DNA from: Pseudomonadota bacterium
Lineage (GTDB): Bacteria > Campylobacterota > Campylobacteria > Campylobacterales > Campylobacteraceae
Reading direction: 5' to 3'
NCBI GenBank assembly: GCA_002746565.1
Contig: PDPI01000022.1
Coordinates: forward strand, 58,508 to 122,507
Length of the DNA: 64,000 bases
Part shown: one piece after another, positions 1 through 64,000 of the stretch
Position numbering within the stretch: position 1 is the first letter of the stretch
Layout: every line of letters starts with the position of its first letter
Made by a program: the position numbers and the translations under genes
Notes under the pieces: generated by a model
What the model was told of the DNA's origin: nothing
What the model saw: only the letters and a program-made list of their open reading frames with translations
Database searches by the model: none

Positions 1-192
1 GATATAAAGATAGATAAAATTATGCGAGAGGAAGAGTATACAAAGGTTTATATAAAAAGTTATTATTTGGATAAAACTTGCCCTTCAGCTTTGGTAATTA
101 CAAGCCCTAAGGTTTTTGTTAAGATTCCTAAAAAAGATAGTTATAATATTATTTTTGAGGAAGAAAAAGACATCGTAAGATGCGCAATATAA
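1..192 (+). CDS. C-terminal fragment of a CDS cut by the window edge, hypothetical
   Basis: Open frame from base 1: DIKIDKIMREEEYTKVYIKSYYLDKTCPSALVITSPKVFVKIPKKDSYNIIFEEEKDIVRCAI then taa at 190-192. Confidence 0.6.
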   Translation, partial: DIKIDKIMREEEYTKVYIKSYYLDKTCPSALVITSPKVFVKIPKKDSYNIIFEEEKDIVRCAI

Positions 193-195
193 TAG

Positions 196-1554
196 TTAAA
201 AATCAGTTCTAGCATGCAAAATGTCAAATTCTTTTAAGAAATCAAAGAGTATGGGGTTTTGTTTAGGATAGATTATCTCACTTTTTGAACCATTTACGCT
301 GTGGTAGATGGTTGTGTGGTTTAGGTTTGCATTTAGCAAGAGCAAAAGATGTTGTATAAGTGGCTCAAAAGAAGGGGTAAACCAAGCATTATTTGACATG
401 GCTATCATGAATTTTGGTTTGTTTTTGTAAAGTAGAGAGGTTGTGGCCTCAAAACAGATAGCATTTCTTATATTTATGCCTTTTATCTGATAATCCTGGG
501 GGTTTTTTGCTGTGGAAAAATCTTCGGCTCCTTCGTAAAAAATTTCATTTATCCACTTTTTTAAGAAATTTGGCATGGGTATTTCTTCGCCAAAGGGAAC
601 TAGGATTACTTTATGAAAGATGCTTGTTTTTCCGTCTGCAAATACATAAGTTGAATTATAAAACTTTTTATTTTCATAGGTTAGAGCACCTGTGATGATT
701 GTGATTTTTTGGGATTTTTTTTCTAGCATATCCATTAGCTTTGGTATGCGATTTAGAAAAAGCGTGAAGGCGCTTTCTGGGAAGATTATTATTTCTTTTT
801 TCTCTTTTATGGCTTGGTTGATTTTTTGTATATTTTCTCTTACAAATTGGCTTGTCAATTCCTTTTTCCACTTATCCTCTTGGGGAATTTGGCTGTTTAT
901 GAGGGAGATGGAAAATGGCAATTGGTTTTTGGCTAGATCTACTTTAGTATTTAAGCTAAAAAGTAAAAAAACCACAGCAAAAAGTTTTTTATATCCTTTT
1001 AGGGTGGACAAACAAAGCACAAAAAATATAAAAGCAAATAAACTAATATAATCAAGCCCAAAGGGAGTATTTAAAAGCAAAAGTCTAAAATCAAGCCAAT
1101 TAAATCCAAAAGGAGGCAAAAAACTCACAAAAGCGACCAGCAAAAAAGCCCTAATCCAAGTATTTTTGACCACAAGCGAGGGTAAAAGAAATATAAATCC
1201 GTATCCAAGGGCTATAAATAGGCAAGCCACTGGAAAAAGATAGGCAAAACCATAATAAATAAAACTAAAACCTATCCAATAAAACCAAAAAAGTCCCACA
1301 AAAAACCCGCTAAAAAACCAAACGGGAGACTTTTCTTTAAATAGGATGTAAAAGCCGATTATAGGCATTGGAGTATAAAAAAAAGGATTTTGCAATCCAA
1401 AATGATGAAAAACTAAAAAAACTGATAGAAAAATTCCTACAAAAAAGCCTTTTATTATATTTAAAGTGGTAAAATAATCCCTTACAAAATTTTTAACAAA
1501 GGAAAGACATGCAAAACGGAGATTTGATAAGTTCACTTTTACCCCTTGTCGCAC
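196..1554 (-). CDS. lnt: Apolipoprotein N-acyltransferase; start codon uncertain (overlaps yajC)
   Basis: Multi-TM N-terminus plus nitrilase-like domain (IIIFPESAF, NAICFEATTS, MIAMSNNAWF). Confidence 0.88.
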   Translation of the reverse strand: MRQGVKVNLSNLRFACLSFVKNFVRDYFTTLNIIKGFFVGIFLSVFLVFHHFGLQNPFFYTPMPIIGFYILFKEKSPVWFFSGFFVGLFWFYWIGFSFIYYGFAYLFPVACLFIALGYGFIFLLPSLVVKNTWIRAFLLVAFVSFLPPFGFNWLDFRLLLLNTPFGLDYISLFAFIFFVLCLSTLKGYKKLFAVVFLLFSLNTKVDLAKNQLPFSISLINSQIPQEDKWKKELTSQFVRENIQKINQAIKEKKEIIIFPESAFTLFLNRIPKLMDMLEKKSQKITIITGALTYENKKFYNSTYVFADGKTSIFHKVILVPFGEEIPMPNFLKKWINEIFYEGAEDFSTAKNPQDYQIKGINIRNAICFEATTSLLYKNKPKFMIAMSNNAWFTPSFEPLIQHLLLLLNANLNHTTIYHSVNGSKSEIIYPKQNPILFDFLKEFDILHARTDF

Positions 1555-1799
1555 TATTTGCGATATTTTATTTTTTGGTTATAAGACCACAACAAAAACA
1601 GGCTAAAGAGCACAAAGCTATGATAGAAGCCCTAAAAAAGGGTGATAAGATCATAACAAATGGCGGAATTATCTGCGAAGTGGTAAAACCTGAGGAAGAT
1701 TTTATCAAAGTTAAGCTTAATGATGATGTAGTTGTTAAGATTTCTCGCGAATATGTTGCAAAGAAAATCAATAAAATAGAGAGCGAGAAAAATGGGTAA
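1509..1799 (+). CDS. yajC: Preprotein translocase subunit YajC
   Basis: Single TM then FYFLVIRPQQKQAKEHKAMIEALKKGDKIITNGGI; immediately upstream of secD. Confidence 0.95.
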   Translation: MQNGDLISSLLPLVALFAIFYFLVIRPQQKQAKEHKAMIEALKKGDKIITNGGIICEVVKPEEDFIKVKLNDDVVVKISREYVAKKINKIESEKNG

Positions 1800-3366
1800 A
1801 TTTTTAAATTACCGCCTTGTGATTTTTACAATCGCATTGATTTTTGGGTTTGGGTTTTCCATGCCAACCCTTTTGCAAACAAGTTCAGGATCTAAGATAA
1901 CCTTAGGACTTGACTTGCAGGGTGGTTTGCACATGCTCTTAGGCGTGCAAACCGATGAGGCTATAAAATCAAAGATAAAATCCATAGCATCTAGTGTTAA
2001 ATTTTATACAGATGATAATGACATCATCATAGAAGATCTAAAAACAACCCCTGGAGGTGTTATTTTTACCCTTTTGGATGATAGCGAAGTTAAAAATATT
2101 GAAAAAATGATCAAAGATATAAAGGGCATAACAAAAAAAGAAGAAAAGCTCCACTACACCTTAACTTTAACCGAGCAAGAAAAGCTTGATACTATCGAAT
2201 ACGCCATCAACCAAGCAGTCGAAACCATAAGAAACAGACTTGACCAATTTGGCCTAGCTGAGCCAACCGTTGCAAGGCAGGGCAAAGATAAGATTTTAGT
2301 TGAAATTCCTGGTATCAAAACTGGAGCCGAAGAGCAAAGGGCTAGGGAGCTTATAGCAAAGGCTGCTCATTTGCAACTTATGAGCGTTGATGAGAAAAGA
2401 AGCGACCAAGTTTACAATATGAGCAATGCAGAGGCCGCGCAATATGGAGATGTTATCTATGTGGATGCTAGGGATGAAAACCAAAAGCACCTTTTACATG
2501 CAATTCCAATACTTGATGGAAGCATGCTTACAGATGCAAAAGTAGGATTTGATCAGCAAAATCAGCCTTTGATTAACTTTTCACTAAATTCCCAAGGGGC
2601 TAAAATATTTGGGGATTTTACTGGCAAAAATGTTGGCAAGCATCTAGCTATCGTTTTGGATAGCAAGGTTTATTCTGCCCCTGTAATACGTGAGAGAATA
2701 GGTGGTGGAAGCGGTCAGATAAGCGGAGGATTTAGCATAGAAGAAGCTAGAGATGTGGCTATTGCTCTAAGAAGTGGAGCCTTGCTTGCACCTGTGAAAT
2801 TGCTTGAAAAAAGAAGTGTTGGTCCTTCTTTGGGAGCTGATAGCATAAAGGCTAGCTTGATAGCTTTGATCTTAGGCTTTATCGCTGTTGTAATTTTTAT
2901 GATACTCTACTACGGGCTTGCTGGAATTATAGCAAATATTGCACTAATAGCCAACCTTTTCATCGTTTTAGCCGTTATGGCACTTTTTGGGGCAACCTTA
3001 ACCTTGCCAGGAATGGCGGGAATTGTTCTAACCGTTGGTATGGCGGTGGATGCGAATGTTATCATCAATGAACGTATTCGTGAACTTTTGCGCCAAGAGG
3101 CCAGTGTGGCAAAGTCAGTTGAACACGGCTATGCCAATGCTATGAGTGCCATTTTAGATGCAAATATCACAACCCTAATCGCTGCGGTTATACTTTATGC
3201 CTATGGAACAGGACCTATTAAGGGTTTTGCGGTTACCATGAGCATAGGTATCTTAGCTTCTATGCTAACTGCGATCTTAGGAACCCATGGGATTTATGAT
3301 TGGCTAATGCCACGCATTGAAAGAAGTAAAAAAGTCAAACTTTGGTTTGGGATAAAAAGGGGCTAG
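1792..3366 (+). CDS. secD: Protein translocase subunit SecD
   Basis: LGLDLQGGLHMLLGV, GMAVDANVIINERIREL, adjacent to secF. Confidence 0.97.
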   Translation: MGKFLNYRLVIFTIALIFGFGFSMPTLLQTSSGSKITLGLDLQGGLHMLLGVQTDEAIKSKIKSIASSVKFYTDDNDIIIEDLKTTPGGVIFTLLDDSEVKNIEKMIKDIKGITKKEEKLHYTLTLTEQEKLDTIEYAINQAVETIRNRLDQFGLAEPTVARQGKDKILVEIPGIKTGAEEQRARELIAKAAHLQLMSVDEKRSDQVYNMSNAEAAQYGDVIYVDARDENQKHLLHAIPILDGSMLTDAKVGFDQQNQPLINFSLNSQGAKIFGDFTGKNVGKHLAIVLDSKVYSAPVIRERIGGGSGQISGGFSIEEARDVAIALRSGALLAPVKLLEKRSVGPSLGADSIKASLIALILGFIAVVIFMILYYGLAGIIANIALIANLFIVLAVMALFGATLTLPGMAGIVLTVGMAVDANVIINERIRELLRQEASVAKSVEHGYANAMSAILDANITTLIAAVILYAYGTGPIKGFAVTMSIGILASMLTAILGTHGIYDWLMPRIERSKKVKLWFGIKRG

Positions 3367-3367
3367 G

Positions 3368-4339
3368 ATGCAGATATTTTCAAAAGATAAAACATACGAT
3401 TTTATGAAGCTTAGCCGTTTTTTTGTGGCTATTTCGCTTATTATTATGTTAGTCTCTTACGGACTTTTAGGTTTTAAAGGGATTAATTATGGTATAGATT
3501 TTTCAGGCGGGACCTTGGTTCAAGTAAAGTATAGCAAAAAAGCGCCTATTCCCCAGATAAGAGAGCAGTTATCAAAGGTAAAGCTTTTCCAAAATGCTAG
3601 CGTTACCGAGTTTGGTTCAGATGATGAGATAGTTATAAGATTTCCAAGTTCATCAGGTGAACTAGGAAGTGATGTGGGCGATAAGGTAAGAGGGCAATTA
3701 AAAGGCACGGGAGAGTATGAAATTCGCCGTGTTGATATAGTTGGTCCAAAGGTTGGCGGAGAGCTAAGAGAAAAGGGTTTAATGGCGATGATGATATCCA
3801 TAGTTGCTATCTTGCTTTATATCGCCTTTAGGTTTGAGTGGAGATTTGCCATAGCCTCAGTTATAGCCTTGATACACGATATTTCCATAACCATAGGCGC
3901 TTTGGTGTTTTTTGGTATAGATGTAAATTTAGATATCCTAGCTGCACTTTTAACCTTGCTCGGGTATTCATTAAATGATACCATTATCGTTTTTGATAGG
4001 ATTCGTGAGGGTATTAGGGAAAGTAGGATATTTGATTTATTTAAGATCATAAACGAATCAGTTTCAAAGACCTTATCGAGAACTTTTTTAACCTCACTAA
4101 CCACATTTTTTGTTGTTTTAACCTTATTTTTATTTGGCGGGGAGATAATCCACGGCTTTGGATTTACCCTTCTCATAGGCGTTGTGGTTGGAACTTATAG
4201 CTCCATCTTTATAGCGTCTCCTATGTTAAAAATATTAGGTTTTGATGTGAAAAAGTTTAAAGAAAAAGAAGCCGAAAAAGAAAAGATAAGAATTCAAAAA
4301 GAAAAAATGCGCGCCCAATACGAAAAAGGCGTGGTATAA
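3368..4339 (+). CDS. secF: Protein translocase subunit SecF
   Basis: GINYGIDFSGGTLVQV, GYSLNDTIIVFDRIRE. Confidence 0.97.
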   Translation: MQIFSKDKTYDFMKLSRFFVAISLIIMLVSYGLLGFKGINYGIDFSGGTLVQVKYSKKAPIPQIREQLSKVKLFQNASVTEFGSDDEIVIRFPSSSGELGSDVGDKVRGQLKGTGEYEIRRVDIVGPKVGGELREKGLMAMMISIVAILLYIAFRFEWRFAIASVIALIHDISITIGALVFFGIDVNLDILAALLTLLGYSLNDTIIVFDRIREGIRESRIFDLFKIINESVSKTLSRTFLTSLTTFFVVLTLFLFGGEIIHGFGFTLLIGVVVGTYSSIFIASPMLKILGFDVKKFKEKEAEKEKIRIQKEKMRAQYEKGVV

Positions 4340-4349
4340 GGAGTAAAGT

Positions 4350-4688
4350 ATGGATTGGGGAAAAGTTTTTTTTATATTTTTTACCTTGATGAGTTTAACA
4401 ACCACGGCTGGGTTTTTGTATGAAGATAATGCCACAGCACTTTTTATAGCTGCTAGTATAAATCTTGTTTCAACCTTGCTGAAAATTGGTGTTAAAAATG
4501 TTTTAGCAGCGGAGCTTTTTGCATCTTCTTTGGTAGCAGACTTGCACCTAATCCCAGCTTTTATAATCCTAGTTTTATATAACAATCTAACTATTGCCAT
4601 AACCCTAGCCATTGGAGCTGTTATAGCAAATGCTTTTTCCATAGGGCTTGTTTTGATAGAGGCGGCAAAAACTAGAGAGGAATTTTAA
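4350..4688 (+). CDS. Small integral membrane protein (DUF6394-like)
   Basis: 112 aa hydrophobic ORF between secF and leuS with tight spacing. Confidence 0.7.
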
Positions 4689-7138
4689 TGGACTATAAGC
4701 CAAAAGAGATAGAGAAAAAATGGCAAGATATTTGGCTTAAAACCCGAGCTTTCGAGCCAAGCGATGATAGATCTCTTCCTAAAAAATATATCCTAAGCAT
4801 GTTCCCATATCCAAGTGGGCGAATCCACATGGGACATGTTAGAAATTATAGCATAGGCGACTCGATTGCTAGATTTTACAAAAAGCAAGGCTACAATGTC
4901 TTGCATCCAATAGGCTGGGATAGCTTTGGAATGCCCGCTGAAAATGCTGCCATAAAGCATAAAACTCACCCTAAAAAATGGACCTATGAAAATATCGACT
5001 ATATGAGGCGTGAGTTAAACACCTTGGGATTTTCCTTCTCAAAAGAAAGGGAATTTGCAACTTCAGATGAGCTTTATACCAAGCATGAGCAAGGTTTTTT
5101 TATCGACATGTACGAAAAAGGGCTTGTTTATAGGAGGGAAAATCTTGTAAATTGGTGCGATGATTGTGATACTGTTTTAGCGAATGAGCAAGTTGAAGAG
5201 GGTTGTTGTTGGCGTTGTGGCAATGAAGTTATTCAAAAGCAGATGCAAGGGTATTATCTAAAGATTACAAAATATGCCGATGAATTGCTAGACGATCTAA
5301 AAGAGTTAGAGGGCAAATGGCCAAAGCAAGTGCTAACTATGCAAGAGAATTGGATAGGAAAAAGTAATGGTTTGGAGTTTGAGTTTGAACTCGATGAGGA
5401 AAGCAAGGCTAAGCTTGATGGTATTGAGCGATACAAAGTTTTCACAACTCGCCCTGATACCATTTTTGGGGTTACATATTCAGCCCTAGCACCCGAACAT
5501 CAGATAGTTAAAACTTTGATAAAAAACGGACATTTAAGGGATGAAATTGTAGCCAAGATAGTCTCTATGTGTAAGTTAAGTTCCCGCGATAAGCAAAGTT
5601 CCAAAAAGGAAGGCTACGATCTAGGCATAAATGTAATTCACCCTTTAACAGGGGAAAAGGTACCCGTTTGGGTGGCAAATTTTGTTTTGATAGAATATGG
5701 TGGTGGTGCGGTTATGGCGGTTCCTGCCCATGATGAAAGGGATTTTGAATTTGCAAGTGAATTTGGACTGCCCATTAGGCAAAGCATAAAACCATCTAAG
5801 GGCGAATACAATCCAAATGAAGCTTACGCAGAGCCTGGAATTTTGGTAAATTCGGGCGAATTTACAGGATTAAAATCAAAAGATGCGATCAAAAAAATAA
5901 TTTATCATTTTGAACAAAATAATCTTGGTAAAAAAGTTACAAATTATAAATTAAGAGACTGGGGAATTTCTCGCCAAAGATATTGGGGTGCTCCCATTCC
6001 TATGGTTCATTGTTCTAAATGTGGCTTGATCCCAGAAAAAAAAGAAAATCTTCCAATTGCCTTGCCTGAAAACGTGGAAATTACTGGTTCAGGAAACCCC
6101 CTTGATAATGCCCATGAATGGAAAAGGGTAACTTGTCCAAAATGTGGATGTGAAGCAGTTAGGGAGAGCGATACCATGGATACATTTTTTCAATCTAGTT
6201 GGTATTTTTTGCGCTATGCATCTAATCCAAAAAATTGGGAAAATGAGGCTTTTAATAAAGAAGATGTGGCTTATTGGCTAGGGGTTGATCAGTATATTGG
6301 TGGTATTGAGCATGCCATCATGCACTTACTTTATGCAAGATTTTTTACTAAGGTTTTAAGGGATTTTGGATATGTGGATATAAAAGAGCCATTTGAGAGA
6401 CTTTTAACCCAAGGCATGGTTTTAAAAGATGGCTCTAAGATGAGTAAATCCAAAGGAAACACCGTTGATCCAGATGAGATCATAGAAAAATACGGAGCCG
6501 ATACGGCAAGATTATTTATCCTTTTTGCTGCCCCAGCTGCCAAAGAGCTTGAATGGAATGATGATGCGGTTGAGGGAGCTTATAGGTTTATAAAGAGGTT
6601 TTGTGCGAGATCTAGCAATGCTAAAAAGTGCAACTCTTTGCCTCAGATTGAGCATAAAAGCTTAAACAAAAAAGAAAAATATGCCAGAAAAAAAGTGTAT
6701 GAAGCCTTGCAAAAATCCTACGATATGATAAAAGAGGCAAATTATGCTTTCAATACCCTAGTTGCCGCTTGCATGGAAGCACTCAATGCTTTGAATGATC
6801 AAGAAAATGAGGACGTTTGGACGGAGGGATATTTTATACTTTTAAATGTGCTTGAACCCATTATTCCCCATGTTTGTTGGGAATTAAGTGATGATTTATT
6901 TGCACAGGCTAATTTTGCAAAAATACCTATCAAAGAAGAATGTTTTGAAGAGGATGAGCTGACCCTAGCTTTAACCATCAACGGTAAAAGAAGGGCTGAG
7001 ATCATGGTTGATCTTAATGCAAGTAAAGATGAAATCCTATCTGTCGCAAAAGAGCAGGGTGCAAAATGGCTTGAGGGAAAGAATATTATAAAAGAAATTT
7101 ATGTGCCAAACAAGCTAGTAAACATAGTGGTAAAATGA
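4688..7138 (+). CDS. leuS: Leucyl-tRNA synthetase
   Basis: [18 protein letters not shown] (HIGH) and [14 protein letters not shown] (KMSKS) motifs. Confidence 0.98.
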
Positions 7139-7635
7139 TGAAAAAAATACTTTTGGTTTTTTGTTTGTTGATCTTTGGATGTGGCTATAAACCACTAAGC
7201 AAGGTTAGTAAAAATATTTTAGGAGATAAAATTTATTCTTATGTTAGCACAAGCATAAATGATCCTCAAAATTCTGTTATCATTCAAGATGCCCTAAAAG
7301 AAGCTATTGTAAGTAGATTTGGGGGCAGTTTGGTTCCTAGGCAAAAGGCTGAGAGTATTTTACATGTAAATATAAAATCTGTTAATTTTATACCGACTAT
7401 TTATGATCAAAATGGATATGTGGTCTCCTATAAGGCAAAATTGATTTTAGAGACTAAAACCACATTTGCAAATGGGCAAACATCAAGTTATGACGCTAGG
7501 GGTGAATATGATTTTGACATACAAGCAAATAGTGTTATCAGTGATTCAAAAAGATTTAAAGCCATTAAACTCTCTTCCCTAAGCGCCTTAGATGAATACA
7601 TAGCTTTTATTGCTGTTAAAGGGATGAGAGATTAG
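7135..7635 (+). CDS. lptE: LPS assembly lipoprotein LptE-like
   Basis: Lipoprotein signal [20 protein letters not shown]; follows leuS by 4-nt overlap. Confidence 0.75.
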
Positions 7636-8779
7636 TACCTTACAGGATTTTTTAGAATCAAAGCCGATTTTTTATGCAAGAATTGACTACGATAGGATGC
7701 CAAATCTTTTCCAAAAGTATAAAAAGTGCTTAAATTTAAAACCAATCATACATGTTATAGGCACAAATGGAAAGGGAAGTACAGGCAGATGGCTATCTTT
7801 GATGCTAGCTAGATCTGGCGCTAAAGTGGGACATTTTACATCTCCCCATGTGCTAGAATATAATGAAAGATTTTGGAAAAATGGCTCAAATGTAAGCTAT
7901 GAAGAACTTGATAAATGCCATTTTAGGCTTTTGGAAATTTTAGGTGAAGATAGTGAAAAACTATCTTATTTTGAATATAGCGTTTTTTTGAGCGCTTTGG
8001 TTTTTGAGGATTGTGATTTTGTAGTGCTTGAGGCTGGCTTGGGTGGAGAATATGATGCTACAAATGTATTTTCAAAGCGTCTTTCTTTGGTTACCCCAAT
8101 AGGCTTTGACCATGAGGAATTTTTAGGCTCATCCTTAAAAGAGATCGCAACAACCAAATTAAATTCCATAAACACAAATACTATTATTTCTCCTCAAAAT
8201 GATGAAATTATCCTAAAAACTGCCCTAAAAATAGCCCAAAAAAAAGGTGTAAAATTAAAATTAGTTACTGATGATTTAGATCTTAAAGATTTAGATGCCT
8301 ATATGGAAAAATACCAATATCCATCTTTCTTTAAAAACAATCTTTTAAGCGCATTTGCGGGGGCAAAAGAGTTAGGAGTTGGAGTTGATTGGGAGGATTT
8401 GCCACCTTTGGATTTGGTGGGAAGATGTCAAAAGATATCTTCAAATATAACCATAGATGTGGGACATAACCCCCTAAGTGCAAAAGAGGTGGTTAAAAAT
8501 TTTAAAGAAAAAAGTGTAGTTTTGATCTACAATAGTTATCAAGATAAGAATATAGAAAATATTTTATCCATTTTAGAGCCAATTATTTCAAGCGTGAAGA
8601 TATTTCCTTTGCAAAAAAGCCATAGGGAATTAGGAGAAGATACAATCATCAAAAATCTTGAAAAAATGGGCATTAATTGGGATTATTTTGATAATAAAAT
8701 GGATAAAAATCACCAATATTTAGTATTTGGTTCATTTTACGTGGTTGGTGAATTTTTAAAGAGTTTAAATGAAAAATAA
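7631..8779 (+). CDS. folC: Folylpolyglutamate synthase/dihydrofolate synthase; apparent non-canonical start (first ATG at 7697)
   Basis: HVIGTNGKGSTGRWLSLML P-loop, FTSPHVLEYNERF, LEAGLGGEYDATNV; family-like N-terminus LQDFLESKPIFYARIDYDRMP lies upstream of first ATG. Confidence 0.88.
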   Translation: MSTLQDFLESKPIFYARIDYDRMPNLFQKYKKCLNLKPIIHVIGTNGKGSTGRWLSLMLARSGAKVGHFTSPHVLEYNERFWKNGSNVSYEELDKCHFRLLEILGEDSEKLSYFEYSVFLSALVFEDCDFVVLEAGLGGEYDATNVFSKRLSLVTPIGFDHEEFLGSSLKEIATTKLNSINTNTIISPQNDEIILKTALKIAQKKGVKLKLVTDDLDLKDLDAYMEKYQYPSFFKNNLLSAFAGAKELGVGVDWEDLPPLDLVGRCQKISSNITIDVGHNPLSAKEVVKNFKEKSVVLIYNSYQDKNIENILSILEPIISSVKIFPLQKSHRELGEDTIIKNLEKMGINWDYFDNKMDKNHQYLVFGSFYVVGEFLKSLNEK

Positions 8780-9689
8780 GTTTATAGTTACCATAACCGA
8801 TATAGATGGCTCAAGGCATTTTACTCTTCATCAGATAGTAAAGAAATTTCTTTTTTATATTGTACTTTTTGTGCTTGTCATCATAGCAGGTGGGGCTTGG
8901 TTTATCGATAATTTAAGCAATGAGGTTAGGGTTTTGCAGGAGAAAAAAAGTATTCTTTCAAAAAATGAATACGAATTAAACCAAAAAAGCAATAAACTTC
9001 AGCGTCTTATAAGCGAAAAAACCCAGCAATTTGATATGCTACAAGATAAAATCGCATCCATAGAAGAAATGATCGGTTTGGTTCCCGATGAGAGTATAAA
9101 TATAAATAAACGTTTAGAAGAGATAAAAATTTCTGGTTTAACCCAAGAGAAACTTTTCAAGCTAGTTCCAAATGGTCCAGTTATAGAGTATAAGGGTATA
9201 AGTGCAAAATTTGGCTGGAGAATACACCCAGTTAAGAAAACAAGGGAATTTCATTCTGGTCTTGATCTAAGGGCAGGCATAGGAACTCCCATCAAGGCTC
9301 CAGCGGATGGAGTTGTGGAGTATGCCTCGTCTTTCAAGACTGGCTATGGGAAGCTGATCATACTAGATCATAGCTTTGGGTTTCAGACAAGGTATGCCCA
9401 TTTAAGTAAGTTTAAGGTTGAGAATGGGCAGTTTGTAAAAAAAGGTCAGATCATAGGTTATACGGGCAACACAGGACGTTCAACCGGTCCACATCTTCAT
9501 TATGAAGTGAGGTTTATTGGTCGTATTTTAAATCCATTGAATTTTTTCAAATGGACAAGAAGTAATTTTAGAAAAATTTTTGAACAGGAGACACACGTAC
9601 AATGGCAATCTTTAGTAAATCTAATAACCACAGGCAAGGACAATCAAGAAACCCCCAAACGGGTAGGCAAAACTCAGAAACAACAGTGA
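8769..9689 (+). CDS. M23 peptidoglycan endopeptidase (Pgp3/Csd1-type)
   Basis: N-terminal TM + coiled coil; FHSGLDLRAGIGTPIKAPADGVV, HLSKFKVENGQFVKKGQIIGYTGNTGRSTGPHLHYEVR. Confidence 0.9.
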   Translation: MKNKFIVTITDIDGSRHFTLHQIVKKFLFYIVLFVLVIIAGGAWFIDNLSNEVRVLQEKKSILSKNEYELNQKSNKLQRLISEKTQQFDMLQDKIASIEEMIGLVPDESININKRLEEIKISGLTQEKLFKLVPNGPVIEYKGISAKFGWRIHPVKKTREFHSGLDLRAGIGTPIKAPADGVVEYASSFKTGYGKLIILDHSFGFQTRYAHLSKFKVENGQFVKKGQIIGYTGNTGRSTGPHLHYEVRFIGRILNPLNFFKWTRSNFRKIFEQETHVQWQSLVNLITTGKDNQETPKRVGKTQKQQ

Positions 9690-10072
9690 TAGCTTACGGG
9701 GCATATATAAAAGGGGATTTGAGTTTTGAATGTCGTTTGCATGTGGATGGAGAATTAGAGGGCGATATCAAATCAACCAATATGGTAGTTATAGGAAAAA
9801 GAGGTAAAATAAAAGGCGACCTAAAAGCTGATAAGTTGGTTGTGAATGGAAGTTTTGAAGGCAGTGCTGATTGTGATAGGGTTGAAGTTTTAGAGGGTGG
9901 AGTTTTTATAGGTGATGTTGCATCTGAAGAGCTTACCATCGAAGCAAAGGCAAAATTTCAAGGTCAAAGCAAGATAAAGACCAATGAGGTGGAGTATAGT
10001 CAAGCCATACCGATCTTGGAGTCTTTAGAAACTTTAGATGTTGAAAATGATACAAAGGAAAAAAAGTCCTAA
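9602..10072 (+). CDS. Bactofilin (CcmA/BacA-like)
   Basis: Beta-helical repeat GDLSFECRLHVDGELEGDIKSTNMVVIGKRGKIKGDLKADKLVVNGSFEG; downstream of M23 peptidase. Confidence 0.9.
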   Translation: MAIFSKSNNHRQGQSRNPQTGRQNSETTVIAYGAYIKGDLSFECRLHVDGELEGDIKSTNMVVIGKRGKIKGDLKADKLVVNGSFEGSADCDRVEVLEGGVFIGDVASEELTIEAKAKFQGQSKIKTNEVEYSQAIPILESLETLDVENDTKEKKS

Positions 10073-10083
10073 TAAGGAAATAT

Positions 10084-13065
10084 TTGCAAGCTTGTGTCTA
10101 TGAATTTTTAAAAAATAAAAATGATTGTGAGGTTTTGATCGCCTCAAATGATAAGCAAAGCCAAAGTATTGGCGATCTTGTTTCGTTTTTGGGATTAAAA
10201 CCTTTTATTTTGCCTGATTTTAGGGCAAGTTTTGGGGATGATTTACGTTCATTTAGTGAAGAGTTTAGCCTGCTTTTAGCAACTTTAAACCTTTATGAGA
10301 GTGAGCAAAATCCTAAAAAAATCCTGATCTCACCCATAAAAACCATCATACACGATCTACCAAATGCTAAGCTTTTGAAAACTTTGCATCTAGAATTTGG
10401 TCAAAATTTAGATCTTAAAAAATTAAAGCAAAAACTACTTTTTTGGGGATATGAATTTGTAGATGTGGTTGAAGAAAAGGGCGAGGTTTCTTTTCGCGGG
10501 GATATTATCGATATTTTTTCTCCAGATTTTATAAACCCAGTTCGCATTAGTTTATTTGACGATGAAATCGAAAGTATTAGGGAATTTTCCTGTGAGGATC
10601 AAAAAAGCTCTAAAGATGAACTTGAAAAAATAAAGATTTTGCCTGCACTTTTTTCTTTGAATGAAGATGAATATGAGCAGATGAATCAAAAGCTAAGCCA
10701 AATAAAAACCGATTCTTTCATACAAGATATGGTATCTTTAGGTTTTTGGACCCTATCTTCTGCCCAAAGTCAAAATTTTTTAAAAATAAAAAAATGTTAT
10801 ATTCTTCCAGATGCAAAAGCTTTGATTGGGGAGTTAAAAGAATTTGAAGATAATCCAAACAAAGAACTCTTAGATCTAGTTCCGCAAATTCCAGAAGAGA
10901 AAGAATATAAAAACATAATCACAAGTAATATTCCTGAATTTTTAAGTTTTCATAAAGATAAAAAGATAAATATTTTAGCCAAAAATGAAGCCTTGGTTAA
11001 GGCTTTAGATCTAGATAAAGATTTAAAAATTTACTACAAAAAAAGCCCTTTTGTGGTCAATATAATGGGCAAGAATGAGATAATAATCTCCCTAAATAAA
11101 CCACAAAAAAAGCAAAGGCGAAGAAAAAAAGCATCTATTGTTTTGGATGAACTTAAAATAAATGATTACATTGTCCATGAAAGCTATGGAATAGGCATTT
11201 TTAAAGGGCTTAAAAAAACCATGGTTTTGGGTGTTACGAAAGATTTTGTGGAAATTGCATATCAGGGAGATGATAAACTTTTATTGCCCGTAGAAAACCT
11301 TGATGTTATAGATAGATATGTGAGCGAGAGTGGAACTTTAGCGGTTGTGGATAGGCTTGGCAGGGGTAGTTTTTTAAGGCTCAAACAAAAGGTTAAGGCT
11401 AAGCTTTTTGAAATAGCAGAGCAAATCGTTAAAATGGCTGCAAAAAGGGAACTTATGGAGGCTAAACCCATAGATTCCCATGAGAGAGAATTAAATGATT
11501 TTCGCTTAAATTCTGGTTTTATTTACACAAAAGATCAAGAAAAGGCGGTTGAAGATATTTTGAATGACCTTAAAAGTGGCAATGTTATGGATAGATTGCT
11601 AAGTGCTGATGTGGGTTTTGGGAAAACTGAAGTTGCCATGAATGCCATACTAGCTTGCGTTAAAAGTGGTTATCAGGCTTTATTTTTAGCACCCACAACC
11701 TTGCTTTCATCTCAGCATTTTAAGTCTTTAAAAATTAGATTTGATGGGTTTGACATTAGGGTAAATAAGATTGATAGATTTGTAAGTAGCAAGGATAAAA
11801 AGTCAATATTTTCACTTTTTGAAGATGGAAAGATTGATGTACTTGTGGGAACCCACGCACTTTTAGGCATAAAGGCAAAAAATCTAGCCCTTTTGGTCAT
11901 AGATGAAGAGCATAAATTTGGAGTAAAACAAAAGGAAAAATTAAAACAATTAAGTGAAAATATGCATCTTTTATCCATGTCTGCAACCCCAATTCCAAGA
12001 AGTCTAAACATGGCGCTTAGTTCCATAAAAGGCTATTCGCAGATTTTAACTCCTCCAAGCGAGAGGGAAGATGTGAGAACCTTTGTTAAAGAATATGATG
12101 AAAGTTTATTAAAAGAAATTATAATGCGTGAACTGCGTCGGGGTGGTCAGATATTTTATGTTCACAATCGCATTGCAAGTATAGAGCAAAAGGCAAAAGA
12201 GTTAAGGCAAATTTACCCAAAGCTTCGCATTTTAGTCCTCCATTCCAAGGTTAGCCCAGCCATCAGCGAAAAAGAAATGATAAACTTTGAAAGTGGAGAG
12301 TATGACATGCTTCTCTCAACTTCCATCATAGAATCAGGCATCCATCTACCAAATGTAAATACCATGATAGTGGACAATTCCGACCGCTTCGGGATGGCAG
12401 ATTTGCACCAATTACGTGGGCGAGTAGGGCGAGGAAGTAGGCAAGGATACTGCTATTTGCTAGTTGATGATAAGCAGGTTTTGAGTGATAGTGCTAAAAA
12501 GCGTCTTATAGCTTTAGAGGCAAATTCATTTTTAGGTTCAGGTTCGGTTTTAGCTTATCATGATCTAGAAATAAGAGGCGGGGGAAATTTAGTGGGAGAA
12601 GCCCAAAGTGGGCATATCAAAAATATAGGCTATTCTCTATATCTAAAAATGCTCGAAGATGCCATAAATACCTTACTTAACAACAAAAGCGTAAAAAGAA
12701 ATGATATTGATCTAAAACTTAGTGTCAATGCCTATCTAAGCGATATATTAATAGCCGAAGATAGGGTTAGGTTGGAGCTTTATAGAAGGCTTAGTAAGTG
12801 CGAGAATGTGAATGAAGTTTATGAGATAGAAGGGGAGATAGAAGATAGATTTGGTAAGCTAGATAGCCATACCTTGGGCTTTTTGCAAGTTATCATCATA
12901 AAAATCTTAGCCCAAAAAACAAATACCATCTCAATAACAAACTATGGACAAAATATAAGTATAAGCAGTGGTGATGGTAAAAAAATAACATTAAAATCTA
13001 AAAGTAAAGATGATGATGATATTTTGGCAACTTTGCTTGAATATTTTAGAAAAGAGGTAAAGTGA
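10084..13065 (+). CDS. mfd: Transcription-repair coupling factor (TTG start)
   Basis: DYIVHESYGIGIFKGL, SADVGFGKTEVAMNA, DEEHKFGVKQKEKL, LHQLRGRVGRG. Confidence 0.97.
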   Translation: MQACVYEFLKNKNDCEVLIASNDKQSQSIGDLVSFLGLKPFILPDFRASFGDDLRSFSEEFSLLLATLNLYESEQNPKKILISPIKTIIHDLPNAKLLKTLHLEFGQNLDLKKLKQKLLFWGYEFVDVVEEKGEVSFRGDIIDIFSPDFINPVRISLFDDEIESIREFSCEDQKSSKDELEKIKILPALFSLNEDEYEQMNQKLSQIKTDSFIQDMVSLGFWTLSSAQSQNFLKIKKCYILPDAKALIGELKEFEDNPNKELLDLVPQIPEEKEYKNIITSNIPEFLSFHKDKKINILAKNEALVKALDLDKDLKIYYKKSPFVVNIMGKNEIIISLNKPQKKQRRRKKASIVLDELKINDYIVHESYGIGIFKGLKKTMVLGVTKDFVEIAYQGDDKLLLPVENLDVIDRYVSESGTLAVVDRLGRGSFLRLKQKVKAKLFEIAEQIVKMAAKRELMEAKPIDSHERELNDFRLNSGFIYTKDQEKAVEDILNDLKSGNVMDRLLSADVGFGKTEVAMNAILACVKSGYQALFLAPTTLLSSQHFKSLKIRFDGFDIRVNKIDRFVSSKDKKSIFSLFEDGKIDVLVGTHALLGIKAKNLALLVIDEEHKFGVKQKEKLKQLSENMHLLSMSATPIPRSLNMALSSIKGYSQILTPPSEREDVRTFVKEYDESLLKEIIMRELRRGGQIFYVHNRIASIEQKAKELRQIYPKLRILVLHSKVSPAISEKEMINFESGEYDMLLSTSIIESGIHLPNVNTMIVDNSDRFGMADLHQLRGRVGRGSRQGYCYLLVDDKQVLSDSAKKRLIALEANSFLGSGSVLAYHDLEIRGGGNLVGEAQSGHIKNIGYSLYLKMLEDAINTLLNNKSVKRNDIDLKLSVNAYLSDILIAEDRVRLELYRRLSKCENVNEVYEIEGEIEDRFGKLDSHTLGFLQVIIIKILAQKTNTISITNYGQNISISSGDGKKITLKSKSKDDDDILATLLEYFRKEVK

Positions 13066-13826
13066 TGTTGGATTGGAAAAAGTATAAGGCGGGGATTTAT
13101 AGGGGTAAGACTGAGAGTATCAGAGGTGTTAGAGAGGTTGATCCGATAAGTTTAAATGATCTTATAGGTATCGACAGACAAAAACAAACTTTACTTGAAA
13201 ATACAAGATCATTTTTGTTTGGTAAATCCTATAATCACGCCCTTTTATGGGGAGCTAGGGGTATGGGAAAATCGGCCTTGATAAAATCCATGTTAAATGA
13301 GTTTGCTAGCGATGGATTAAGGCTTATTGAGATATCTAGGGATGATTTGAGGGATTTGCCCTATATTGTAGATTCCATTAGAGAATTAGAATATAAATTT
13401 ATAATATTTTGTGATGACTTATCCTTTGAAAAAGGGGATGATAGCTATAAGGGTTTAAAGCCCATTTTAGAGGGTTCTATCGAGATTGCACCCAAAAATG
13501 TGGTGGTTTACGCCTCATCAAATAGAAGGCATCTAGTTAGTGAGATAAATGCTGATAATGAAGGAGTTCATGTGAGCCAAAGGGAGATTCATTATTCAGA
13601 TGCCATAGAAGAAAAAATTTCCCTTTCCGATAGATTTGGCTTATGGATAAGCTTTTACCAGGGCAGTTTTGAGGATTTTTTAAAGATAGTGGATAGTTAT
13701 TTTAAAGATTTTAAAGGCAACACAGATGAATTACATAAAAAGGCTAAAGAGTTTGCAAATATGAGATCTAGTAGAAGTGGGCGATGTGCTAAACAATTTT
13801 ATAATTTTTATAAAGATTTATCATGA
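13062..13826 (+). CDS. DUF815-family AAA ATPase
   Basis: LLWGARGMGKSALIKSMLNEF Walker A, IIFCDDLSFEKGDDSYKGLKPILEGSIE, VVVYASSNRRHL. Confidence 0.85.
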   Translation: MMLDWKKYKAGIYRGKTESIRGVREVDPISLNDLIGIDRQKQTLLENTRSFLFGKSYNHALLWGARGMGKSALIKSMLNEFASDGLRLIEISRDDLRDLPYIVDSIRELEYKFIIFCDDLSFEKGDDSYKGLKPILEGSIEIAPKNVVVYASSNRRHLVSEINADNEGVHVSQREIHYSDAIEEKISLSDRFGLWISFYQGSFEDFLKIVDSYFKDFKGNTDELHKKAKEFANMRSSRSGRCAKQFYNFYKDLS

Positions 13827-14623
13827 GATTTGCTTTTTTGGGAGATGTAGTTGGTCGCCCTGGTCGCGAAATGATAAAAAAGCATCTAAAAGATTTAAGG
13901 CAAAAACATAATATAGATGCAGTCATAGCAAACACTGAAAACGCAAGTCATGGCTTTGGTTTAACCACTAAAAATGCGGTCGAGCTTTTTTCATATGGCA
14001 TTGATTTAATGAGTGGGGGAAATCATACTTGGGATAAAAAAGATTTATATCCAAACCTTGAGAGTATGCCAATTTTAAGACCATTAAACTATCCTGATGG
14101 AACCATGGGTAAGGGAATAGGGTATCTAGAAATTGGAGATTTTAAACTCTGCGTTATAAATTTAATGGGAATTTTTGCCATGCCATGGTGCGAAAATCCT
14201 TTCATCAAAATCCAAAAAGAGTTGGAAAATTTAGATCAAAATGATGGCATTTTCATAGACTTTCATGCCGAAGCAACAAGCGAAAAAAGAGCCCTAATGC
14301 AACTTTTAAAAGGTAAGGTAGCAGGAATAGTAGGAACTCACACCCATATAGGAACTGATGATTTGTGCATAGAAGATGGAACCATGTATTTAAGTGATAT
14401 TGGTTTAACAGGATGTAGGGATGGGGTTATAGGTATGGATAGCAAAGCCCCATTAAAGCGCTTTTTAACAGGACTTCCAGCGTCTTTTGATATTCCAAAA
14501 AAATGCAAACCCATCTTGCAAATGCTTATTTTTGATGTGGAAGAGGGCAAATGCGTGAATGCTTATAAACTTAAAATTCTAGATGATAAAGAATATATAA
14601 GCGAAGCTTTTTTGGAAAAATAG
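13823..14623 (+). CDS. YmdB-family metallophosphoesterase
   Basis: MRFAFLGDVVGRPGREMIKKHL, NTENASHGFGLT, GNHTWDKKD, FHAEATSEKRAL, GTHTHIGTDD. Confidence 0.92.
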   Translation: MRFAFLGDVVGRPGREMIKKHLKDLRQKHNIDAVIANTENASHGFGLTTKNAVELFSYGIDLMSGGNHTWDKKDLYPNLESMPILRPLNYPDGTMGKGIGYLEIGDFKLCVINLMGIFAMPWCENPFIKIQKELENLDQNDGIFIDFHAEATSEKRALMQLLKGKVAGIVGTHTHIGTDDLCIEDGTMYLSDIGLTGCRDGVIGMDSKAPLKRFLTGLPASFDIPKKCKPILQMLIFDVEEGKCVNAYKLKILDDKEYISEAFLEK

Positions 14624-14640
14624 ACTTTACTTATAAGATT

Positions 14641-14724
14641 TTAGTGTTTAATTTTAAATACTAACTATTGACATTTTTATCTAAATAAGATATACTACTT
14701 TTAGTATCTAATTTTAAACACTAA
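14641..14724 (+). promoter_or_regulatory. Sigma70-type promoter (TTGACA 14668-14673, 17 bp, TATACT 14691-14696) bracketed by two 24-bp palindromic operator-like repeats (14641-14664, 14701-14724)
   Basis: TTAGTGTTTAATTTTAAATACTAA and TTAGTATCTAATTTTAAACACTAA, each near-self-complementary, exactly 60 bp apart. Confidence 0.8.
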
Positions 14725-14735
14725 AAGGATGTGTT

Positions 14736-15821
14736 ATGGCTTCTCCATTTCCCTATGAAAGTTTTGCTTCCCATGAAACCTTTTATGGAAGAAAAAAAGA
14801 GATCAAAACTATCTTGGATTTTGCAAATTCTTCAAACAATTTAGTTATTTATTCTAAAAGAAGATTAGGTAAGAGTTCGCTTATAAAAGAGGCGTTTAGG
14901 GGTAGGGATGAATATTTATTTATATATTGTGATGTATTTGATATCTCATCAAAGGAAGATTTTGCGAAAAAACTGATAAACTCTTTGCCAAAATCCATAA
15001 ATGGCGATCTAAAAAAGGCAATTTCTAGTTTAAGCAAGATTTTTAAAAGGGTAAATTTATCCTATACCATAGATCCAAACAGCGGAAAAGTTAGCATCAG
15101 ACCAGAGCTTAGAGCTTTGAGTTATGATGATATGATGGAAGAATTTTTCAATGCCATATTTGAATTATCAAAAAAGCAAAAGGTAGTTCTAGCCATAGAT
15201 GAATTTCAACAAATCGCCCAGATAAAAGACGCTAAAATCAGTGCTAGGCTTAGAGAATATATGCAAATGGGTAAAAATATTTCCTATGTGTTTTTAGGCT
15301 CAAAACGCCACATGCTAAATTCTTTATTTGAGTATAAAGCCCCCTTATTTGAACAAGCAACTCCCATGCATCTAGGATCTTTAAAGATTGATGATATTTA
15401 TAATTTTAGTTCAAAACATTTAAAAATAAGCAAAGATTTGGTGGAATATATCTTTGATCTATGCCATGGGGAAACAAAGCTTATGCAACATATTTTCCAC
15501 CTGCTTTATCAAAATTTTAAACGAAGGAAAATAAGCCAAGAGCTTATAATACTATGCCTAGATGAGATCATAAATGCAAAATCTTCAGCCTATAAAATCA
15601 TTTACGATAGCTTCAGCCTAAACCAAAAAAAAGCTTTCAAAATCCTTTCAAAATACAAAAAAAATATCTACACCAAAGAATTACTTGATGAGTTTGGCAT
15701 CTCAAAAGATAGCATGCAAAGCTCCCTAAAAGCTTTATTTAAGCGTGAAATAGTGGATAAAGAAGATGAGGTTTGGTTCATTCCCGATAGAGCTTTTGAG
15801 ATCTGGGGTGAGAGGTTTTAG
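14736..15821 (+). CDS. AAA ATPase (archaeal-type PF01637-like) with C-terminal winged-helix-like region
   Basis: ETFYGRKKEIKTILDFANSSNNLVIYSKRRLGKSSLIKEAF, VVLAIDEFQQIAQI, FLGSKRHML; C-term ILSKYKKNIYTKELLDEFGISKDSMQSSLKALFKREIVDKEDEVWFIPDRAF. Confidence 0.85.
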   Translation: MASPFPYESFASHETFYGRKKEIKTILDFANSSNNLVIYSKRRLGKSSLIKEAFRGRDEYLFIYCDVFDISSKEDFAKKLINSLPKSINGDLKKAISSLSKIFKRVNLSYTIDPNSGKVSIRPELRALSYDDMMEEFFNAIFELSKKQKVVLAIDEFQQIAQIKDAKISARLREYMQMGKNISYVFLGSKRHMLNSLFEYKAPLFEQATPMHLGSLKIDDIYNFSSKHLKISKDLVEYIFDLCHGETKLMQHIFHLLYQNFKRRKISQELIILCLDEIINAKSSAYKIIYDSFSLNQKKAFKILSKYKKNIYTKELLDEFGISKDSMQSSLKALFKREIVDKEDEVWFIPDRAFEIWGERF

Positions 15822-16475
15822 ATGGATAGTTTTGATCTTTTAGATGTTTTAAAATCCCAGTTTACCCCAGATGAGCCATATTGGTGGCCAAATGCTGGAA
15901 GTTTTGAGGTTGTTGTGGGAGCAGTTTTAACCCAGCAAACTAAGTGGGAAAATGTGGAAGCAAGCTTAGAAAATCTAAAAGAAAAAGATTTGCTACATGT
16001 GGAAAATTTGGCTATGTGTGATGAATTAATATTGCAAGAGTTTATTCACCCTAGTGGATTTTATCGCAAAAAAGCCAAGGTTTTGAAAACTTTATGTCAA
16101 AATATCTTAAATGATTTTAGTTCCTATGAAGAATTTGTTTTAAATGTGGATCGTGTTTGGCTTTTAGATCAAAGGGGTATAGGATTTGAAAGTGCCGATA
16201 GTATTTTAAATTATGCTCTTTTAAGGGATGTTTTTGTGGTCGATAGCTATACAAACCGCCTTTTATCAAATCTTGGTTTTTATTTTGAAAGTTACGATGA
16301 ACTTCAAGATTGGATGATGGATGGTTTAGATCAAAGGGTTTACAGGCTGTATCCAAAGGATGTGCCAATGTCACAAGTTTATGCAAGATTTCATGGAAAA
16401 ATAGTTATGTTCTGTAAGGAACATTTAAGGGGCAGGAAATTGAGCCAAAGGGGTAGGGAGATTTTAGGCATCTAA
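15822..16475 (+). CDS. Endonuclease III-superfamily DNA glycosylase, MagIII-like 3-methyladenine glycosylase
   Basis: WWPNAGSFEVVVGAVLTQQTKWENVEASLENL, HPSGFYRKKAKVLKTL, WLLDQRGIGFESADSILNYALLRDVFVVDSYTNRLL; no C-terminal 4Fe-4S cysteine cluster. Confidence 0.85.
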   Translation: MDSFDLLDVLKSQFTPDEPYWWPNAGSFEVVVGAVLTQQTKWENVEASLENLKEKDLLHVENLAMCDELILQEFIHPSGFYRKKAKVLKTLCQNILNDFSSYEEFVLNVDRVWLLDQRGIGFESADSILNYALLRDVFVVDSYTNRLLSNLGFYFESYDELQDWMMDGLDQRVYRLYPKDVPMSQVYARFHGKIVMFCKEHLRGRKLSQRGREILGI

Positions 16476-16490
16476 TCTCCCCAGTATTTT

Positions 16491-16718
16491 TTACAAATTA
16501 TGCTCTTTCTTATACTCAACTATCATAGCATAAGCCTCATCTTTGAGCCTTAGTTTTTCTTTTTTTAGGGTTTCTAGGGATAGGTCATCCATGTGTTCTC
16601 TCCCTTCTTCTACGTTGGCAATTTGCTGATCTAATTCGTTGTGTTTTTCAAAAATCTTAGCAAAATGTGCGTTTTTTTGTTTTATTTTTGTGATGATATC
16701 ACGATATTCATGTAGCAT
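16491..16718 (-). CDS. YdcH/DUF465-family small coiled-coil protein
   Basis: MLHEYRDIITKIKQKNAHFAKIFEKHNELDQQIANVE..LKKEKLRLKDEAYAMIVEYK. Confidence 0.8.
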   Translation of the reverse strand: MLHEYRDIITKIKQKNAHFAKIFEKHNELDQQIANVEEGREHMDDLSLETLKKEKLRLKDEAYAMIVEYKKEHNL

Positions 16719-16787
16719 GTTTTCTCCTAGTAAAGTTTGTGTAAGTGTATCAAATATGTACTAAAAAAAAGGTAAAAGCTGATTTAT

Positions 16788-16901
16788 GTACCAACTAAAT
16801 TTACATTTAGTCGGTGCTGAGAACGGAAAGCTGAAAACTGATAACTAGTAAGGCAAGCATTTTTCCAAAATGCTATTTATTTTTATATTATTTGATTAGT
16901 G
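16788..16901 (+). repeat. Dispersed intergenic repeat, copy A
   Basis: Shares core GATAACTAGTAAGGCAAGCATTTTTCCAAAATGC and terminal ACTAAAT...ATTTGATTAGTG with copies at 51559-51680 (inverted) and 62624-62717. Confidence 0.85.
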
Positions 16902-16922
16902 TCTTTGTTTGAAAAACTATTT

Positions 16923-18116
16923 TTAAGTTCTGTAGTGGGCATTGAGTTTAACATATCCGTATCCAAGATCGCATCCATAAGCCGTAAATTCGCCATCTCC
17001 TATGCCTAAATCACATGTTATTTTGTAGCTTGGTTTTTTCATAACTTTGTGTGCTAGCTCTTCTTTTTGGGGTGCTAGAATGGAGTGTTCATACTCATAT
17101 ACTAAAACATCATCGTAGTGGATTTTTAAACTTTTTTCATCGCATTTGATATTTGATGAACCTATGGTAGATGCTATTCTTCCCCAATTTGGATCTTCCC
17201 CGAAAATTGCTGTTTTTACAAGTAAGGAATTTGAAAGGGCTTTTGCTGCTCTTTGGGCTTCGCTTTTGCTTTTTGCTCCCTTTACGCAAAAACTAACTAT
17301 CTTGCTTGAACCTTCACCATCTTTAACTATCTCTAGGGCGAGGTGGAGAGTTATTTGATCTAGGGCAGCTTTAAAGGCTTTTTTGTCGTAGCTTTGGCTT
17401 TTGCCATTTGCTAGTAACATGAGGGTATCGTTTGTGGAAGTATCTCCATCTACGCTTATGGCATTAAAGCTTTTTTCGTTTGCTCTTAGAAGCAGTTTTT
17501 TCATGTCTTCTTTTGGGATTTTTGTATCTGTTATTATGAAACATAACATGGTTGCCATGGAGGGTTCTATCATTCCAGCACCCTTGCAAATGGCAGCTAC
17601 ATGAAAGGGTTTTTGACCCTTTGGTTCAACTCTCAGACAAATCTCTTTTTTAAATCTATCGGTTGTTAGGATGGCTCGGGCTGCATTGTCAGAATTTTTG
17701 GTTGAGAAATCAAATTTTTTTATGGTATTTATGATTTTTTCTTTATCTAAAGGATAGCCTATAACTCCAGTTGAGCTCATGATAGGATTGTTCACATTTT
17801 TGATGTGAGATAGGATTTCTTTTATGTCTTCAATTCCTTTTTCTCCTGTTAGAGCATTTGCATTTTTTGAGTTTATGAGTAAAAAATCGGTTTTAAAATC
17901 CTTTCCATAGCTTTTAAAATGTTTAATGGGGGCGGCTTGAAAATGATTTGAAGTAAAAAGTGCTTCAACCTCACACAAACAATCACTTCTTATAAAAGCT
18001 AGATCGCCATCAATTTTCTCTCCTATGGATGAGGTTTTGATACCAGAATTTAAGCCATCGCTAAAAAAGCCATCCACATTATCAAGACCACCCTTTAGGG
18101 GAAAAATATCAAACAT
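16923..18116 (-). CDS. argJ: Bifunctional ornithine acetyltransferase/N-acetylglutamate synthase
   Basis: IMSSTGVIGYPL, ICKGAGMIEPSMATMLCFIITD autocleavage region, SVDGDTSTNDTLMLLANG, DPNWGRIASTIG. Confidence 0.96.
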   Translation of the reverse strand: MFDIFPLKGGLDNVDGFFSDGLNSGIKTSSIGEKIDGDLAFIRSDCLCEVEALFTSNHFQAAPIKHFKSYGKDFKTDFLLINSKNANALTGEKGIEDIKEILSHIKNVNNPIMSSTGVIGYPLDKEKIINTIKKFDFSTKNSDNAARAILTTDRFKKEICLRVEPKGQKPFHVAAICKGAGMIEPSMATMLCFIITDTKIPKEDMKKLLLRANEKSFNAISVDGDTSTNDTLMLLANGKSQSYDKKAFKAALDQITLHLALEIVKDGEGSSKIVSFCVKGAKSKSEAQRAAKALSNSLLVKTAIFGEDPNWGRIASTIGSSNIKCDEKSLKIHYDDVLVYEYEHSILAPQKEELAHKVMKKPSYKITCDLGIGDGEFTAYGCDLGYGYVKLNAHYRT

Positions 18117-19236
18117 ATTTTAATTCTTCAGGTTTATTTCTTTGTCTTATAATTCTTTTGCTGTCTTGTATGCCCTCATTGGTTCCTATGATGAGTAGGC
18201 TATATCCTGTGCCTATCAAAGTATCACCTTTTGGCATGGGGAAAAACTTTCCTTTACTATCTTTGATACCCACTATACTAACGCTTGCGATGTCTCTTAA
18301 ATGGGCTTCTTTTAGCTTTTTAAATCTCATCCAAGAATAATCTGGAATTTCCACTTGCTCTAGGCTTATGGGGGTATCACGGCGATATAAAATCTTTTCA
18401 AAAACATTTTGCATATCCGGGCGCAGGGATACCATACTCATCCTTTGGGCGACCAATTCCGATGGAGAAACAACTATGTCAGCTCCAAGTTTTTTTAGTT
18501 TTTCCACATCGCTTTGCTTATCGGCATTTGCCATTATAAAGTAAGCACTTCTCCCTAGCTCTTTTTCGAAAAGTCTAGCAGATGCTATTTGAGCTATGTT
18601 ATCAGCTATATTTTTACTTAAAGTTATCATACCCCTTGCACTTGAGAAGTGGGATTTTAAAAGGGCGATTTCCGTATGGGGGTCTTCTTGCAAGACATAA
18701 GGGTAACGGTGTATTTGGGCGAGTTCGAGTATATTGTCACTAGGGTCAACCACCACAAAGGGTACATGGCTTTCTCTAAAGTGTTCTGCTAATTGGATGG
18801 TAAATTCATTGTGATAACAGATAACATAATGCCTTTTGAGTCTGGCTATTTTGTATAGCATTTTTCTCTCCTTTATGAGTCGAACAAGGTCGCCGGTTTT
18901 GAGTGATTCTATCAAGATACCTATGGAAAATGAAAAGACGATAAAGCCCACAACGATAAGGGTTATGGTAAAAATACGCCCAGCATCTGAGATCTTATCC
19001 ACTTCTGTAAATCCAACAGTGGTAAATGTGATGCTAGCTTGGTATATGCCGTCCATCAATGAAAAACCATCGATGGCAACATAGCCTAATCCCCCTATCA
19101 TTGTCATCAACACAATGGCAATAAGGGGAAATCTAAAGGGCTTTAGTTGCTCGTATAATTGGTCGTTTACGGAAGCTTCTGGAACAGATCGACCTGCCCA
19201 GTTGAGGAATTTTGCAATTTTGTGCTTAAAGCTCAA
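18109..19236 (-). CDS. Two-TM potassium channel with TrkA-N/RCK domain (HpKchA-like)
   Basis: Pore motif TTVGFTEV, HYVICYHNEFTIQLAEHFRESHVPFVVVDPSD NAD-binding fold, adjacent to rpmB. Confidence 0.88.
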   Translation of the reverse strand: MSFKHKIAKFLNWAGRSVPEASVNDQLYEQLKPFRFPLIAIVLMTMIGGLGYVAIDGFSLMDGIYQASITFTTVGFTEVDKISDAGRIFTITLIVVGFIVFSFSIGILIESLKTGDLVRLIKERKMLYKIARLKRHYVICYHNEFTIQLAEHFRESHVPFVVVDPSDNILELAQIHRYPYVLQEDPHTEIALLKSHFSSARGMITLSKNIADNIAQIASARLFEKELGRSAYFIMANADKQSDVEKLKKLGADIVVSPSELVAQRMSMVSLRPDMQNVFEKILYRRDTPISLEQVEIPDYSWMRFKKLKEAHLRDIASVSIVGIKDSKGKFFPMPKGDTLIGTGYSLLIIGTNEGIQDSKRIIRQRNKPEELKYV

Positions 19237-19264
19237 GCTGTTTTCCTCTGTTTAATGAAGATTT

Positions 19265-19453
19265 TTAAGAATTTTTCTTCATCGTGCGAAGAGTAGAGGC
19301 GGCTACCTTTATCCTTCTTGTTGTCCCATCTTCTAAGGTTACTTTCACGCTTCTTAGATTTGGTAGGAAACGTCTTTTTGTTTTGTTGTTAGCATGACTT
19401 ACGTTATTTCCTACTTGGGGTCCTTTTCCTGTTATTGCACATTTTCTAGCCAT
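19265..19453 (-). CDS. rpmB: 50S ribosomal protein L28
   Basis: [33 protein letters not shown]. Confidence 0.98.
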
Positions 19454-19653
19454 TTTTATATCCTTAATTTTTAGTTTTTAAAAGTGTTTTCAAAAGCACT
19501 GCGACAAGACGTGATTATACCAAAAAATATTTAAGATTTGTTTACGTGTGGGAGAATTTGTGATTTTTTTATTTTTTTTGTATATTATATCTGTTTTTTA
19601 TAATATTGAGGGTATAATCATCTGGTTTAAAATAGTGTCATTTAAGGTAAGAT

Positions 19654-20295
19654 ATGTATGTAGCACCGAGTATATTGTCGGCAGATTTTGGGAGATTGGA
19701 TGGTGAGATAAGGTCTATTTGTGATGCTGGGTGTGATCTAGTTCATGTGGATGTTATGGATGGGCATTTTGTGCCAAATCTAACCATTGGTCCAGTGGTG
19801 GTTGAAGCAGTTGCAAAGGCGGCAACTAAGCCCCTTGATATCCATTTGATGGTCCAAAACAATACCTTTTTTGTGGATTTATTTGCCCCCATAAAACCAA
19901 AATTTTTAAGCTTTCATATAGAAGAAGAAAAACATCCCCATAGACTTATCCAAAAGATACGAGATTATGGTATAAGTCCAGGAATTGTTTTAAATCCCCA
20001 TACTAGTCCAGAAGATATAGAATTTATACTAGAAGATTTGGATATGGTGCTTTTAATGAGTGTAAATCCTGGCTTTGGTGGTCAAAAATTTATCCCAAGT
20101 GTTATAGAAAAAACAAGGCGACTAAGAGAAATGATAGAGAGAAAAAATGCAAAAGTTATGATAGAAGTAGATGGGGGAGTAAATGGTTTAAATGTCAGGG
20201 ATTTGGACGAGGCTGGAGTGGATATAGTGGTTGCTGGAAGTTATGTTTTTGGCTCAAATGATTATGAAATGTCCATAAAATCTTTGCGTGTATAG
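19654..20295 (+). CDS. rpe: Ribulose-phosphate 3-epimerase
   Basis: APSILSADFGRL, DVMDGHFVPNLTIGP, SVNPGFGGQKFIP, EVDGGVN. Confidence 0.98.
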   Translation: MYVAPSILSADFGRLDGEIRSICDAGCDLVHVDVMDGHFVPNLTIGPVVVEAVAKAATKPLDIHLMVQNNTFFVDLFAPIKPKFLSFHIEEEKHPHRLIQKIRDYGISPGIVLNPHTSPEDIEFILEDLDMVLLMSVNPGFGGQKFIPSVIEKTRRLREMIERKNAKVMIEVDGGVNGLNVRDLDEAGVDIVVAGSYVFGSNDYEMSIKSLRV

Positions 20296-20304
20296 GTTGG
20301 TTTT

Positions 20305-21102
20305 GTGAGAAGATTTGATAGATTGGTAAATAGACTTGCAAAAACTGAGCTGTCTTTAAGTAGTATTGAGTTTTCACTCTCCCAAATAGAAGAGCTTGAA
20401 AATGTGGATGTAAAGGATTTTGAGCAGTTAAAGCTTTTAGGCTTGCCGCTGGTTAAAACCAATGACAAATATGCCACCCTAAATACAAGATTAACAAGCC
20501 TAGAAGAGCAAATCTTTTGCGTGGTGGACATAGAAACAAGCTCTAGCGATGTGGAGAGTGGGCAGATCATAGAAATTGGAGCTTTGCTTATAAAAAATGG
20601 CAAGGAAATAGATAGGCTTGAAAGCCTAGTTTATGCTAGGGAAGTCCCGCCTGCCATAGAGGAATTGACTGGAATAGATGCCAAGCAATTAGAAAACTCT
20701 CCATCCCTAAGCTCGGTTTTGGAAAAATTTAGACTTTTTTTGAAAGATCATGTTTTTGTGGCCCATAATGTTGGCTTTGATTATAGATTTATATCAGATT
20801 CTTTTATGCAATGTGGATATGGACCCATGCTAAATAGAAAGCTTTGTACCATAGATTTGGCTAAAAAGACCATAAAAAGTGAGCGTTATGGACTAGAGCA
20901 TCTAAGGGAATTTTTAGATCTTGAAAAGGGCGAACAGCATAGGGCTTTTTGGGATGCTTATAATGCCAATGAGATATTTTTAAAGTGCTTAAAAAACCTT
21001 CCTAAGGATATTTTTACTAGCGAAGAGCTTATAAGGTTTTCAAATCCAAATCCAAGAAAACGCAAAAAGAAAAAGCCCAAAAAAGAAGCTAAAACTAAGT
21101 AG
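20305..21102 (+). CDS. DnaQ-like 3'-5' exonuclease with basic C-terminal tail (GTG start)
   Basis: FCVVDIETSSSDVESGQIIEIGALL, FVAHNVGFDYRFI, EHLREFLDLEKGEQHRAFWDAYN; tail PNPRKRKKKKPKKEAKTK. Confidence 0.88.
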   Translation: MRRFDRLVNRLAKTELSLSSIEFSLSQIEELENVDVKDFEQLKLLGLPLVKTNDKYATLNTRLTSLEEQIFCVVDIETSSSDVESGQIIEIGALLIKNGKEIDRLESLVYAREVPPAIEELTGIDAKQLENSPSLSSVLEKFRLFLKDHVFVAHNVGFDYRFISDSFMQCGYGPMLNRKLCTIDLAKKTIKSERYGLEHLREFLDLEKGEQHRAFWDAYNANEIFLKCLKNLPKDIFTSEELIRFSNPNPRKRKKKKPKKEAKTK

Positions 21103-21104
21103 TT

Positions 21105-21629
21105 TTACATATAAAAGTTTTTAAACTCTACGTAATTTTTTGCTGATTTATATAAAGATGCAACCTCTGCGTCGCTAAGTGAGCGCACTAGTCTAGCAGG
21201 ATTTCCTAAGATCAATGAGCGGGGTGGAAATTTTTTATGTTTAGTTACGAGGGAATTTGCCCCAACTATGCTCTCATACCCTATCACAGCTCCATCTAAA
21301 ATAGTCGCACTCATGCCTATCAAACAGGCATTTTCTATGGTACAACCATGGAGCATAACCTTGTGGGCTATGGTTACATCATCGCCTATAATGGTTGGAT
21401 GTCCATCGCTTTTATCTGGTTTTTTATAATGGGTTACATGCAGCATGGATAAATCTTGAATGCTAGTTCTTTTCCCAATCTTTATAAAATGTACATCCCC
21501 CCTTAAAACGCAATTAAACCAAACCGAGCTATCTTCTCCTATCTCAACACCCCCGATGATATCCGCACTAGGAGCTATAAAAACATTTTTTCCAATTTTT
21601 GGACTTGTGTTTTTGAATTTATGTAGCAT
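21105..21629 (-). CDS. Gamma-class carbonic anhydrase family protein
   Basis: Left-handed beta-helix hexapeptide repeats; SVWFNCVLRGDVHFIKIGKRTSIQDLSMLHVTHYK, TIAHKVMLHGC. Confidence 0.9.
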   Translation of the reverse strand: MLHKFKNTSPKIGKNVFIAPSADIIGGVEIGEDSSVWFNCVLRGDVHFIKIGKRTSIQDLSMLHVTHYKKPDKSDGHPTIIGDDVTIAHKVMLHGCTIENACLIGMSATILDGAVIGYESIVGANSLVTKHKKFPPRSLILGNPARLVRSLSDAEVASLYKSAKNYVEFKNFYM

Positions 21630-21689
21630 TTTTCAAATCCTTTTTGATTATAAAGTTTTGTAAATTTGATAACATAATTTGGCTATAGG

Positions 21690-21850
21690 TTACGCCAAAG
21701 GGTTGTAATCTCTGGCGTAAAATTACACCTCTGAAAACGAGACGAGACAATTGCGTCTAATAATTTTAGTGCCAATTGTACTACTTTTTGTTATAGTTAG
21801 CAAGCTTTACTAAACTAACCCCTTAAATAGGGTCTCTAAGGTCTGTCTCC
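21690..21850. other. Hairpin-rich intergenic segment between uvrB and the gamma-CA gene
   Basis: TTACGCCA/TGGCGTAA (21690-21697/21713-21720), ACAATTG/CAATTGT, GTTAG/CTAAC and CCTTA/TAAGG inverted repeats in sequence. Confidence 0.55.
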
Positions 21851-21872
21851 CTTTGGATAAAGTTGGTATTTC

Positions 21873-23840
21873 TTACAATTTCCTCATCTTCATGATTTCA
21901 TCCCTTAAACTAGCAGCCTTTTCAAACTCTAATTCCTTTGCGGCTTTGTGCATTTGCTTTGTTAATTCGTTTACGATTTTTTGTCTTTCCCTTGCGGGCA
22001 TTTTTTCAGCTCTCTTGCGCCTTGCTACCAATTCTCCATGATCTTCTATGTGTAAATTTTCATCTAGCTTTCTTGTGGTAGATTTTGGAGTTATATTGTG
22101 TAAGTGGTTAAATTCTTCTTGTTTTTTTCTTCTTTTGCTTGTTATATCCATTGCCCTTTGCATGGAGCCTGTTATCTTTTTTGCAAACATTATCACATGT
22201 CCATTTACATTTCTTGCAGCTCTTCCCATGGTTTGGATTAGGCTAGTTTCGCTCCTCAAAAAGCCCTCTTTATCCGCATCTAGGATGGCTATAAGTGAGA
22301 CTTCTGGCAAGTCTAAGCCCTCTCGTAAGAGGTTTATGCCTATTAAAATGTAAAATTCCCCCAGTCTTAAAGAACGGATTATTTGATTTCGCTCGATTGC
22401 ATCTATGTCTGAATGCATGTATTTGACCTTTAAGCCAAGTTCAAGATAGTATCTGCTCAGCTCTTCTGCCATTTTTTTTGTTAAAACCGTTACTAAAACC
22501 CTTTCATTTTTTTCTATAACGGCCTTTGCCCTATCGTGTAAGATTTCCACTTGGTTTTCACTATCGCATATCTCATAGGTTGGATCTAAAAGTCCTGTTG
22601 GGCGTATGATTTGCTCGCTTACTAAGGAGCTTAATTTCAATTCTAAAGGTGCTGGTGTGGCCGATACGAAAAGATAAAAGGGGGCTTTATTGATAAATTC
22701 ATCAAACATCAAAGGGCGGTTATCTAGGGCGCTTGGAAGCCTAAAGCCGTATTCTACCAAAACCTCTTTCCTGCTCCTATCTCCCGCAAACATTCCTCGA
22801 AATTGAGGTAAGCTCACATGGCTTTCATCCACTATGACAAGGTACTCTTTATTCATCATTTCAAAATAATCAAACAAAGTATAGGGCGTTTGACCTTCTT
22901 TTTTCCCTGTTAGATGCCGTGAATAATTTTCTATTCCCTTGCAACTTCCCGTAGTTTCTATCATTTCTAGATCAAATTCCACCCTTTGCTTTAACCTTTG
23001 ATATTCAACGAACTTATTTTCTTTTTCGTAAAAGGCTAGTCTCTCTTTAAGTTCTTTTTCTATATCTCTAACAGCTCTTTTTAGTCTCTCTTGCCCTACA
23101 CTAAATTGACTAGATGGATAAAGCTTATATGAGCTTACATTTTTTAATTTTTTATTTGTCAGTGGATCAAAAAGATACATGCTTTCTATCTCATCCCCAA
23201 AAAATTCTATCCTTAAAGCCTCATCTGTTGAATAGGCTGGATAAATATCTATAACCTCCCCATTTACCCTAAAGTATCCCCTATCAAAAAAGGAATCATT
23301 CCTTTTATATCCCATTTCCACAAGTTCAAGCAAAAAGCCTTTATATGGGATGCTTTCTCCTAACTCCAAAAATCTCATCATTCCCTTAAATTCAACGGGA
23401 TTTCCAAGCCCATAATTAGCTGAAACTGAAGCTATACATATAACATCATCAAAGCTTAAAAGTGAGGCCGTGGCGCTAAGTCTAAGGCATTCTAATTCTT
23501 CATTTATGGAGCTATCTTTTTCTATGAAAAGGTCTTGTCGTGGGATGTAGGCTTCTGGCTGGTAGTAATCATAATAACTTATGAAATATTCAACATGATT
23601 GTTTGGAAAAAAGCTTTTAAATTCGCTATAAAGTTGTGCGGCTAGGGTTTTGTTGTGAGTCATGATAAGGGTTGGGCGTTTTACTTCTTTTATAATGTTT
23701 GCCATGGTGTAGGTTTTTCCACTTCCTGTTACTCCAACTAGGGTTTGATAGCGGTTGTTTTTTTGGATGGATGCTGTTATATTTTTTATGGCTTTGGGTT
23801 GATCTCCAGATGGAGAAAAATCGCTTTTTAGTTCATACAT
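21873..23840 (-). CDS. uvrB: Excinuclease ABC subunit B
   Basis: [88 protein letters not shown]-terminal UVR domain. Confidence 0.98.
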
Positions 23841-23968
23841 TTTGTAAAATTCCTTTTAGATCGGGTCTAGATTATACAATAAATTTTGAAAAATTTCACA
23901 TAAATTTACGCAAAGTTTATATTTTTTTTGCTACAATTGTGCTCTTAAATTTCCAAAAAGGTTTAGAT

Positions 23969-24202
23969 ATGTTTGAACAAGTACAATCGGTAAATTCTTT
24001 AATGGGTAAAGTGGAAGATTTATTAGCAAAATATGAAAATTTACGTGATCAAAATGAAAAAATGCGTCAAGAGTTGGTAAGTGTAAAAGCTCAAAATGAA
24101 GCCAAAGATTCCCAGATCTTAAAACTTCAAAAAGAAATCCAATCTAGAGATCTTGAAAATGAAGATATATTTGGCAAGATAGAAGCAGTACTTGGTAAAT
24201 GA
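23969..24202 (+). CDS. Small coiled-coil protein, ZapB-like candidate
   Basis: ATG at 23969 after AAAAGG; MFEQVQSVNSLMGKVEDLLAKYENLRDQNEKMRQELVSVKAQNEAKDSQILKLQKEIQ heptad pattern; tracked ORF start 23699 lies in uvrB antisense and is unlikely. Confidence 0.75.
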   Translation: MFEQVQSVNSLMGKVEDLLAKYENLRDQNEKMRQELVSVKAQNEAKDSQILKLQKEIQSRDLENEDIFGKIEAVLGK

Positions 24203-24429
24203 AAAAGATAAAAGTTTCCATAGGATCTAAAGATTTTGATGTCTTTTTGGATGATGATTCTGAAGATTTTGATGAGTTTTTAAAGGATGATATTGGTAAG
24301 ATTTTAAATAAAAATAATGTCATAGATATAAAAGATTTACTAGATGCCTATGTCCACAAATGTTTTTATATATATCAACAAAAAAAATCCATAGATACAA
24401 TCGCATTAAAAATATCTGAAAAAATATAG
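24199..24429 (+). CDS. Small acidic hypothetical protein, possibly ZapA-like
   Basis: MKKIKVSIGSKDFDVFLDDDSEDFDEFLKDDIGKIL; 4-nt overlap with the coiled-coil gene. Confidence 0.6.
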   Translation: MKKIKVSIGSKDFDVFLDDDSEDFDEFLKDDIGKILNKNNVIDIKDLLDAYVHKCFYIYQQKKSIDTIALKISEKI

Positions 24430-24529
24430 CTTTCATATTAATTTATCTTTTTGTAAACATTTTAGTAGTACAATCAAAACAGCATCTTGATAGGGTTTAT
24501 CAGAGATTGCAAATTTATTTAAGGAGTCT

Positions 24530-24958
24530 TTGATGAGAAAAGCTTTTACTATGATTGAATTGATTTTTGTTATCGTTATTTTGGGTATTTTGGCGTCTGT
24601 TGCTATTCCAAAATTAGCAGCCACAAGGGATGATGCTAAGATTTCGAGGTGTTTATCGGAAATTAGCACTGCTATTACTGATCTAGGAGCCTATTATACA
24701 TCACAGGGTAAGTTTGATTCTAATATTAGCAAAATGACTTTTGTTCCCCTAAAAGGAGATGCGAATTCAACTTTAAAATATTTGGTAGAAGGTAGTGTTC
24801 CTTGTGTAAAATTTACATTAACAGATGATGGGAATGTTACGGTTACAGATGGCGATGATGATGGGAGTGTTTGTAAGGGTATAAAAGATTCCTCATCTTA
24901 TCAAAATAAACTTAAAGGCACTAAATCCTTTGGTGGAAGTAGTGTTGCTTTTGATTGA
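24530..24958 (+). CDS. Type II secretion/competence pseudopilin
   Basis: MRKAFTMIELIFVIVILGILASVAIPKLAATRDDA prepilin peptidase signal. Confidence 0.9.
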   Translation: MMRKAFTMIELIFVIVILGILASVAIPKLAATRDDAKISRCLSEISTAITDLGAYYTSQGKFDSNISKMTFVPLKGDANSTLKYLVEGSVPCVKFTLTDDGNVTVTDGDDDGSVCKGIKDSSSYQNKLKGTKSFGGSSVAFD

Positions 24959-24997
24959 TTTTTGTTTTAAATTTTAGTTTTATTTGCAAGGATTACT

Positions 24998-25438
24998 ATG
25001 CAAAATAAAGGGGCTTTTACTGTTATAGAGCTTATATTTGTGATAGTGGTTTTGGGCATATTAGCAGGCATTGCTTTTCCAAGGTTTGCAGTTACTAGAG
25101 ATGATGCTTTTATAGTAAGGGGCAAAAGTGAGCTTTCCACCATAAGGAGTGCTATATCTTCCCATCGTTTGGAAAAAATGATATCTGGAGGAGGAACTGC
25201 TTATATTGGGGATGAAAATTTAAGTAGTGGCGATAAGCTTTTTTCTGGAGTTTTGCCAAATCCCATTTATGAAAAAGAGGGAGGTGGACGTTGGAGAAGG
25301 GTGGATGGATCTAGCAATAAATACATTTTTAGAGCGGGTTCGGGTGCGAGTAGTGATGTTGAATTTACATATAATGATTCTGATGGAACCTTTGAGTGTG
25401 ACCACTCTAAGCCACTTTGTAAAAAACTTGCAGAATAG
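24998..25438 (+). CDS. Type II secretion/competence pseudopilin, tandem paralogue
   Basis: MQNKGAFTVIELIFVIVVLGILAGIAFPRFAVTRDDA. Confidence 0.9.
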   Translation: MQNKGAFTVIELIFVIVVLGILAGIAFPRFAVTRDDAFIVRGKSELSTIRSAISSHRLEKMISGGGTAYIGDENLSSGDKLFSGVLPNPIYEKEGGGRWRRVDGSSNKYIFRAGSGASSDVEFTYNDSDGTFECDHSKPLCKKLAE

Positions 25439-25440
25439 TT

Positions 25441-27282
25441 TTGTTTTACTATAAAATAGCCATTATAGGCAATTCTTTATCTCCTTTGACTTACCAAAGT
25501 CGTGATAGATTAGATCCAGCGGATGAAGTTTTAGTGCCACTAAAATCGGCCCAAAAAAATGCCATTGTTTTAGGAGAAGTACAAAAACCAAGTTTTGTAT
25601 GCAAATGCATTTTGGAAAAAAGAGGTTTCTTTTCTGATATTCAGTTTAAGCTAATGAAGTTTATCTCAAATTATTATGTTTGCTCCATGGGTGAGGCTTG
25701 TGGTATTTTTACTTCTTTTACTAGCAATGATAGCTTTTCTACAACCCCCTTTAGATGCAAGGAAAGATTAACCCTCTCGAGTGAACAAAAAAATATAAAA
25801 GAAAAAATAAAATCCCAAGCCCTATCCTTACTTTTTGGCGACACAGGAAGTGGAAAGACGGAAATTTACATATCCTTAATGCTTGAAGAGCTAGAAAAGG
25901 GAAATAGTGTTATCTTCCTAATGCCCGAAATTTCCCTAACTCCCCAGATGAAAAAACGCCTTAGCAAATATTTTGGAGATTTAGTTGCCATTTGGCATTC
26001 AAAGATAAGCAAAAAGAAAAAGCAAAGCATTTTACACGATCTACAAAAAGGAAAAATACGTGTAATTGCAGGGGCTAGGTCAGCTTTATTTTTACCCATA
26101 AAAAATCTATCCCTTATAATAGTCGATGAAGAGCATGATGAAAGTTACAAATCCTCATCAAATCCCCGCTATAATGCAAGGGATTTGAGCTTAATGTATG
26201 GTAAAATTTCCTCTGCGAGGGTGGTTTTAGGAAGTGGAACTCCAAGCTTAACAAGTTTTTCAAAATTGCCATTTTTTAGGCTAGAGGGGACTTATTTTAA
26301 AAGCCATAAAAGTTTTATTTATGAAAATGCCCACAATCAAATCACCCCCTTTATGCTAAGTCGCATCGAAAATGCTCTAAGTCAAAATTACCAAGTTATT
26401 ATCTTTGTTCCCACAAGGGCAAATTTTAAATATCTCACATGCAAAGAATGTGGCGAAAATATAAAATGTCCCTTTTGTGAGGTTGGAATGAGTTTGCATT
26501 CAAAGCTAAATGCCCTAAAATGTCATTATTGCAATTTTACTCTAAAAATTCCAAATCAATGCCCTAATTGCAAAGACCAGATATTAGAAGCCAATCGCAT
26601 AGGAACAGCCCAAATAGCCAAAGAATTGCAAGAAATATTTACCGATAAAAATATACAAATTTTTGATAGAGACGAGGTTAAAACCCAAAAAGCCCTAAAA
26701 TCCACCCTAAAAGATTTCAATGACAAAAAAATCCACATCCTAGTTGGAACCCAGATGCTAAGCAAGGGTCATGATTATCATGGCGTGGCATTAAGTGTTA
26801 TTTTAGGAATTGATAGCATTTTAGCTACAGGTGATTATAGATCTAGAGAAAAAGCCTTATCTTTAAGCATTCAGGTAGCTGGACGTGCGGGGCGAAAAGG
26901 CAAGGGAGAAGTTTTCATACAAACCCAAAATGAAGAATTTTTTAAAACCTATATGGAAGATTATGAAAAATTTTTAAAAGATGAATTGACTTTTAGAAAA
27001 AACCTATATCCCCCTTACAAAAAACTTTTATGCTTAAAAATCTCCCATACTAAAGAGCAAGTGTGTCAAGAGATAACAAATGAGCTAGTAAATTTCATAA
27101 AAACCCTTCCCTTTGAAATGGAATTAGTCGGATATGGTGTATCAAACATCAGCAAAATAGCATCTAAATATCGATATGAAATCCTACTTAGATCATCATC
27201 GGCAAAACCCCTAATCCAAGCTGCTTTTACATGTAAACGCCCCTTTGTTCAAGCCGATATGGATCCGCTTAGTTTTAGTTAG
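25441..27282 (+). CDS. priA: Primosomal protein N' helicase (TTG start)
   Basis: LLFGDTGSGKTEIYISLM, IIVDEEHDESYKSSSNPRYNARDLSLMYG, zinc-binding cysteines CKECGENIKCPFCEVGM..CHYCNF..CPNC, QVAGRAGRKGKGEVFIQT. Confidence 0.96.
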   Translation: MFYYKIAIIGNSLSPLTYQSRDRLDPADEVLVPLKSAQKNAIVLGEVQKPSFVCKCILEKRGFFSDIQFKLMKFISNYYVCSMGEACGIFTSFTSNDSFSTTPFRCKERLTLSSEQKNIKEKIKSQALSLLFGDTGSGKTEIYISLMLEELEKGNSVIFLMPEISLTPQMKKRLSKYFGDLVAIWHSKISKKKKQSILHDLQKGKIRVIAGARSALFLPIKNLSLIIVDEEHDESYKSSSNPRYNARDLSLMYGKISSARVVLGSGTPSLTSFSKLPFFRLEGTYFKSHKSFIYENAHNQITPFMLSRIENALSQNYQVIIFVPTRANFKYLTCKECGENIKCPFCEVGMSLHSKLNALKCHYCNFTLKIPNQCPNCKDQILEANRIGTAQIAKELQEIFTDKNIQIFDRDEVKTQKALKSTLKDFNDKKIHILVGTQMLSKGHDYHGVALSVILGIDSILATGDYRSREKALSLSIQVAGRAGRKGKGEVFIQTQNEEFFKTYMEDYEKFLKDELTFRKNLYPPYKKLLCLKISHTKEQVCQEITNELVNFIKTLPFEMELVGYGVSNISKIASKYRYEILLRSSSAKPLIQAAFTCKRPFVQADMDPLSFS

Positions 27283-27295
27283 TTTGAAGCTTTTA

Positions 27296-27326
27296 TGACG
27301 TATAATAGATACAAATTTATACGTCA
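27296..27326 (+). promoter_or_regulatory. Palindromic operator overlapping the -10 element of the toxin-antitoxin operon
   Basis: TGACGTATAA-11 nt-TTATACGTCA, 10-bp perfect arms; TATAAT at 27301-27306. Confidence 0.7.
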
Positions 27327-27337
27327 AAGGAGAATTT

Positions 27338-27592
27338 ATGAACGCGAGATTGACGCTTTATAGCGAAAGATCTCTCATAGATGAGATAAAAAAAATCGCA
27401 AAAGAAAACAACACCTCTGTTTCAAGGATGGTCAATGAGTTTTTTAAAAAAACCCTAAAAGATAAAAGGAAAGAGAAAAAAGATGGTCGAACTTTGATGG
27501 ATTTGGCTGGTTGCTTGAAAGATGCGAATATTCCTGAGGATATGAGCTATAAAGATATTATGCACCAGCACTGGGAAGAGAAGTATTTATGA
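27338..27592 (+). CDS. Antitoxin, ribbon-helix-helix-like (DUF6364-like), VapB-type
   Basis: MNARLTLYSERSLIDEIKKIAKENNTSVSRMVNEFFKK RHH pattern; 4-nt overlap with PIN gene. Confidence 0.85.
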   Translation: MNARLTLYSERSLIDEIKKIAKENNTSVSRMVNEFFKKTLKDKRKEKKDGRTLMDLAGCLKDANIPEDMSYKDIMHQHWEEKYL

Positions 27593-27996
27593 GAGTTTTA
27601 CTTGATACGAATGTGGTTTTGGATTTATTTTTGCAAAGAGAAGAATTTTTTGCTGAGGTGGAAGCGATCATGAATATGATTGAAGCAGGGAAAATCAAGG
27701 GTTATATATGCGCTAATAGCATGACGACTATTGATTATTTTTTAACAAAAAGTCTTGGCAAGGACGCTAGTTTGTCAAATGTTATGCTACTTTTGGACAA
27801 ATTCCAAATAGCAAGTGTAGATAAAAAAGTTCTCACACAAGCTGTACAAGAATGTGGACGAGATTATGAAGATAGTGTTATATATTCAAGCGCAAAAGAA
27901 GCTAGGGTGGACTTTATCATAACTTGCGATAAAAAGGGCTTCCAAAATTCCCCAATAAAAGTTTTAAGTCCCAAAGAGTTTTTATCTATCATGTAA
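27589..27996 (+). CDS. PIN-domain toxin, VapC-like
   Basis: MRVLLDTNVVLDLFLQREEFF, CGRDYEDSVIYSSAKEARVDFIITCDKKGF acidic PIN motifs. Confidence 0.9.
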   Translation: MRVLLDTNVVLDLFLQREEFFAEVEAIMNMIEAGKIKGYICANSMTTIDYFLTKSLGKDASLSNVMLLLDKFQIASVDKKVLTQAVQECGRDYEDSVIYSSAKEARVDFIITCDKKGFQNSPIKVLSPKEFLSIM

Positions 27997-28020
27997 GCAA
28001 AATTTTGCTAAAATCTCCCT

Positions 28021-29088
28021 ATGATAAAAAGATATAAAACTAAACAAATAAAAGTCGGCGGAGTGCCCATTGGTGGTTTTGCGCCTATTCCTGTGCAGTC
28101 TATGACTTTTTCTAAAACTAGGGATGTTGAAGCAACCTTAGATCAGATAAAGAGGTTGCATTTTGCTGGGTGCGATATAGTTCGTGTGGCTGTACCTGAA
28201 TACGAAGATGCAAGGGCTTTGAGGGCGATAAAGGAGCAAAGTTCACTTCCTATTGTGGCAGATATTCATTTTAATTACCGCCTTGCACTTATGGCGGCTG
28301 AGGTTGTGGATTGTGTGCGGGTAAATCCTGGAAATATTGGCAACAAAAAGCGTATGGGCGAGGTTGTAAAAGCTTGTCAGCAAAGAAATATCCCTATTCG
28401 TATCGGAGTAAATTCTGGCAGTTTGGAAAAAGAATTTGACATCAAATACGGACAAACCCCAAAGGGCATGGTCGAATCAGCCCTTTATAATATAAAATAC
28501 CTAGAAGATATGGGATTTACAAATATGAAAATATCCCTAAAAGCCAGCGATGTTGGCAGAACCGTTGAGGCGTATAGAACACTTCGTCCCTTGGTTGAAT
28601 ATCCTTTTCATTTGGGTGTTACGGAAGCTGGGACCATATTTCATTCAACCATAAAATCCTCCATTGCACTTGGGACGCTCTTGCTTGAGGGAATTGGTGA
28701 TACCATGAGGGTTTCCATAACCGGTGAGCTTGAAGAGGAAGTAAAAGTAGCACGAGGCATCTTAAAAGATAGTGGAGTAGCAAAGGATGGGATCAATATC
28801 ATCTCTTGCCCCACATGCGGTAGATTGCAAGCCGATCTAGTAAAAGCAGTAGCTGAAGTCGAGAAAAAAACCGCCCACATAAAAACACCCCTTAATGTTT
28901 CAGTAATGGGATGTGTGGTTAATGCCCTAGGCGAAGCAAAGGAGGCTGATGTTGCCATTGCTTTTGGAAAGGGTAATGGGCTTGTTATAAAAAAGGGCGA
29001 GATAGTTGCAAAATTGGATGAGAAAAATTTGGTAGATAGATTTTTGCAAGAGGTTGAAATCGCCGCTAAAGAAATGGAGGAGGGTTAA
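28021..29088 (+). CDS. ispG: 4-hydroxy-3-methylbut-2-en-1-yl diphosphate synthase
   Basis: [57 protein letters not shown]. Confidence 0.97.
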
Positions 29089-29090
29089 AA

Positions 29091-30503
29091 ATGGAAACAC
29101 TTCACAATATCAATATGGAACGTTCAGTCCTAAGTTCTATTTTATTTAATCCCGCGCTTTTTGAAGATGTGGCATCTACACTTAAAGTTAATGCCTTTTA
29201 TCTCCCAGCCCATAGGGACATTTACGAAGCTATGGGGTTTTTAGAAAAAAATGACAAACCCATCGATGAGGAATTTTTAAGTAAAAAGCTAAACCAAGAT
29301 AAAAAGTTCAACGAAGAAGCCATGCTTGAGCTCATCTCCACAAGCCCACTTCCAAACATAAAAGCCTATGTGGATGAGTTAAATGAAAAATATGTAAAAA
29401 GGGAGTTTATCAAGTTAAGCTCAGACATAAATGATGTTGCGGTGGAGAAGGATTTGCCCGTAAAAGAAGTTGTAGATCTAGTTCAACAAAAACTTTTTGC
29501 TATAACCCAAGAGAGTAGTGAAAGGGAATTTAGGGATTCGCCCGAGATGACTGAGGCTACCTTAGATCATATAAAACTTATGAAAGAAAGGGGAAATGAG
29601 GGGGTTGTGGGCTTAAACACTGGTTATAGGGATCTAAATAAGCTTACCACAGGTTTTGGGGATGGGGATTTGGTCATAATCGCAGCTAGACCTGCCATGG
29701 GAAAGACCTCTTTTTGCTTAAATATAGCCCAAAAAGCCCTTGATGAGGATAAGGGTGTGGCGATATTTTCTTTGGAAATGCCAGCGGAGCAGTTGATGCT
29801 TAGGATGCTTAGTTCTAAAACTTCCATACCTTTGCAAAAACTAAAGGTTGGAAATTTGAATGATGATGGGTGGAGCAGACTTAGCGACGCGTGTGAGCAA
29901 ATGAGCAATAAAAAGCTTTTTGTTGATGATAATGGAAATGTGGATATCCACCATGTGAGGGCAAAGTTAAGAAAACTTAAAATGCAACATCCAGAAGTTG
30001 CGGTTTGCATTATTGATTATCTTCAACTTATGACTTCGGCTGGAAATAAGGATAGACACCTTGAAGTAAGCGATATAAGCAGGGGTTTAAAACTTTTAGC
30101 CAGAGAGCTTGAAATGCCCATAATCGCCCTTTCCCAGCTAAATCGTTCTTTGGAAAGCAGGGGAGATAAACGTCCAATGCTTAGCGATCTAAGAGAATCT
30201 GGATCTATCGAACAAGATGCGGATATGATCATCTTTGTTTACAGGGATGATGTTTATCGCATAAGAGAAGAAAAGGAAAAAGAACAGCAGGCAAGATTAA
30301 AGGGTGAAAAATATGAGAGTAATTTTTTTGAAAAACCTGAAGAAGATGCGGAGATAATCGTGGGCAAAAACCGGAATGGTCCTGTGGGGGTTGCCCAGCT
30401 TGTTTTCCATAAAGCCTATACTAGATTTGTGGATAAAAGTTCTGAACCTACCGAGGTTTATTTTCAAGATAAGGGTGGCGAGGAGAAAAAAATAAAGGTT
30501 TGA
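29091..30503 (+). CDS. dnaB: Replicative DNA helicase
   Basis: LVIIAARPAMGKTSFCLNIAQKA, FSLEMPAEQLMLRMLS, DYLQLM, ALSQLNRSLESRGDKRPMLSDLRESGSIEQDADMI. Confidence 0.98.
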   Translation: METLHNINMERSVLSSILFNPALFEDVASTLKVNAFYLPAHRDIYEAMGFLEKNDKPIDEEFLSKKLNQDKKFNEEAMLELISTSPLPNIKAYVDELNEKYVKREFIKLSSDINDVAVEKDLPVKEVVDLVQQKLFAITQESSEREFRDSPEMTEATLDHIKLMKERGNEGVVGLNTGYRDLNKLTTGFGDGDLVIIAARPAMGKTSFCLNIAQKALDEDKGVAIFSLEMPAEQLMLRMLSSKTSIPLQKLKVGNLNDDGWSRLSDACEQMSNKKLFVDDNGNVDIHHVRAKLRKLKMQHPEVAVCIIDYLQLMTSAGNKDRHLEVSDISRGLKLLARELEMPIIALSQLNRSLESRGDKRPMLSDLRESGSIEQDADMIIFVYRDDVYRIREEKEKEQQARLKGEKYESNFFEKPEEDAEIIVGKNRNGPVGVAQLVFHKAYTRFVDKSSEPTEVYFQDKGGEEKKIKV

Positions 30504-30506
30504 TTT

Positions 30507-31757
30507 TTGACTTTTGAGAGATTAGAGCTTTTTGACACTAAGGGGCGGGGTTTTCTTGTATTTGGTTTTTTGGCTTTGATCTTTTTCTTGCATGTGGCTT
30601 ATAGGTATTATGATTATAAGCAATTTTTAGCTTTAAAAAATCCTCTTTTTGAGGGCAATGTCTTATTGGCTTACGATAAGGTTAGTAAACGAGGCAAGAC
30701 CTACAAGGTTTTAAAGGTTGCAACTGCCCATGAGAGTATCTACACCATTTCTTGGCAAAGGGATTTTAAGGTAAATTCTGGCGATAGGGTTAGTTTTAAG
30801 ATCATCCAAAAAAATGTTAGCTTTTTGGATTTTTTATCGAAGCGTTTTTATGCTCCTAGTTTTGATTTGCGCGTTTATGAAAATAAATCTTTTCATTTAG
30901 ATCTGAGAAATTTCATAGAAAATCAGCATGAAAATAAACAAATGGCAAGTTTATATAGTGCCTTATTTTTAGCCACACCCATAGATAAAAATCTTCGCCA
31001 AAAGATACAAAACTGGGGAATTTCCCACCTAGTTGCCATTAGTGGATTTCATCTTGGGGTTATTTATGGTGCTTTGTTTTTTATCTTTAAATATCTTTAT
31101 GGATTTTTTCAAAGTAGATTTTTTCCGTATAGGGATTTGAGATTTGATTTGGGAATTTTTATATTTGCTATTTTGGCAATTTATGCTTATATTATCGATT
31201 TTACCCCATCTTTTTTAAGGGCTTATGTTATGGGATTGCTTGGATTTTTTCTTTTTATAAGATATTTTCGCGTGCTTTCTTTTTTAAATTTAGCCCTAAG
31301 TGTGGCATTTTTGATCGCCTTTTTTCCCCATTTAGCTCTTAGCATAGGTTTTTGGTTTTCAGTTTCGGGAGTATTTTATATATTTTTGTATTTACATCAT
31401 TTTGGTTTTCGTTGGTGGGATGGTTTATTTATAAATATTTGGGTATTTTTATGCATGATAATACCGGTTCATTTTTATTTTCCTTATATTTCCTATCAAC
31501 AATTTGGAGCTATAATTTTGAGCCTAATTTTTGTGGTTTTTTACCCATTTGCTTTTTTCTTGCATCTAGTAGGTTTTGGGGATTTATTAGATGTGGGGAT
31601 TATTAAGCTATTAAATATTTCCTTTGAGGGTTCAAACATTCAAACTCCCCTTTGGTTTCTTTGTGTGTATATAATTTTGAGTTTACTTGGTATTTTAAAT
31701 CGCTATCTTGCCCTAGCGGTCGCTAGTTTAGGAATTTTGTATTTTTTCCTCATTTAA
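30507..31757 (+). CDS. comEC: ComEC/Rec2-type competence membrane protein (TTG start)
   Basis: Multi-TM; GISHLVAISGFHLGVIYG competence motif; FTPSFLRAYVMG. Confidence 0.87.
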   Translation: MTFERLELFDTKGRGFLVFGFLALIFFLHVAYRYYDYKQFLALKNPLFEGNVLLAYDKVSKRGKTYKVLKVATAHESIYTISWQRDFKVNSGDRVSFKIIQKNVSFLDFLSKRFYAPSFDLRVYENKSFHLDLRNFIENQHENKQMASLYSALFLATPIDKNLRQKIQNWGISHLVAISGFHLGVIYGALFFIFKYLYGFFQSRFFPYRDLRFDLGIFIFAILAIYAYIIDFTPSFLRAYVMGLLGFFLFIRYFRVLSFLNLALSVAFLIAFFPHLALSIGFWFSVSGVFYIFLYLHHFGFRWWDGLFINIWVFLCMIIPVHFYFPYISYQQFGAIILSLIFVVFYPFAFFLHLVGFGDLLDVGIIKLLNISFEGSNIQTPLWFLCVYIILSLLGILNRYLALAVASLGILYFFLI

Positions 31758-32522
31758 AAAAGCACAAAGTTTTACCCCGTATAAAAATATAATCCACGAT
31801 ACATAGATCCAAATAAGAAAGAAAATTGCTATGCTAAAAGAGCCGTAAATGCTCATGTAAGTTTTGTTGTAAACCACATAATAAACAAATAAACTCTTAC
31901 AAGTGTACCAAACTAACGAGGTCACAAAAGAAGCGATACCAACTTTTTTTGGAGACAAGGAAACACTAGCGGATATCATGTAGGTTGCAAAAAATAAACC
32001 CCAGATAATGAGATACGGAACTATGGCTAAAAAGTTTATCCAGCTTGTGTATTCAAAGCTATTTAACAGGTTTTGCAGATAATTTGAAACAAAAAAGGAA
32101 ATTCCAAGTCCCATGGGAGCTAGGGTTATAAGGGTCCAATAGGATGAAAGTCCTTGCCAAAAAGTTCTTGAGGGTGCTTTTAGGATTTTATTTATGGTGT
32201 ATTCGTATTCCATGAAAAACATGGTTGAGGTAAAAAGAACAACTACAAAGCCGAAAATTCCCATGCCAACGGTGTTTTCTAAAAATTTTTCTATGTATGA
32301 ACTAAATGCCTCTTGATTGCTTGGAAGCAGTGAGGAAAAAATAAATTCTTTAATTTTCGTATAATACATATCAAAACTGGGCAATTTTGTAAAAATTGAA
32401 AGGGAAATCAAAAGTATAGGAATGATGGATAAAATTGTATGAAAGCTAAGGCTAGATGCACTTTGCATGAGTTGTTTATCGTTGATTTCTTTTAGTAAAG
32501 ATAGGATTTTTTTTGCATTCAT
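31728..32522 (-). CDS. YihY/virulence factor BrkB family membrane protein
   Basis: QSASSLSFHTILSIIPILLISLSIF, six predicted TM, FLIWIYVSWIIFLYGVKLCAFL. Confidence 0.9.
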   Translation of the reverse strand: MNAKKILSLLKEINDKQLMQSASSLSFHTILSIIPILLISLSIFTKLPSFDMYYTKIKEFIFSSLLPSNQEAFSSYIEKFLENTVGMGIFGFVVVLFTSTMFFMEYEYTINKILKAPSRTFWQGLSSYWTLITLAPMGLGISFFVSNYLQNLLNSFEYTSWINFLAIVPYLIIWGLFFATYMISASVSLSPKKVGIASFVTSLVWYTCKSLFVYYVVYNKTYMSIYGSFSIAIFFLIWIYVSWIIFLYGVKLCAFLNEEKIQNS

Positions 32523-33904
32523 TTTAGTCCCATTTTAAAAGGATTTAAGATATTTTTTGGATCAAAGGCTCTTTTGATGGAGTTAAAAAGCTCCATTTCA
32601 GCTTGCGAGAAAGCTAGATGCATAAAGGGTGCCTTGCTTAGCCCTATGCCGTGTTCACCGCTTAAAGTTCCGCCAAGTTCAACCGTTGCTTTAAATATTT
32701 CTTCAATGGCTTCATGACCCTTTTTAAGCTCATTCTCATTGCTTCCATCAACCATGACGTTTGTATGCACGTTTCCATCGCCAGTATGCCCAAAGCATGG
32801 GACTTTTACGCCGTATTTTTTTGAAACTTTATCGATTGCTTTTAGCAAATCTGGCAAGGCAGAACGAGGAACTGTGATGTCTTCGTTTAGTTTTTTGCTT
32901 CCATAAATGGTTATAGATTGACTGGCATTTCTTCTTGCAAACCATAGATCAGATCTTTGGTTTTCATCTTTTGCTAGGCGAAAATCATTACATCCATTTT
33001 GCTTAAAGGTTTCTTCTATGATGGTCAGCTGTCCTTCTAGATCGGCTTGCAAATTTCCATCCACATCCACTATCAAAATTGCCCCAGCTTCAACGGGTAA
33101 GTTTTTGTGAAATTTTTCTTCAACAGCCCTAATGGTTAGGTTATCCAAAAACTCCATTGCCACTGGAGTTACGCCCGTTGCAAAGGTTTTATAAACTGCA
33201 TTCATGGCTTCTTGCACACTTGGAAAAACACCCATGGCAGTGCGAGTTAGTTTTGGTTTTGGGATGAGTTTTAGGGTGATTTCAGTAATGCAAGCCAAAG
33301 TTCCCTCACTTGCTATTAAAATCCCAGCGATATTGTAACCAGCCACATCTTTAATAGTTTTTTTACCAGCTCGTATAATGTCTCCATTTGGTAAGACCGC
33401 CCTTAAAGCCATGACATAATCTTTTGTAATGCCATATTTCGCAGCCCTCATGCCCCCAGCATTTTCGCTAACATTTCCACCTAGGGTTGAATAATCCTGA
33501 CTAGCGGGATCAGGGGGATAAAAAAGTCCCACCTCTTCGACTGCTTTTTGTAAGCTCATATTTACAACTCCAGGCTGAACACGAGCGACCATGTTTTGCA
33601 TGTCGATTTCTAGGATTTTATTCATGTGTTTTTCTAAGGCTAAAATAATGCCACCATTTTTTGGTAAAGCCCCACCTGTAAAGCCACTTCCAGCTCCACG
33701 AGGGATGATGATGATTTCATGCTCATTGCAGTATTTTAAAATCTCGCTAACATCTTTTTCATCCCTTGGAAATATAACCCCATCGGGCTCAAAGCGATTT
33801 CTTGTGGCATCGTAAGCATAGGCTATCATGTGGGCTTTATCATCGTAAAAATTTTCCTCGCCCACGAGGCTAGTAAAAAACTTTTTGTGTTTTTTATCTA
33901 TCAT
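32519..33904 (-). CDS. glcD: FAD-linked oxidase, GlcD-like
   Basis: IIPRGAGSGFTGGALPKNGGIILALEKHMNKI, LGGNVSENAGGMRAAKYG, CFGHTGDGNVHTNVM, SGEHGIGLSKAPFM. Confidence 0.94.
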   Translation of the reverse strand: MIDKKHKKFFTSLVGEENFYDDKAHMIAYAYDATRNRFEPDGVIFPRDEKDVSEILKYCNEHEIIIIPRGAGSGFTGGALPKNGGIILALEKHMNKILEIDMQNMVARVQPGVVNMSLQKAVEEVGLFYPPDPASQDYSTLGGNVSENAGGMRAAKYGITKDYVMALRAVLPNGDIIRAGKKTIKDVAGYNIAGILIASEGTLACITEITLKLIPKPKLTRTAMGVFPSVQEAMNAVYKTFATGVTPVAMEFLDNLTIRAVEEKFHKNLPVEAGAILIVDVDGNLQADLEGQLTIIEETFKQNGCNDFRLAKDENQRSDLWFARRNASQSITIYGSKKLNEDITVPRSALPDLLKAIDKVSKKYGVKVPCFGHTGDGNVHTNVMVDGSNENELKKGHEAIEEIFKATVELGGTLSGEHGIGLSKAPFMHLAFSQAEMELFNSIKRAFDPKNILNPFKMGLK

Positions 33905-34623
33905 TTTAAGCCTAAGAGCTTTGAATAAAATTTATTATAATCTTTTATCTTTGAGCCAGTAAATTTCCAAAAAATTGTATCCACCTCTCCTATGCGGTTA
34001 TAAAAGGGGAGTTGGTATTCTTTTATTTCTTCTAGATCGTAAGATTGCAATATCTTTAAGCTTTGGCAATCAACAAAAAATCCTTTTTCATTGAGGGCAA
34101 AAAATACTAACCCAGCGCTATTTTGGCTACACATAACATCAAAATTATACTTACTTGGATTTGGCTTATAATCACTTGCTAGATAAGCTGCCATTAGATC
34201 TGGATGAACCCATTGCATATGGGGAAAATGGCTTGTAACCTTTTTATAGATCCTTTCATTTGGCGCTACTATGAGTGAGCGATTGTATAGATAATTTAAT
34301 ATAACTTCATCGCCCTTTTGCGCGGATATTCCTATCTCTGGAAAGGCGGGTTGTTTTAGCATCTTAAACTTTTCAATCTTCACAAAGGCAAAATCGCCTT
34401 CTTTTTTTGTTACAATCACACTTGCCACTATGGCTGATTTTTCCCCATCAAAACTATGCATGATAATCCCACTTGAGCCTACTTTTATCAGCGGGCTATC
34501 TTCTATGGTTCCTTGGTTTTCTTTAATATCTAGTAGTCTGCCTTGATATATTTCAAAGGGTAGGGTATTTTGTGCGAAAATAAAAACTTGAAGTGTTATG
34601 AAAAGTGTAATAAACCTTAACAT
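33901..34623 (-). CDS. Secreted protein with plasminogen-binding (PgbA N-terminal)-like domain
   Basis: Signal peptide MLRFITLFITLQVFIFAQNTLPFEIYQG; neighbourhood (glcD, brkB, M23) as in Campylobacter. Confidence 0.65.
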   Translation of the reverse strand: MLRFITLFITLQVFIFAQNTLPFEIYQGRLLDIKENQGTIEDSPLIKVGSSGIIMHSFDGEKSAIVASVIVTKKEGDFAFVKIEKFKMLKQPAFPEIGISAQKGDEVILNYLYNRSLIVAPNERIYKKVTSHFPHMQWVHPDLMAAYLASDYKPNPSKYNFDVMCSQNSAGLVFFALNEKGFFVDCQSLKILQSYDLEEIKEYQLPFYNRIGEVDTIFWKFTGSKIKDYNKFYSKLLGLK

Positions 34624-34804
34624 GTGTTATCCTTTAGTTAATTTTTAAAGGCTATATTATACTAAGTTTCACCACAAAATTTTCTGAGTTTTATGGATTG
34701 TGGGGTAAATTTAGGTTAATTTTTGCAATTTATAAGTAAAAATTTACTATAATGCGCCCCTAATTGTAGTGTTTTTATCTGCTTTTGCAAGAATAAGGAA
34801 TTTT

Positions 34805-36004
34805 ATGTTTAAAAAAGTTGTATTATTTGTATGTTTATTAACTTATATAAGTGCTGCTTATTTGGAAGAGAGAAGATGGGAAAAGGGTCAAAGTTTTTTA
34901 GCTTTTTTAGAAGCTAATAGTATTCCAACGTCTATTTATTATCAATTAGATAGACAAGATAGGGAATTGACAACAGAAATACGCTCAGATATTTTATATC
35001 AGATTTTAAAAAATGAAAATGGACGTATAGATCAGATCCTAATACCAGTTAGTGAAGAATTACAAATCCATCTCATAAGGGATTCTAAAACGGAGCAATT
35101 TTCTTTTCAAACCACGCCTATTTTATATCAAAACTATTCTTTAAGCGTTGTGGTTGAGATACAAAACAATCCATATCAAGACATCATCAAAGCAACAAAC
35201 AACAAGTCATTGGCAAACGAATTTGTAGCTGCTTATAAAAAGAGTGTAAATTTTAGACATGCAAAAAAGGGTGATAAGCTAGCGATTTTTTATTCCCAAA
35301 AAAAGCGTTTAGGAAAGCGGTTTGGAGATCCCATCATAAAAGCTGCTATGATAGAGATCAATAAGAAAAAACATTATGTATTTTTACACAATGATGGCAG
35401 TTATTTTGATGATAAGGGTAGGCAATTGGAGGGATATTTGCTTACAAATCCCTTGAGGCACTATAAAAGAATATCTTCAAGATTTACAAGAAAGCGTTGG
35501 CATCCGATTTTGAGAAGATATAGGGCTCATCTTGGTATTGATTATGCTGCAAAAAGCGGCACTCACGTAAAATCAGCTGGAAATGGCGTAGTTAGTTTTG
35601 TTGGTAGAAAAGGTGGCTATGGTAAGACCATAGAGATTCGCCATAAAAGTGGATACAAAACCCTATATGCTCACCTAAGGGGATATAAAAAAGGAATAAA
35701 AAGGGGTAAGAGGGTTAAAAAGGGGCAACACATAGGCTATGTGGGAAGCACTGGAAGAAGTACAGGACCCCATTTGCATTTTGGCTTATACAAAAATAAT
35801 CGTGCTATAAATCCAAGCAGGGTTATAAGGGTTGCCAAAAATGTGGTTACAAAAAAGCAAAGAAAAGCATTTAATAAAATGGTGAAAAATTATAAAAAGA
35901 AATTTAAAATTGCACTTGATGAATCAAAAATTCCAGTTAGGGAAAAAGGATTTAACTATATAGTTTTACTTGAGCAGGATAGGTCAAGAACAAGCGCTAA
36001 TTAA
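34805..36004 (+). CDS. M23 family peptidoglycan endopeptidase
   Basis: Signal peptide MFKKVVLFVCLLTYISAAY; HLGIDYAAKSGTHVKSAGNGVVSFVG, HLRGYKKGIKRGKRVKKGQHIGYVGSTGRSTGPHLHFGLY; tracked start 34769 less likely. Confidence 0.92.
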   Translation: MFKKVVLFVCLLTYISAAYLEERRWEKGQSFLAFLEANSIPTSIYYQLDRQDRELTTEIRSDILYQILKNENGRIDQILIPVSEELQIHLIRDSKTEQFSFQTTPILYQNYSLSVVVEIQNNPYQDIIKATNNKSLANEFVAAYKKSVNFRHAKKGDKLAIFYSQKKRLGKRFGDPIIKAAMIEINKKKHYVFLHNDGSYFDDKGRQLEGYLLTNPLRHYKRISSRFTRKRWHPILRRYRAHLGIDYAAKSGTHVKSAGNGVVSFVGRKGGYGKTIEIRHKSGYKTLYAHLRGYKKGIKRGKRVKKGQHIGYVGSTGRSTGPHLHFGLYKNNRAINPSRVIRVAKNVVTKKQRKAFNKMVKNYKKKFKIALDESKIPVREKGFNYIVLLEQDRSRTSAN

Positions 36005-36013
36005 GGCAAAAGC

Positions 36014-37384
36014 ATGTCCGAAGAAGAAAAAGTTCAAAAAGCGAGGCGAATACTCGAAGAATATATAGGCGATACTTCAACGGAAGAATTTTCTACCGCC
36101 TATATAGCAAAACAATTAGGGCGTATCAAAAAAAATGATGATGAGGAATTTTATTCTTACTTAAAGCGTCTTTGTGATGAGGATCTAGGGGATATAGTTA
36201 TAGAATTTCCCGATTATATCCTAAAAGACGTGCTCGAACACATCCCCACCTTAAAACTTGTTAGTGCTATCGAAGAGTTAGAAAGTGATGATGCAACTGA
36301 CCTTATACAAGATATAGATGATATAGATCACGAAAAAGCCCAGGAAGTTTTAGAAAATCTTGACGAAAAAGATAAAGAAGAGATTATAAAACTTATAAGC
36401 TATGATGAAGATGAGGCTGGAGCTTATATGCAAGCGGAATCTTTTGTTGGCAAGATGAATGAAAAGATTTCCCAAGCAGTTAAAAGGCTTAGAAAATTAA
36501 AAATTGAGGGAGAGCTTGAAAATATCCACCAACTTTTCATAGTTGATCCAAAGGGAAAATTGCTCTATGGAATATCCCTAGAAGATCTTATAACCTTTGA
36601 TTTTGATATGACTTTTAAGCAAATCATACAAAGCCAAAGCAAAGGCTTTTATACTCCCATTTTAGCAAATGATCATGACGATATACAAAAAATTGTTACC
36701 CTTTTTGACGAACACAATCTAAGTGTTTTGCCCATAGTTGATGAGGAAAATACCCTAGTTGGTCGGATTACCAGCGATGATATACATGACATTATCCAAG
36801 AAAATGCGACCGAGCAAATATATAACCTAGCTGGTGTTGATGATGAGGCAGAAGAAGAATACACCCTTTTTGAGATAGGCCGCACAAGGGCACTTTGGCT
36901 TTTCTTAAATCTTTTAACAGCCATCGTAGCTTCAGTTGTTATATCGATTTTTGATGCAACCATACAAGCTTATGTGGCTTTAGCAGTGTTAATGCCCATA
37001 GTTGCATCTATGGGAGGAAACGCAGGAACCCAAACCCTAACCGTTGTGGTGCGTAAACTTGCCCTTGGAGAGATAAATTTTGAAAATGCAAAGGAAGCTT
37101 TGAGTAAAGAGGTTATAGTCTCTACCTTAAATGGATTTTTCTTTGCTCTTATCATGGGTTTTGTAGCGTTTTTTTGGTTTAAGCAGCCCCTGCTTGGTTT
37201 GGTCATAGCCTTATCTATGATTGTAAATTTATTTTTTGCAGGTTTTTTTGGTGCTTTGATACCTTTGGGACTTAAAAAAATGAATATCGACCCAGCGGTT
37301 GGAAGCACGGTTTTGCTTACCACCATCACTGATGTGGTTGGTTTTTTCAGTTTTTTAGGACTTGCTAGTTGGATATTGATATGA
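36014..37384 (+). CDS. mgtE: Magnesium transporter MgtE
   Basis: N domain, tandem CBS region, MPIVASMGGNAGTQTLTVVVRKLALGEI. Confidence 0.95.
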   Translation: MSEEEKVQKARRILEEYIGDTSTEEFSTAYIAKQLGRIKKNDDEEFYSYLKRLCDEDLGDIVIEFPDYILKDVLEHIPTLKLVSAIEELESDDATDLIQDIDDIDHEKAQEVLENLDEKDKEEIIKLISYDEDEAGAYMQAESFVGKMNEKISQAVKRLRKLKIEGELENIHQLFIVDPKGKLLYGISLEDLITFDFDMTFKQIIQSQSKGFYTPILANDHDDIQKIVTLFDEHNLSVLPIVDEENTLVGRITSDDIHDIIQENATEQIYNLAGVDDEAEEEYTLFEIGRTRALWLFLNLLTAIVASVVISIFDATIQAYVALAVLMPIVASMGGNAGTQTLTVVVRKLALGEINFENAKEALSKEVIVSTLNGFFFALIMGFVAFFWFKQPLLGLVIALSMIVNLFFAGFFGALIPLGLKKMNIDPAVGSTVLLTTITDVVGFFSFLGLASWILI

Positions 37385-37962
37385 AAAAGATAGAGTTACT
37401 AAATATAGAAGATTGCAAAAAGTCTTTATACATAAAGCCAAAGAGTATGTTTTATATGATAAATGGCAAAAAAAAGCGTTGGGATATAGTTGATACCCAC
37501 AATTCCGTAGCCATCTTACTCTACCACAAGCAAAAAGATAGCTTCGTTTTTGTCAAACAATTTCGCCCATCTATTTATCTTAAAAATCAAGATGGATTTA
37601 CCTATGAGCTTTGTGCGGGTATCATGGACAAGGGAATAAGCCCAGAACAAACGGCTTTGGAAGAAATAGAAGAAGAAACGGGTTTTAAGATAAGTTTAGA
37701 TCAGCTAGAGAAAGTAAGCTCCTTTTACACCGCCGTTGGCTTTGCTGGGGGCAGGCAAAATCTCTACTACGCAACCTTGGATGATAGCTTTAAGATAAGC
37801 GAGGGTGGTGGAGATGATAGCGAGGATATAGAGGTTATTTATCTGCCTAGAAAAGAAGCTTTAGGTTTTGTTTTTGATGAACAAATAGCCACAACTTCGG
37901 GGCTCATGTTTGCTCTTATGTGGTTTTTTCATTCTAAGGAAAAGCAGCTAAATTTAGATTAA
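37381..37962 (+). CDS. NUDIX hydrolase (ADP-ribose/nucleotide-sugar type)
   Basis: Nudix box GIMDKGISPEQTALEEIEEETGF; ATGA overlap with mgtE. Confidence 0.92.
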   Translation: MKKIELLNIEDCKKSLYIKPKSMFYMINGKKKRWDIVDTHNSVAILLYHKQKDSFVFVKQFRPSIYLKNQDGFTYELCAGIMDKGISPEQTALEEIEEETGFKISLDQLEKVSSFYTAVGFAGGRQNLYYATLDDSFKISEGGGDDSEDIEVIYLPRKEALGFVFDEQIATTSGLMFALMWFFHSKEKQLNLD

Positions 37963-37979
37963 TTTAAAATAGGAAAAAG

Positions 37980-38879
37980 ATGACATTTCAAGAATTACCA
38001 AACGCCAAAAAGAAAAAAAGCCATATTTGGATACTCCCACTTTCCTTTGAGAAAACCGTTTGCGGAAAAAAAGGAACCGCTAAGGCTCCAAAGGCGATAA
38101 TCGATGCGTCCCTTGATACGGAATATTATGAGGAAGAATATGATTGGAGTCCATTTAAATATATTAGATTATATACGGGTAAAAATTTTAGCAGGATAAA
38201 AAACTTTAAAAAGCTTGATTTACGAATTAAAAAGTTTCTAAAAAATCATAATGGACAATTTTTGCTAACCCTAGGGGGCGAACATTCCATTACTCCTTTT
38301 GTAACAAAACATCTCTTGCCAGCAAATTCTACTATAATCTTCTTTGACGCCCATGGGGATTTTCGCAAAACCTATCTTGGAAGCAAAAATAATCACGCTT
38401 GCGCTTTATATAATCTTGCCAAGCAAGGTCATAAGGCCATCGCCATAGGACTTAGAAGTTTCTTTGATGATGAGAGACAAAGGATGGATGAGCTTGGAAT
38501 CAAGTGTTTTACGGACTTTGATCTACAAAAAAAATCAAAACAAAAGGAACTTTTTAAAGGGATAAAAAACCTAAAATCAAATGTTTACATCAGTATTGAC
38601 ATGGATTGTTTTTCTCCTGGTTTTGTTAGCGGAGTTGGAACTCCATTGCCTGGTGGCATAGAATGGTTTTTCTTTTTAAAGATTTTAAAATCTATATTTG
38701 AAAATAAAAATATAAATATTCTAGGAGCCGATATAGTTGAACTTTTGCCCGAAAAGTCCAAAGTTTCCCAAGTGATAGCAGCCAAGATAATGCAAAAGAT
38801 TTTTTCCTATTGGGGAAAAAGTAAGGGTTATGATAAGCTTGAACAAAAGGGTTCCCAGATGGACATTGATTATGAATAA
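37980..38879 (+). CDS. Agmatinase/arginase family hydrolase
   Basis: LTLGGEHSITPFV, FFDAHGDFR, SIDMDCFSPGFVSGVGTPLPGGIEW metal ligands. Confidence 0.9.
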   Translation: MTFQELPNAKKKKSHIWILPLSFEKTVCGKKGTAKAPKAIIDASLDTEYYEEEYDWSPFKYIRLYTGKNFSRIKNFKKLDLRIKKFLKNHNGQFLLTLGGEHSITPFVTKHLLPANSTIIFFDAHGDFRKTYLGSKNNHACALYNLAKQGHKAIAIGLRSFFDDERQRMDELGIKCFTDFDLQKKSKQKELFKGIKNLKSNVYISIDMDCFSPGFVSGVGTPLPGGIEWFFFLKILKSIFENKNINILGADIVELLPEKSKVSQVIAAKIMQKIFSYWGKSKGYDKLEQKGSQMDIDYE

Positions 38880-38982
38880 TTAGATGCCTCCCCTCGTTCA
38901 AAAACAACAACTTCCATCCTATAATTTCATCCAAAACTACCCCAAATAGGACAAAATTTATCCTTTAAAAAAGCTTAAAACA

Positions 38983-39022
38983 TTGATTTAAGTCATAGAA
39001 ATTACATAATAATTTTGATAAT
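38983..39022 (+). promoter_or_regulatory. Candidate CRP/FNR-like half-conserved site (TTGATttaaGTCAT, 38983-38996) and -10 GATAAT (39017-39022) upstream of napA
   Basis: Site centre about 40 bp upstream of the inferred TSS, class II spacing. Confidence 0.35.
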
Positions 39023-39058
39023 ATGCATTTATACAATTTATCAAAAAGGAGGTTTATT

Positions 39059-41851
39059 GTGTCAATTTCAAGAAGAGATTTTTTAAAGACAGCTGCAGCT
39101 ACAACGGCTGCTAGTGCTGTTGGGATCAGCGTTCCTAGCTCCCTTAAAGCAGCGTCTAAGGATGCTCAAAAATCGTGGAGATGGGATAAGGCTGTATGTA
39201 GATTTTGCGGTACGGGATGTGGAATCATGGTCGCAACAAAAAAGGGCAAGATAGTTGCTGTCAAGGGTGATCCAGCCGCACCAGTAAACAGAGGTTTAAA
39301 CTGCATTAAAGGCTATTTTAATGCAAAGATTATGTATGGAGCTGATAGACTAAAACAACCCCTTTTAAGAACAAATGCAAAGGGTGAATTTGACAAAAAA
39401 GGAAAGTTTCGCCCAGTGTCTTGGAAAAGAGCCTTTGATGAGATGGAAAAACATATCAAAAGAGCTCTTAAAGAAAGTGGACCAGAGGGTGTTGGTGTTT
39501 TTGCCTCTGGCCAATACACCGTCATGGAAGGATATGCTGCCCAAAAGATGATGAAGGGCGGGTTTAGATCCAATGCCATAGATCCAAACGCAAGGCACTG
39601 CATGGCAAGTGCTGTTGTTGGCTTTTACCAAACCTTTGGGATTGATGAGCCTAGCGGATGTTATGATGATATTGAGCTAACCGATACCATCGTAGCTTGG
39701 GGAGCAAACATGGCAGAGATGCACCCAATTCTTTGGTCAAGGGTAAGCGATAGAAAGTTAACAAATCCCGAAAAGGTTAAGGTTGTAAATATCTCAACCT
39801 ATACAAATCGCTGTTCTGATTTATCAGATATTGAGATTATTTTTTCTCCTAGTACCGATTTGGCTCTTTGGAATTATTTAGCCCGTGAAATTGTTTACAA
39901 TTACCCAGAAGCTATCGATAAAGAATTTATAAAAAAACACATCGTTTTTGCAAGTCAGCCCGTAAATATAGGTTATGGAATGCGTCGAGATGGAGAAAAA
40001 GCCCTCAAAGATGGATATTATAATGCTAAAGAAATGCAAACCGTTTCAAAAGAAATGGAAAAAATAGTTTCCAAAAAAGAAGCCCCAGCCCTAAAACCCT
40101 TTGGTTACAAAGAGGGTGAGCTTATGAAAAACAAACCAGCAGGGCTTAAACACTGGGAAATAAGCTTTGAAGAATACAAAAAGTTTTTGGAGCCTTATAC
40201 CCTTGATTATGTGGCTAAAATCTCAAAAGGAGATCCAAACGAAAGCCTTGAGAGCTTTAAGAAAAAATTAAAAGTCCTAGCAAAACTTTATGTGGAAAAA
40301 GATAGAAAAGTGGTTTCTTTTTGGACTATGGGAATGAATCAGCATACCCGTGGAACATGGGTAAATACCCTTTCTTACAATGTCCACTTCCTACTTGGTA
40401 AACAAGCAAAACCAGGAAATGGAGCCTTTTCCCTAACAGGACAGCCAAGCGCCTGTGGAACGGCAAGGGAAGTTGGAACTTTCTGCCATAGACTTCCAGC
40501 GGATATGATGGTTAAAAATCCAAAGCATAGAAAGATAGTCGAAGATGATTGGAAAATACCAGCTGGTACCCTAAATCCTGTTGGAAATCAACATATCATG
40601 AAAATCCACAGAGATCTAGAAGATGGCTTCATGAAATTTGCATGGATAAATGTATGTAATCCTTACCAAGATACTGCAAATGCAAACCACTGGATAAAAG
40701 CAGCAAGGGAAATGGATAATTTTATCGTTTGTTCCGATGGTTATCCTGGAATTAGTGCTAAGGTGGCTGATCTTATCTTGCCAACTGCTATGATTTATGA
40801 AAAATGGGGAGCTTACGGAAATGCTGAAAGGCGAACCCAGCACTGGAAACAGCAGGTATTGCCCGTTGGGGAATCTATGAGTGATACTTGGCAGTGGGTT
40901 GAACTTTCAAAACGCTTTACCATAAAGGATGTTTGGGGAGAAAGTAAGCTTAGAAATGGTAAAAAACTTCCAGATGTTATCGCTCAAGCTAAAAAAATGG
41001 GTTATAATGAAAACACAACCATGTATGAGATTTTATTTGCCAATGATAGGGCAAAAAGCTATAAGGCTGATGATCCAATAGCAAAGGGTTTTGACAATAG
41101 TGAAGTTTTTGGAGATAGCAGAAATGTTAAAGGAAGTGATGGAAAAGTTTGGGATGGATACGGCTTTTTTATTCAAAAATATCTCTTTGAAGAATATGCT
41201 GACTTTGGACGTGGACATGCCCATGATTTGGCTGATTTTGATACTTACCAAAGGGTTAGAGGTCTTAAATGGCCAGTTGTAGATGGAAAAGAAACCCAGT
41301 GGAGATTTAATGCCAAATACGATCCATACGCAAGAAAGGCAAATTCTGGGGATTTTGCATTTTATGGACCACTTGCTAAAGCCTTATCCCAAGGGGATCT
41401 AAAAGGTATCAAAGATAAAACCAAAAAGTCCTTGAAAAATAAAGCCAAGATTTTTGCCCGTCCTTACATGGATCCACCAGAAATGCCTGATAAAGATTAT
41501 CCTCTTTGGCTTTGTACGGGAAGGGTTTTAGAGCATTGGCATAGTGGAACCATGACCATGAGAGTTCCTGAACTTTACCGTGCAGTTCCTGAAGCCTTGT
41601 GTTACATGCATAAAGATGATGCTAAGAATTTAGGTCTAAAACAAGGTGAATTTGCTTGGGTTGAAAGTAGAAGAGGAAAGATAAAAGCAAGGGTTGAAAC
41701 AAGGGGAAGAAATAGAACTCCTCAGGGCCTAGTTTATGTGCCTTGGTTTGATGAGAGGGTTTTTATAAATAAAGTTTGCCTAGATGCAACCTGCCCTATG
41801 TCAAAACAAACCGATTATAAAAAATGTGCAGTTAAGGTTTATAAGGCTTAA
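39059..41851 (+). CDS. napA: Periplasmic nitrate reductase catalytic subunit (GTG start)
   Basis: Tat signal [16 protein letters not shown]; 4Fe-4[42 protein letters not shown]; preceded by AAGGAGG. Confidence 0.97.
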
Positions 41852-41853
41852 AA

Positions 41854-42636
41854 ATGAGCGGAGTAAATACAAGGCGAAATTTCATCTCTTTTTTAGCTAG
41901 TAGCCTTGGGCTTTGTACCTTTGGTGGTATAGTTTGGAGTGTGAGCTTAAATGAGGCCGTCTCGGCCCCTTTGATTTTGAGACCACCAGCTGCAAAGGGT
42001 GAAGAAGAGTTTTTAAAAGCTTGTATAAAATGTGGGCTTTGTGTGGAGGCCTGTCCCTACGATACCCTAAGTTTAGCCAAATTTGGGAGTAAAAAGCCCC
42101 TAGGAACTCCGTATTTTACACCCCGTGATATACCTTGTTATATGTGTCCTGATATTCCTTGTGTACCTGCTTGTCCAACGGATGCTTTGGATAAACAAAA
42201 TGTAATGAGCATTAAAGATGGTAAAGAAGTTTTGGATATAAATAAAGCATCCATGGGAGTAGCTGTTGTTGATGAGGTCTCATGTGTTGCCTTTTGGGGC
42301 ATACAATGCGATGCTTGTTATAGGGCCTGCCCCCTTTTGGGTAAGGCTATCAAGCTAGAATTTAAGCGAAACGAAAGAACAGGAAAACATGCCTTATTGA
42401 TGCCCGTTGTTGATACGGATGTTTGTACGGGTTGCGGACTTTGCGAACATGCTTGCATCACCAAAAAGGCTGCTATTTATGTACTTCCTAAAGAGATAGC
42501 TTTGGGGGATGTGGGAGAGCATTATATAAAAGGTTGGGATACAAAGGATGAGAGTAGGCTTGAAAAATTAAAGGTTCAAAAACAAGATGGTAAAAAGGCT
42601 GTTGATTATCTAAATTCGGAGATAAGCTATGATTAG
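41854..42636 (+). CDS. napG: Ferredoxin-type protein NapG
   Basis: Four Cys clusters (CIKCGLCVEACPYDTL, CYMCPDIPCVPACPTDAL, CTGCGLCEHACITKKAAI); Nap operon. Confidence 0.95.
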   Translation: MSGVNTRRNFISFLASSLGLCTFGGIVWSVSLNEAVSAPLILRPPAAKGEEEFLKACIKCGLCVEACPYDTLSLAKFGSKKPLGTPYFTPRDIPCYMCPDIPCVPACPTDALDKQNVMSIKDGKEVLDINKASMGVAVVDEVSCVAFWGIQCDACYRACPLLGKAIKLEFKRNERTGKHALLMPVVDTDVCTGCGLCEHACITKKAAIYVLPKEIALGDVGEHYIKGWDTKDESRLEKLKVQKQDGKKAVDYLNSEISYD

Positions 42637-43441
42637 GAAATATAAATTTTTAATTTTAAGAAGAATTGTCCAAATTGGAATGTTTGTTCTTTTTGCGGGA
42701 GCGAATATCTATGGTTGGAATCTTTTGAAAGGAAATTTAAGCTCATCTCTTATTTTGGACACTATTCCTTTAGCTGATCCTTATGCTATTTTGCAAATGT
42801 TTTGTGCTGGGGGAATCTTGGGTTTAGATGCCATGTTGGGAGCTTTTATAGTCTTACTTTTTTACGGCTTAGTTGGGGGAAGAGCATTTTGTTCTTGGGT
42901 TTGCCCTTTAAATATGGTAACAGATCTTGCAAATTATCTAAGAAGGACTTTAAGGCTTAATGTTCATAAATATTTGCATCTAAAAAGAAGCTTTAGGTAT
43001 TGGATACTATTTCTTAGTTTAGTGGTTTCTTTTGTTCTTGGTTATGGAGCCTTTGAAATGATAAGTCCCATCGGGATACTCTCAAGAGGACTTGTCTTTG
43101 GTTTTGGTTTTGGAATATTTGTGATAATCGCAATATTTTTATTTGATTTATTTATCCATAATCATGGTTGGTGCGGATATGTTTGCCCTTTAGGAGCCTT
43201 TTATTCTCTTGTGGGACAAAAAAGTCTTATTAGGGTATCTTATGAGCATGAAAAATGTACTAGATGCATGAAGTGTAAGGAAATTTGTCCCGAACATAAT
43301 GTTTTAAGCATTGTAACAAAAAAAAGTGGGTTTATTGCGGGAAAAGAGTGTACAAATTGCGGTCGCTGTGTGGAAGTGTGCGATGATGATGCACTAAATT
43401 TTAGTTTTAGAAAAATAGGAGAATCAAATGTTAAAAATTAA
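42629..43441 (+). CDS. napH: Quinol dehydrogenase ferredoxin subunit NapH
   Basis: 4 TM, GRAFCSWVCPLNMVTDLA, CTRCMKCKEICPEHNVL. Confidence 0.96.
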   Translation: MIRKYKFLILRRIVQIGMFVLFAGANIYGWNLLKGNLSSSLILDTIPLADPYAILQMFCAGGILGLDAMLGAFIVLLFYGLVGGRAFCSWVCPLNMVTDLANYLRRTLRLNVHKYLHLKRSFRYWILFLSLVVSFVLGYGAFEMISPIGILSRGLVFGFGFGIFVIIAIFLFDLFIHNHGWCGYVCPLGAFYSLVGQKSLIRVSYEHEKCTRCMKCKEICPEHNVLSIVTKKSGFIAGKECTNCGRCVEVCDDDALNFSFRKIGESNVKN

Positions 43442-44030
43442 TTTATTGCCAGTCTTGGCAGTTGGAATCATCTGTAGTTTAGGTTTTTCCGATGCCAAGG
43501 TTTTTACGGAAGAAGAGCTTGGAGTTAGGAAAAGTAATTTGTATAATGAAGAGCTTACCATGAAAGGAAATGTGGATTATTCAACTAAGGCTCCAGGGGA
43601 GTCAAAGAGGATAGAGCGTTCTTTTGAAAATGCCCCTCCTCTAATTCCCCATAGTGTAGAGGGACTTTTGCCCATAACAAGGGAAAATAACATGTGTATT
43701 AGCTGTCATGCGCCAGAAGTTGCTAGCGCAGTTGGGGCAACCCCTGTTCCAAATAGCCATGTTATCTCCTATAGACCTGTTGTAAAGATGAAAAATGGCG
43801 AGGTTCAAAAAGAAGGCAAGGCTTATGCAAATACTGCTGATGTTAGGGCAGCATCCCACAAAAGGGATGGAATTAGCATGGATAGATTTAATTGCAGTTT
43901 ATGCCATGTTCCCCAAACAAATAACGAACCCCTAGTTAAAAATGAGTTTAAAGCTGATTTTAGAAATAAAGGGGATAAGCAAAGATCAAATCTAGCTGAC
44001 ATCTTAAATGAGGGCGTAAGTTATCAATAA
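43428..44030 (+). CDS. napB: Nitrate reductase diheme cytochrome c subunit NapB
   Basis: CISCH and CSLCH heme-binding motifs; PPLIPHSVEGLLPIT. Confidence 0.95.
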   Translation: MLKINLLPVLAVGIICSLGFSDAKVFTEEELGVRKSNLYNEELTMKGNVDYSTKAPGESKRIERSFENAPPLIPHSVEGLLPITRENNMCISCHAPEVASAVGATPVPNSHVISYRPVVKMKNGEVQKEGKAYANTADVRAASHKRDGISMDRFNCSLCHVPQTNNEPLVKNEFKADFRNKGDKQRSNLADILNEGVSYQ

Positions 44031-44037
44031 TCATGCA

Positions 44038-44508
44038 ATAAAAGGCAGAAGAGGGTTTTTTCAAGCCCTCTCCCCTAAGAGGGATTTTATCCTAAGGCCC
44101 CCTTACGCAAAAGACGAGCAGTCTTTTTTAGATGCATGTGTTTTTTGTGAAAAGAAGCCATGTGCTACTTTTTGCGAAGAGGGTATTATAAAAATTAAAG
44201 ATAATTTGCCTATAATTAGCTTTGAAAGTGGCGGATGTAGCTATTGTAAAGAGTGTGCAAATGTTTGCCAAAATGGGGTTTTAGATCTTAAAAATCAAAA
44301 CCAAATAAAGGCACTTTTTACCATAGATACAACAAAATGCCTCTCATGGAAAGGTGTGGTTTGTTTTGCATGTAAGGATGTTTGCGACATGGGAGCTATT
44401 GAATTTTTTGGCATGTTTAGACCTCAGGTTTTAAATACTTGCATCTGTTGCGGTTTTTGTGTGAGACCTTGCCCGAGTGATGCGATAATGATAAAGGAAA
44501 AATTATGA
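44038..44508 (+). CDS. napF: Ferredoxin-type protein NapF; apparent ATA start or 1-nt frame disruption (tracked start TTG 44206 truncates it)
   Basis: Open frame from 44020: IKGRRGFFQALSPKRDFILRPPYAKDEQSFLDACVFCEKKPCATFCEEGIIKI...CSYCKECANVCQNGVL...CICCGFCVRPCPSDAI. Confidence 0.82.
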   Translation: MKGRRGFFQALSPKRDFILRPPYAKDEQSFLDACVFCEKKPCATFCEEGIIKIKDNLPIISFESGGCSYCKECANVCQNGVLDLKNQNQIKALFTIDTTKCLSWKGVVCFACKDVCDMGAIEFFGMFRPQVLNTCICCGFCVRPCPSDAIMIKEKL

Positions 44509-45449
44509 AATACATGTTTATATTTTTTTTATGCCTTAGTACTCTTTTTGCTTTGCCGCCCATTGGCTCGATAAAAGCTGATGGTAATGTGATGGATATA
44601 GTTTATCATGATGGAAATATCCTAGTTGCAACGGATAATGGCTTTGTGGAAAGCTATGAATTAAATAGTTCAAAACTAACAAAAAAGATAGAATTTGAAA
44701 AAATAACAGATTTTACTGGCGATTTGATAGGAGCAAAGATATATTCGGTGGATATTTTGCAAAATGGCTCCATCCTAGCCGTGGTTCAAGGCAAATCCTT
44801 TTATAGAAAACTCGCCCTAGTAAGGGATGATAAGATTAAAATTTTGCTAGATTCATCCAAAAAGCTCATGATAAAAAAGGCAAAATTTATCGATGAAAAT
44901 AGGGTTTTAATAGCACTTTTGAGCAATGAGCTGATCTTATATGACATTAAAAAAGAAAAAAATATTTATAGGATTAGCCTTTCCCAGTCTCAATTTTCCG
45001 ACTTTGCATTAAATGAGGATAAAAGCGAGGTTGCATGTAGCAGTGAAAGCGGTGGGGTCGTCTTAGTGGATGTGCAAAAGGGTAAAAAACTTCGCACCTT
45101 AAATAGTGGAAATGTGGATAATGTCTATAAGGTTGATTTCAAAAAAAATACTATTATTAGTGCAGGACAAGATAGAAGAGGCATTGTTTATCATTTGCCA
45201 AAGGGAAATTTTGACAGATACGATGCTTCTTTTTTGATTTATGCATGTGCTTTGAGTAAGGATGCTAGATATGGGGCCTTAGCCATAGATGAAGATAATG
45301 ATATAGCCGTCTTTGATCTAAAAACAAAAAAGCAAATAGCCCTACTTAAAGGGCAGGAGAGTACTTTAAATTCTATAGTTTTTATAGACAATAAAACCTT
45401 AGTTAGTGGAAGTGATGATAAAAATATTAAGATATGGAGAATTAAATGA
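44505..45449 (+). CDS. napL: NapL-type WD40/beta-propeller protein
   Basis: Signal peptide and WD-like repeats ending SGSDDKNIKIWRIK; between napF and napD. Confidence 0.88.
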   Translation: MKYMFIFFLCLSTLFALPPIGSIKADGNVMDIVYHDGNILVATDNGFVESYELNSSKLTKKIEFEKITDFTGDLIGAKIYSVDILQNGSILAVVQGKSFYRKLALVRDDKIKILLDSSKKLMIKKAKFIDENRVLIALLSNELILYDIKKEKNIYRISLSQSQFSDFALNEDKSEVACSSESGGVVLVDVQKGKKLRTLNSGNVDNVYKVDFKKNTIISAGQDRRGIVYHLPKGNFDRYDASFLIYACALSKDARYGALAIDEDNDIAVFDLKTKKQIALLKGQESTLNSIVFIDNKTLVSGSDDKNIKIWRIK

Positions 45450-45799
45450 ATATTTCAAGTATAGTTGTACAAGCAAAAAGTGAAGATATTGATGAATTGG
45501 TGGAGATTTTTAGCAATTGTGATTTTTGTGAATACCATTTCAGCGACAAGGAAAAAGGAAAAATCATAGTAACCATTGAAGGTGAGGGAGTGGATGAAGA
45601 GATTAAAAATATAAAAATCATCCAGCAAACCCCAAAGGTTATAAGTGCTGATATGATGATGACTTATAGCGAGGATGAGCTAGAAAAAGAAAGGGAAAAA
45701 ATACAAATGAGCAGTATCGTTCCTAGCATGTTAAATGATGAGGACATAAGGGCGGAGGATATAATTTATTATGGGGATGTGAAGAAAAAAGATATTTAA
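45446..45799 (+). CDS. napD: NapA chaperone NapD
   Basis: MNISSIVVQAKSEDIDELVEIFSNCDFCEYHFSDKEKGKIIVTIEGEG; end of nap operon. Confidence 0.88.
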   Translation: MNISSIVVQAKSEDIDELVEIFSNCDFCEYHFSDKEKGKIIVTIEGEGVDEEIKNIKIIQQTPKVISADMMMTYSEDELEKEREKIQMSSIVPSMLNDEDIRAEDIIYYGDVKKKDI

Positions 45800-46050
45800 A
45801 AGCATTTTTTCTTTTTCCATTTTTTGCCCATGCCAAAAATTGTTATGCCTATCCAAAAAATTTCAATCAAAAAAGAGCCTAGGTTGAAGTGGAAGATTAG
45901 GGAGATTATTAACAAAATCGCTCCTAATAGGTTAAGCCATAGGTAAACCCAGCTATCAAATGTAGTTTTTTGGGCTTGGATAAGAAAATATGCCCAAACC
46001 GTAAATGCCATTCCAATAAAGCCCACCCATTGGTATAAATCAAATTCCAT
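45796..46050 (-). CDS. Small membrane protein (CBU_0592-like)
   Basis: 84 aa, 3 TM, MEFDLYQWVGFIGMAFTVWAYFLIQAQKTTFDSWVYLWLNLLGAILL. Confidence 0.6.
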   Translation of the reverse strand: MEFDLYQWVGFIGMAFTVWAYFLIQAQKTTFDSWVYLWLNLLGAILLIISLIFHFNLGSFLIEIFWIGITIFGMGKKWKKKKCF

Positions 46051-46059
46051 TATTGCCTC

Positions 46060-47022
46060 TTAGTTTAAAAATACCCCATTGCTAAAATAATAAATAATAG
46101 GATACGAGATAAGAAGAGCAAATAATATACAATTTGCTATTAAACCTAATTTAAATAGAGCATTTTTTGCAGGTTTTTTTAGGAAAAATAGTATCAAAGC
46201 AAACCAGCCAGATAAAATTGTCATGAAAATTAGCAAGTAAATGGGATATCCTATGTAAAAATATTCCTTTTGAAGCATACAAAATGGGCATAGATGGGTT
46301 GGAAGTTGGTAAATATATGGGGAAAAAAAGCGTATGATGGCATAAATGACAATGAGCGAATTTGCTATGCTTAAAATTCCAAATGGGATAGGTTTTTTTA
46401 GTAGGGCGAAGATGGAATATAAGATAAAAGATAGTGCAAACATGCTAAGTATGAAGGTTTTTGTTTGATAAAAAGGTAAGGAATTTATCTCATTTTGAGA
46501 AAAGATGACACTACAACATGCCACAGGTGTTTGGGTGGATATTTGGCTAAAATGGGCAAGAGAAAGGATAAATTCCAAAACCAAAAGAAAAAAAAGTGGT
46601 TGAAAGAGGATAAATTTTAATTTCATGTATTTTGAAATTGGACTTTTTAAATCGTAATGATTTATCAAAAGCCATCCGCTTAATAAAAAAAGATTTATGA
46701 TTTTTAGGCCTAACATAAAAACCCCAAAATCACTTCCACTTAATATTCCAGCCGCACACATTGCTCCTGGAACTATGGATGAGAGGGCATCTAGGCTAAA
46801 AATAAAATATAAAAATATCCCAAGCTTAACACTTAGGGTAAATGTGATGATGATGGCCACCAAGTACCCACTATTTGCGAGGTTATATTGGTAAGTCGAT
46901 GTATTGTTTAGATCAAAATCAAGGCTGATTTTTATCGCCCAATAAAGGGATATGGAAAAGAGGGTTAAGATGATAATTTCAACTATAAAGATGCTAAGCA
47001 AAAATGGCGATAAAAGTATCAT
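46060..47022 (-). CDS. Polytopic membrane protein with Cys motifs (HLCPFCMLQKEYF, DsbB-like; ACC), accessory to the NosL/ABC cluster
   Basis: Many TM segments; overlaps the ABC ATPase gene by 4 nt. Confidence 0.7.
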   Translation of the reverse strand: MILLSPFLLSIFIVEIIILTLFSISLYWAIKISLDFDLNNTSTYQYNLANSGYLVAIIITFTLSVKLGIFLYFIFSLDALSSIVPGAMCAAGILSGSDFGVFMLGLKIINLFLLSGWLLINHYDLKSPISKYMKLKFILFQPLFFLLVLEFILSLAHFSQISTQTPVACCSVIFSQNEINSLPFYQTKTFILSMFALSFILYSIFALLKKPIPFGILSIANSLIVIYAIIRFFSPYIYQLPTHLCPFCMLQKEYFYIGYPIYLLIFMTILSGWFALILFFLKKPAKNALFKLGLIANCILFALLISYPIIYYFSNGVFLN

Positions 47023-47729
47023 TTTATGACTTTTTGTAACTCAAATTTTTTTGTGATTTTATCCCATTTGTAAATCAAAGGGTCATGGCTTGCTATGATA
47101 AGAGTATGCCCTAGGCTTTGGATTAGATCTAGATGCTCTAATAATTTTAAGCTTAAACTCTCATCCAAATTTGCAGTGGGCTCATCGCAAAGAATTAAAC
47201 TTGGAGAATTTATCAAAGCCCTTGCAATAGCCACCCTTTGGGCTTCTCCGCCCGATAAATTTTTTGCAAATACGTCTTTTTTATCTAGTATTTGAAAAGT
47301 TTTTAGTAAATCCAAAGCTTTTTTGCTTAAATTTTTCCCATCTACTAAGGTTGGCAAAAGGATGTTATTTAGAACGCTTAACGTTGGTATTAGATTGAAA
47401 TTTTGAAAGATTATGCCTATATTTTTTCGCCTAAACCTGCTAGCAAAATTTTCTGGTAATTTTGAGATGCTGGTTTTGTTTATGATGATCTCGCCACTAG
47501 TTGGTTTATTTAAGCCAGCTATTAGTGATAAAAGTGTACTTTTTCCGCTTCCGCTAACCCCACAAAGAAGTGCAATTTCACCTTTTTTTATGCGTAAATT
47601 TACATTTTTTAGGGCACAAAATTCCCTTGGGCTTTTTTCGTTGAAAATTTTTGTTACATTTTTTATTTCTATCATCTGATGATATCCCCCACATCCCTTG
47701 TTGCCGTTTTCCATGAGGGAATGATGCAA
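47019..47729 (-). CDS. ABC transporter ATP-binding protein (LolD/MacB-like); start probably internal (MIEIKNVTKIF)
   Basis: LLCGVSGSGKSTLLSLIAGL, NLSGGEAQRVAIARALINSPSLILCDEPTANLD. Confidence 0.93.
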   Translation of the reverse strand: MHHSLMENGNKGCGGYHQMIEIKNVTKIFNEKSPREFCALKNVNLRIKKGEIALLCGVSGSGKSTLLSLIAGLNKPTSGEIIINKTSISKLPENFASRFRRKNIGIIFQNFNLIPTLSVLNNILLPTLVDGKNLSKKALDLLKTFQILDKKDVFAKNLSGGEAQRVAIARALINSPSLILCDEPTANLDESLSLKLLEHLDLIQSLGHTLIIASHDPLIYKWDKITKKFELQKVIK

Positions 47730-48841
47730 ACTGCCATGTAAAGGGGAACTGTGCTAAAAAATAAAAGGAAAAATTCTTTTAAATTAAAAACAAAGGGCAA
47801 ATCAAAATCTTGTTTTAATTCCGAATAGCCCGTAAAAACATATTTTAAAGCGGGTGCTTGGAGAAAATAAACAAAAAATATCGCCAAACTTAGCCCAAGT
47901 AAAAAAGCCCCCATGCAGAGTATGAGGCTTTCTAGCATCTTATAATAAATTATATGATTTATCTCCCAACCAAGGGCTTTTAAGATACCAATTTCTTTTT
48001 TTTCTTCACTTCTTAATCCGCTTGATTTGTCATAAAGTATAATGGCAAATGTGATAAAACTGATGATAAAAATAAGTAAAAACCAACCACTTTTATATTG
48101 GAAAAGTAGTTCATAATCTTTCAAGATTTCGCTTTTAGTAGTAAGCTTAAAATGAGGATATTTATACGTCAATTTTGCTGCTATAAAATCCACCTCATTT
48201 GGATTTTCTACCTTGATGATAATATCTGTAAATTTATTTTCATCTACACCTAAAATCTTCCTCACACTTTCTTCATTCATCAAAACAACATCATTGCTAA
48301 AAAGTTCACTCCCATCCTTGAAAATTCCAGCTATTTTAACTCTCTCATGACCACCACCTAGCTTTTCAAAGGACACTATATTCTCAGATGAAGTATAAAT
48401 TTTTAGCAAATCTTTCATGTTTTTTGAAATATACATGTAGGATATATCGTCCATTTGGGGTAAGATCTCGGCAATTTTTGTGATCTTATCATTATAATGT
48501 TCTTCAAATGAACTCACACCCATGAGGCTAATATAAGTTTTTTTAAATTCTAGATAATGCTGCCCCCAAACTCGCCCTTTAACATACGAAACCCCCGCCA
48601 TGTCCCATAAAGGCTCGATATCTTGTTTGTCTATTGGATAGGATTTTCCTCCAATTTGTTTGTTTATGAGGATTTGTGAAGTTTGTTCTGCGACGCTTTG
48701 GAGGGTGTATTTTAGTGAATTTGTTATAAAAATAACCGATGATAAAAGCCACACTAAAAGGGCGAAGATAAACGCAATTGAAAGATTTTTCCAGCCAAAG
48801 CGATTTATGGATAAAAGGGCAAAATCAAATACGGAATTCAT
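47672..48841 (-). CDS. FtsX-like ABC transporter permease
   Basis: N-terminal TM, large periplasmic domain, three C-terminal TM; EIGILKALGWEINHIIYYKMLESLIL. Confidence 0.9.
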   Translation of the reverse strand: MNSVFDFALLSINRFGWKNLSIAFIFALLVWLLSSVIFITNSLKYTLQSVAEQTSQILINKQIGGKSYPIDKQDIEPLWDMAGVSYVKGRVWGQHYLEFKKTYISLMGVSSFEEHYNDKITKIAEILPQMDDISYMYISKNMKDLLKIYTSSENIVSFEKLGGGHERVKIAGIFKDGSELFSNDVVLMNEESVRKILGVDENKFTDIIIKVENPNEVDFIAAKLTYKYPHFKLTTKSEILKDYELLFQYKSGWFLLIFIISFITFAIILYDKSSGLRSEEKKEIGILKALGWEINHIIYYKMLESLILCMGAFLLGLSLAIFFVYFLQAPALKYVFTGYSELKQDFDLPFVFNLKEFFLLFFSTVPLYMAVCIIPSWKTATRDVGDIIR

Positions 48842-49122
48842 TTTTTCCTAACAGGATTTGAAAGTATAAAAGTGCCAAGCTTGTTTTCTCTAAGGGAGGG
48901 ATGAAGCCCAAAAAGAGTGTCGGCATTTTTTAAATCCCTGTGTCGCAAATAGGGGGTATTTGAATAAAAAGCAAATCCGTTAAGGCTACTTAGATCTAAG
49001 AAATCATTTAGCAATTTCGTATTTTTTGGATGGGAGGAAAGGTAGCCTATTTGAGCTACTAAGCTTAAAAATATAAGACCAAAAAATATAAAAAATCCTC
49101 TCTTACTCACACTCTTTTCCAT
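48838..49122 (-). CDS. Small membrane-anchored protein of the NosL/ABC cluster, unknown function
   Basis: N-terminal TM, 94 aa; overlaps both neighbours. Confidence 0.65.
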   Translation of the reverse strand: MEKSVSKRGFFIFFGLIFLSLVAQIGYLSSHPKNTKLLNDFLDLSSLNGFAFYSNTPYLRHRDLKNADTLFGLHPSLRENKLGTFILSNPVRKK

Positions 49123-50221
49123 CTAATTTACATAGCATAGATGGATTTATATCTTTTAAATTTATGATTTTACTTCCCTTATGATCTTGCAAAAAAGTTT
49201 TCGCATCGTTTTTTTTCTCAAAAGGAATAAGCTCATGTCCCATGGGTCCTAAAACATCGCTACCAATCACATAAAAAGCTTTTTTGCCATCTATTGCTAG
49301 TTGGGTATAATAATCGGTAACTATAACTTTATTTGCTTTAAAGTCAGCTTTAGTGCCATATTTTGCGGGGTTTTGGAGGTACTTTGCCAAGTCTTTCACC
49401 CCATCAAATGATAAATGTCCCTTTGAGTGTATAATTTGTGCTGCCCATCTGGGATATTTACCAACAAACATGCCGCAAACTGGACACTTTTCATCATCCT
49501 TAATGTGTAATTTATGATTTTTTTGATGATTTTTACCCTTTACCACATCCCATAAATATAAAGCCACAGCTTGAATTTGTTTTGGATTTAAGTTTTTACA
49601 ATTTTGTTTAATTTCAGGTTTTAATTCGTTGATATGATGGTATTTTAGAGGGTTTATTTTACCTTTTTCGCATTTTGCTTTTAGAATCTTTTTGCCCATA
49701 GGATACATCATTTTTTCTCTTTTTTTGCTTGTCATTGTCCTATCTTTTTTCAAAGATTTATGGGCAATTTCATAGGCTTGTTTAAACGTTTTTATCTCTC
49801 CACCCATTTTTTTTATAAAATGTTGAGCTTCTTTTTTGCTTGCAAAAGCTAGTTTGCTAACCTTACTCATAGTCCCTAAAACCTTACTTCCAACCACATA
49901 AAAAGCATCTTGGGCTGGTATAAATTTCTCACTTATCACATCCACAACCATAGCTTTATTTAGATCTGTATCATATTTTATGTGATCATCAATCAAGCAT
50001 CTTAGAGAGCAGTATTGAATGGCCTTGCCATCTTTTGCATGTGCGATGTGGGAAGTTTTATAAAACATTTTTAAGCTCATCCCACAAACCCTGCACCACT
50101 TTTTTGCTTTCCCTTCTTGAACCAAGGTCGGTTTTCCTGATGCCATTTTACTAAAATCATAAGCATTTAATTCGCCAAAAAATCCAAAAAATATAACTAA
50201 AATAATACCAAGTTTTTTCAT
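49103..50221 (-). CDS. Tandem NosL-domain protein
   Basis: Signal peptide; CRVCGMSLKMF...HAKDGKAIQYCSLRC and CPVCGMFVGKYPRWAAQIIH, two YVVGSKVLGTM/YVIGSDVLGPMGHELIPF repeats. Confidence 0.87.
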   Translation of the reverse strand: MKKLGIILVIFFGFFGELNAYDFSKMASGKPTLVQEGKAKKWCRVCGMSLKMFYKTSHIAHAKDGKAIQYCSLRCLIDDHIKYDTDLNKAMVVDVISEKFIPAQDAFYVVGSKVLGTMSKVSKLAFASKKEAQHFIKKMGGEIKTFKQAYEIAHKSLKKDRTMTSKKREKMMYPMGKKILKAKCEKGKINPLKYHHINELKPEIKQNCKNLNPKQIQAVALYLWDVVKGKNHQKNHKLHIKDDEKCPVCGMFVGKYPRWAAQIIHSKGHLSFDGVKDLAKYLQNPAKYGTKADFKANKVIVTDYYTQLAIDGKKAFYVIGSDVLGPMGHELIPFEKKNDAKTFLQDHKGSKIINLKDINPSMLCKLDGKECE

Positions 50222-50299
50222 ATAATTTTCCTTAAAATTGAACGATAAAATTATAACTTTTGATTTCTTTTTAAGCGCTTAAATTTATTTTAGGCGCCG

Positions 50300-50350
50300 A
50301 TGAAATAAATGTTTACCTTACTATTCATCAGTCCTTTTTCAGTACCCAGA
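50300..50350 (-). repeat. Possible degenerate copy D of the dispersed intergenic repeat
   Basis: AAATGTTTACCTTACTATTCATC resembles AAATGCTTACTTTACTAGTTATC of copy B. Confidence 0.35.
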
Positions 50351-50420
50351 AATCATTTTATCTTATTTTACATGTAATTTGGTTAAAATGCTACTCCTTA
50401 ATATAAAAAAAGGAATAAGT

Positions 50421-50681
50421 TTGCATCCAATCATAGAAGAGTATTTGTCGAAAATCAATAATCTATCTGCCCTAGAGCCTAAAAATTTACCCCTTGATGT
50501 TTTAGATGCTATGGGGGAAATGGATGAGGGGGAGCTTTTTAAGCTTTGTTCTCAGTTTTTTGTGTTGAAAAATAATGTTCCAAATCAAAACAATATCGTA
50601 AATTTAAGCGAAGATGACATAGTAAATGGAGCGGTCAAATATGCAAAAGCAGTACTTAAACGAATAAAGATGCAAGGATGA
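50421..50681 (+). CDS. DUF2018-like small protein (TTG start)
   Basis: AAAGGA before TTG 50421; MHPIIEEYLSKINNLSALEPKNLPLDVLDAMGEMDEGELFKL. Confidence 0.65.
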   Translation: MHPIIEEYLSKINNLSALEPKNLPLDVLDAMGEMDEGELFKLCSQFFVLKNNVPNQNNIVNLSEDDIVNGAVKYAKAVLKRIKMQG

Positions 50682-51565
50682 AAAATACTTATTTGCTAGG
50701 AATTTCTTGTGCCCTCTTGGCATCTTTGATCTGGTCTAGCTCTTTTATAGCCCTAAAAATAGCCATTGCTAGCATGAATCCCATGAGTATAGTTTTTTTC
50801 AGAATGCTTTTAGCGAGTTTAATGTTTGCATTCTTTTACAAGCGATTTAAGGGCTTGCATGTAAATAAGGAAGATCTAAAATGGATAATCTTCATGGTCG
50901 TTTGCGAACCAGGTTTGTATTTTGTTTTTGAGATAAGTGCTTTGGAATTTACTTCCGCATCCCAAGCTGGGGTCATAGTCTCAACCATGCCACTCCTAAC
51001 CGCCATTGGGGCGGGGATATTTTTAAAAGAAGAGGTTACAAAACAGCTTATTTTTGGCTCCCTTTTGGCGATGGCTGGGGCGATTTGGCTTAGTCTTAGT
51101 GCTAGTGCAAACGATTACGCTCCAAATCCACTTTTAGGAAATACTCTTGAAGCCCTAGCTATGGTTTGTGCGGCGGGTTATACCTTGAGTTTAAAGCATC
51201 TTTCTAAGAAATTTTCAGCCCTTTTTCTAACGGCAGTTCAGGCTTTTGGTGGAGCTTTATTTTTCTTGCCCTTGAGCCTTTGGGAGTTTGGAGTTAGGGG
51301 TTTTAGCGTTGGATACGATAGCTTTTTGGCGGTTTTATATCTTGGTATAGTTGTAACCATGGGAGGATATGGACTTTTTAATTATGCCCTAACTCTTGCC
51401 CCTGCGTCGAAAATTTCAAATGTGATAAATCTTATTCCTGCTTTTACGATTATTTTGGCGTATTTTATACTAGATGATGTTCTCAATCAAACCCAAATAT
51501 TTGCCGCTGGGGTTATATTTTTAGGGGTTTTTATATCCCAAAGCATAAAACTAAAAAGGCACTGA
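50678..51565 (+). CDS. DMT-superfamily (EamA) transporter
   Basis: Ten TM; LLASLIWSSSFIALKIAIASMNPMSIVFFRMLLASL. Confidence 0.92.
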   Translation: MKNTYLLGISCALLASLIWSSSFIALKIAIASMNPMSIVFFRMLLASLMFAFFYKRFKGLHVNKEDLKWIIFMVVCEPGLYFVFEISALEFTSASQAGVIVSTMPLLTAIGAGIFLKEEVTKQLIFGSLLAMAGAIWLSLSASANDYAPNPLLGNTLEALAMVCAAGYTLSLKHLSKKFSALFLTAVQAFGGALFFLPLSLWEFGVRGFSVGYDSFLAVLYLGIVVTMGGYGLFNYALTLAPASKISNVINLIPAFTIILAYFILDDVLNQTQIFAAGVIFLGVFISQSIKLKRH

Positions 51566-51680
51566 CTAAATAACATAAAAGTAAAAGGCATTTTGTAAAA
51601 ATGCTTACTTTACTAGTTATCTGTTTTCTGTAATCTGCAATCCGTTTTCGGCACTGACTAAATCCCTATTTAGTCAGTGC
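51559..51680 (-). repeat. Dispersed intergenic repeat, copy B (most complete; 13-bp terminal inverted repeats)
   Basis: GCACTGACTAAAT (51559-51571) ... GCACTGACTAAAT-ccct-ATTTAGTCAGTGC (51651-51680); inverted core GCATTTTGTAAAAATGCTTACTTTACTAGTTATCTG. Confidence 0.9.
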
Positions 51681-51756
51681 TAGCTGGCACCATTTGCAAA
51701 GAAAACCTAAAAATATGGTATAATTCGAAAAAATTAATATTTCAAAAGGATGTAAA

Positions 51757-52668
51757 ATGGGTTTAGATGTTTCTGTTTTATTGATAGCCATAGCTATAGT
51801 GGTGGGCATAATCATAATCTTGGGTGTAAAAGTTGTTTCCCAGTCGGATGTTTGGGTGATAGAGAGGCTTGGAAAGTTCCATAGAACCTTACATGGTGGA
51901 TTTCACATTATTATTCCCATCATCGATCAAGTTAGATCTAAACTCACCGTTCGTGAAGGACTTATCGATATACCTCGCCAGTCAGTTATAACAAAAGATA
52001 ATGTAAATATAGCCATAGATGGTATAGTTTATGTAAAAGTTGAAGATGGACGAGATGCCACATATAATGTTATAGACTTTGAAAGGGCCATCACAAATCT
52101 TGCCATGACAACTCTGCGTGGGGAGATAGGCGGTATGGTTTTAGATGATACCCTATCTTCAAGAGATAAGCTAAATGCAAGGCTTCAGGCTGATTTGGGT
52201 GCTGCGGCAGATAACTGGGGCATTAAGATTATGAGAGTTGAAGTTAGTGAGATTTCTGTTCCTGCGACCATAGAAGAGGCCATGAACATGCAAATGAAGG
52301 CTGAGCGTGAAAAAAGAGCCATTGAGCTTAAAGCCATGGCTGACAAAGAAGCACTCATACGAAAAGCAGAAGCCCTAAAGCAAGAAAAAGTTTTGGAAGC
52401 TGAGGCTATTGAGAGAATGGCAGATGCAAAAAAATACGAACAAGAAGTGGTAGCAACGGGCGAGAAAAATGCTATGGAGATGATAAATATTGCCATAAAT
52501 GAAAATCCAAAATCAGCGGAATTTTTACTGGCAAAAGATAGGATAAAAGCCTTTAATGAATTGGCCAAAAACCAAAATAGCCAAAAGGTTGTTATTCCCT
52601 ATGAAGTTAGTGAGCTAATCGGTTCTTTAAGTGTGCTAAAAGATTTTATGAGCTCAAAAAAGGCTTAA
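51757..52668 (+). CDS. SPFH/stomatin-like protein
   Basis: KVVSQSDVWVIERLGKFHRTLHGGFHIIIPIIDQVRSKLTVREGLIDIP. Confidence 0.94.
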   Translation: MGLDVSVLLIAIAIVVGIIIILGVKVVSQSDVWVIERLGKFHRTLHGGFHIIIPIIDQVRSKLTVREGLIDIPRQSVITKDNVNIAIDGIVYVKVEDGRDATYNVIDFERAITNLAMTTLRGEIGGMVLDDTLSSRDKLNARLQADLGAAADNWGIKIMRVEVSEISVPATIEEAMNMQMKAEREKRAIELKAMADKEALIRKAEALKQEKVLEAEAIERMADAKKYEQEVVATGEKNAMEMINIAINENPKSAEFLLAKDRIKAFNELAKNQNSQKVVIPYEVSELIGSLSVLKDFMSSKKA

Positions 52669-52669
52669 A

Positions 52670-53098
52670 ATGCTAGAAATTCAAGCTTTATCAGCCCCCT
52701 CGCTTTTAGCCCTGGGGCTCTTGCTAGTCGGACTTGAAATCTTTGTGGGAAGTTTTTACATACTATGGTTTGGCATAGGCTTTTTGATAGTTGGCATAAT
52801 AGAATATTTCATTCCATTTTCAAGCTTTTTATACCAACTTGCCACGGCTTTTAGCATAGCCTTACTTTTGCTTTTTGCCCTACAAAAAAAGGTAAAAATC
52901 CTATTTAAAACTGGCGAAAAAGAAATAAAAGACGATTTCCTAAACGAAGAGGGAGAGGGCGTCATCAAAGAAGAAATGGTATTTTTCAAAGGCACTTTAT
53001 GGGAGTATGAACCAAAGGATCTGAAAGTAAAAGAGGGCGATAGAGTAAGAGTTTTAGAAGCAAGAGGGAGCAGAGCTAGGATAGAGTTGTTGTCGTGA
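52670..53098 (+). CDS. NfeD-like membrane protein
   Basis: TM region plus C-terminal OB-like GTLWEYEPKDLKVKEGDRVRVLEARGSRARIE; paired with SPFH gene. Confidence 0.88.
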   Translation: MLEIQALSAPSLLALGLLLVGLEIFVGSFYILWFGIGFLIVGIIEYFIPFSSFLYQLATAFSIALLLLFALQKKVKILFKTGEKEIKDDFLNEEGEGVIKEEMVFFKGTLWEYEPKDLKVKEGDRVRVLEARGSRARIELLS

Positions 53099-53161
53099 TA
53101 CTTACTTATTGTTTGATTTGGTATAATTTGCTATAATGGGCGAAAAATTTTTAGGAAATTT

Positions 53162-54208
53162 ATGAGTAGGTTAAGTGATAAAGAGGCTTTACATCTTTTA
53201 AAAAATGAGAGTTTGCATAATTTAGGGCGAATGGCTTGCAAGAAGAAATTGGAGCTTCATCCGAAGAAAATTACGACTTTTATTGTGGATAGAAATATAA
53301 ATTATACCAATGTTTGCTGGGTGGATTGTAAATTTTGTGCTTTTTATCGTCATGCAAAGGCAAAGGATGCTTATATTTTAAGCTTTGAAGAGATTGGCAA
53401 AAAGATTGAAGAGCTTATGGAAATTGGCGGAACCCAGATACTTTTTCAGGGTGGCGTTCATCCGCATCTAAAGATAGAATGGTATGAAGATTTAGTTGAA
53501 TGGATAAGTAAAAAATATCCAACTATTACAATTCACGGCTTCTCGGCCATTGAGATTGATTATATCGCTAGACTTAGCAAGATAAGCATAAAGGAAGTCT
53601 TGGAACGATTACATGCAAAGGGCTTATCTTCTATTCCGGGCGCTGGGGCAGAGATATTAAGCGATAAGGTTAGGGATGTTATTGCACCAAAAAAGCTCGA
53701 TGTTAGCAAGTGGATAGAGGTTCATAGACAAGCCCATCTAATAGGTATGAAATCCACAGCGACCATGATGTTTGGAACGGTTGAAAGTGATGAAGATATA
53801 ATTGAACATTTGCGTCATGTGAGAGATTTACAAGATGAAACAGGTGGATTTAGGGCTTTTATAGCTTGGAGTTTCCAAGGAGCAAATACCAAGCTTTTAA
53901 AAGAGTTGCCAAGCTTACAAAAAACTTCTTCAAATAGATATTTGCGAATCTTAGCAGTTGCTAGACTTTACCTTGATAATGTTGTAAATATCCAAAGTTC
54001 ATGGGTAACTCAAGGAAGCTACATAGGTCAGTTGGCGTTAAAATTTGGAGCAAATGATCTAGGTTCGACCATGATGGAAGAAAATGTGGTCGCAGCAGCG
54101 GGGGCAAAAAATCAAATGAATCAAAATCAAATGATACAACTCATACGCGACATAGGTGAAAATCCTGCAAAAAGGGATACAGCCTATAAAATACTGGAAA
54201 AATTTTAG
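53162..54208 (+). CDS. mqnC: Cyclic dehypoxanthine futalosine synthase (radical SAM)
   Basis: NINYTNVCWVDCKFCAFYRHAKAKDAYILSFEEI (CxxxCxxC), LFQGGVHPHLKIEWYEDL. Confidence 0.94.
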   Translation: MSRLSDKEALHLLKNESLHNLGRMACKKKLELHPKKITTFIVDRNINYTNVCWVDCKFCAFYRHAKAKDAYILSFEEIGKKIEELMEIGGTQILFQGGVHPHLKIEWYEDLVEWISKKYPTITIHGFSAIEIDYIARLSKISIKEVLERLHAKGLSSIPGAGAEILSDKVRDVIAPKKLDVSKWIEVHRQAHLIGMKSTATMMFGTVESDEDIIEHLRHVRDLQDETGGFRAFIAWSFQGANTKLLKELPSLQKTSSNRYLRILAVARLYLDNVVNIQSSWVTQGSYIGQLALKFGANDLGSTMMEENVVAAAGAKNQMNQNQMIQLIRDIGENPAKRDTAYKILEKF

Positions 54209-54213
54209 GAGAA

Positions 54214-55473
54214 ATGATGGAAGAAAAAGCAACAAAATTAGAATATATAAAAATAAATGGCGTACAAGTGCCTTTAATTTATGAATTTAGCGATATTTTG
54301 CCCATTATTTCTTTAAAGATTGTCATAAAAGCAAGTGGTTTTTTAGAAGATGGCAAAAAGTTTGGCTTGAGCCATCTTAGCTCCAAAATGCTAGATGAGG
54401 GAACAAAAAGCCTAGGAGCTTTGAAATTTGCCCAAAAGCTCGAAGATAAAGCAATAAGACTAGGCTCTGTAAGTGGCAGGGAAACTTGGGTTTTTAGCCT
54501 AGATTGTCTTGGGGAAAATTTTCCCTATGGATTGAAAATGCTTACAAATCTTTTAGATGATCCAAACTTTACCGCTGAGGCTTTAGAAAAGGCAAAAAAC
54601 CTAACTTTGGGGCAAATATCCGCCAAAAAGAGTGATTTTGATTATATTGCTTACAAAGGATTGCAAAAGATTTTATATAAAAATACTCCCCTAGAACATC
54701 AAGGTATAGGCACCGAAGAGAGCATAAAAGATATAAGTCTTGACAATGTAAAAAGCTTTTTTAAAAATCATCTAGATCTACAAAATGCTATGGTCGTTAT
54801 CGGCGGAAATGTAAGTTTGGATGAGGCAAAAAAATATGCAAAAAAGGTTCTTTGCAAACTAAAAAAAGGAAAAAAACGCCAAATCTCATTTATAAAAACC
54901 TCTGAAAAAATGGAACTTAAAACCCTAAAAAAAGATACCGAACAAGCTTACGTTTATTTTGGTTCACCCTTTTACATGAAGCTTGGAGATAGTGATCTTT
55001 TTAAGGCAAAGGTTTTATCTTTTATACTTGGTGCATCTGGTTTTGGTAGCCGTTTGATGGAGGAGATTAGGGTTAAGAGGGGACTTGCTTATAGTGTTTA
55101 TGCTAGGCTTAGGTTTGAGCTTTCAAGTAGTGATTTGTTTGGGTATTTGCAAACAAAAAATGAAAATAAAGATGAGGCTATAAACATAGTTAAAGAGGTT
55201 GTGGCCAAATTTTTAGAAAAGGGTGTAAGCAAGAGCGAATTAGAAGGAGCAAAAAAGTTTTTACTAGGCAGTGAACCTTTAAGAAATGAAACCCTCATAC
55301 AAAGGCTAACCAAATCTCATAGCGAGATTTATAAGGGTTATAAACTAGGTCAAAGTGATAGGGAATTGGAGCAAATAGAAGCCTTGGAGCTAGAGGATTT
55401 AAATGCTTTTATCAAAAGCCATAAAGAGATATTGAAACTTAGTTTTTTTGTGGTTTGTAATGAAGATAAATGA
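54214..55473 (+). CDS. M16 family peptidase-like protein lacking the HxxEH motif
   Basis: Pitrilysin-like fold; FGLSHLSSKMLDEGTKSL in place of the zinc motif, EIRVKRGLAYSVYARL. Confidence 0.85.
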   Translation: MMEEKATKLEYIKINGVQVPLIYEFSDILPIISLKIVIKASGFLEDGKKFGLSHLSSKMLDEGTKSLGALKFAQKLEDKAIRLGSVSGRETWVFSLDCLGENFPYGLKMLTNLLDDPNFTAEALEKAKNLTLGQISAKKSDFDYIAYKGLQKILYKNTPLEHQGIGTEESIKDISLDNVKSFFKNHLDLQNAMVVIGGNVSLDEAKKYAKKVLCKLKKGKKRQISFIKTSEKMELKTLKKDTEQAYVYFGSPFYMKLGDSDLFKAKVLSFILGASGFGSRLMEEIRVKRGLAYSVYARLRFELSSSDLFGYLQTKNENKDEAINIVKEVVAKFLEKGVSKSELEGAKKFLLGSEPLRNETLIQRLTKSHSEIYKGYKLGQSDRELEQIEALELEDLNAFIKSHKEILKLSFFVVCNEDK

Positions 55474-57274
55474 TAAGGATAGGGAAAATTTTAAAAAGCT
55501 GCATGTAAAAAACTTTTTAGATCTAGCTCTTATACTTCCTTCTTCTTTTGAAGATACAACCCTGCTTAAAAGACCTATAAATGATGGCTTTGGGGTGGTT
55601 GAAGTGGAGATAAAATCTCACTTTTTGAAAAGTGGTTTTTTAAGCATAGATGCCTTTTGTTTAACTTGGAATTTGCCCATTTGTTTTGTTATTTTCCATC
55701 CAAAACCCTTTCATTATTCTCTTTTTAAAAGGGGTAAAAAAATCTTTGTTTTAGGTAAGGTTACCTTTTCTTTTGGAAAATGGCAGATGGTTCAGCCAAA
55801 GGTTATAACCAAGATTGGGCAGATAAATCCTAAATACAAAACTCCCCTTAGAAATGCAAGCCTAAAAAATCTTATCCAAAAATACATAAACCGAGAAAAT
55901 TTGGAAAAATTTGGATTAGAAAAGCTACATGTAGATACCCTGCTAGATTTACACAGGGGCGATAAACAAAGCATTAAAATGCTTAGTGAGCCGTATTTTT
56001 CCTCATATGTGAAACCTATTTTAAAATATATTGAGATCCTAAATCACCTCCAAAAATTATCAAGAAAAAAGTTTGATTTTCCTGCATCAGCTTTGCTAAA
56101 TGGGGATGAGGGTAAGTTTGTAAAATCTTTGCCATTTGAACTTACAAATGATCAAAAAAATGCCATAAAAGACATCAAAAATGACCTTCAAAGCCCAACA
56201 GCTTCAAGGCGAGTTATCATGGGTGATGTGGGTTGCGGTAAGACTATGGTTATATTTGCCTCAGTCATGATGGCTTATCCTAAAAAGTGTATTTTAATGA
56301 CACCAACGACCATTTTGGCAACGCAGATTTTTGAAGATGCAAAAGAGTTTTTGCCCTCTCATGTGAAATCATGCTTAGTTACTAGCAAGGATAAGGATGA
56401 GGATCTAGGGGAGTTTGATTTTATCATAGGAACCCATGCACTTTTATATAAAAATCTTCCAAAATGCGATCTTGTAATGATAGATGAGCAACATCGTTTT
56501 GGTACAAATCAGCGCCAACTCATCCATTCGCTTGTAAGCAAGGGCAAAAAACATCCACACTTTTTGCAATTTACTGCAACGCCCATTCCTAGGACGCTGA
56601 GCATGATAAATTCCATGGTTGTAAAATATTCTTTTATTAAAGAAATGCCCTTTGAAAAGGATATTGATACTTTCATAATCGCTAAAGAAGATTTTGGAAA
56701 ACTTTTAAATCATATTGACAAAGAAATATCCCGAAAACGCCAGATTATCGTTATTTATCCCTTGGTTGAAGAAAGCGAAGCGAGCCAATATCAAAGCCTA
56801 GATGAGGGTAGAGGATTTTGGGAGAAAAAATATAAAAATGTTTATGTAACCCATGGAAAGGATAAGCAAAAAGAGGAAATTTTAAATACATTTAAAGAAA
56901 AAGGCGACATTTTGCTTGCCACAACCCTCGTTGAAGTTGGAATATCCTTGCCAAATCTCTCAACCATAGTCATAGTTGGAGCCGAAAAACTAGGACTTGC
57001 ATCCTTACATCAGTTGCGAGGCAGAGTTAGTAGAAATGGACTAAAGGGATATTGTTATCTATTTTCCTATTCAAAAAATTTACAAAGACTAAAGGATTTT
57101 GCCAAAACTAAAAGCGGTTTTGATATAGCCTGGCTAGATCTACAATACCGCCAAGGGGGAGATGTCTTAGATGGACTAATCCAACATGGGGAGCAGTTTA
57201 AATATTTTTACATGAAAAGTGATGAGGAAATTTTAAAAAAAGCTAAGAAATCTTTAATGGAAACTAGGGGATAA
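55460..57274 (+). CDS. recG: ATP-dependent DNA helicase RecG
   Basis: RVIMGDVGCGKTMVIFASVMMAY, DEQHRFGTNQRQ, FTATPIPRTLSM, LHQLRGRVSRNGLKGYC. Confidence 0.93.
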   Translation: MKINDKDRENFKKLHVKNFLDLALILPSSFEDTTLLKRPINDGFGVVEVEIKSHFLKSGFLSIDAFCLTWNLPICFVIFHPKPFHYSLFKRGKKIFVLGKVTFSFGKWQMVQPKVITKIGQINPKYKTPLRNASLKNLIQKYINRENLEKFGLEKLHVDTLLDLHRGDKQSIKMLSEPYFSSYVKPILKYIEILNHLQKLSRKKFDFPASALLNGDEGKFVKSLPFELTNDQKNAIKDIKNDLQSPTASRRVIMGDVGCGKTMVIFASVMMAYPKKCILMTPTTILATQIFEDAKEFLPSHVKSCLVTSKDKDEDLGEFDFIIGTHALLYKNLPKCDLVMIDEQHRFGTNQRQLIHSLVSKGKKHPHFLQFTATPIPRTLSMINSMVVKYSFIKEMPFEKDIDTFIIAKEDFGKLLNHIDKEISRKRQIIVIYPLVEESEASQYQSLDEGRGFWEKKYKNVYVTHGKDKQKEEILNTFKEKGDILLATTLVEVGISLPNLSTIVIVGAEKLGLASLHQLRGRVSRNGLKGYCYLFSYSKNLQRLKDFAKTKSGFDIAWLDLQYRQGGDVLDGLIQHGEQFKYFYMKSDEEILKKAKKSLMETRG

Positions 57275-57288
57275 AAATCCCCAAGCAA

Positions 57289-57810
57289 CTAATACAAGCC
57301 AAAAGTTCCATCTGTTCTTTTGTAAAGAACCCTCATTTTAGCATCTATGTCGTTGAAAACAAAAAATTGCATATCACTTGATTTTAGTTTTTCTAGGGCT
57401 TCTTCTATCTCCATTGGTTTATAGAGTTCAAGCTCCATTGGGACTATCTCTTCGTGCTCTTTGTTTTCTTCTTTAAAAGTTTCTCCTAAGTTTTCTTCGC
57501 TTTTATTTCTAGAGCTTATGGTTTTATCGTGGTGTCTTCTAAGAACCTTTTTTGCCCTATCAATAGCTAGATCGATGGCTGCGTAAAGGTCTTTGTCTTT
57601 TTGCTTTATAACTATGGTGTTCAGGTGGGCTAGGTTTATGGTAAAATCAATCGTAAAACCCTTTTTGCCCTTTTTCTCATCGGCTGAAACTAGGGCTCTA
57701 GCTGAAATTATATCGAGGTTGTATTTATTTAGTGAATCTATTCCATTGCTTATATAATCTTTAATGGCATCTGTAAGTTCAAATTGTTTTCCTACTATGC
57801 TCATGTTCAT
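57289..57810 (-). CDS. hpf: Ribosome hibernation promoting factor, long form
   Basis: MNMSIVGKQFELTDAIKDYISNGIDSLNKY; C-terminal KSSDMQFFVFNDIDAKMRVLYKRTDGTFGLY. Confidence 0.93.
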   Translation of the reverse strand: MNMSIVGKQFELTDAIKDYISNGIDSLNKYNLDIISARALVSADEKKGKKGFTIDFTINLAHLNTIVIKQKDKDLYAAIDLAIDRAKKVLRRHHDKTISSRNKSEENLGETFKEENKEHEEIVPMELELYKPMEIEEALEKLKSSDMQFFVFNDIDAKMRVLYKRTDGTFGLY

Positions 57811-58017
57811 ATTTTATCCTTTTATATTTTGGTTTAATCTCACAAAATTGTAACACATAGATACTTAAAAAATCTATATAAAATTTAAGAAAAATCTAAA
57901 ATTCCATTGCGATAGTTTGCATTTGGTTTATATTAGTTTGCTAAAATCTCATCTTTTATGAAAACATAACTAAAAAAATATTACAATTAGCAAATTAAGA
58001 TTTAAAAGGATTAATGG

Positions 58018-58662
58018 ATGAGACTTTTTTTAACATTTATTGTGGCTGTGGGTTTAAGTTTCCTTTTGCAAGGATGTGCTCAAAAAAAAGATGAGATTTA
58101 CGACAAACCAGCTCTATTTTGGTATAAGTTGATTGTAAAAGATATAAAAAATCTAGATCTAGACAAAGCAGATTCGCATCTAACTTCCATGTCTAGTGAA
58201 CATGTTGCCTCCCCCTTGCTTGAACCAGCTATCCTTATACTAGCTCAAGCCCACATGGACAATGAAGAATACCTTTTGGCAAATTTTTATCTTGATACTT
58301 ATATAAAAAGATTTGGCACCAATGTTAAGAATGAATATGCACAATACATGAAGATAAAGGCAAACTTTCTATCATTTAAGTATGCAAACAGAAACCAACA
58401 ACTTCTTTTAAAAACCATACAAGAGACAAGAAATTACGTGAGGGCTTATCCTTATTCCATCTATAACCCACTTATATATACCATGCTTACAAAGATGGAG
58501 TTGGGTAAGTATTATTTGGATAAGGATATAAAAGATCTTTATGGAAGAACAGGCTCTGATACTTCTGAAAAAATTTATGAACAAATGATAGAAAATTCTC
58601 CTTTAAAAGATGCCAAGATGATAGAGCCAAGCAAGCCTTGGTATCGTTCTATTTTTGAATAA
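58018..58662 (+). CDS. bamD: Outer membrane assembly lipoprotein BamD
   Basis: Lipobox LLQGCAQ; TPR-like helices [25 protein letters not shown]. Confidence 0.9.
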
Positions 58663-58672
58663 AAGGAATAAA

Positions 58673-61090
58673 TTGAAATTAAATGATTATGATAAATTTC
58701 CAACCAGTTTACCAGTGGTGGTCGAAGATGATGCTTTTTTGTATCCTTTTATGATCTCGCCCATCTTTTTAAGCGATGAAGAAAATATAAATGCGGTAAA
58801 TAAAGCCCTAGATGACAACTCTCTCATCATGGTCGCATCTTCAAAACCACGCAGGGAGGGAGAAAGGGAATTTTCAGCCATATATGATGCGGGTGTTATA
58901 GGTTCAGTCATGAGAAGGGTTTCTCTTCCAGATGGAAGGATTAAGATACTTTTCCAAGGGATGGCAAAGGGTCGCATTATAGATCAGATAAACACTTCTC
59001 CCCTAGAAGCCCTAGTGGATATCATTCGCACAAACACCCTCTCAAGAACTAGAATAGATGCGACCTTATCGGTTTTGAAAGAAAAGATAAGGGCCTTGGC
59101 CTTAGTTAGCAATTATTTTCCACCAGATTTACTCAAAACCATAGAAGATAATCGCGATCCAAATAGAATCTGCGACCTTGTATCAAGCTCCATGCAACTC
59201 CAATCCGATGATGCATATAAGCTTTTCATACAAGAAGACATCGAACAAAGGGTTTTGCTTCTAGTAGATTTTCTAGCAAAGGAAATAGAAACAAGCAAAC
59301 TCCAAAAAGAGATAAAATCCAAAGTCCATTCACGCATAGAAAAGGTAAATAAAGAATATTTCCTAAAAGAACAATTAAAGCAAATCCAGCAAGAGTTAGG
59401 AACCGATACCCAAAGAGATGAGGAGATAGAAGAGTATAGAAAAAAACTTGAACTTAAAAAACCTTACCTAAACGAGGATGCATATAAAGAGATCAAAAAA
59501 CAAATAGATAAACTCTCCCGCATGCATCCAGATTCATCCGATGCAAGTATGATACAAAGTTATCTTGATTGGGTTATCGAAATCCCCTTTGAGAATGTAT
59601 CTAAAAAGAAACTTGATATCGCAGAAGTTTCGAACCAGCTAGATGAAGATCACTATGCCCTTGAAAAACCAAAAGATAGGATAGAGGAATATTTTGCAGT
59701 TAAAGAGCTTTTAGATAGAAGGGGACTTAGCAAAAATCAAAATAAGGGTGCTATTTTATGTTTCATAGGACCCCCAGGCGTTGGTAAAACCTCTTTGGCA
59801 AATTCCATCTCAAAGGCGCTAAAGCGAGAGCTTATACGTATAGCCTTAGGCGGGCTTGAGGACGTGAATGAGTTAAGAGGACACAGAAGAACCTACATAG
59901 GAGCCATGCCAGGACGTATAGTTCAAGGCTTAATAGAGGCAAAGCAGATGAATCCTGTGGTTGTTTTAGATGAGATAGATAAGGTTTCCCGCTCATTTAG
60001 AGGTGATCCAACTGCTGTTTTACTTGAGATTTTAGATCCAGAACAAAATAACGAATTTAGGGATTATTATCTTAATTTTAATATTGATTTAAGCAATGTT
60101 ATTTTTGTAGCAACAGCAAACGACATAGGCTCTATCCCTGCACCCCTTCGTGATAGAATGGAATTTATAACCCTAAGCTCATACACCCCGCAAGAAAAGT
60201 ATTTTATAGCAAAAAAATACCTCATTCCCCAAGAGCTTGAAAAGCATGGCTTAAAACCAAGCGAGGTAAATATCACAAAATTAGCCTTAAAAACCATCAT
60301 AGAAAACCACACAAGGGAAAGTGGAGTTAGAAATTTGAGGCGAAAAATAGCCGAGATCATGCGAAAGGTGGCAAAAGAGATTTTGATAAATCCTCCAACT
60401 AAAAAGATTTCAATTACAAATAAAAAACTTAAAAATTACCTAGAAAAAACCATTTTTGAGATAGAAGAAGCAAATGGAGAAGATCAAATAGGTCAAGTAA
60501 ATGGGCTAGCATGGACTAGTGTGGGTGGAGATGTTCTAAAGATAGAAGCTATCAGAATACAAGGCAAGGGTTCCATGCAAGTTACCGGCTCACTCGGAGA
60601 GGTCATGAAAGAAAGTGCGACCATAGCACTAAGCGTTATTAGGGTTTTGATAGATGGGGGAAATTTAAATATTCCTTTAGATATCATCCCATGCTATCCT
60701 AAGGATAAAGAAAGCAAAACAAGCCCCTCTAAAAGCGATGTTTATAGAAGATTTGATCTACATCTACACGTTCCAGAGGGTGCAACACCAAAGGATGGAC
60801 CAAGTGCTGGTATAACCATGGCAACAGCCATTGCTTCAATCTTTTCTGATAAAAAAGTGCGTAGTAATATAGCCATGACAGGAGAGCTAACCCTAACCGG
60901 AAAAGTCCTACCTATAGGCGGCCTAAAAGAAAAACTAATAGCAGCCTTCAAAGCAAAGATAAAAACAGCCCTAATCCCCGAGAAAAACTATAAAAGGGAT
61001 CTAAAAGATATACCAGACGAGGTAAAAGAAAGTATGGAAATAATCCCTGTAAAGCATATAAAAGAGGTTTTGGAATTAGCTTTGGTTTGA
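58673..61090 (+). CDS. lon: ATP-dependent protease La (TTG start)
   Basis: [47 protein letters not shown], catalytic [21 protein letters not shown] before TTG 58673. Confidence 0.97.
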
Positions 61091-61117
61091 TCTCTAATCG
61101 TAATTTTGCTTTTATAG

Positions 61118-61147
61118 ATCCCATCTCAAAAAGGGTGGGATTTGTTT
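61118..61147 (+). terminator. Putative rho-independent terminator after lon
   Basis: ATCCCA (61118-61123) / TGGGAT (61136-61141) hairpin followed by TTGTTTT. Confidence 0.55.
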
Positions 61148-61287
61148 TGAAAATGTTCAAAAATGAAAAGCCAAAAGGTTGGTTTGAAGTCTTCTATTTT
61201 TTCTTATAAGAGGAAGGGGTGTCTTTAGCAACAATTACTGTTTTGCATTCTTGTTAGTCTAAAGTAAAAATTATAACTTGAGGGGCA

Positions 61288-61317
61288 GTTCCTTGCTTAA
61301 ATACAAGGAACTTTATC
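61288..61317. terminator. Hairpin at the 3' end of the rpsF-ssb-rpsR operon, probable terminator
   Basis: GTTCCTTG (61288-61295) / CAAGGAAC (61304-61311), perfect 8-bp stem, 8-nt loop; only weak T-tract. Confidence 0.5.
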
Positions 61318-61328
61318 ATATGTTAGAT

Positions 61329-61589
61329 TTATAGTATCTCAAATGGAGAAGCTACTACTTTTTTTCTATCTACTATGTATGGGATAAATGCTGTGTGTCT
61401 TGCACGTTTGATAGCATTTTCGACCATCTCTTGGTGTTTTTTGCAGTTTCCTGTTAGGCGTCTTGGCATTATCTTGAATCTTTCTGATAGAGAATGTTTT
61501 AATACCTTTGTGTCTTTGTAGTCTATAAACTCAACTTTTCCTTCGCAATATTTGCAATATTTTCTTGAATATTTTCTTTTTTCTGCCAT
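61329..61589 (-). CDS. rpsR: 30S ribosomal protein S18
   Basis: [63 protein letters not shown]. Confidence 0.98.
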
Positions 61590-61609
61590 GTTATTTTCCT
61601 TTTTGTATT

Positions 61610-62113
61610 TTAAAATGGGATTTCATCATCGTTTATGTCGATGTCTGGAATATCCGCTTGATTTTGCTTTGGCTCACTTTGGTATTGGTTTGTTTGTTGG
61701 GCGGAATGGTTATTTTGGCTATAATTTTGATTATAGTTTGAATGGCTTTGCTCATTTTGATTGTAACCTTGCTCGCCACCTTGTGAACCTTTAGTATCTA
61801 GCATTTGCATATTATCGACCGTTACGGAGTGTTTACTCCTTTTGCCACCATTTTGGTCAGTCCATTGATCTAGTTTTAGTCTTCCTTCGATTAAGACCTT
61901 AGATCCACGTCTGAGGTATTGGTTAGCGATCTCTGCTGTGCGACCAAAAAAAGTAATATCAACAAAACATACCTCTTCGCCTGATGAGCCATCTTGCTTT
62001 TTAAATCTTCTATTTGTTGCAATCGCTGTGTTACAAACTGCACCTCCGCTTGGAAGATAACGCAATTCTAAGTCACGGGAGAGATTTCCTACTAATATCA
62101 CTTTATTGTACAT
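61610..62113 (-). CDS. ssb: Single-stranded DNA-binding protein
   Basis: [37 protein letters not shown]; acidic tail [11 protein letters not shown]. Confidence 0.98.
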
Positions 62114-62125
62114 GCTAAGTCCTTT

Positions 62126-62503
62126 TTACTGCTCTTGCTTTTCTTCCTCTTTTTCTTGAGGCTTTACTTCTTCCTTTGCAGGTTTAACCAATTTTTCCCA
62201 ATGGGATATTTCTTTTTTGTTCTCAAATTTAACCGTCATAAACTTGATAATATCTTCATTTATACGAATGATACGCTCAATTTCATTGATCGATGTTGCA
62301 GGTGCTTTGAAATAAAATACAAAGTAAATACCGCGTTCAAATTTTTTAACCTCGTAGGCTAATTTTCGAGTACCCATTTCTACTATGGATGCTATCTCGC
62401 CATCATTTTTTTCCAACACTTCTTTGATAAGTGCAACTTTGTTCTGAGCTTCTTCATCCGTAAGCGTAGGCTTTAGGACAAACAAAAGTTCATAATGTTT
62501 CAT
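62126..62503 (-). CDS. rpsF: 30S ribosomal protein S6
   Basis: [53 protein letters not shown]. Confidence 0.97.
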
Positions 62504-62623
62504 ACTTTCTCCTTATGGATTTTTAGCCTTACTTGATCTAAGTTAGGCAAGGATTTGTCTTTGCATCTTAAAGCAAAGAACCCGTGATTCTACCTAAAAA
62601 CTACTTAAAGATAGTTTACTTTT

Positions 62624-62717
62624 TTCGGAAAACGGATTGCGGATTACGGAAAACAGATAACTAGTAAGGTAAGCATTTTTACAAAATGCCATTTGTTTTA
62701 ATGTTATTTAGTTAGTG
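62624..62717 (+). repeat. Dispersed intergenic repeat, copy C (left terminal repeat missing)
   Basis: TCGGAAAACGGATTGCGGATTACGGAAAACAGATAACTAGTAAGGTAAGCATTTTTACAAAATGCC...TTATTTAGTTAGTG. Confidence 0.88.
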
Positions 62718-62811
62718 TTGTTGCTACTTGGGTGGGAAAATTTAATGATGTTTTTGATATAATCTGACACGATGGTGTAGCAAATGGTAGTTTTTAAAAA
62801 GGGAAAAAATA

Positions 62812-64000
62812 ATGAAATATACATCAGATTATAAGCCTTTAGATGTCGTTGATGAGAAGGGGAGGGGTTTGGTGTCTGATAGGCATTATTATAGGTCTGA
62901 TCCAAGTGGTATAAAATCAACAAACAACGATCATATCCCAGGCGGCATGAGTAAAATAGTAGATTTTTTTATAGAAAATGTTAAATTAAATTATGTGTTG
63001 TTTTTATTTGTGATTTTGGGTGGAATCTATTCTTATAAGAGCCTTCCTAAGGAGATATTTCCACCCATTACGACGGATAAAATATCCATAGAGGGTGGAT
63101 ATGTGGGTGCTAGTGCTAATATCTTAGATAAGATGGCGGTTCAAAATATAGAAGATGGGATAAATAATATCTCTGGTATTTCTAAGATGAATTCTTATAT
63201 TAGCCCAAATTCTTTTAAGATCGTGGTGGAGATTTCTAGCAAAGATCAAAAAGATACCATACTTCAAAAGGTTAAAGACTCCATAGCTAGGGTCAAGGGG
63301 GATTTTCCTGAAAATATGGATGAACCTACAGCTTCTCATTTGGTGGGTATGTTTCCGCTTATTTTGGTAAATATTTCTTCTAAGGAAATGGGGCATGATT
63401 ATATACTAAACGCTGCAAAGGAATTAAAATCCAGACTCTCTTCTGTTAAAAATCTAACCAATATTCATATATATGGAGAGGGCGAAAAGCAGGTTAAAAT
63501 AGAGGTAAATTCTAAGCTTCTAAAGGCTTATGGGATAGATAATAATGCTTTTTTAGGAGCTATTTCTCAGATGTCTTCTATTTTTCCCATTGGTAAAATT
63601 GCCCAGCAAGGGGGTAAGAACTATTTTATATCCACTTATAATGGGGAAAAAAATGTGGAAGATTTTTTAGATGCTATTATTAAGGTCAATGGAAAAGTTA
63701 TACGATTGTCCGATGTGGCAAAGATAAGTAAATCTTTTAAAGATAATCAAACAAAATCCTCTTTTAATGGTAAAAAAACCATTAGTTTAAATATTTCAAA
63801 AACAGAAGATGGAAATTCTATGGAGTTGGTTAAGAGGGTAAAATCCATCTTAAAAGACTTTGAAAAACAATACCCAAAACTAAGCCTAGGAACCTTTTCT
63901 GATACCTCAGTTTATATACGAAATAGACTAAATACCGTGGTCTCAAACATACTCCTAGGTCTCATACTTGTGGGCTTTACCATGTACTTGCTCATCAATA
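62812..64000 (+). CDS. RND-family efflux permease (AcrB/MMPL-like), truncated by window end
   Basis: MKYTSDYKPLDVVDEKGRGL...FFIENVKLNYVLFLFVILGGIYSYKSLPKEIFPPITTDKISIEGGYVGASANILDKMAVQNIEDGINNISGISKMNSYISPN; open to 64000. Confidence 0.9.
   Translation, partial: MKYTSDYKPLDVVDEKGRGLVSDRHYYRSDPSGIKSTNNDHIPGGMSKIVDFFIENVKLNYVLFLFVILGGIYSYKSLPKEIFPPITTDKISIEGGYVGASANILDKMAVQNIEDGINNISGISKMNSYISPNSFKIVVEISSKDQKDTILQKVKDSIARVKGDFPENMDEPTASHLVGMFPLILVNISSKEMGHDYILNAAKELKSRLSSVKNLTNIHIYGEGEKQVKIEVNSKLLKAYGIDNNAFLGAISQMSSIFPIGKIAQQGGKNYFISTYNGEKNVEDFLDAIIKVNGKVIRLSDVAKISKSFKDNQTKSSFNGKKTISLNISKTEDGNSMELVKRVKSILKDFEKQYPKLSLGTFSDTSVYIRNRLNTVVSNILLGLILVGFTMYLLIN

Follow-up and report, generated by a model that had tools for sequence, protein, structure and literature searches.

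A short, high-copy intergenic repeat with IS1-type ends and a seven-base array in a Campylobacterota genome

The window analyzed here, a 64-kb stretch of DNA (G000:C30:58508-122507), contains three copies of a short repeat, designated A, B, and C. The original prediction of a repeat family was borne out: the core GATAACTAGTAARGYAAGCATTTT matches exactly at 16840-16863 (+), 51598-51621 (-), and 62656-62679 (+), with a chance expectation of 0 in 100 shuffles. A covariance model (R1) of 20 genome copies, among them A and B from the window but not C, gave exactly three strong window matches, at 51558-51681 (-), 16787-16903 (+), and 62596-62719 (+). The features of the three copies are as follows, in window coordinates.

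16787..16903, + strand: copy A, flanked by two minus-strand genes, ydcH-like and argJ
16788-16800 and 16805-16817, + strand: copy A left palindrome arms
about 16818-16845, + strand: copy A heptamer array
16857-16873, + strand: copy A hairpin GCATTTT-TCC-AAAATGC
16891-16903, + strand: copy A right end, degraded
51558..51681, - strand: copy B, the best preserved of the window
51558-51571, - strand: copy B right terminal repeat
51588-51604, - strand: copy B hairpin
about 51616-51650, - strand: copy B heptamer array
51651-51663 and 51668-51680, - strand: copy B left palindrome arms
62628..62719, + strand: copy C, without left palindrome, flanked by divergent rpsF and a plus-strand gene downstream
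about 62628-62661, + strand: copy C heptamer array
62673-62689, + strand: copy C hairpin
62706-62719, + strand: copy C right end

The three had been described as clear copies, but copy B is the only window copy with all three inverted-repeat segments intact; both ends of copy A are degraded, and in copy C the left palindrome is gone. The EamA gene takes its stop codon region from copy B (ORF end 51565). No 8-bp target duplication is recognizable at any of the three window copies.

The family extends far beyond the window. The genome searched comprises 1.14 Mb and is 58% complete; in it the covariance model gave 71 matches at E≤0.01, which correspond to about 57 distinct copies after reverse-strand echoes of the palindrome were taken out, and BLAST with copy B found about 40 places. 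The count of three thus holds for the window, but as a picture of the family it was too small. Rfam gave no match at gathering threshold, no such element appears in the open papers on Campylobacter and Campylobacterota MITEs that we searched, and this sequence fits no named family known to us, in agreement with what had been supposed. The two outcomes named beforehand as fatal to the proposal, a family limited to these copies or identity with a known RNA family, are contradicted by the copy number and by the Rfam result.

The consensus is about 124 bp long, with termini GGCACTGACTAAAT...ATTTNGTCAGTGCC, and both of these terminal inverted repeats are recognizable in 21 copies. Its left part reads GGCACTGACTAAAT-AGGG-ATTTAGTCAGTGCC-(GAAAACG GATTACG GATTACG GAAAACA GATAACT), and the heptamers are followed by AGTAAAGTAA-GCATTTT-TTC-AAAATGC-CATTTATTTTTATGTT-ATTTCGTCAGTGCC. 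The left end therefore consists of the terminal repeat and then its own inverted copy, forming a hairpin of -21 kcal/mol, and the right end carries the terminal repeat once only. In 29 of the 30 measurable copies, palindrome and core are separated by 14, 21, 28, or 35 nt; the spacer is an array of seven-base units that varies by whole units. Short (below about 300 bp), without coding capacity, and present in many copies, the repeat has the size and coding properties of a MITE. Two candidate solo 32-bp palindrome elements, at C32:4583 and C7:8852, were rejected because both are truncated MITEs in which the first heptamer is retained.

Run with stricter filters on 398 other genomes of the order, a set with no genome of the same genus, the MITE model detected nothing comparable and gave one weak match, in genome G043. 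The exact core pattern had no match in all GTDB genome contigs, a set from which the window's own genome may be omitted, or in viral contigs, and a plasmid collection also gave no match. The family is lineage-restricted.

Target-site duplications were sought by comparing flanks of 3 to 13 nt at the 21 copies with both ends recognizable. At a length of 8, flank identity was 0.54, compared with 0.31 after right flanks had been permuted across copies (z 6.3; 0 of 2000 shuffles); none of the other lengths in the 3 to 13 range was significant. Duplications matching at 7/8 or better were present at eight of the 21 copies (0.38 expected), two of them perfect, TAACTTAA and TACAAATT. A fixed-length target duplication, as in bacterial MITEs, is thus found at 8 bp. 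The remaining 13 two-ended copies, copy B among them, lack a recognizable duplication, and some copies may therefore be recombinants or old. Copies near the consensus tend to retain the duplication; the first three in a ranking by divergence all do.

The right end of the MITE led to a transposase-encoding counterpart. In G040, a genome from another family of the same order, five contigs break at a sequence resembling the MITE right end, and this IS end, GGCACTGACTAAATAAGCTAAAAATAAATGGC, read inwards, lies immediately upstream of the transposase ATG, which opens the protein MKKYKKYKRLTTYQKELIYKIVD... The end matches MITE right ends over 37-39 bp with 82-90% identity (best E 1.2e-8). With a 70-aa query assembled from two G040 contigs, transposase homologs were found in 12 genomes among 399 of the order. 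The complete genome G050 holds six identical 684-bp elements with ends GGCACTGACC...GGTCAGTGCC and six perfect, mutually different 8-bp duplications; GGCACTGACTAAAT ends bound transposase homologs in G047 and G240, and GGGACTGACTAAAT ends bound one in G110. The G047-type element is also present in the named record Nautiliales bacterium WV45_bin6. The transposase of these relatives matches PF03400 (IS1 transposase) at 25.0 bits (2.6e-5), above the cut-off of 24.1, and NF033558 at 9.5e-20, yet below the equivalog cut-off; the D, D, and E positions align among intact DDE-domain sequences of IS1-type transposases. By these profile matches and residues, the autonomous relatives with MITE-type ends encode an IS1-family transposase, and the 8-bp duplications of both the G050 elements and the MITE fall within the IS1-type length of 8-9 bp.

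IS1-family members among the Campylobacterota genomes include single- and two-ORF forms. In both the G050 element (locus L089, 1444-2127) and the Nautiliales WV45_bin6 element (L127, 1-715), the junction of two ORFs falls on an A8-A9 run and their relation is +1/-2, suggesting slippage on the A run; the usual relation for IS1 is -1. Two overlapping ORFs have been described in ISCaa4 (PMC3196728).

The original prediction proposed looking for a transposase with matching ends. It exists in the relatives, but the window's own genome yielded only a decayed IS1-type fragment, C8:91976-92122 (E 1.3e-5, 6 stops), and no intact IS1-type partner was found in the part of the genome available, 42% of it being missing. 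The same genome contains two remnants of IS1595-type transposases, both decayed and scoring under the family cut-off, at G000:C12:28373-28531 (L058) and G000:C32:8817-8930 (L059).

It is very likely that the repeat is an IS1-derived, protein-less MITE of about 124 bp with IS1-family ends. The earlier proposal of a non-autonomous mobile element is upheld by the terminal inverted repeats, the 8-bp duplications, and the approximately 57 intergenic copies, and is backed further by an autonomous IS1-type partner family with common ends. We infer from the ends shared with the IS1-type elements of relatives that an IS1-type transposase would have acted in trans, cutting and joining at GGCACTGAC...GTCAGTGCC and inserting the element into AT-rich intergenic DNA with 8 bp duplicated; the ends and the duplications are observed directly. 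The right end would derive from the transposase-proximal end of a G040-like element, and at the left end the inverted copy comes directly after the terminal repeat, giving a hairpin. The 7-nt tandem array between the ends would gain and lose whole units beside the GCATTTT/AAAATGC hairpin. In the part of the genome that has been sequenced, the resident transposase has apparently decayed or been lost, and most copies would therefore be old; the MITE has probably ceased to be mobilized by an enzyme of its own genome. After insertion, both hairpins were kept as the outer right end decayed, suggesting either that the hairpins act near genes, structurally or as RNA, or that palindromes correct themselves.

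No overlap of >30 nt with any ORF of at least 70 aa occurs in 55 of the 57 copies. In 29 copies, the left and inner palindrome arms share 14 joint off-consensus changes, compared with 2.5 when arms are shuffled between copies (sd 1.5, maximum 9 in 5000); for the left arm and the right end the corresponding values are 7 and 4.2. The left palindrome is maintained by compensatory changes. In copies without duplications, the two arms of the internal stem are off consensus at 2.2% and 3.5%, neighboring segments at 11-12%, and the right end at 32%, a figure that includes truncated ends. The internal hairpin is 3-5 times as conserved as its surroundings, a ratio that may be inflated because the copies were found with a model that includes the stem. 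Across the MITE copies and relatives lacking terminal inverted repeats, this stem pairs in 99% of cells and shows 13 double changes, compared with 4.5 after shuffling, e.g., GCGTTGC/GCAACGC. The conserved hairpins suggest some constraint after insertion; the compensated stems may reflect either selection on the hairpins or palindrome correction during replication. Where the flanking genes are in tandem, the element is oriented against transcription 24 times out of 31 (p 0.003, post hoc); leaving out the two cases assigned by eye gives 22 of 29.

Relatives without IS1 ends occur in the same genome, where the MITE core lies between tRNA genes at C31:15576, 15770, and 16121, with neighbors tRNA Val/Glu, Glu/Lys, and Asp/Lys, respectively. 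In each, heptamers make up both sides of a stem longer than 30 nt, and folding energies range from -51 to -61 kcal/mol, with z-scores of -7.7 to -9.4.

1176-1318, 1400-1548, and 1721-1865 of L166 (G000:C31:14400-17500): hairpin elements of about 145 nt

The interior of the MITE resembles half of this tRNA-gene hairpin structure. Within the tRNA cluster, a 97-nt segment bearing tRNA-Asp is exactly duplicated (L166, 1000-1096 and 1619-1715).

These structures bear on an alternative, in line with the REP/BIME-like structured RNA that the original prediction had also offered: the repeat would be an intergenic RNA element, of REP/BIME type or otherwise structured, in which the hairpins are what matters, spread by a RAYT or by recombination, and the IS-like ends would be incidental. 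The two hairpins preserved with compensatory changes, the core relative between tRNA genes, and the 24 to 7 orientation bias would all suit such an element, and the MITE resembles REPs and REPINs (PMC3116915, PMC3733652) in being a high-copy intergenic palindrome. A REP-like mechanism is nonetheless not supported: the termini are DDE-transposase ends identical to those of IS1-family elements and associated with fixed 8-bp duplications. Neither feature is, to our knowledge, part of REP/RAYT biology, and the GTAG/CGTC tag of a RAYT-dispersed palindrome is absent from the MITE. We regard this explanation as improbable. Even less probable, and largely refuted, is derivation from another IS family such as IS1595 or IS6. 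Both likewise make 8-bp duplications, IS6 ends also start GGCACTG, and IS1595 domain traces are present in the window's own genome, although below cut-off and at loci without MITE-type ends; G040, with its 38-bp end match, has no PF12762 match, and in several genomes IS1-type transposase genes are flanked by MITE-type ends. IS1595 was accordingly rejected as the parent, with two weak remnants only, no matching ends at either, and no match in G040.

Compatible with an IS1-derived MITE, rather than exclusive of it, is the proposal that the former MITE was exapted as a regulatory element whose hairpins terminate or stabilize neighboring transcripts. Stem conservation in old copies, the compensated left palindrome, strictly intergenic placement, and the orientation bias are consistent with this. 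Against it, scans of the window copies gave no terminator-like site and only chance-level promoter-like matches, palindrome correction during replication could yield the same compensated changes, and gene avoidance is expected from purifying selection alone. We consider exaptation possible but doubtful.

As an IS1-derived MITE, the element shares with the IS1 family (PF03400) termini that begin GG(C/G)ACTGAC, the 8-bp duplications, and the 38-bp similarity to the G040 end, but it is non-coding, and except at the right end its interior is not IS sequence. An 8-bp duplication is also recorded for a composite transposon bounded by the IS1-family element ISAba3 (PMC6382973). Among small mobile sequences (reviewed in PMC2229807), it resembles MITEAba12, a 113-bp element with 9-bp duplications and the parent ISAba12 (PMC6382973), in size, AT-richness, lack of coding sequence, terminal inverted repeats, and a fixed target duplication, and, as for other IS-derived MITEs, mobilization in trans is suggested by common ends. 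It differs in IS family and in having a palindromic left end, a quantized 7-nt array, and a compensated hairpin. Campylobacterota thereby gain a MITE family of IS1 type whose parent group is defined and which is undescribed in the open papers searched. Any action of the hairpins on transcripts would be felt at some 57 sites of this one small genome.

STRR heptamers are familiar from cyanobacteria. Heptanucleotide arrays without element ends are known in Beggiatoaceae (TAACTGA) and other bacteria (PMC4679880), and like the array described here they consist of seven-base units, are intergenic, and change by whole units. Here, in contrast, the array lies inside a mobile element and its unit is of the GGAWWAC type rather than TAACTGA. 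A quantized seven-base array and self-maintaining palindromes carried in a mobile element tie scattered heptamer repeats to transposition.

Heptamer arrays (RGAWWAC x3) occur in nine of the 399 genomes, with 31 matches in the MITE host genome alone, and adjoin tRNA genes in G091 (L185, about 1500) and G089 (L186, about 1500). The MITE-like family of G043 (L198, L184, L179) has unrelated ends, TTGCCATTAAG...CTTAATGGCA, and the same plan, a left palindrome with a 4-nt loop directly followed by a heptamer array. Tentatively, the array and hairpin may form an independent structured module, conserved for a role at the level of RNA or chromosome structure, as might apply between tRNA genes, that unrelated MITE termini have captured more than once. 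The termini so involved might be IS1-type here and GCCATTAAG... in G043, around the same palindrome and heptamer plan, a reading that we consider possible but doubtful. The complete genome G013, from the window genome's family, contains three identical loci (L181, L195, L203) with a GGAATACAGATTAC-type heptamer array.
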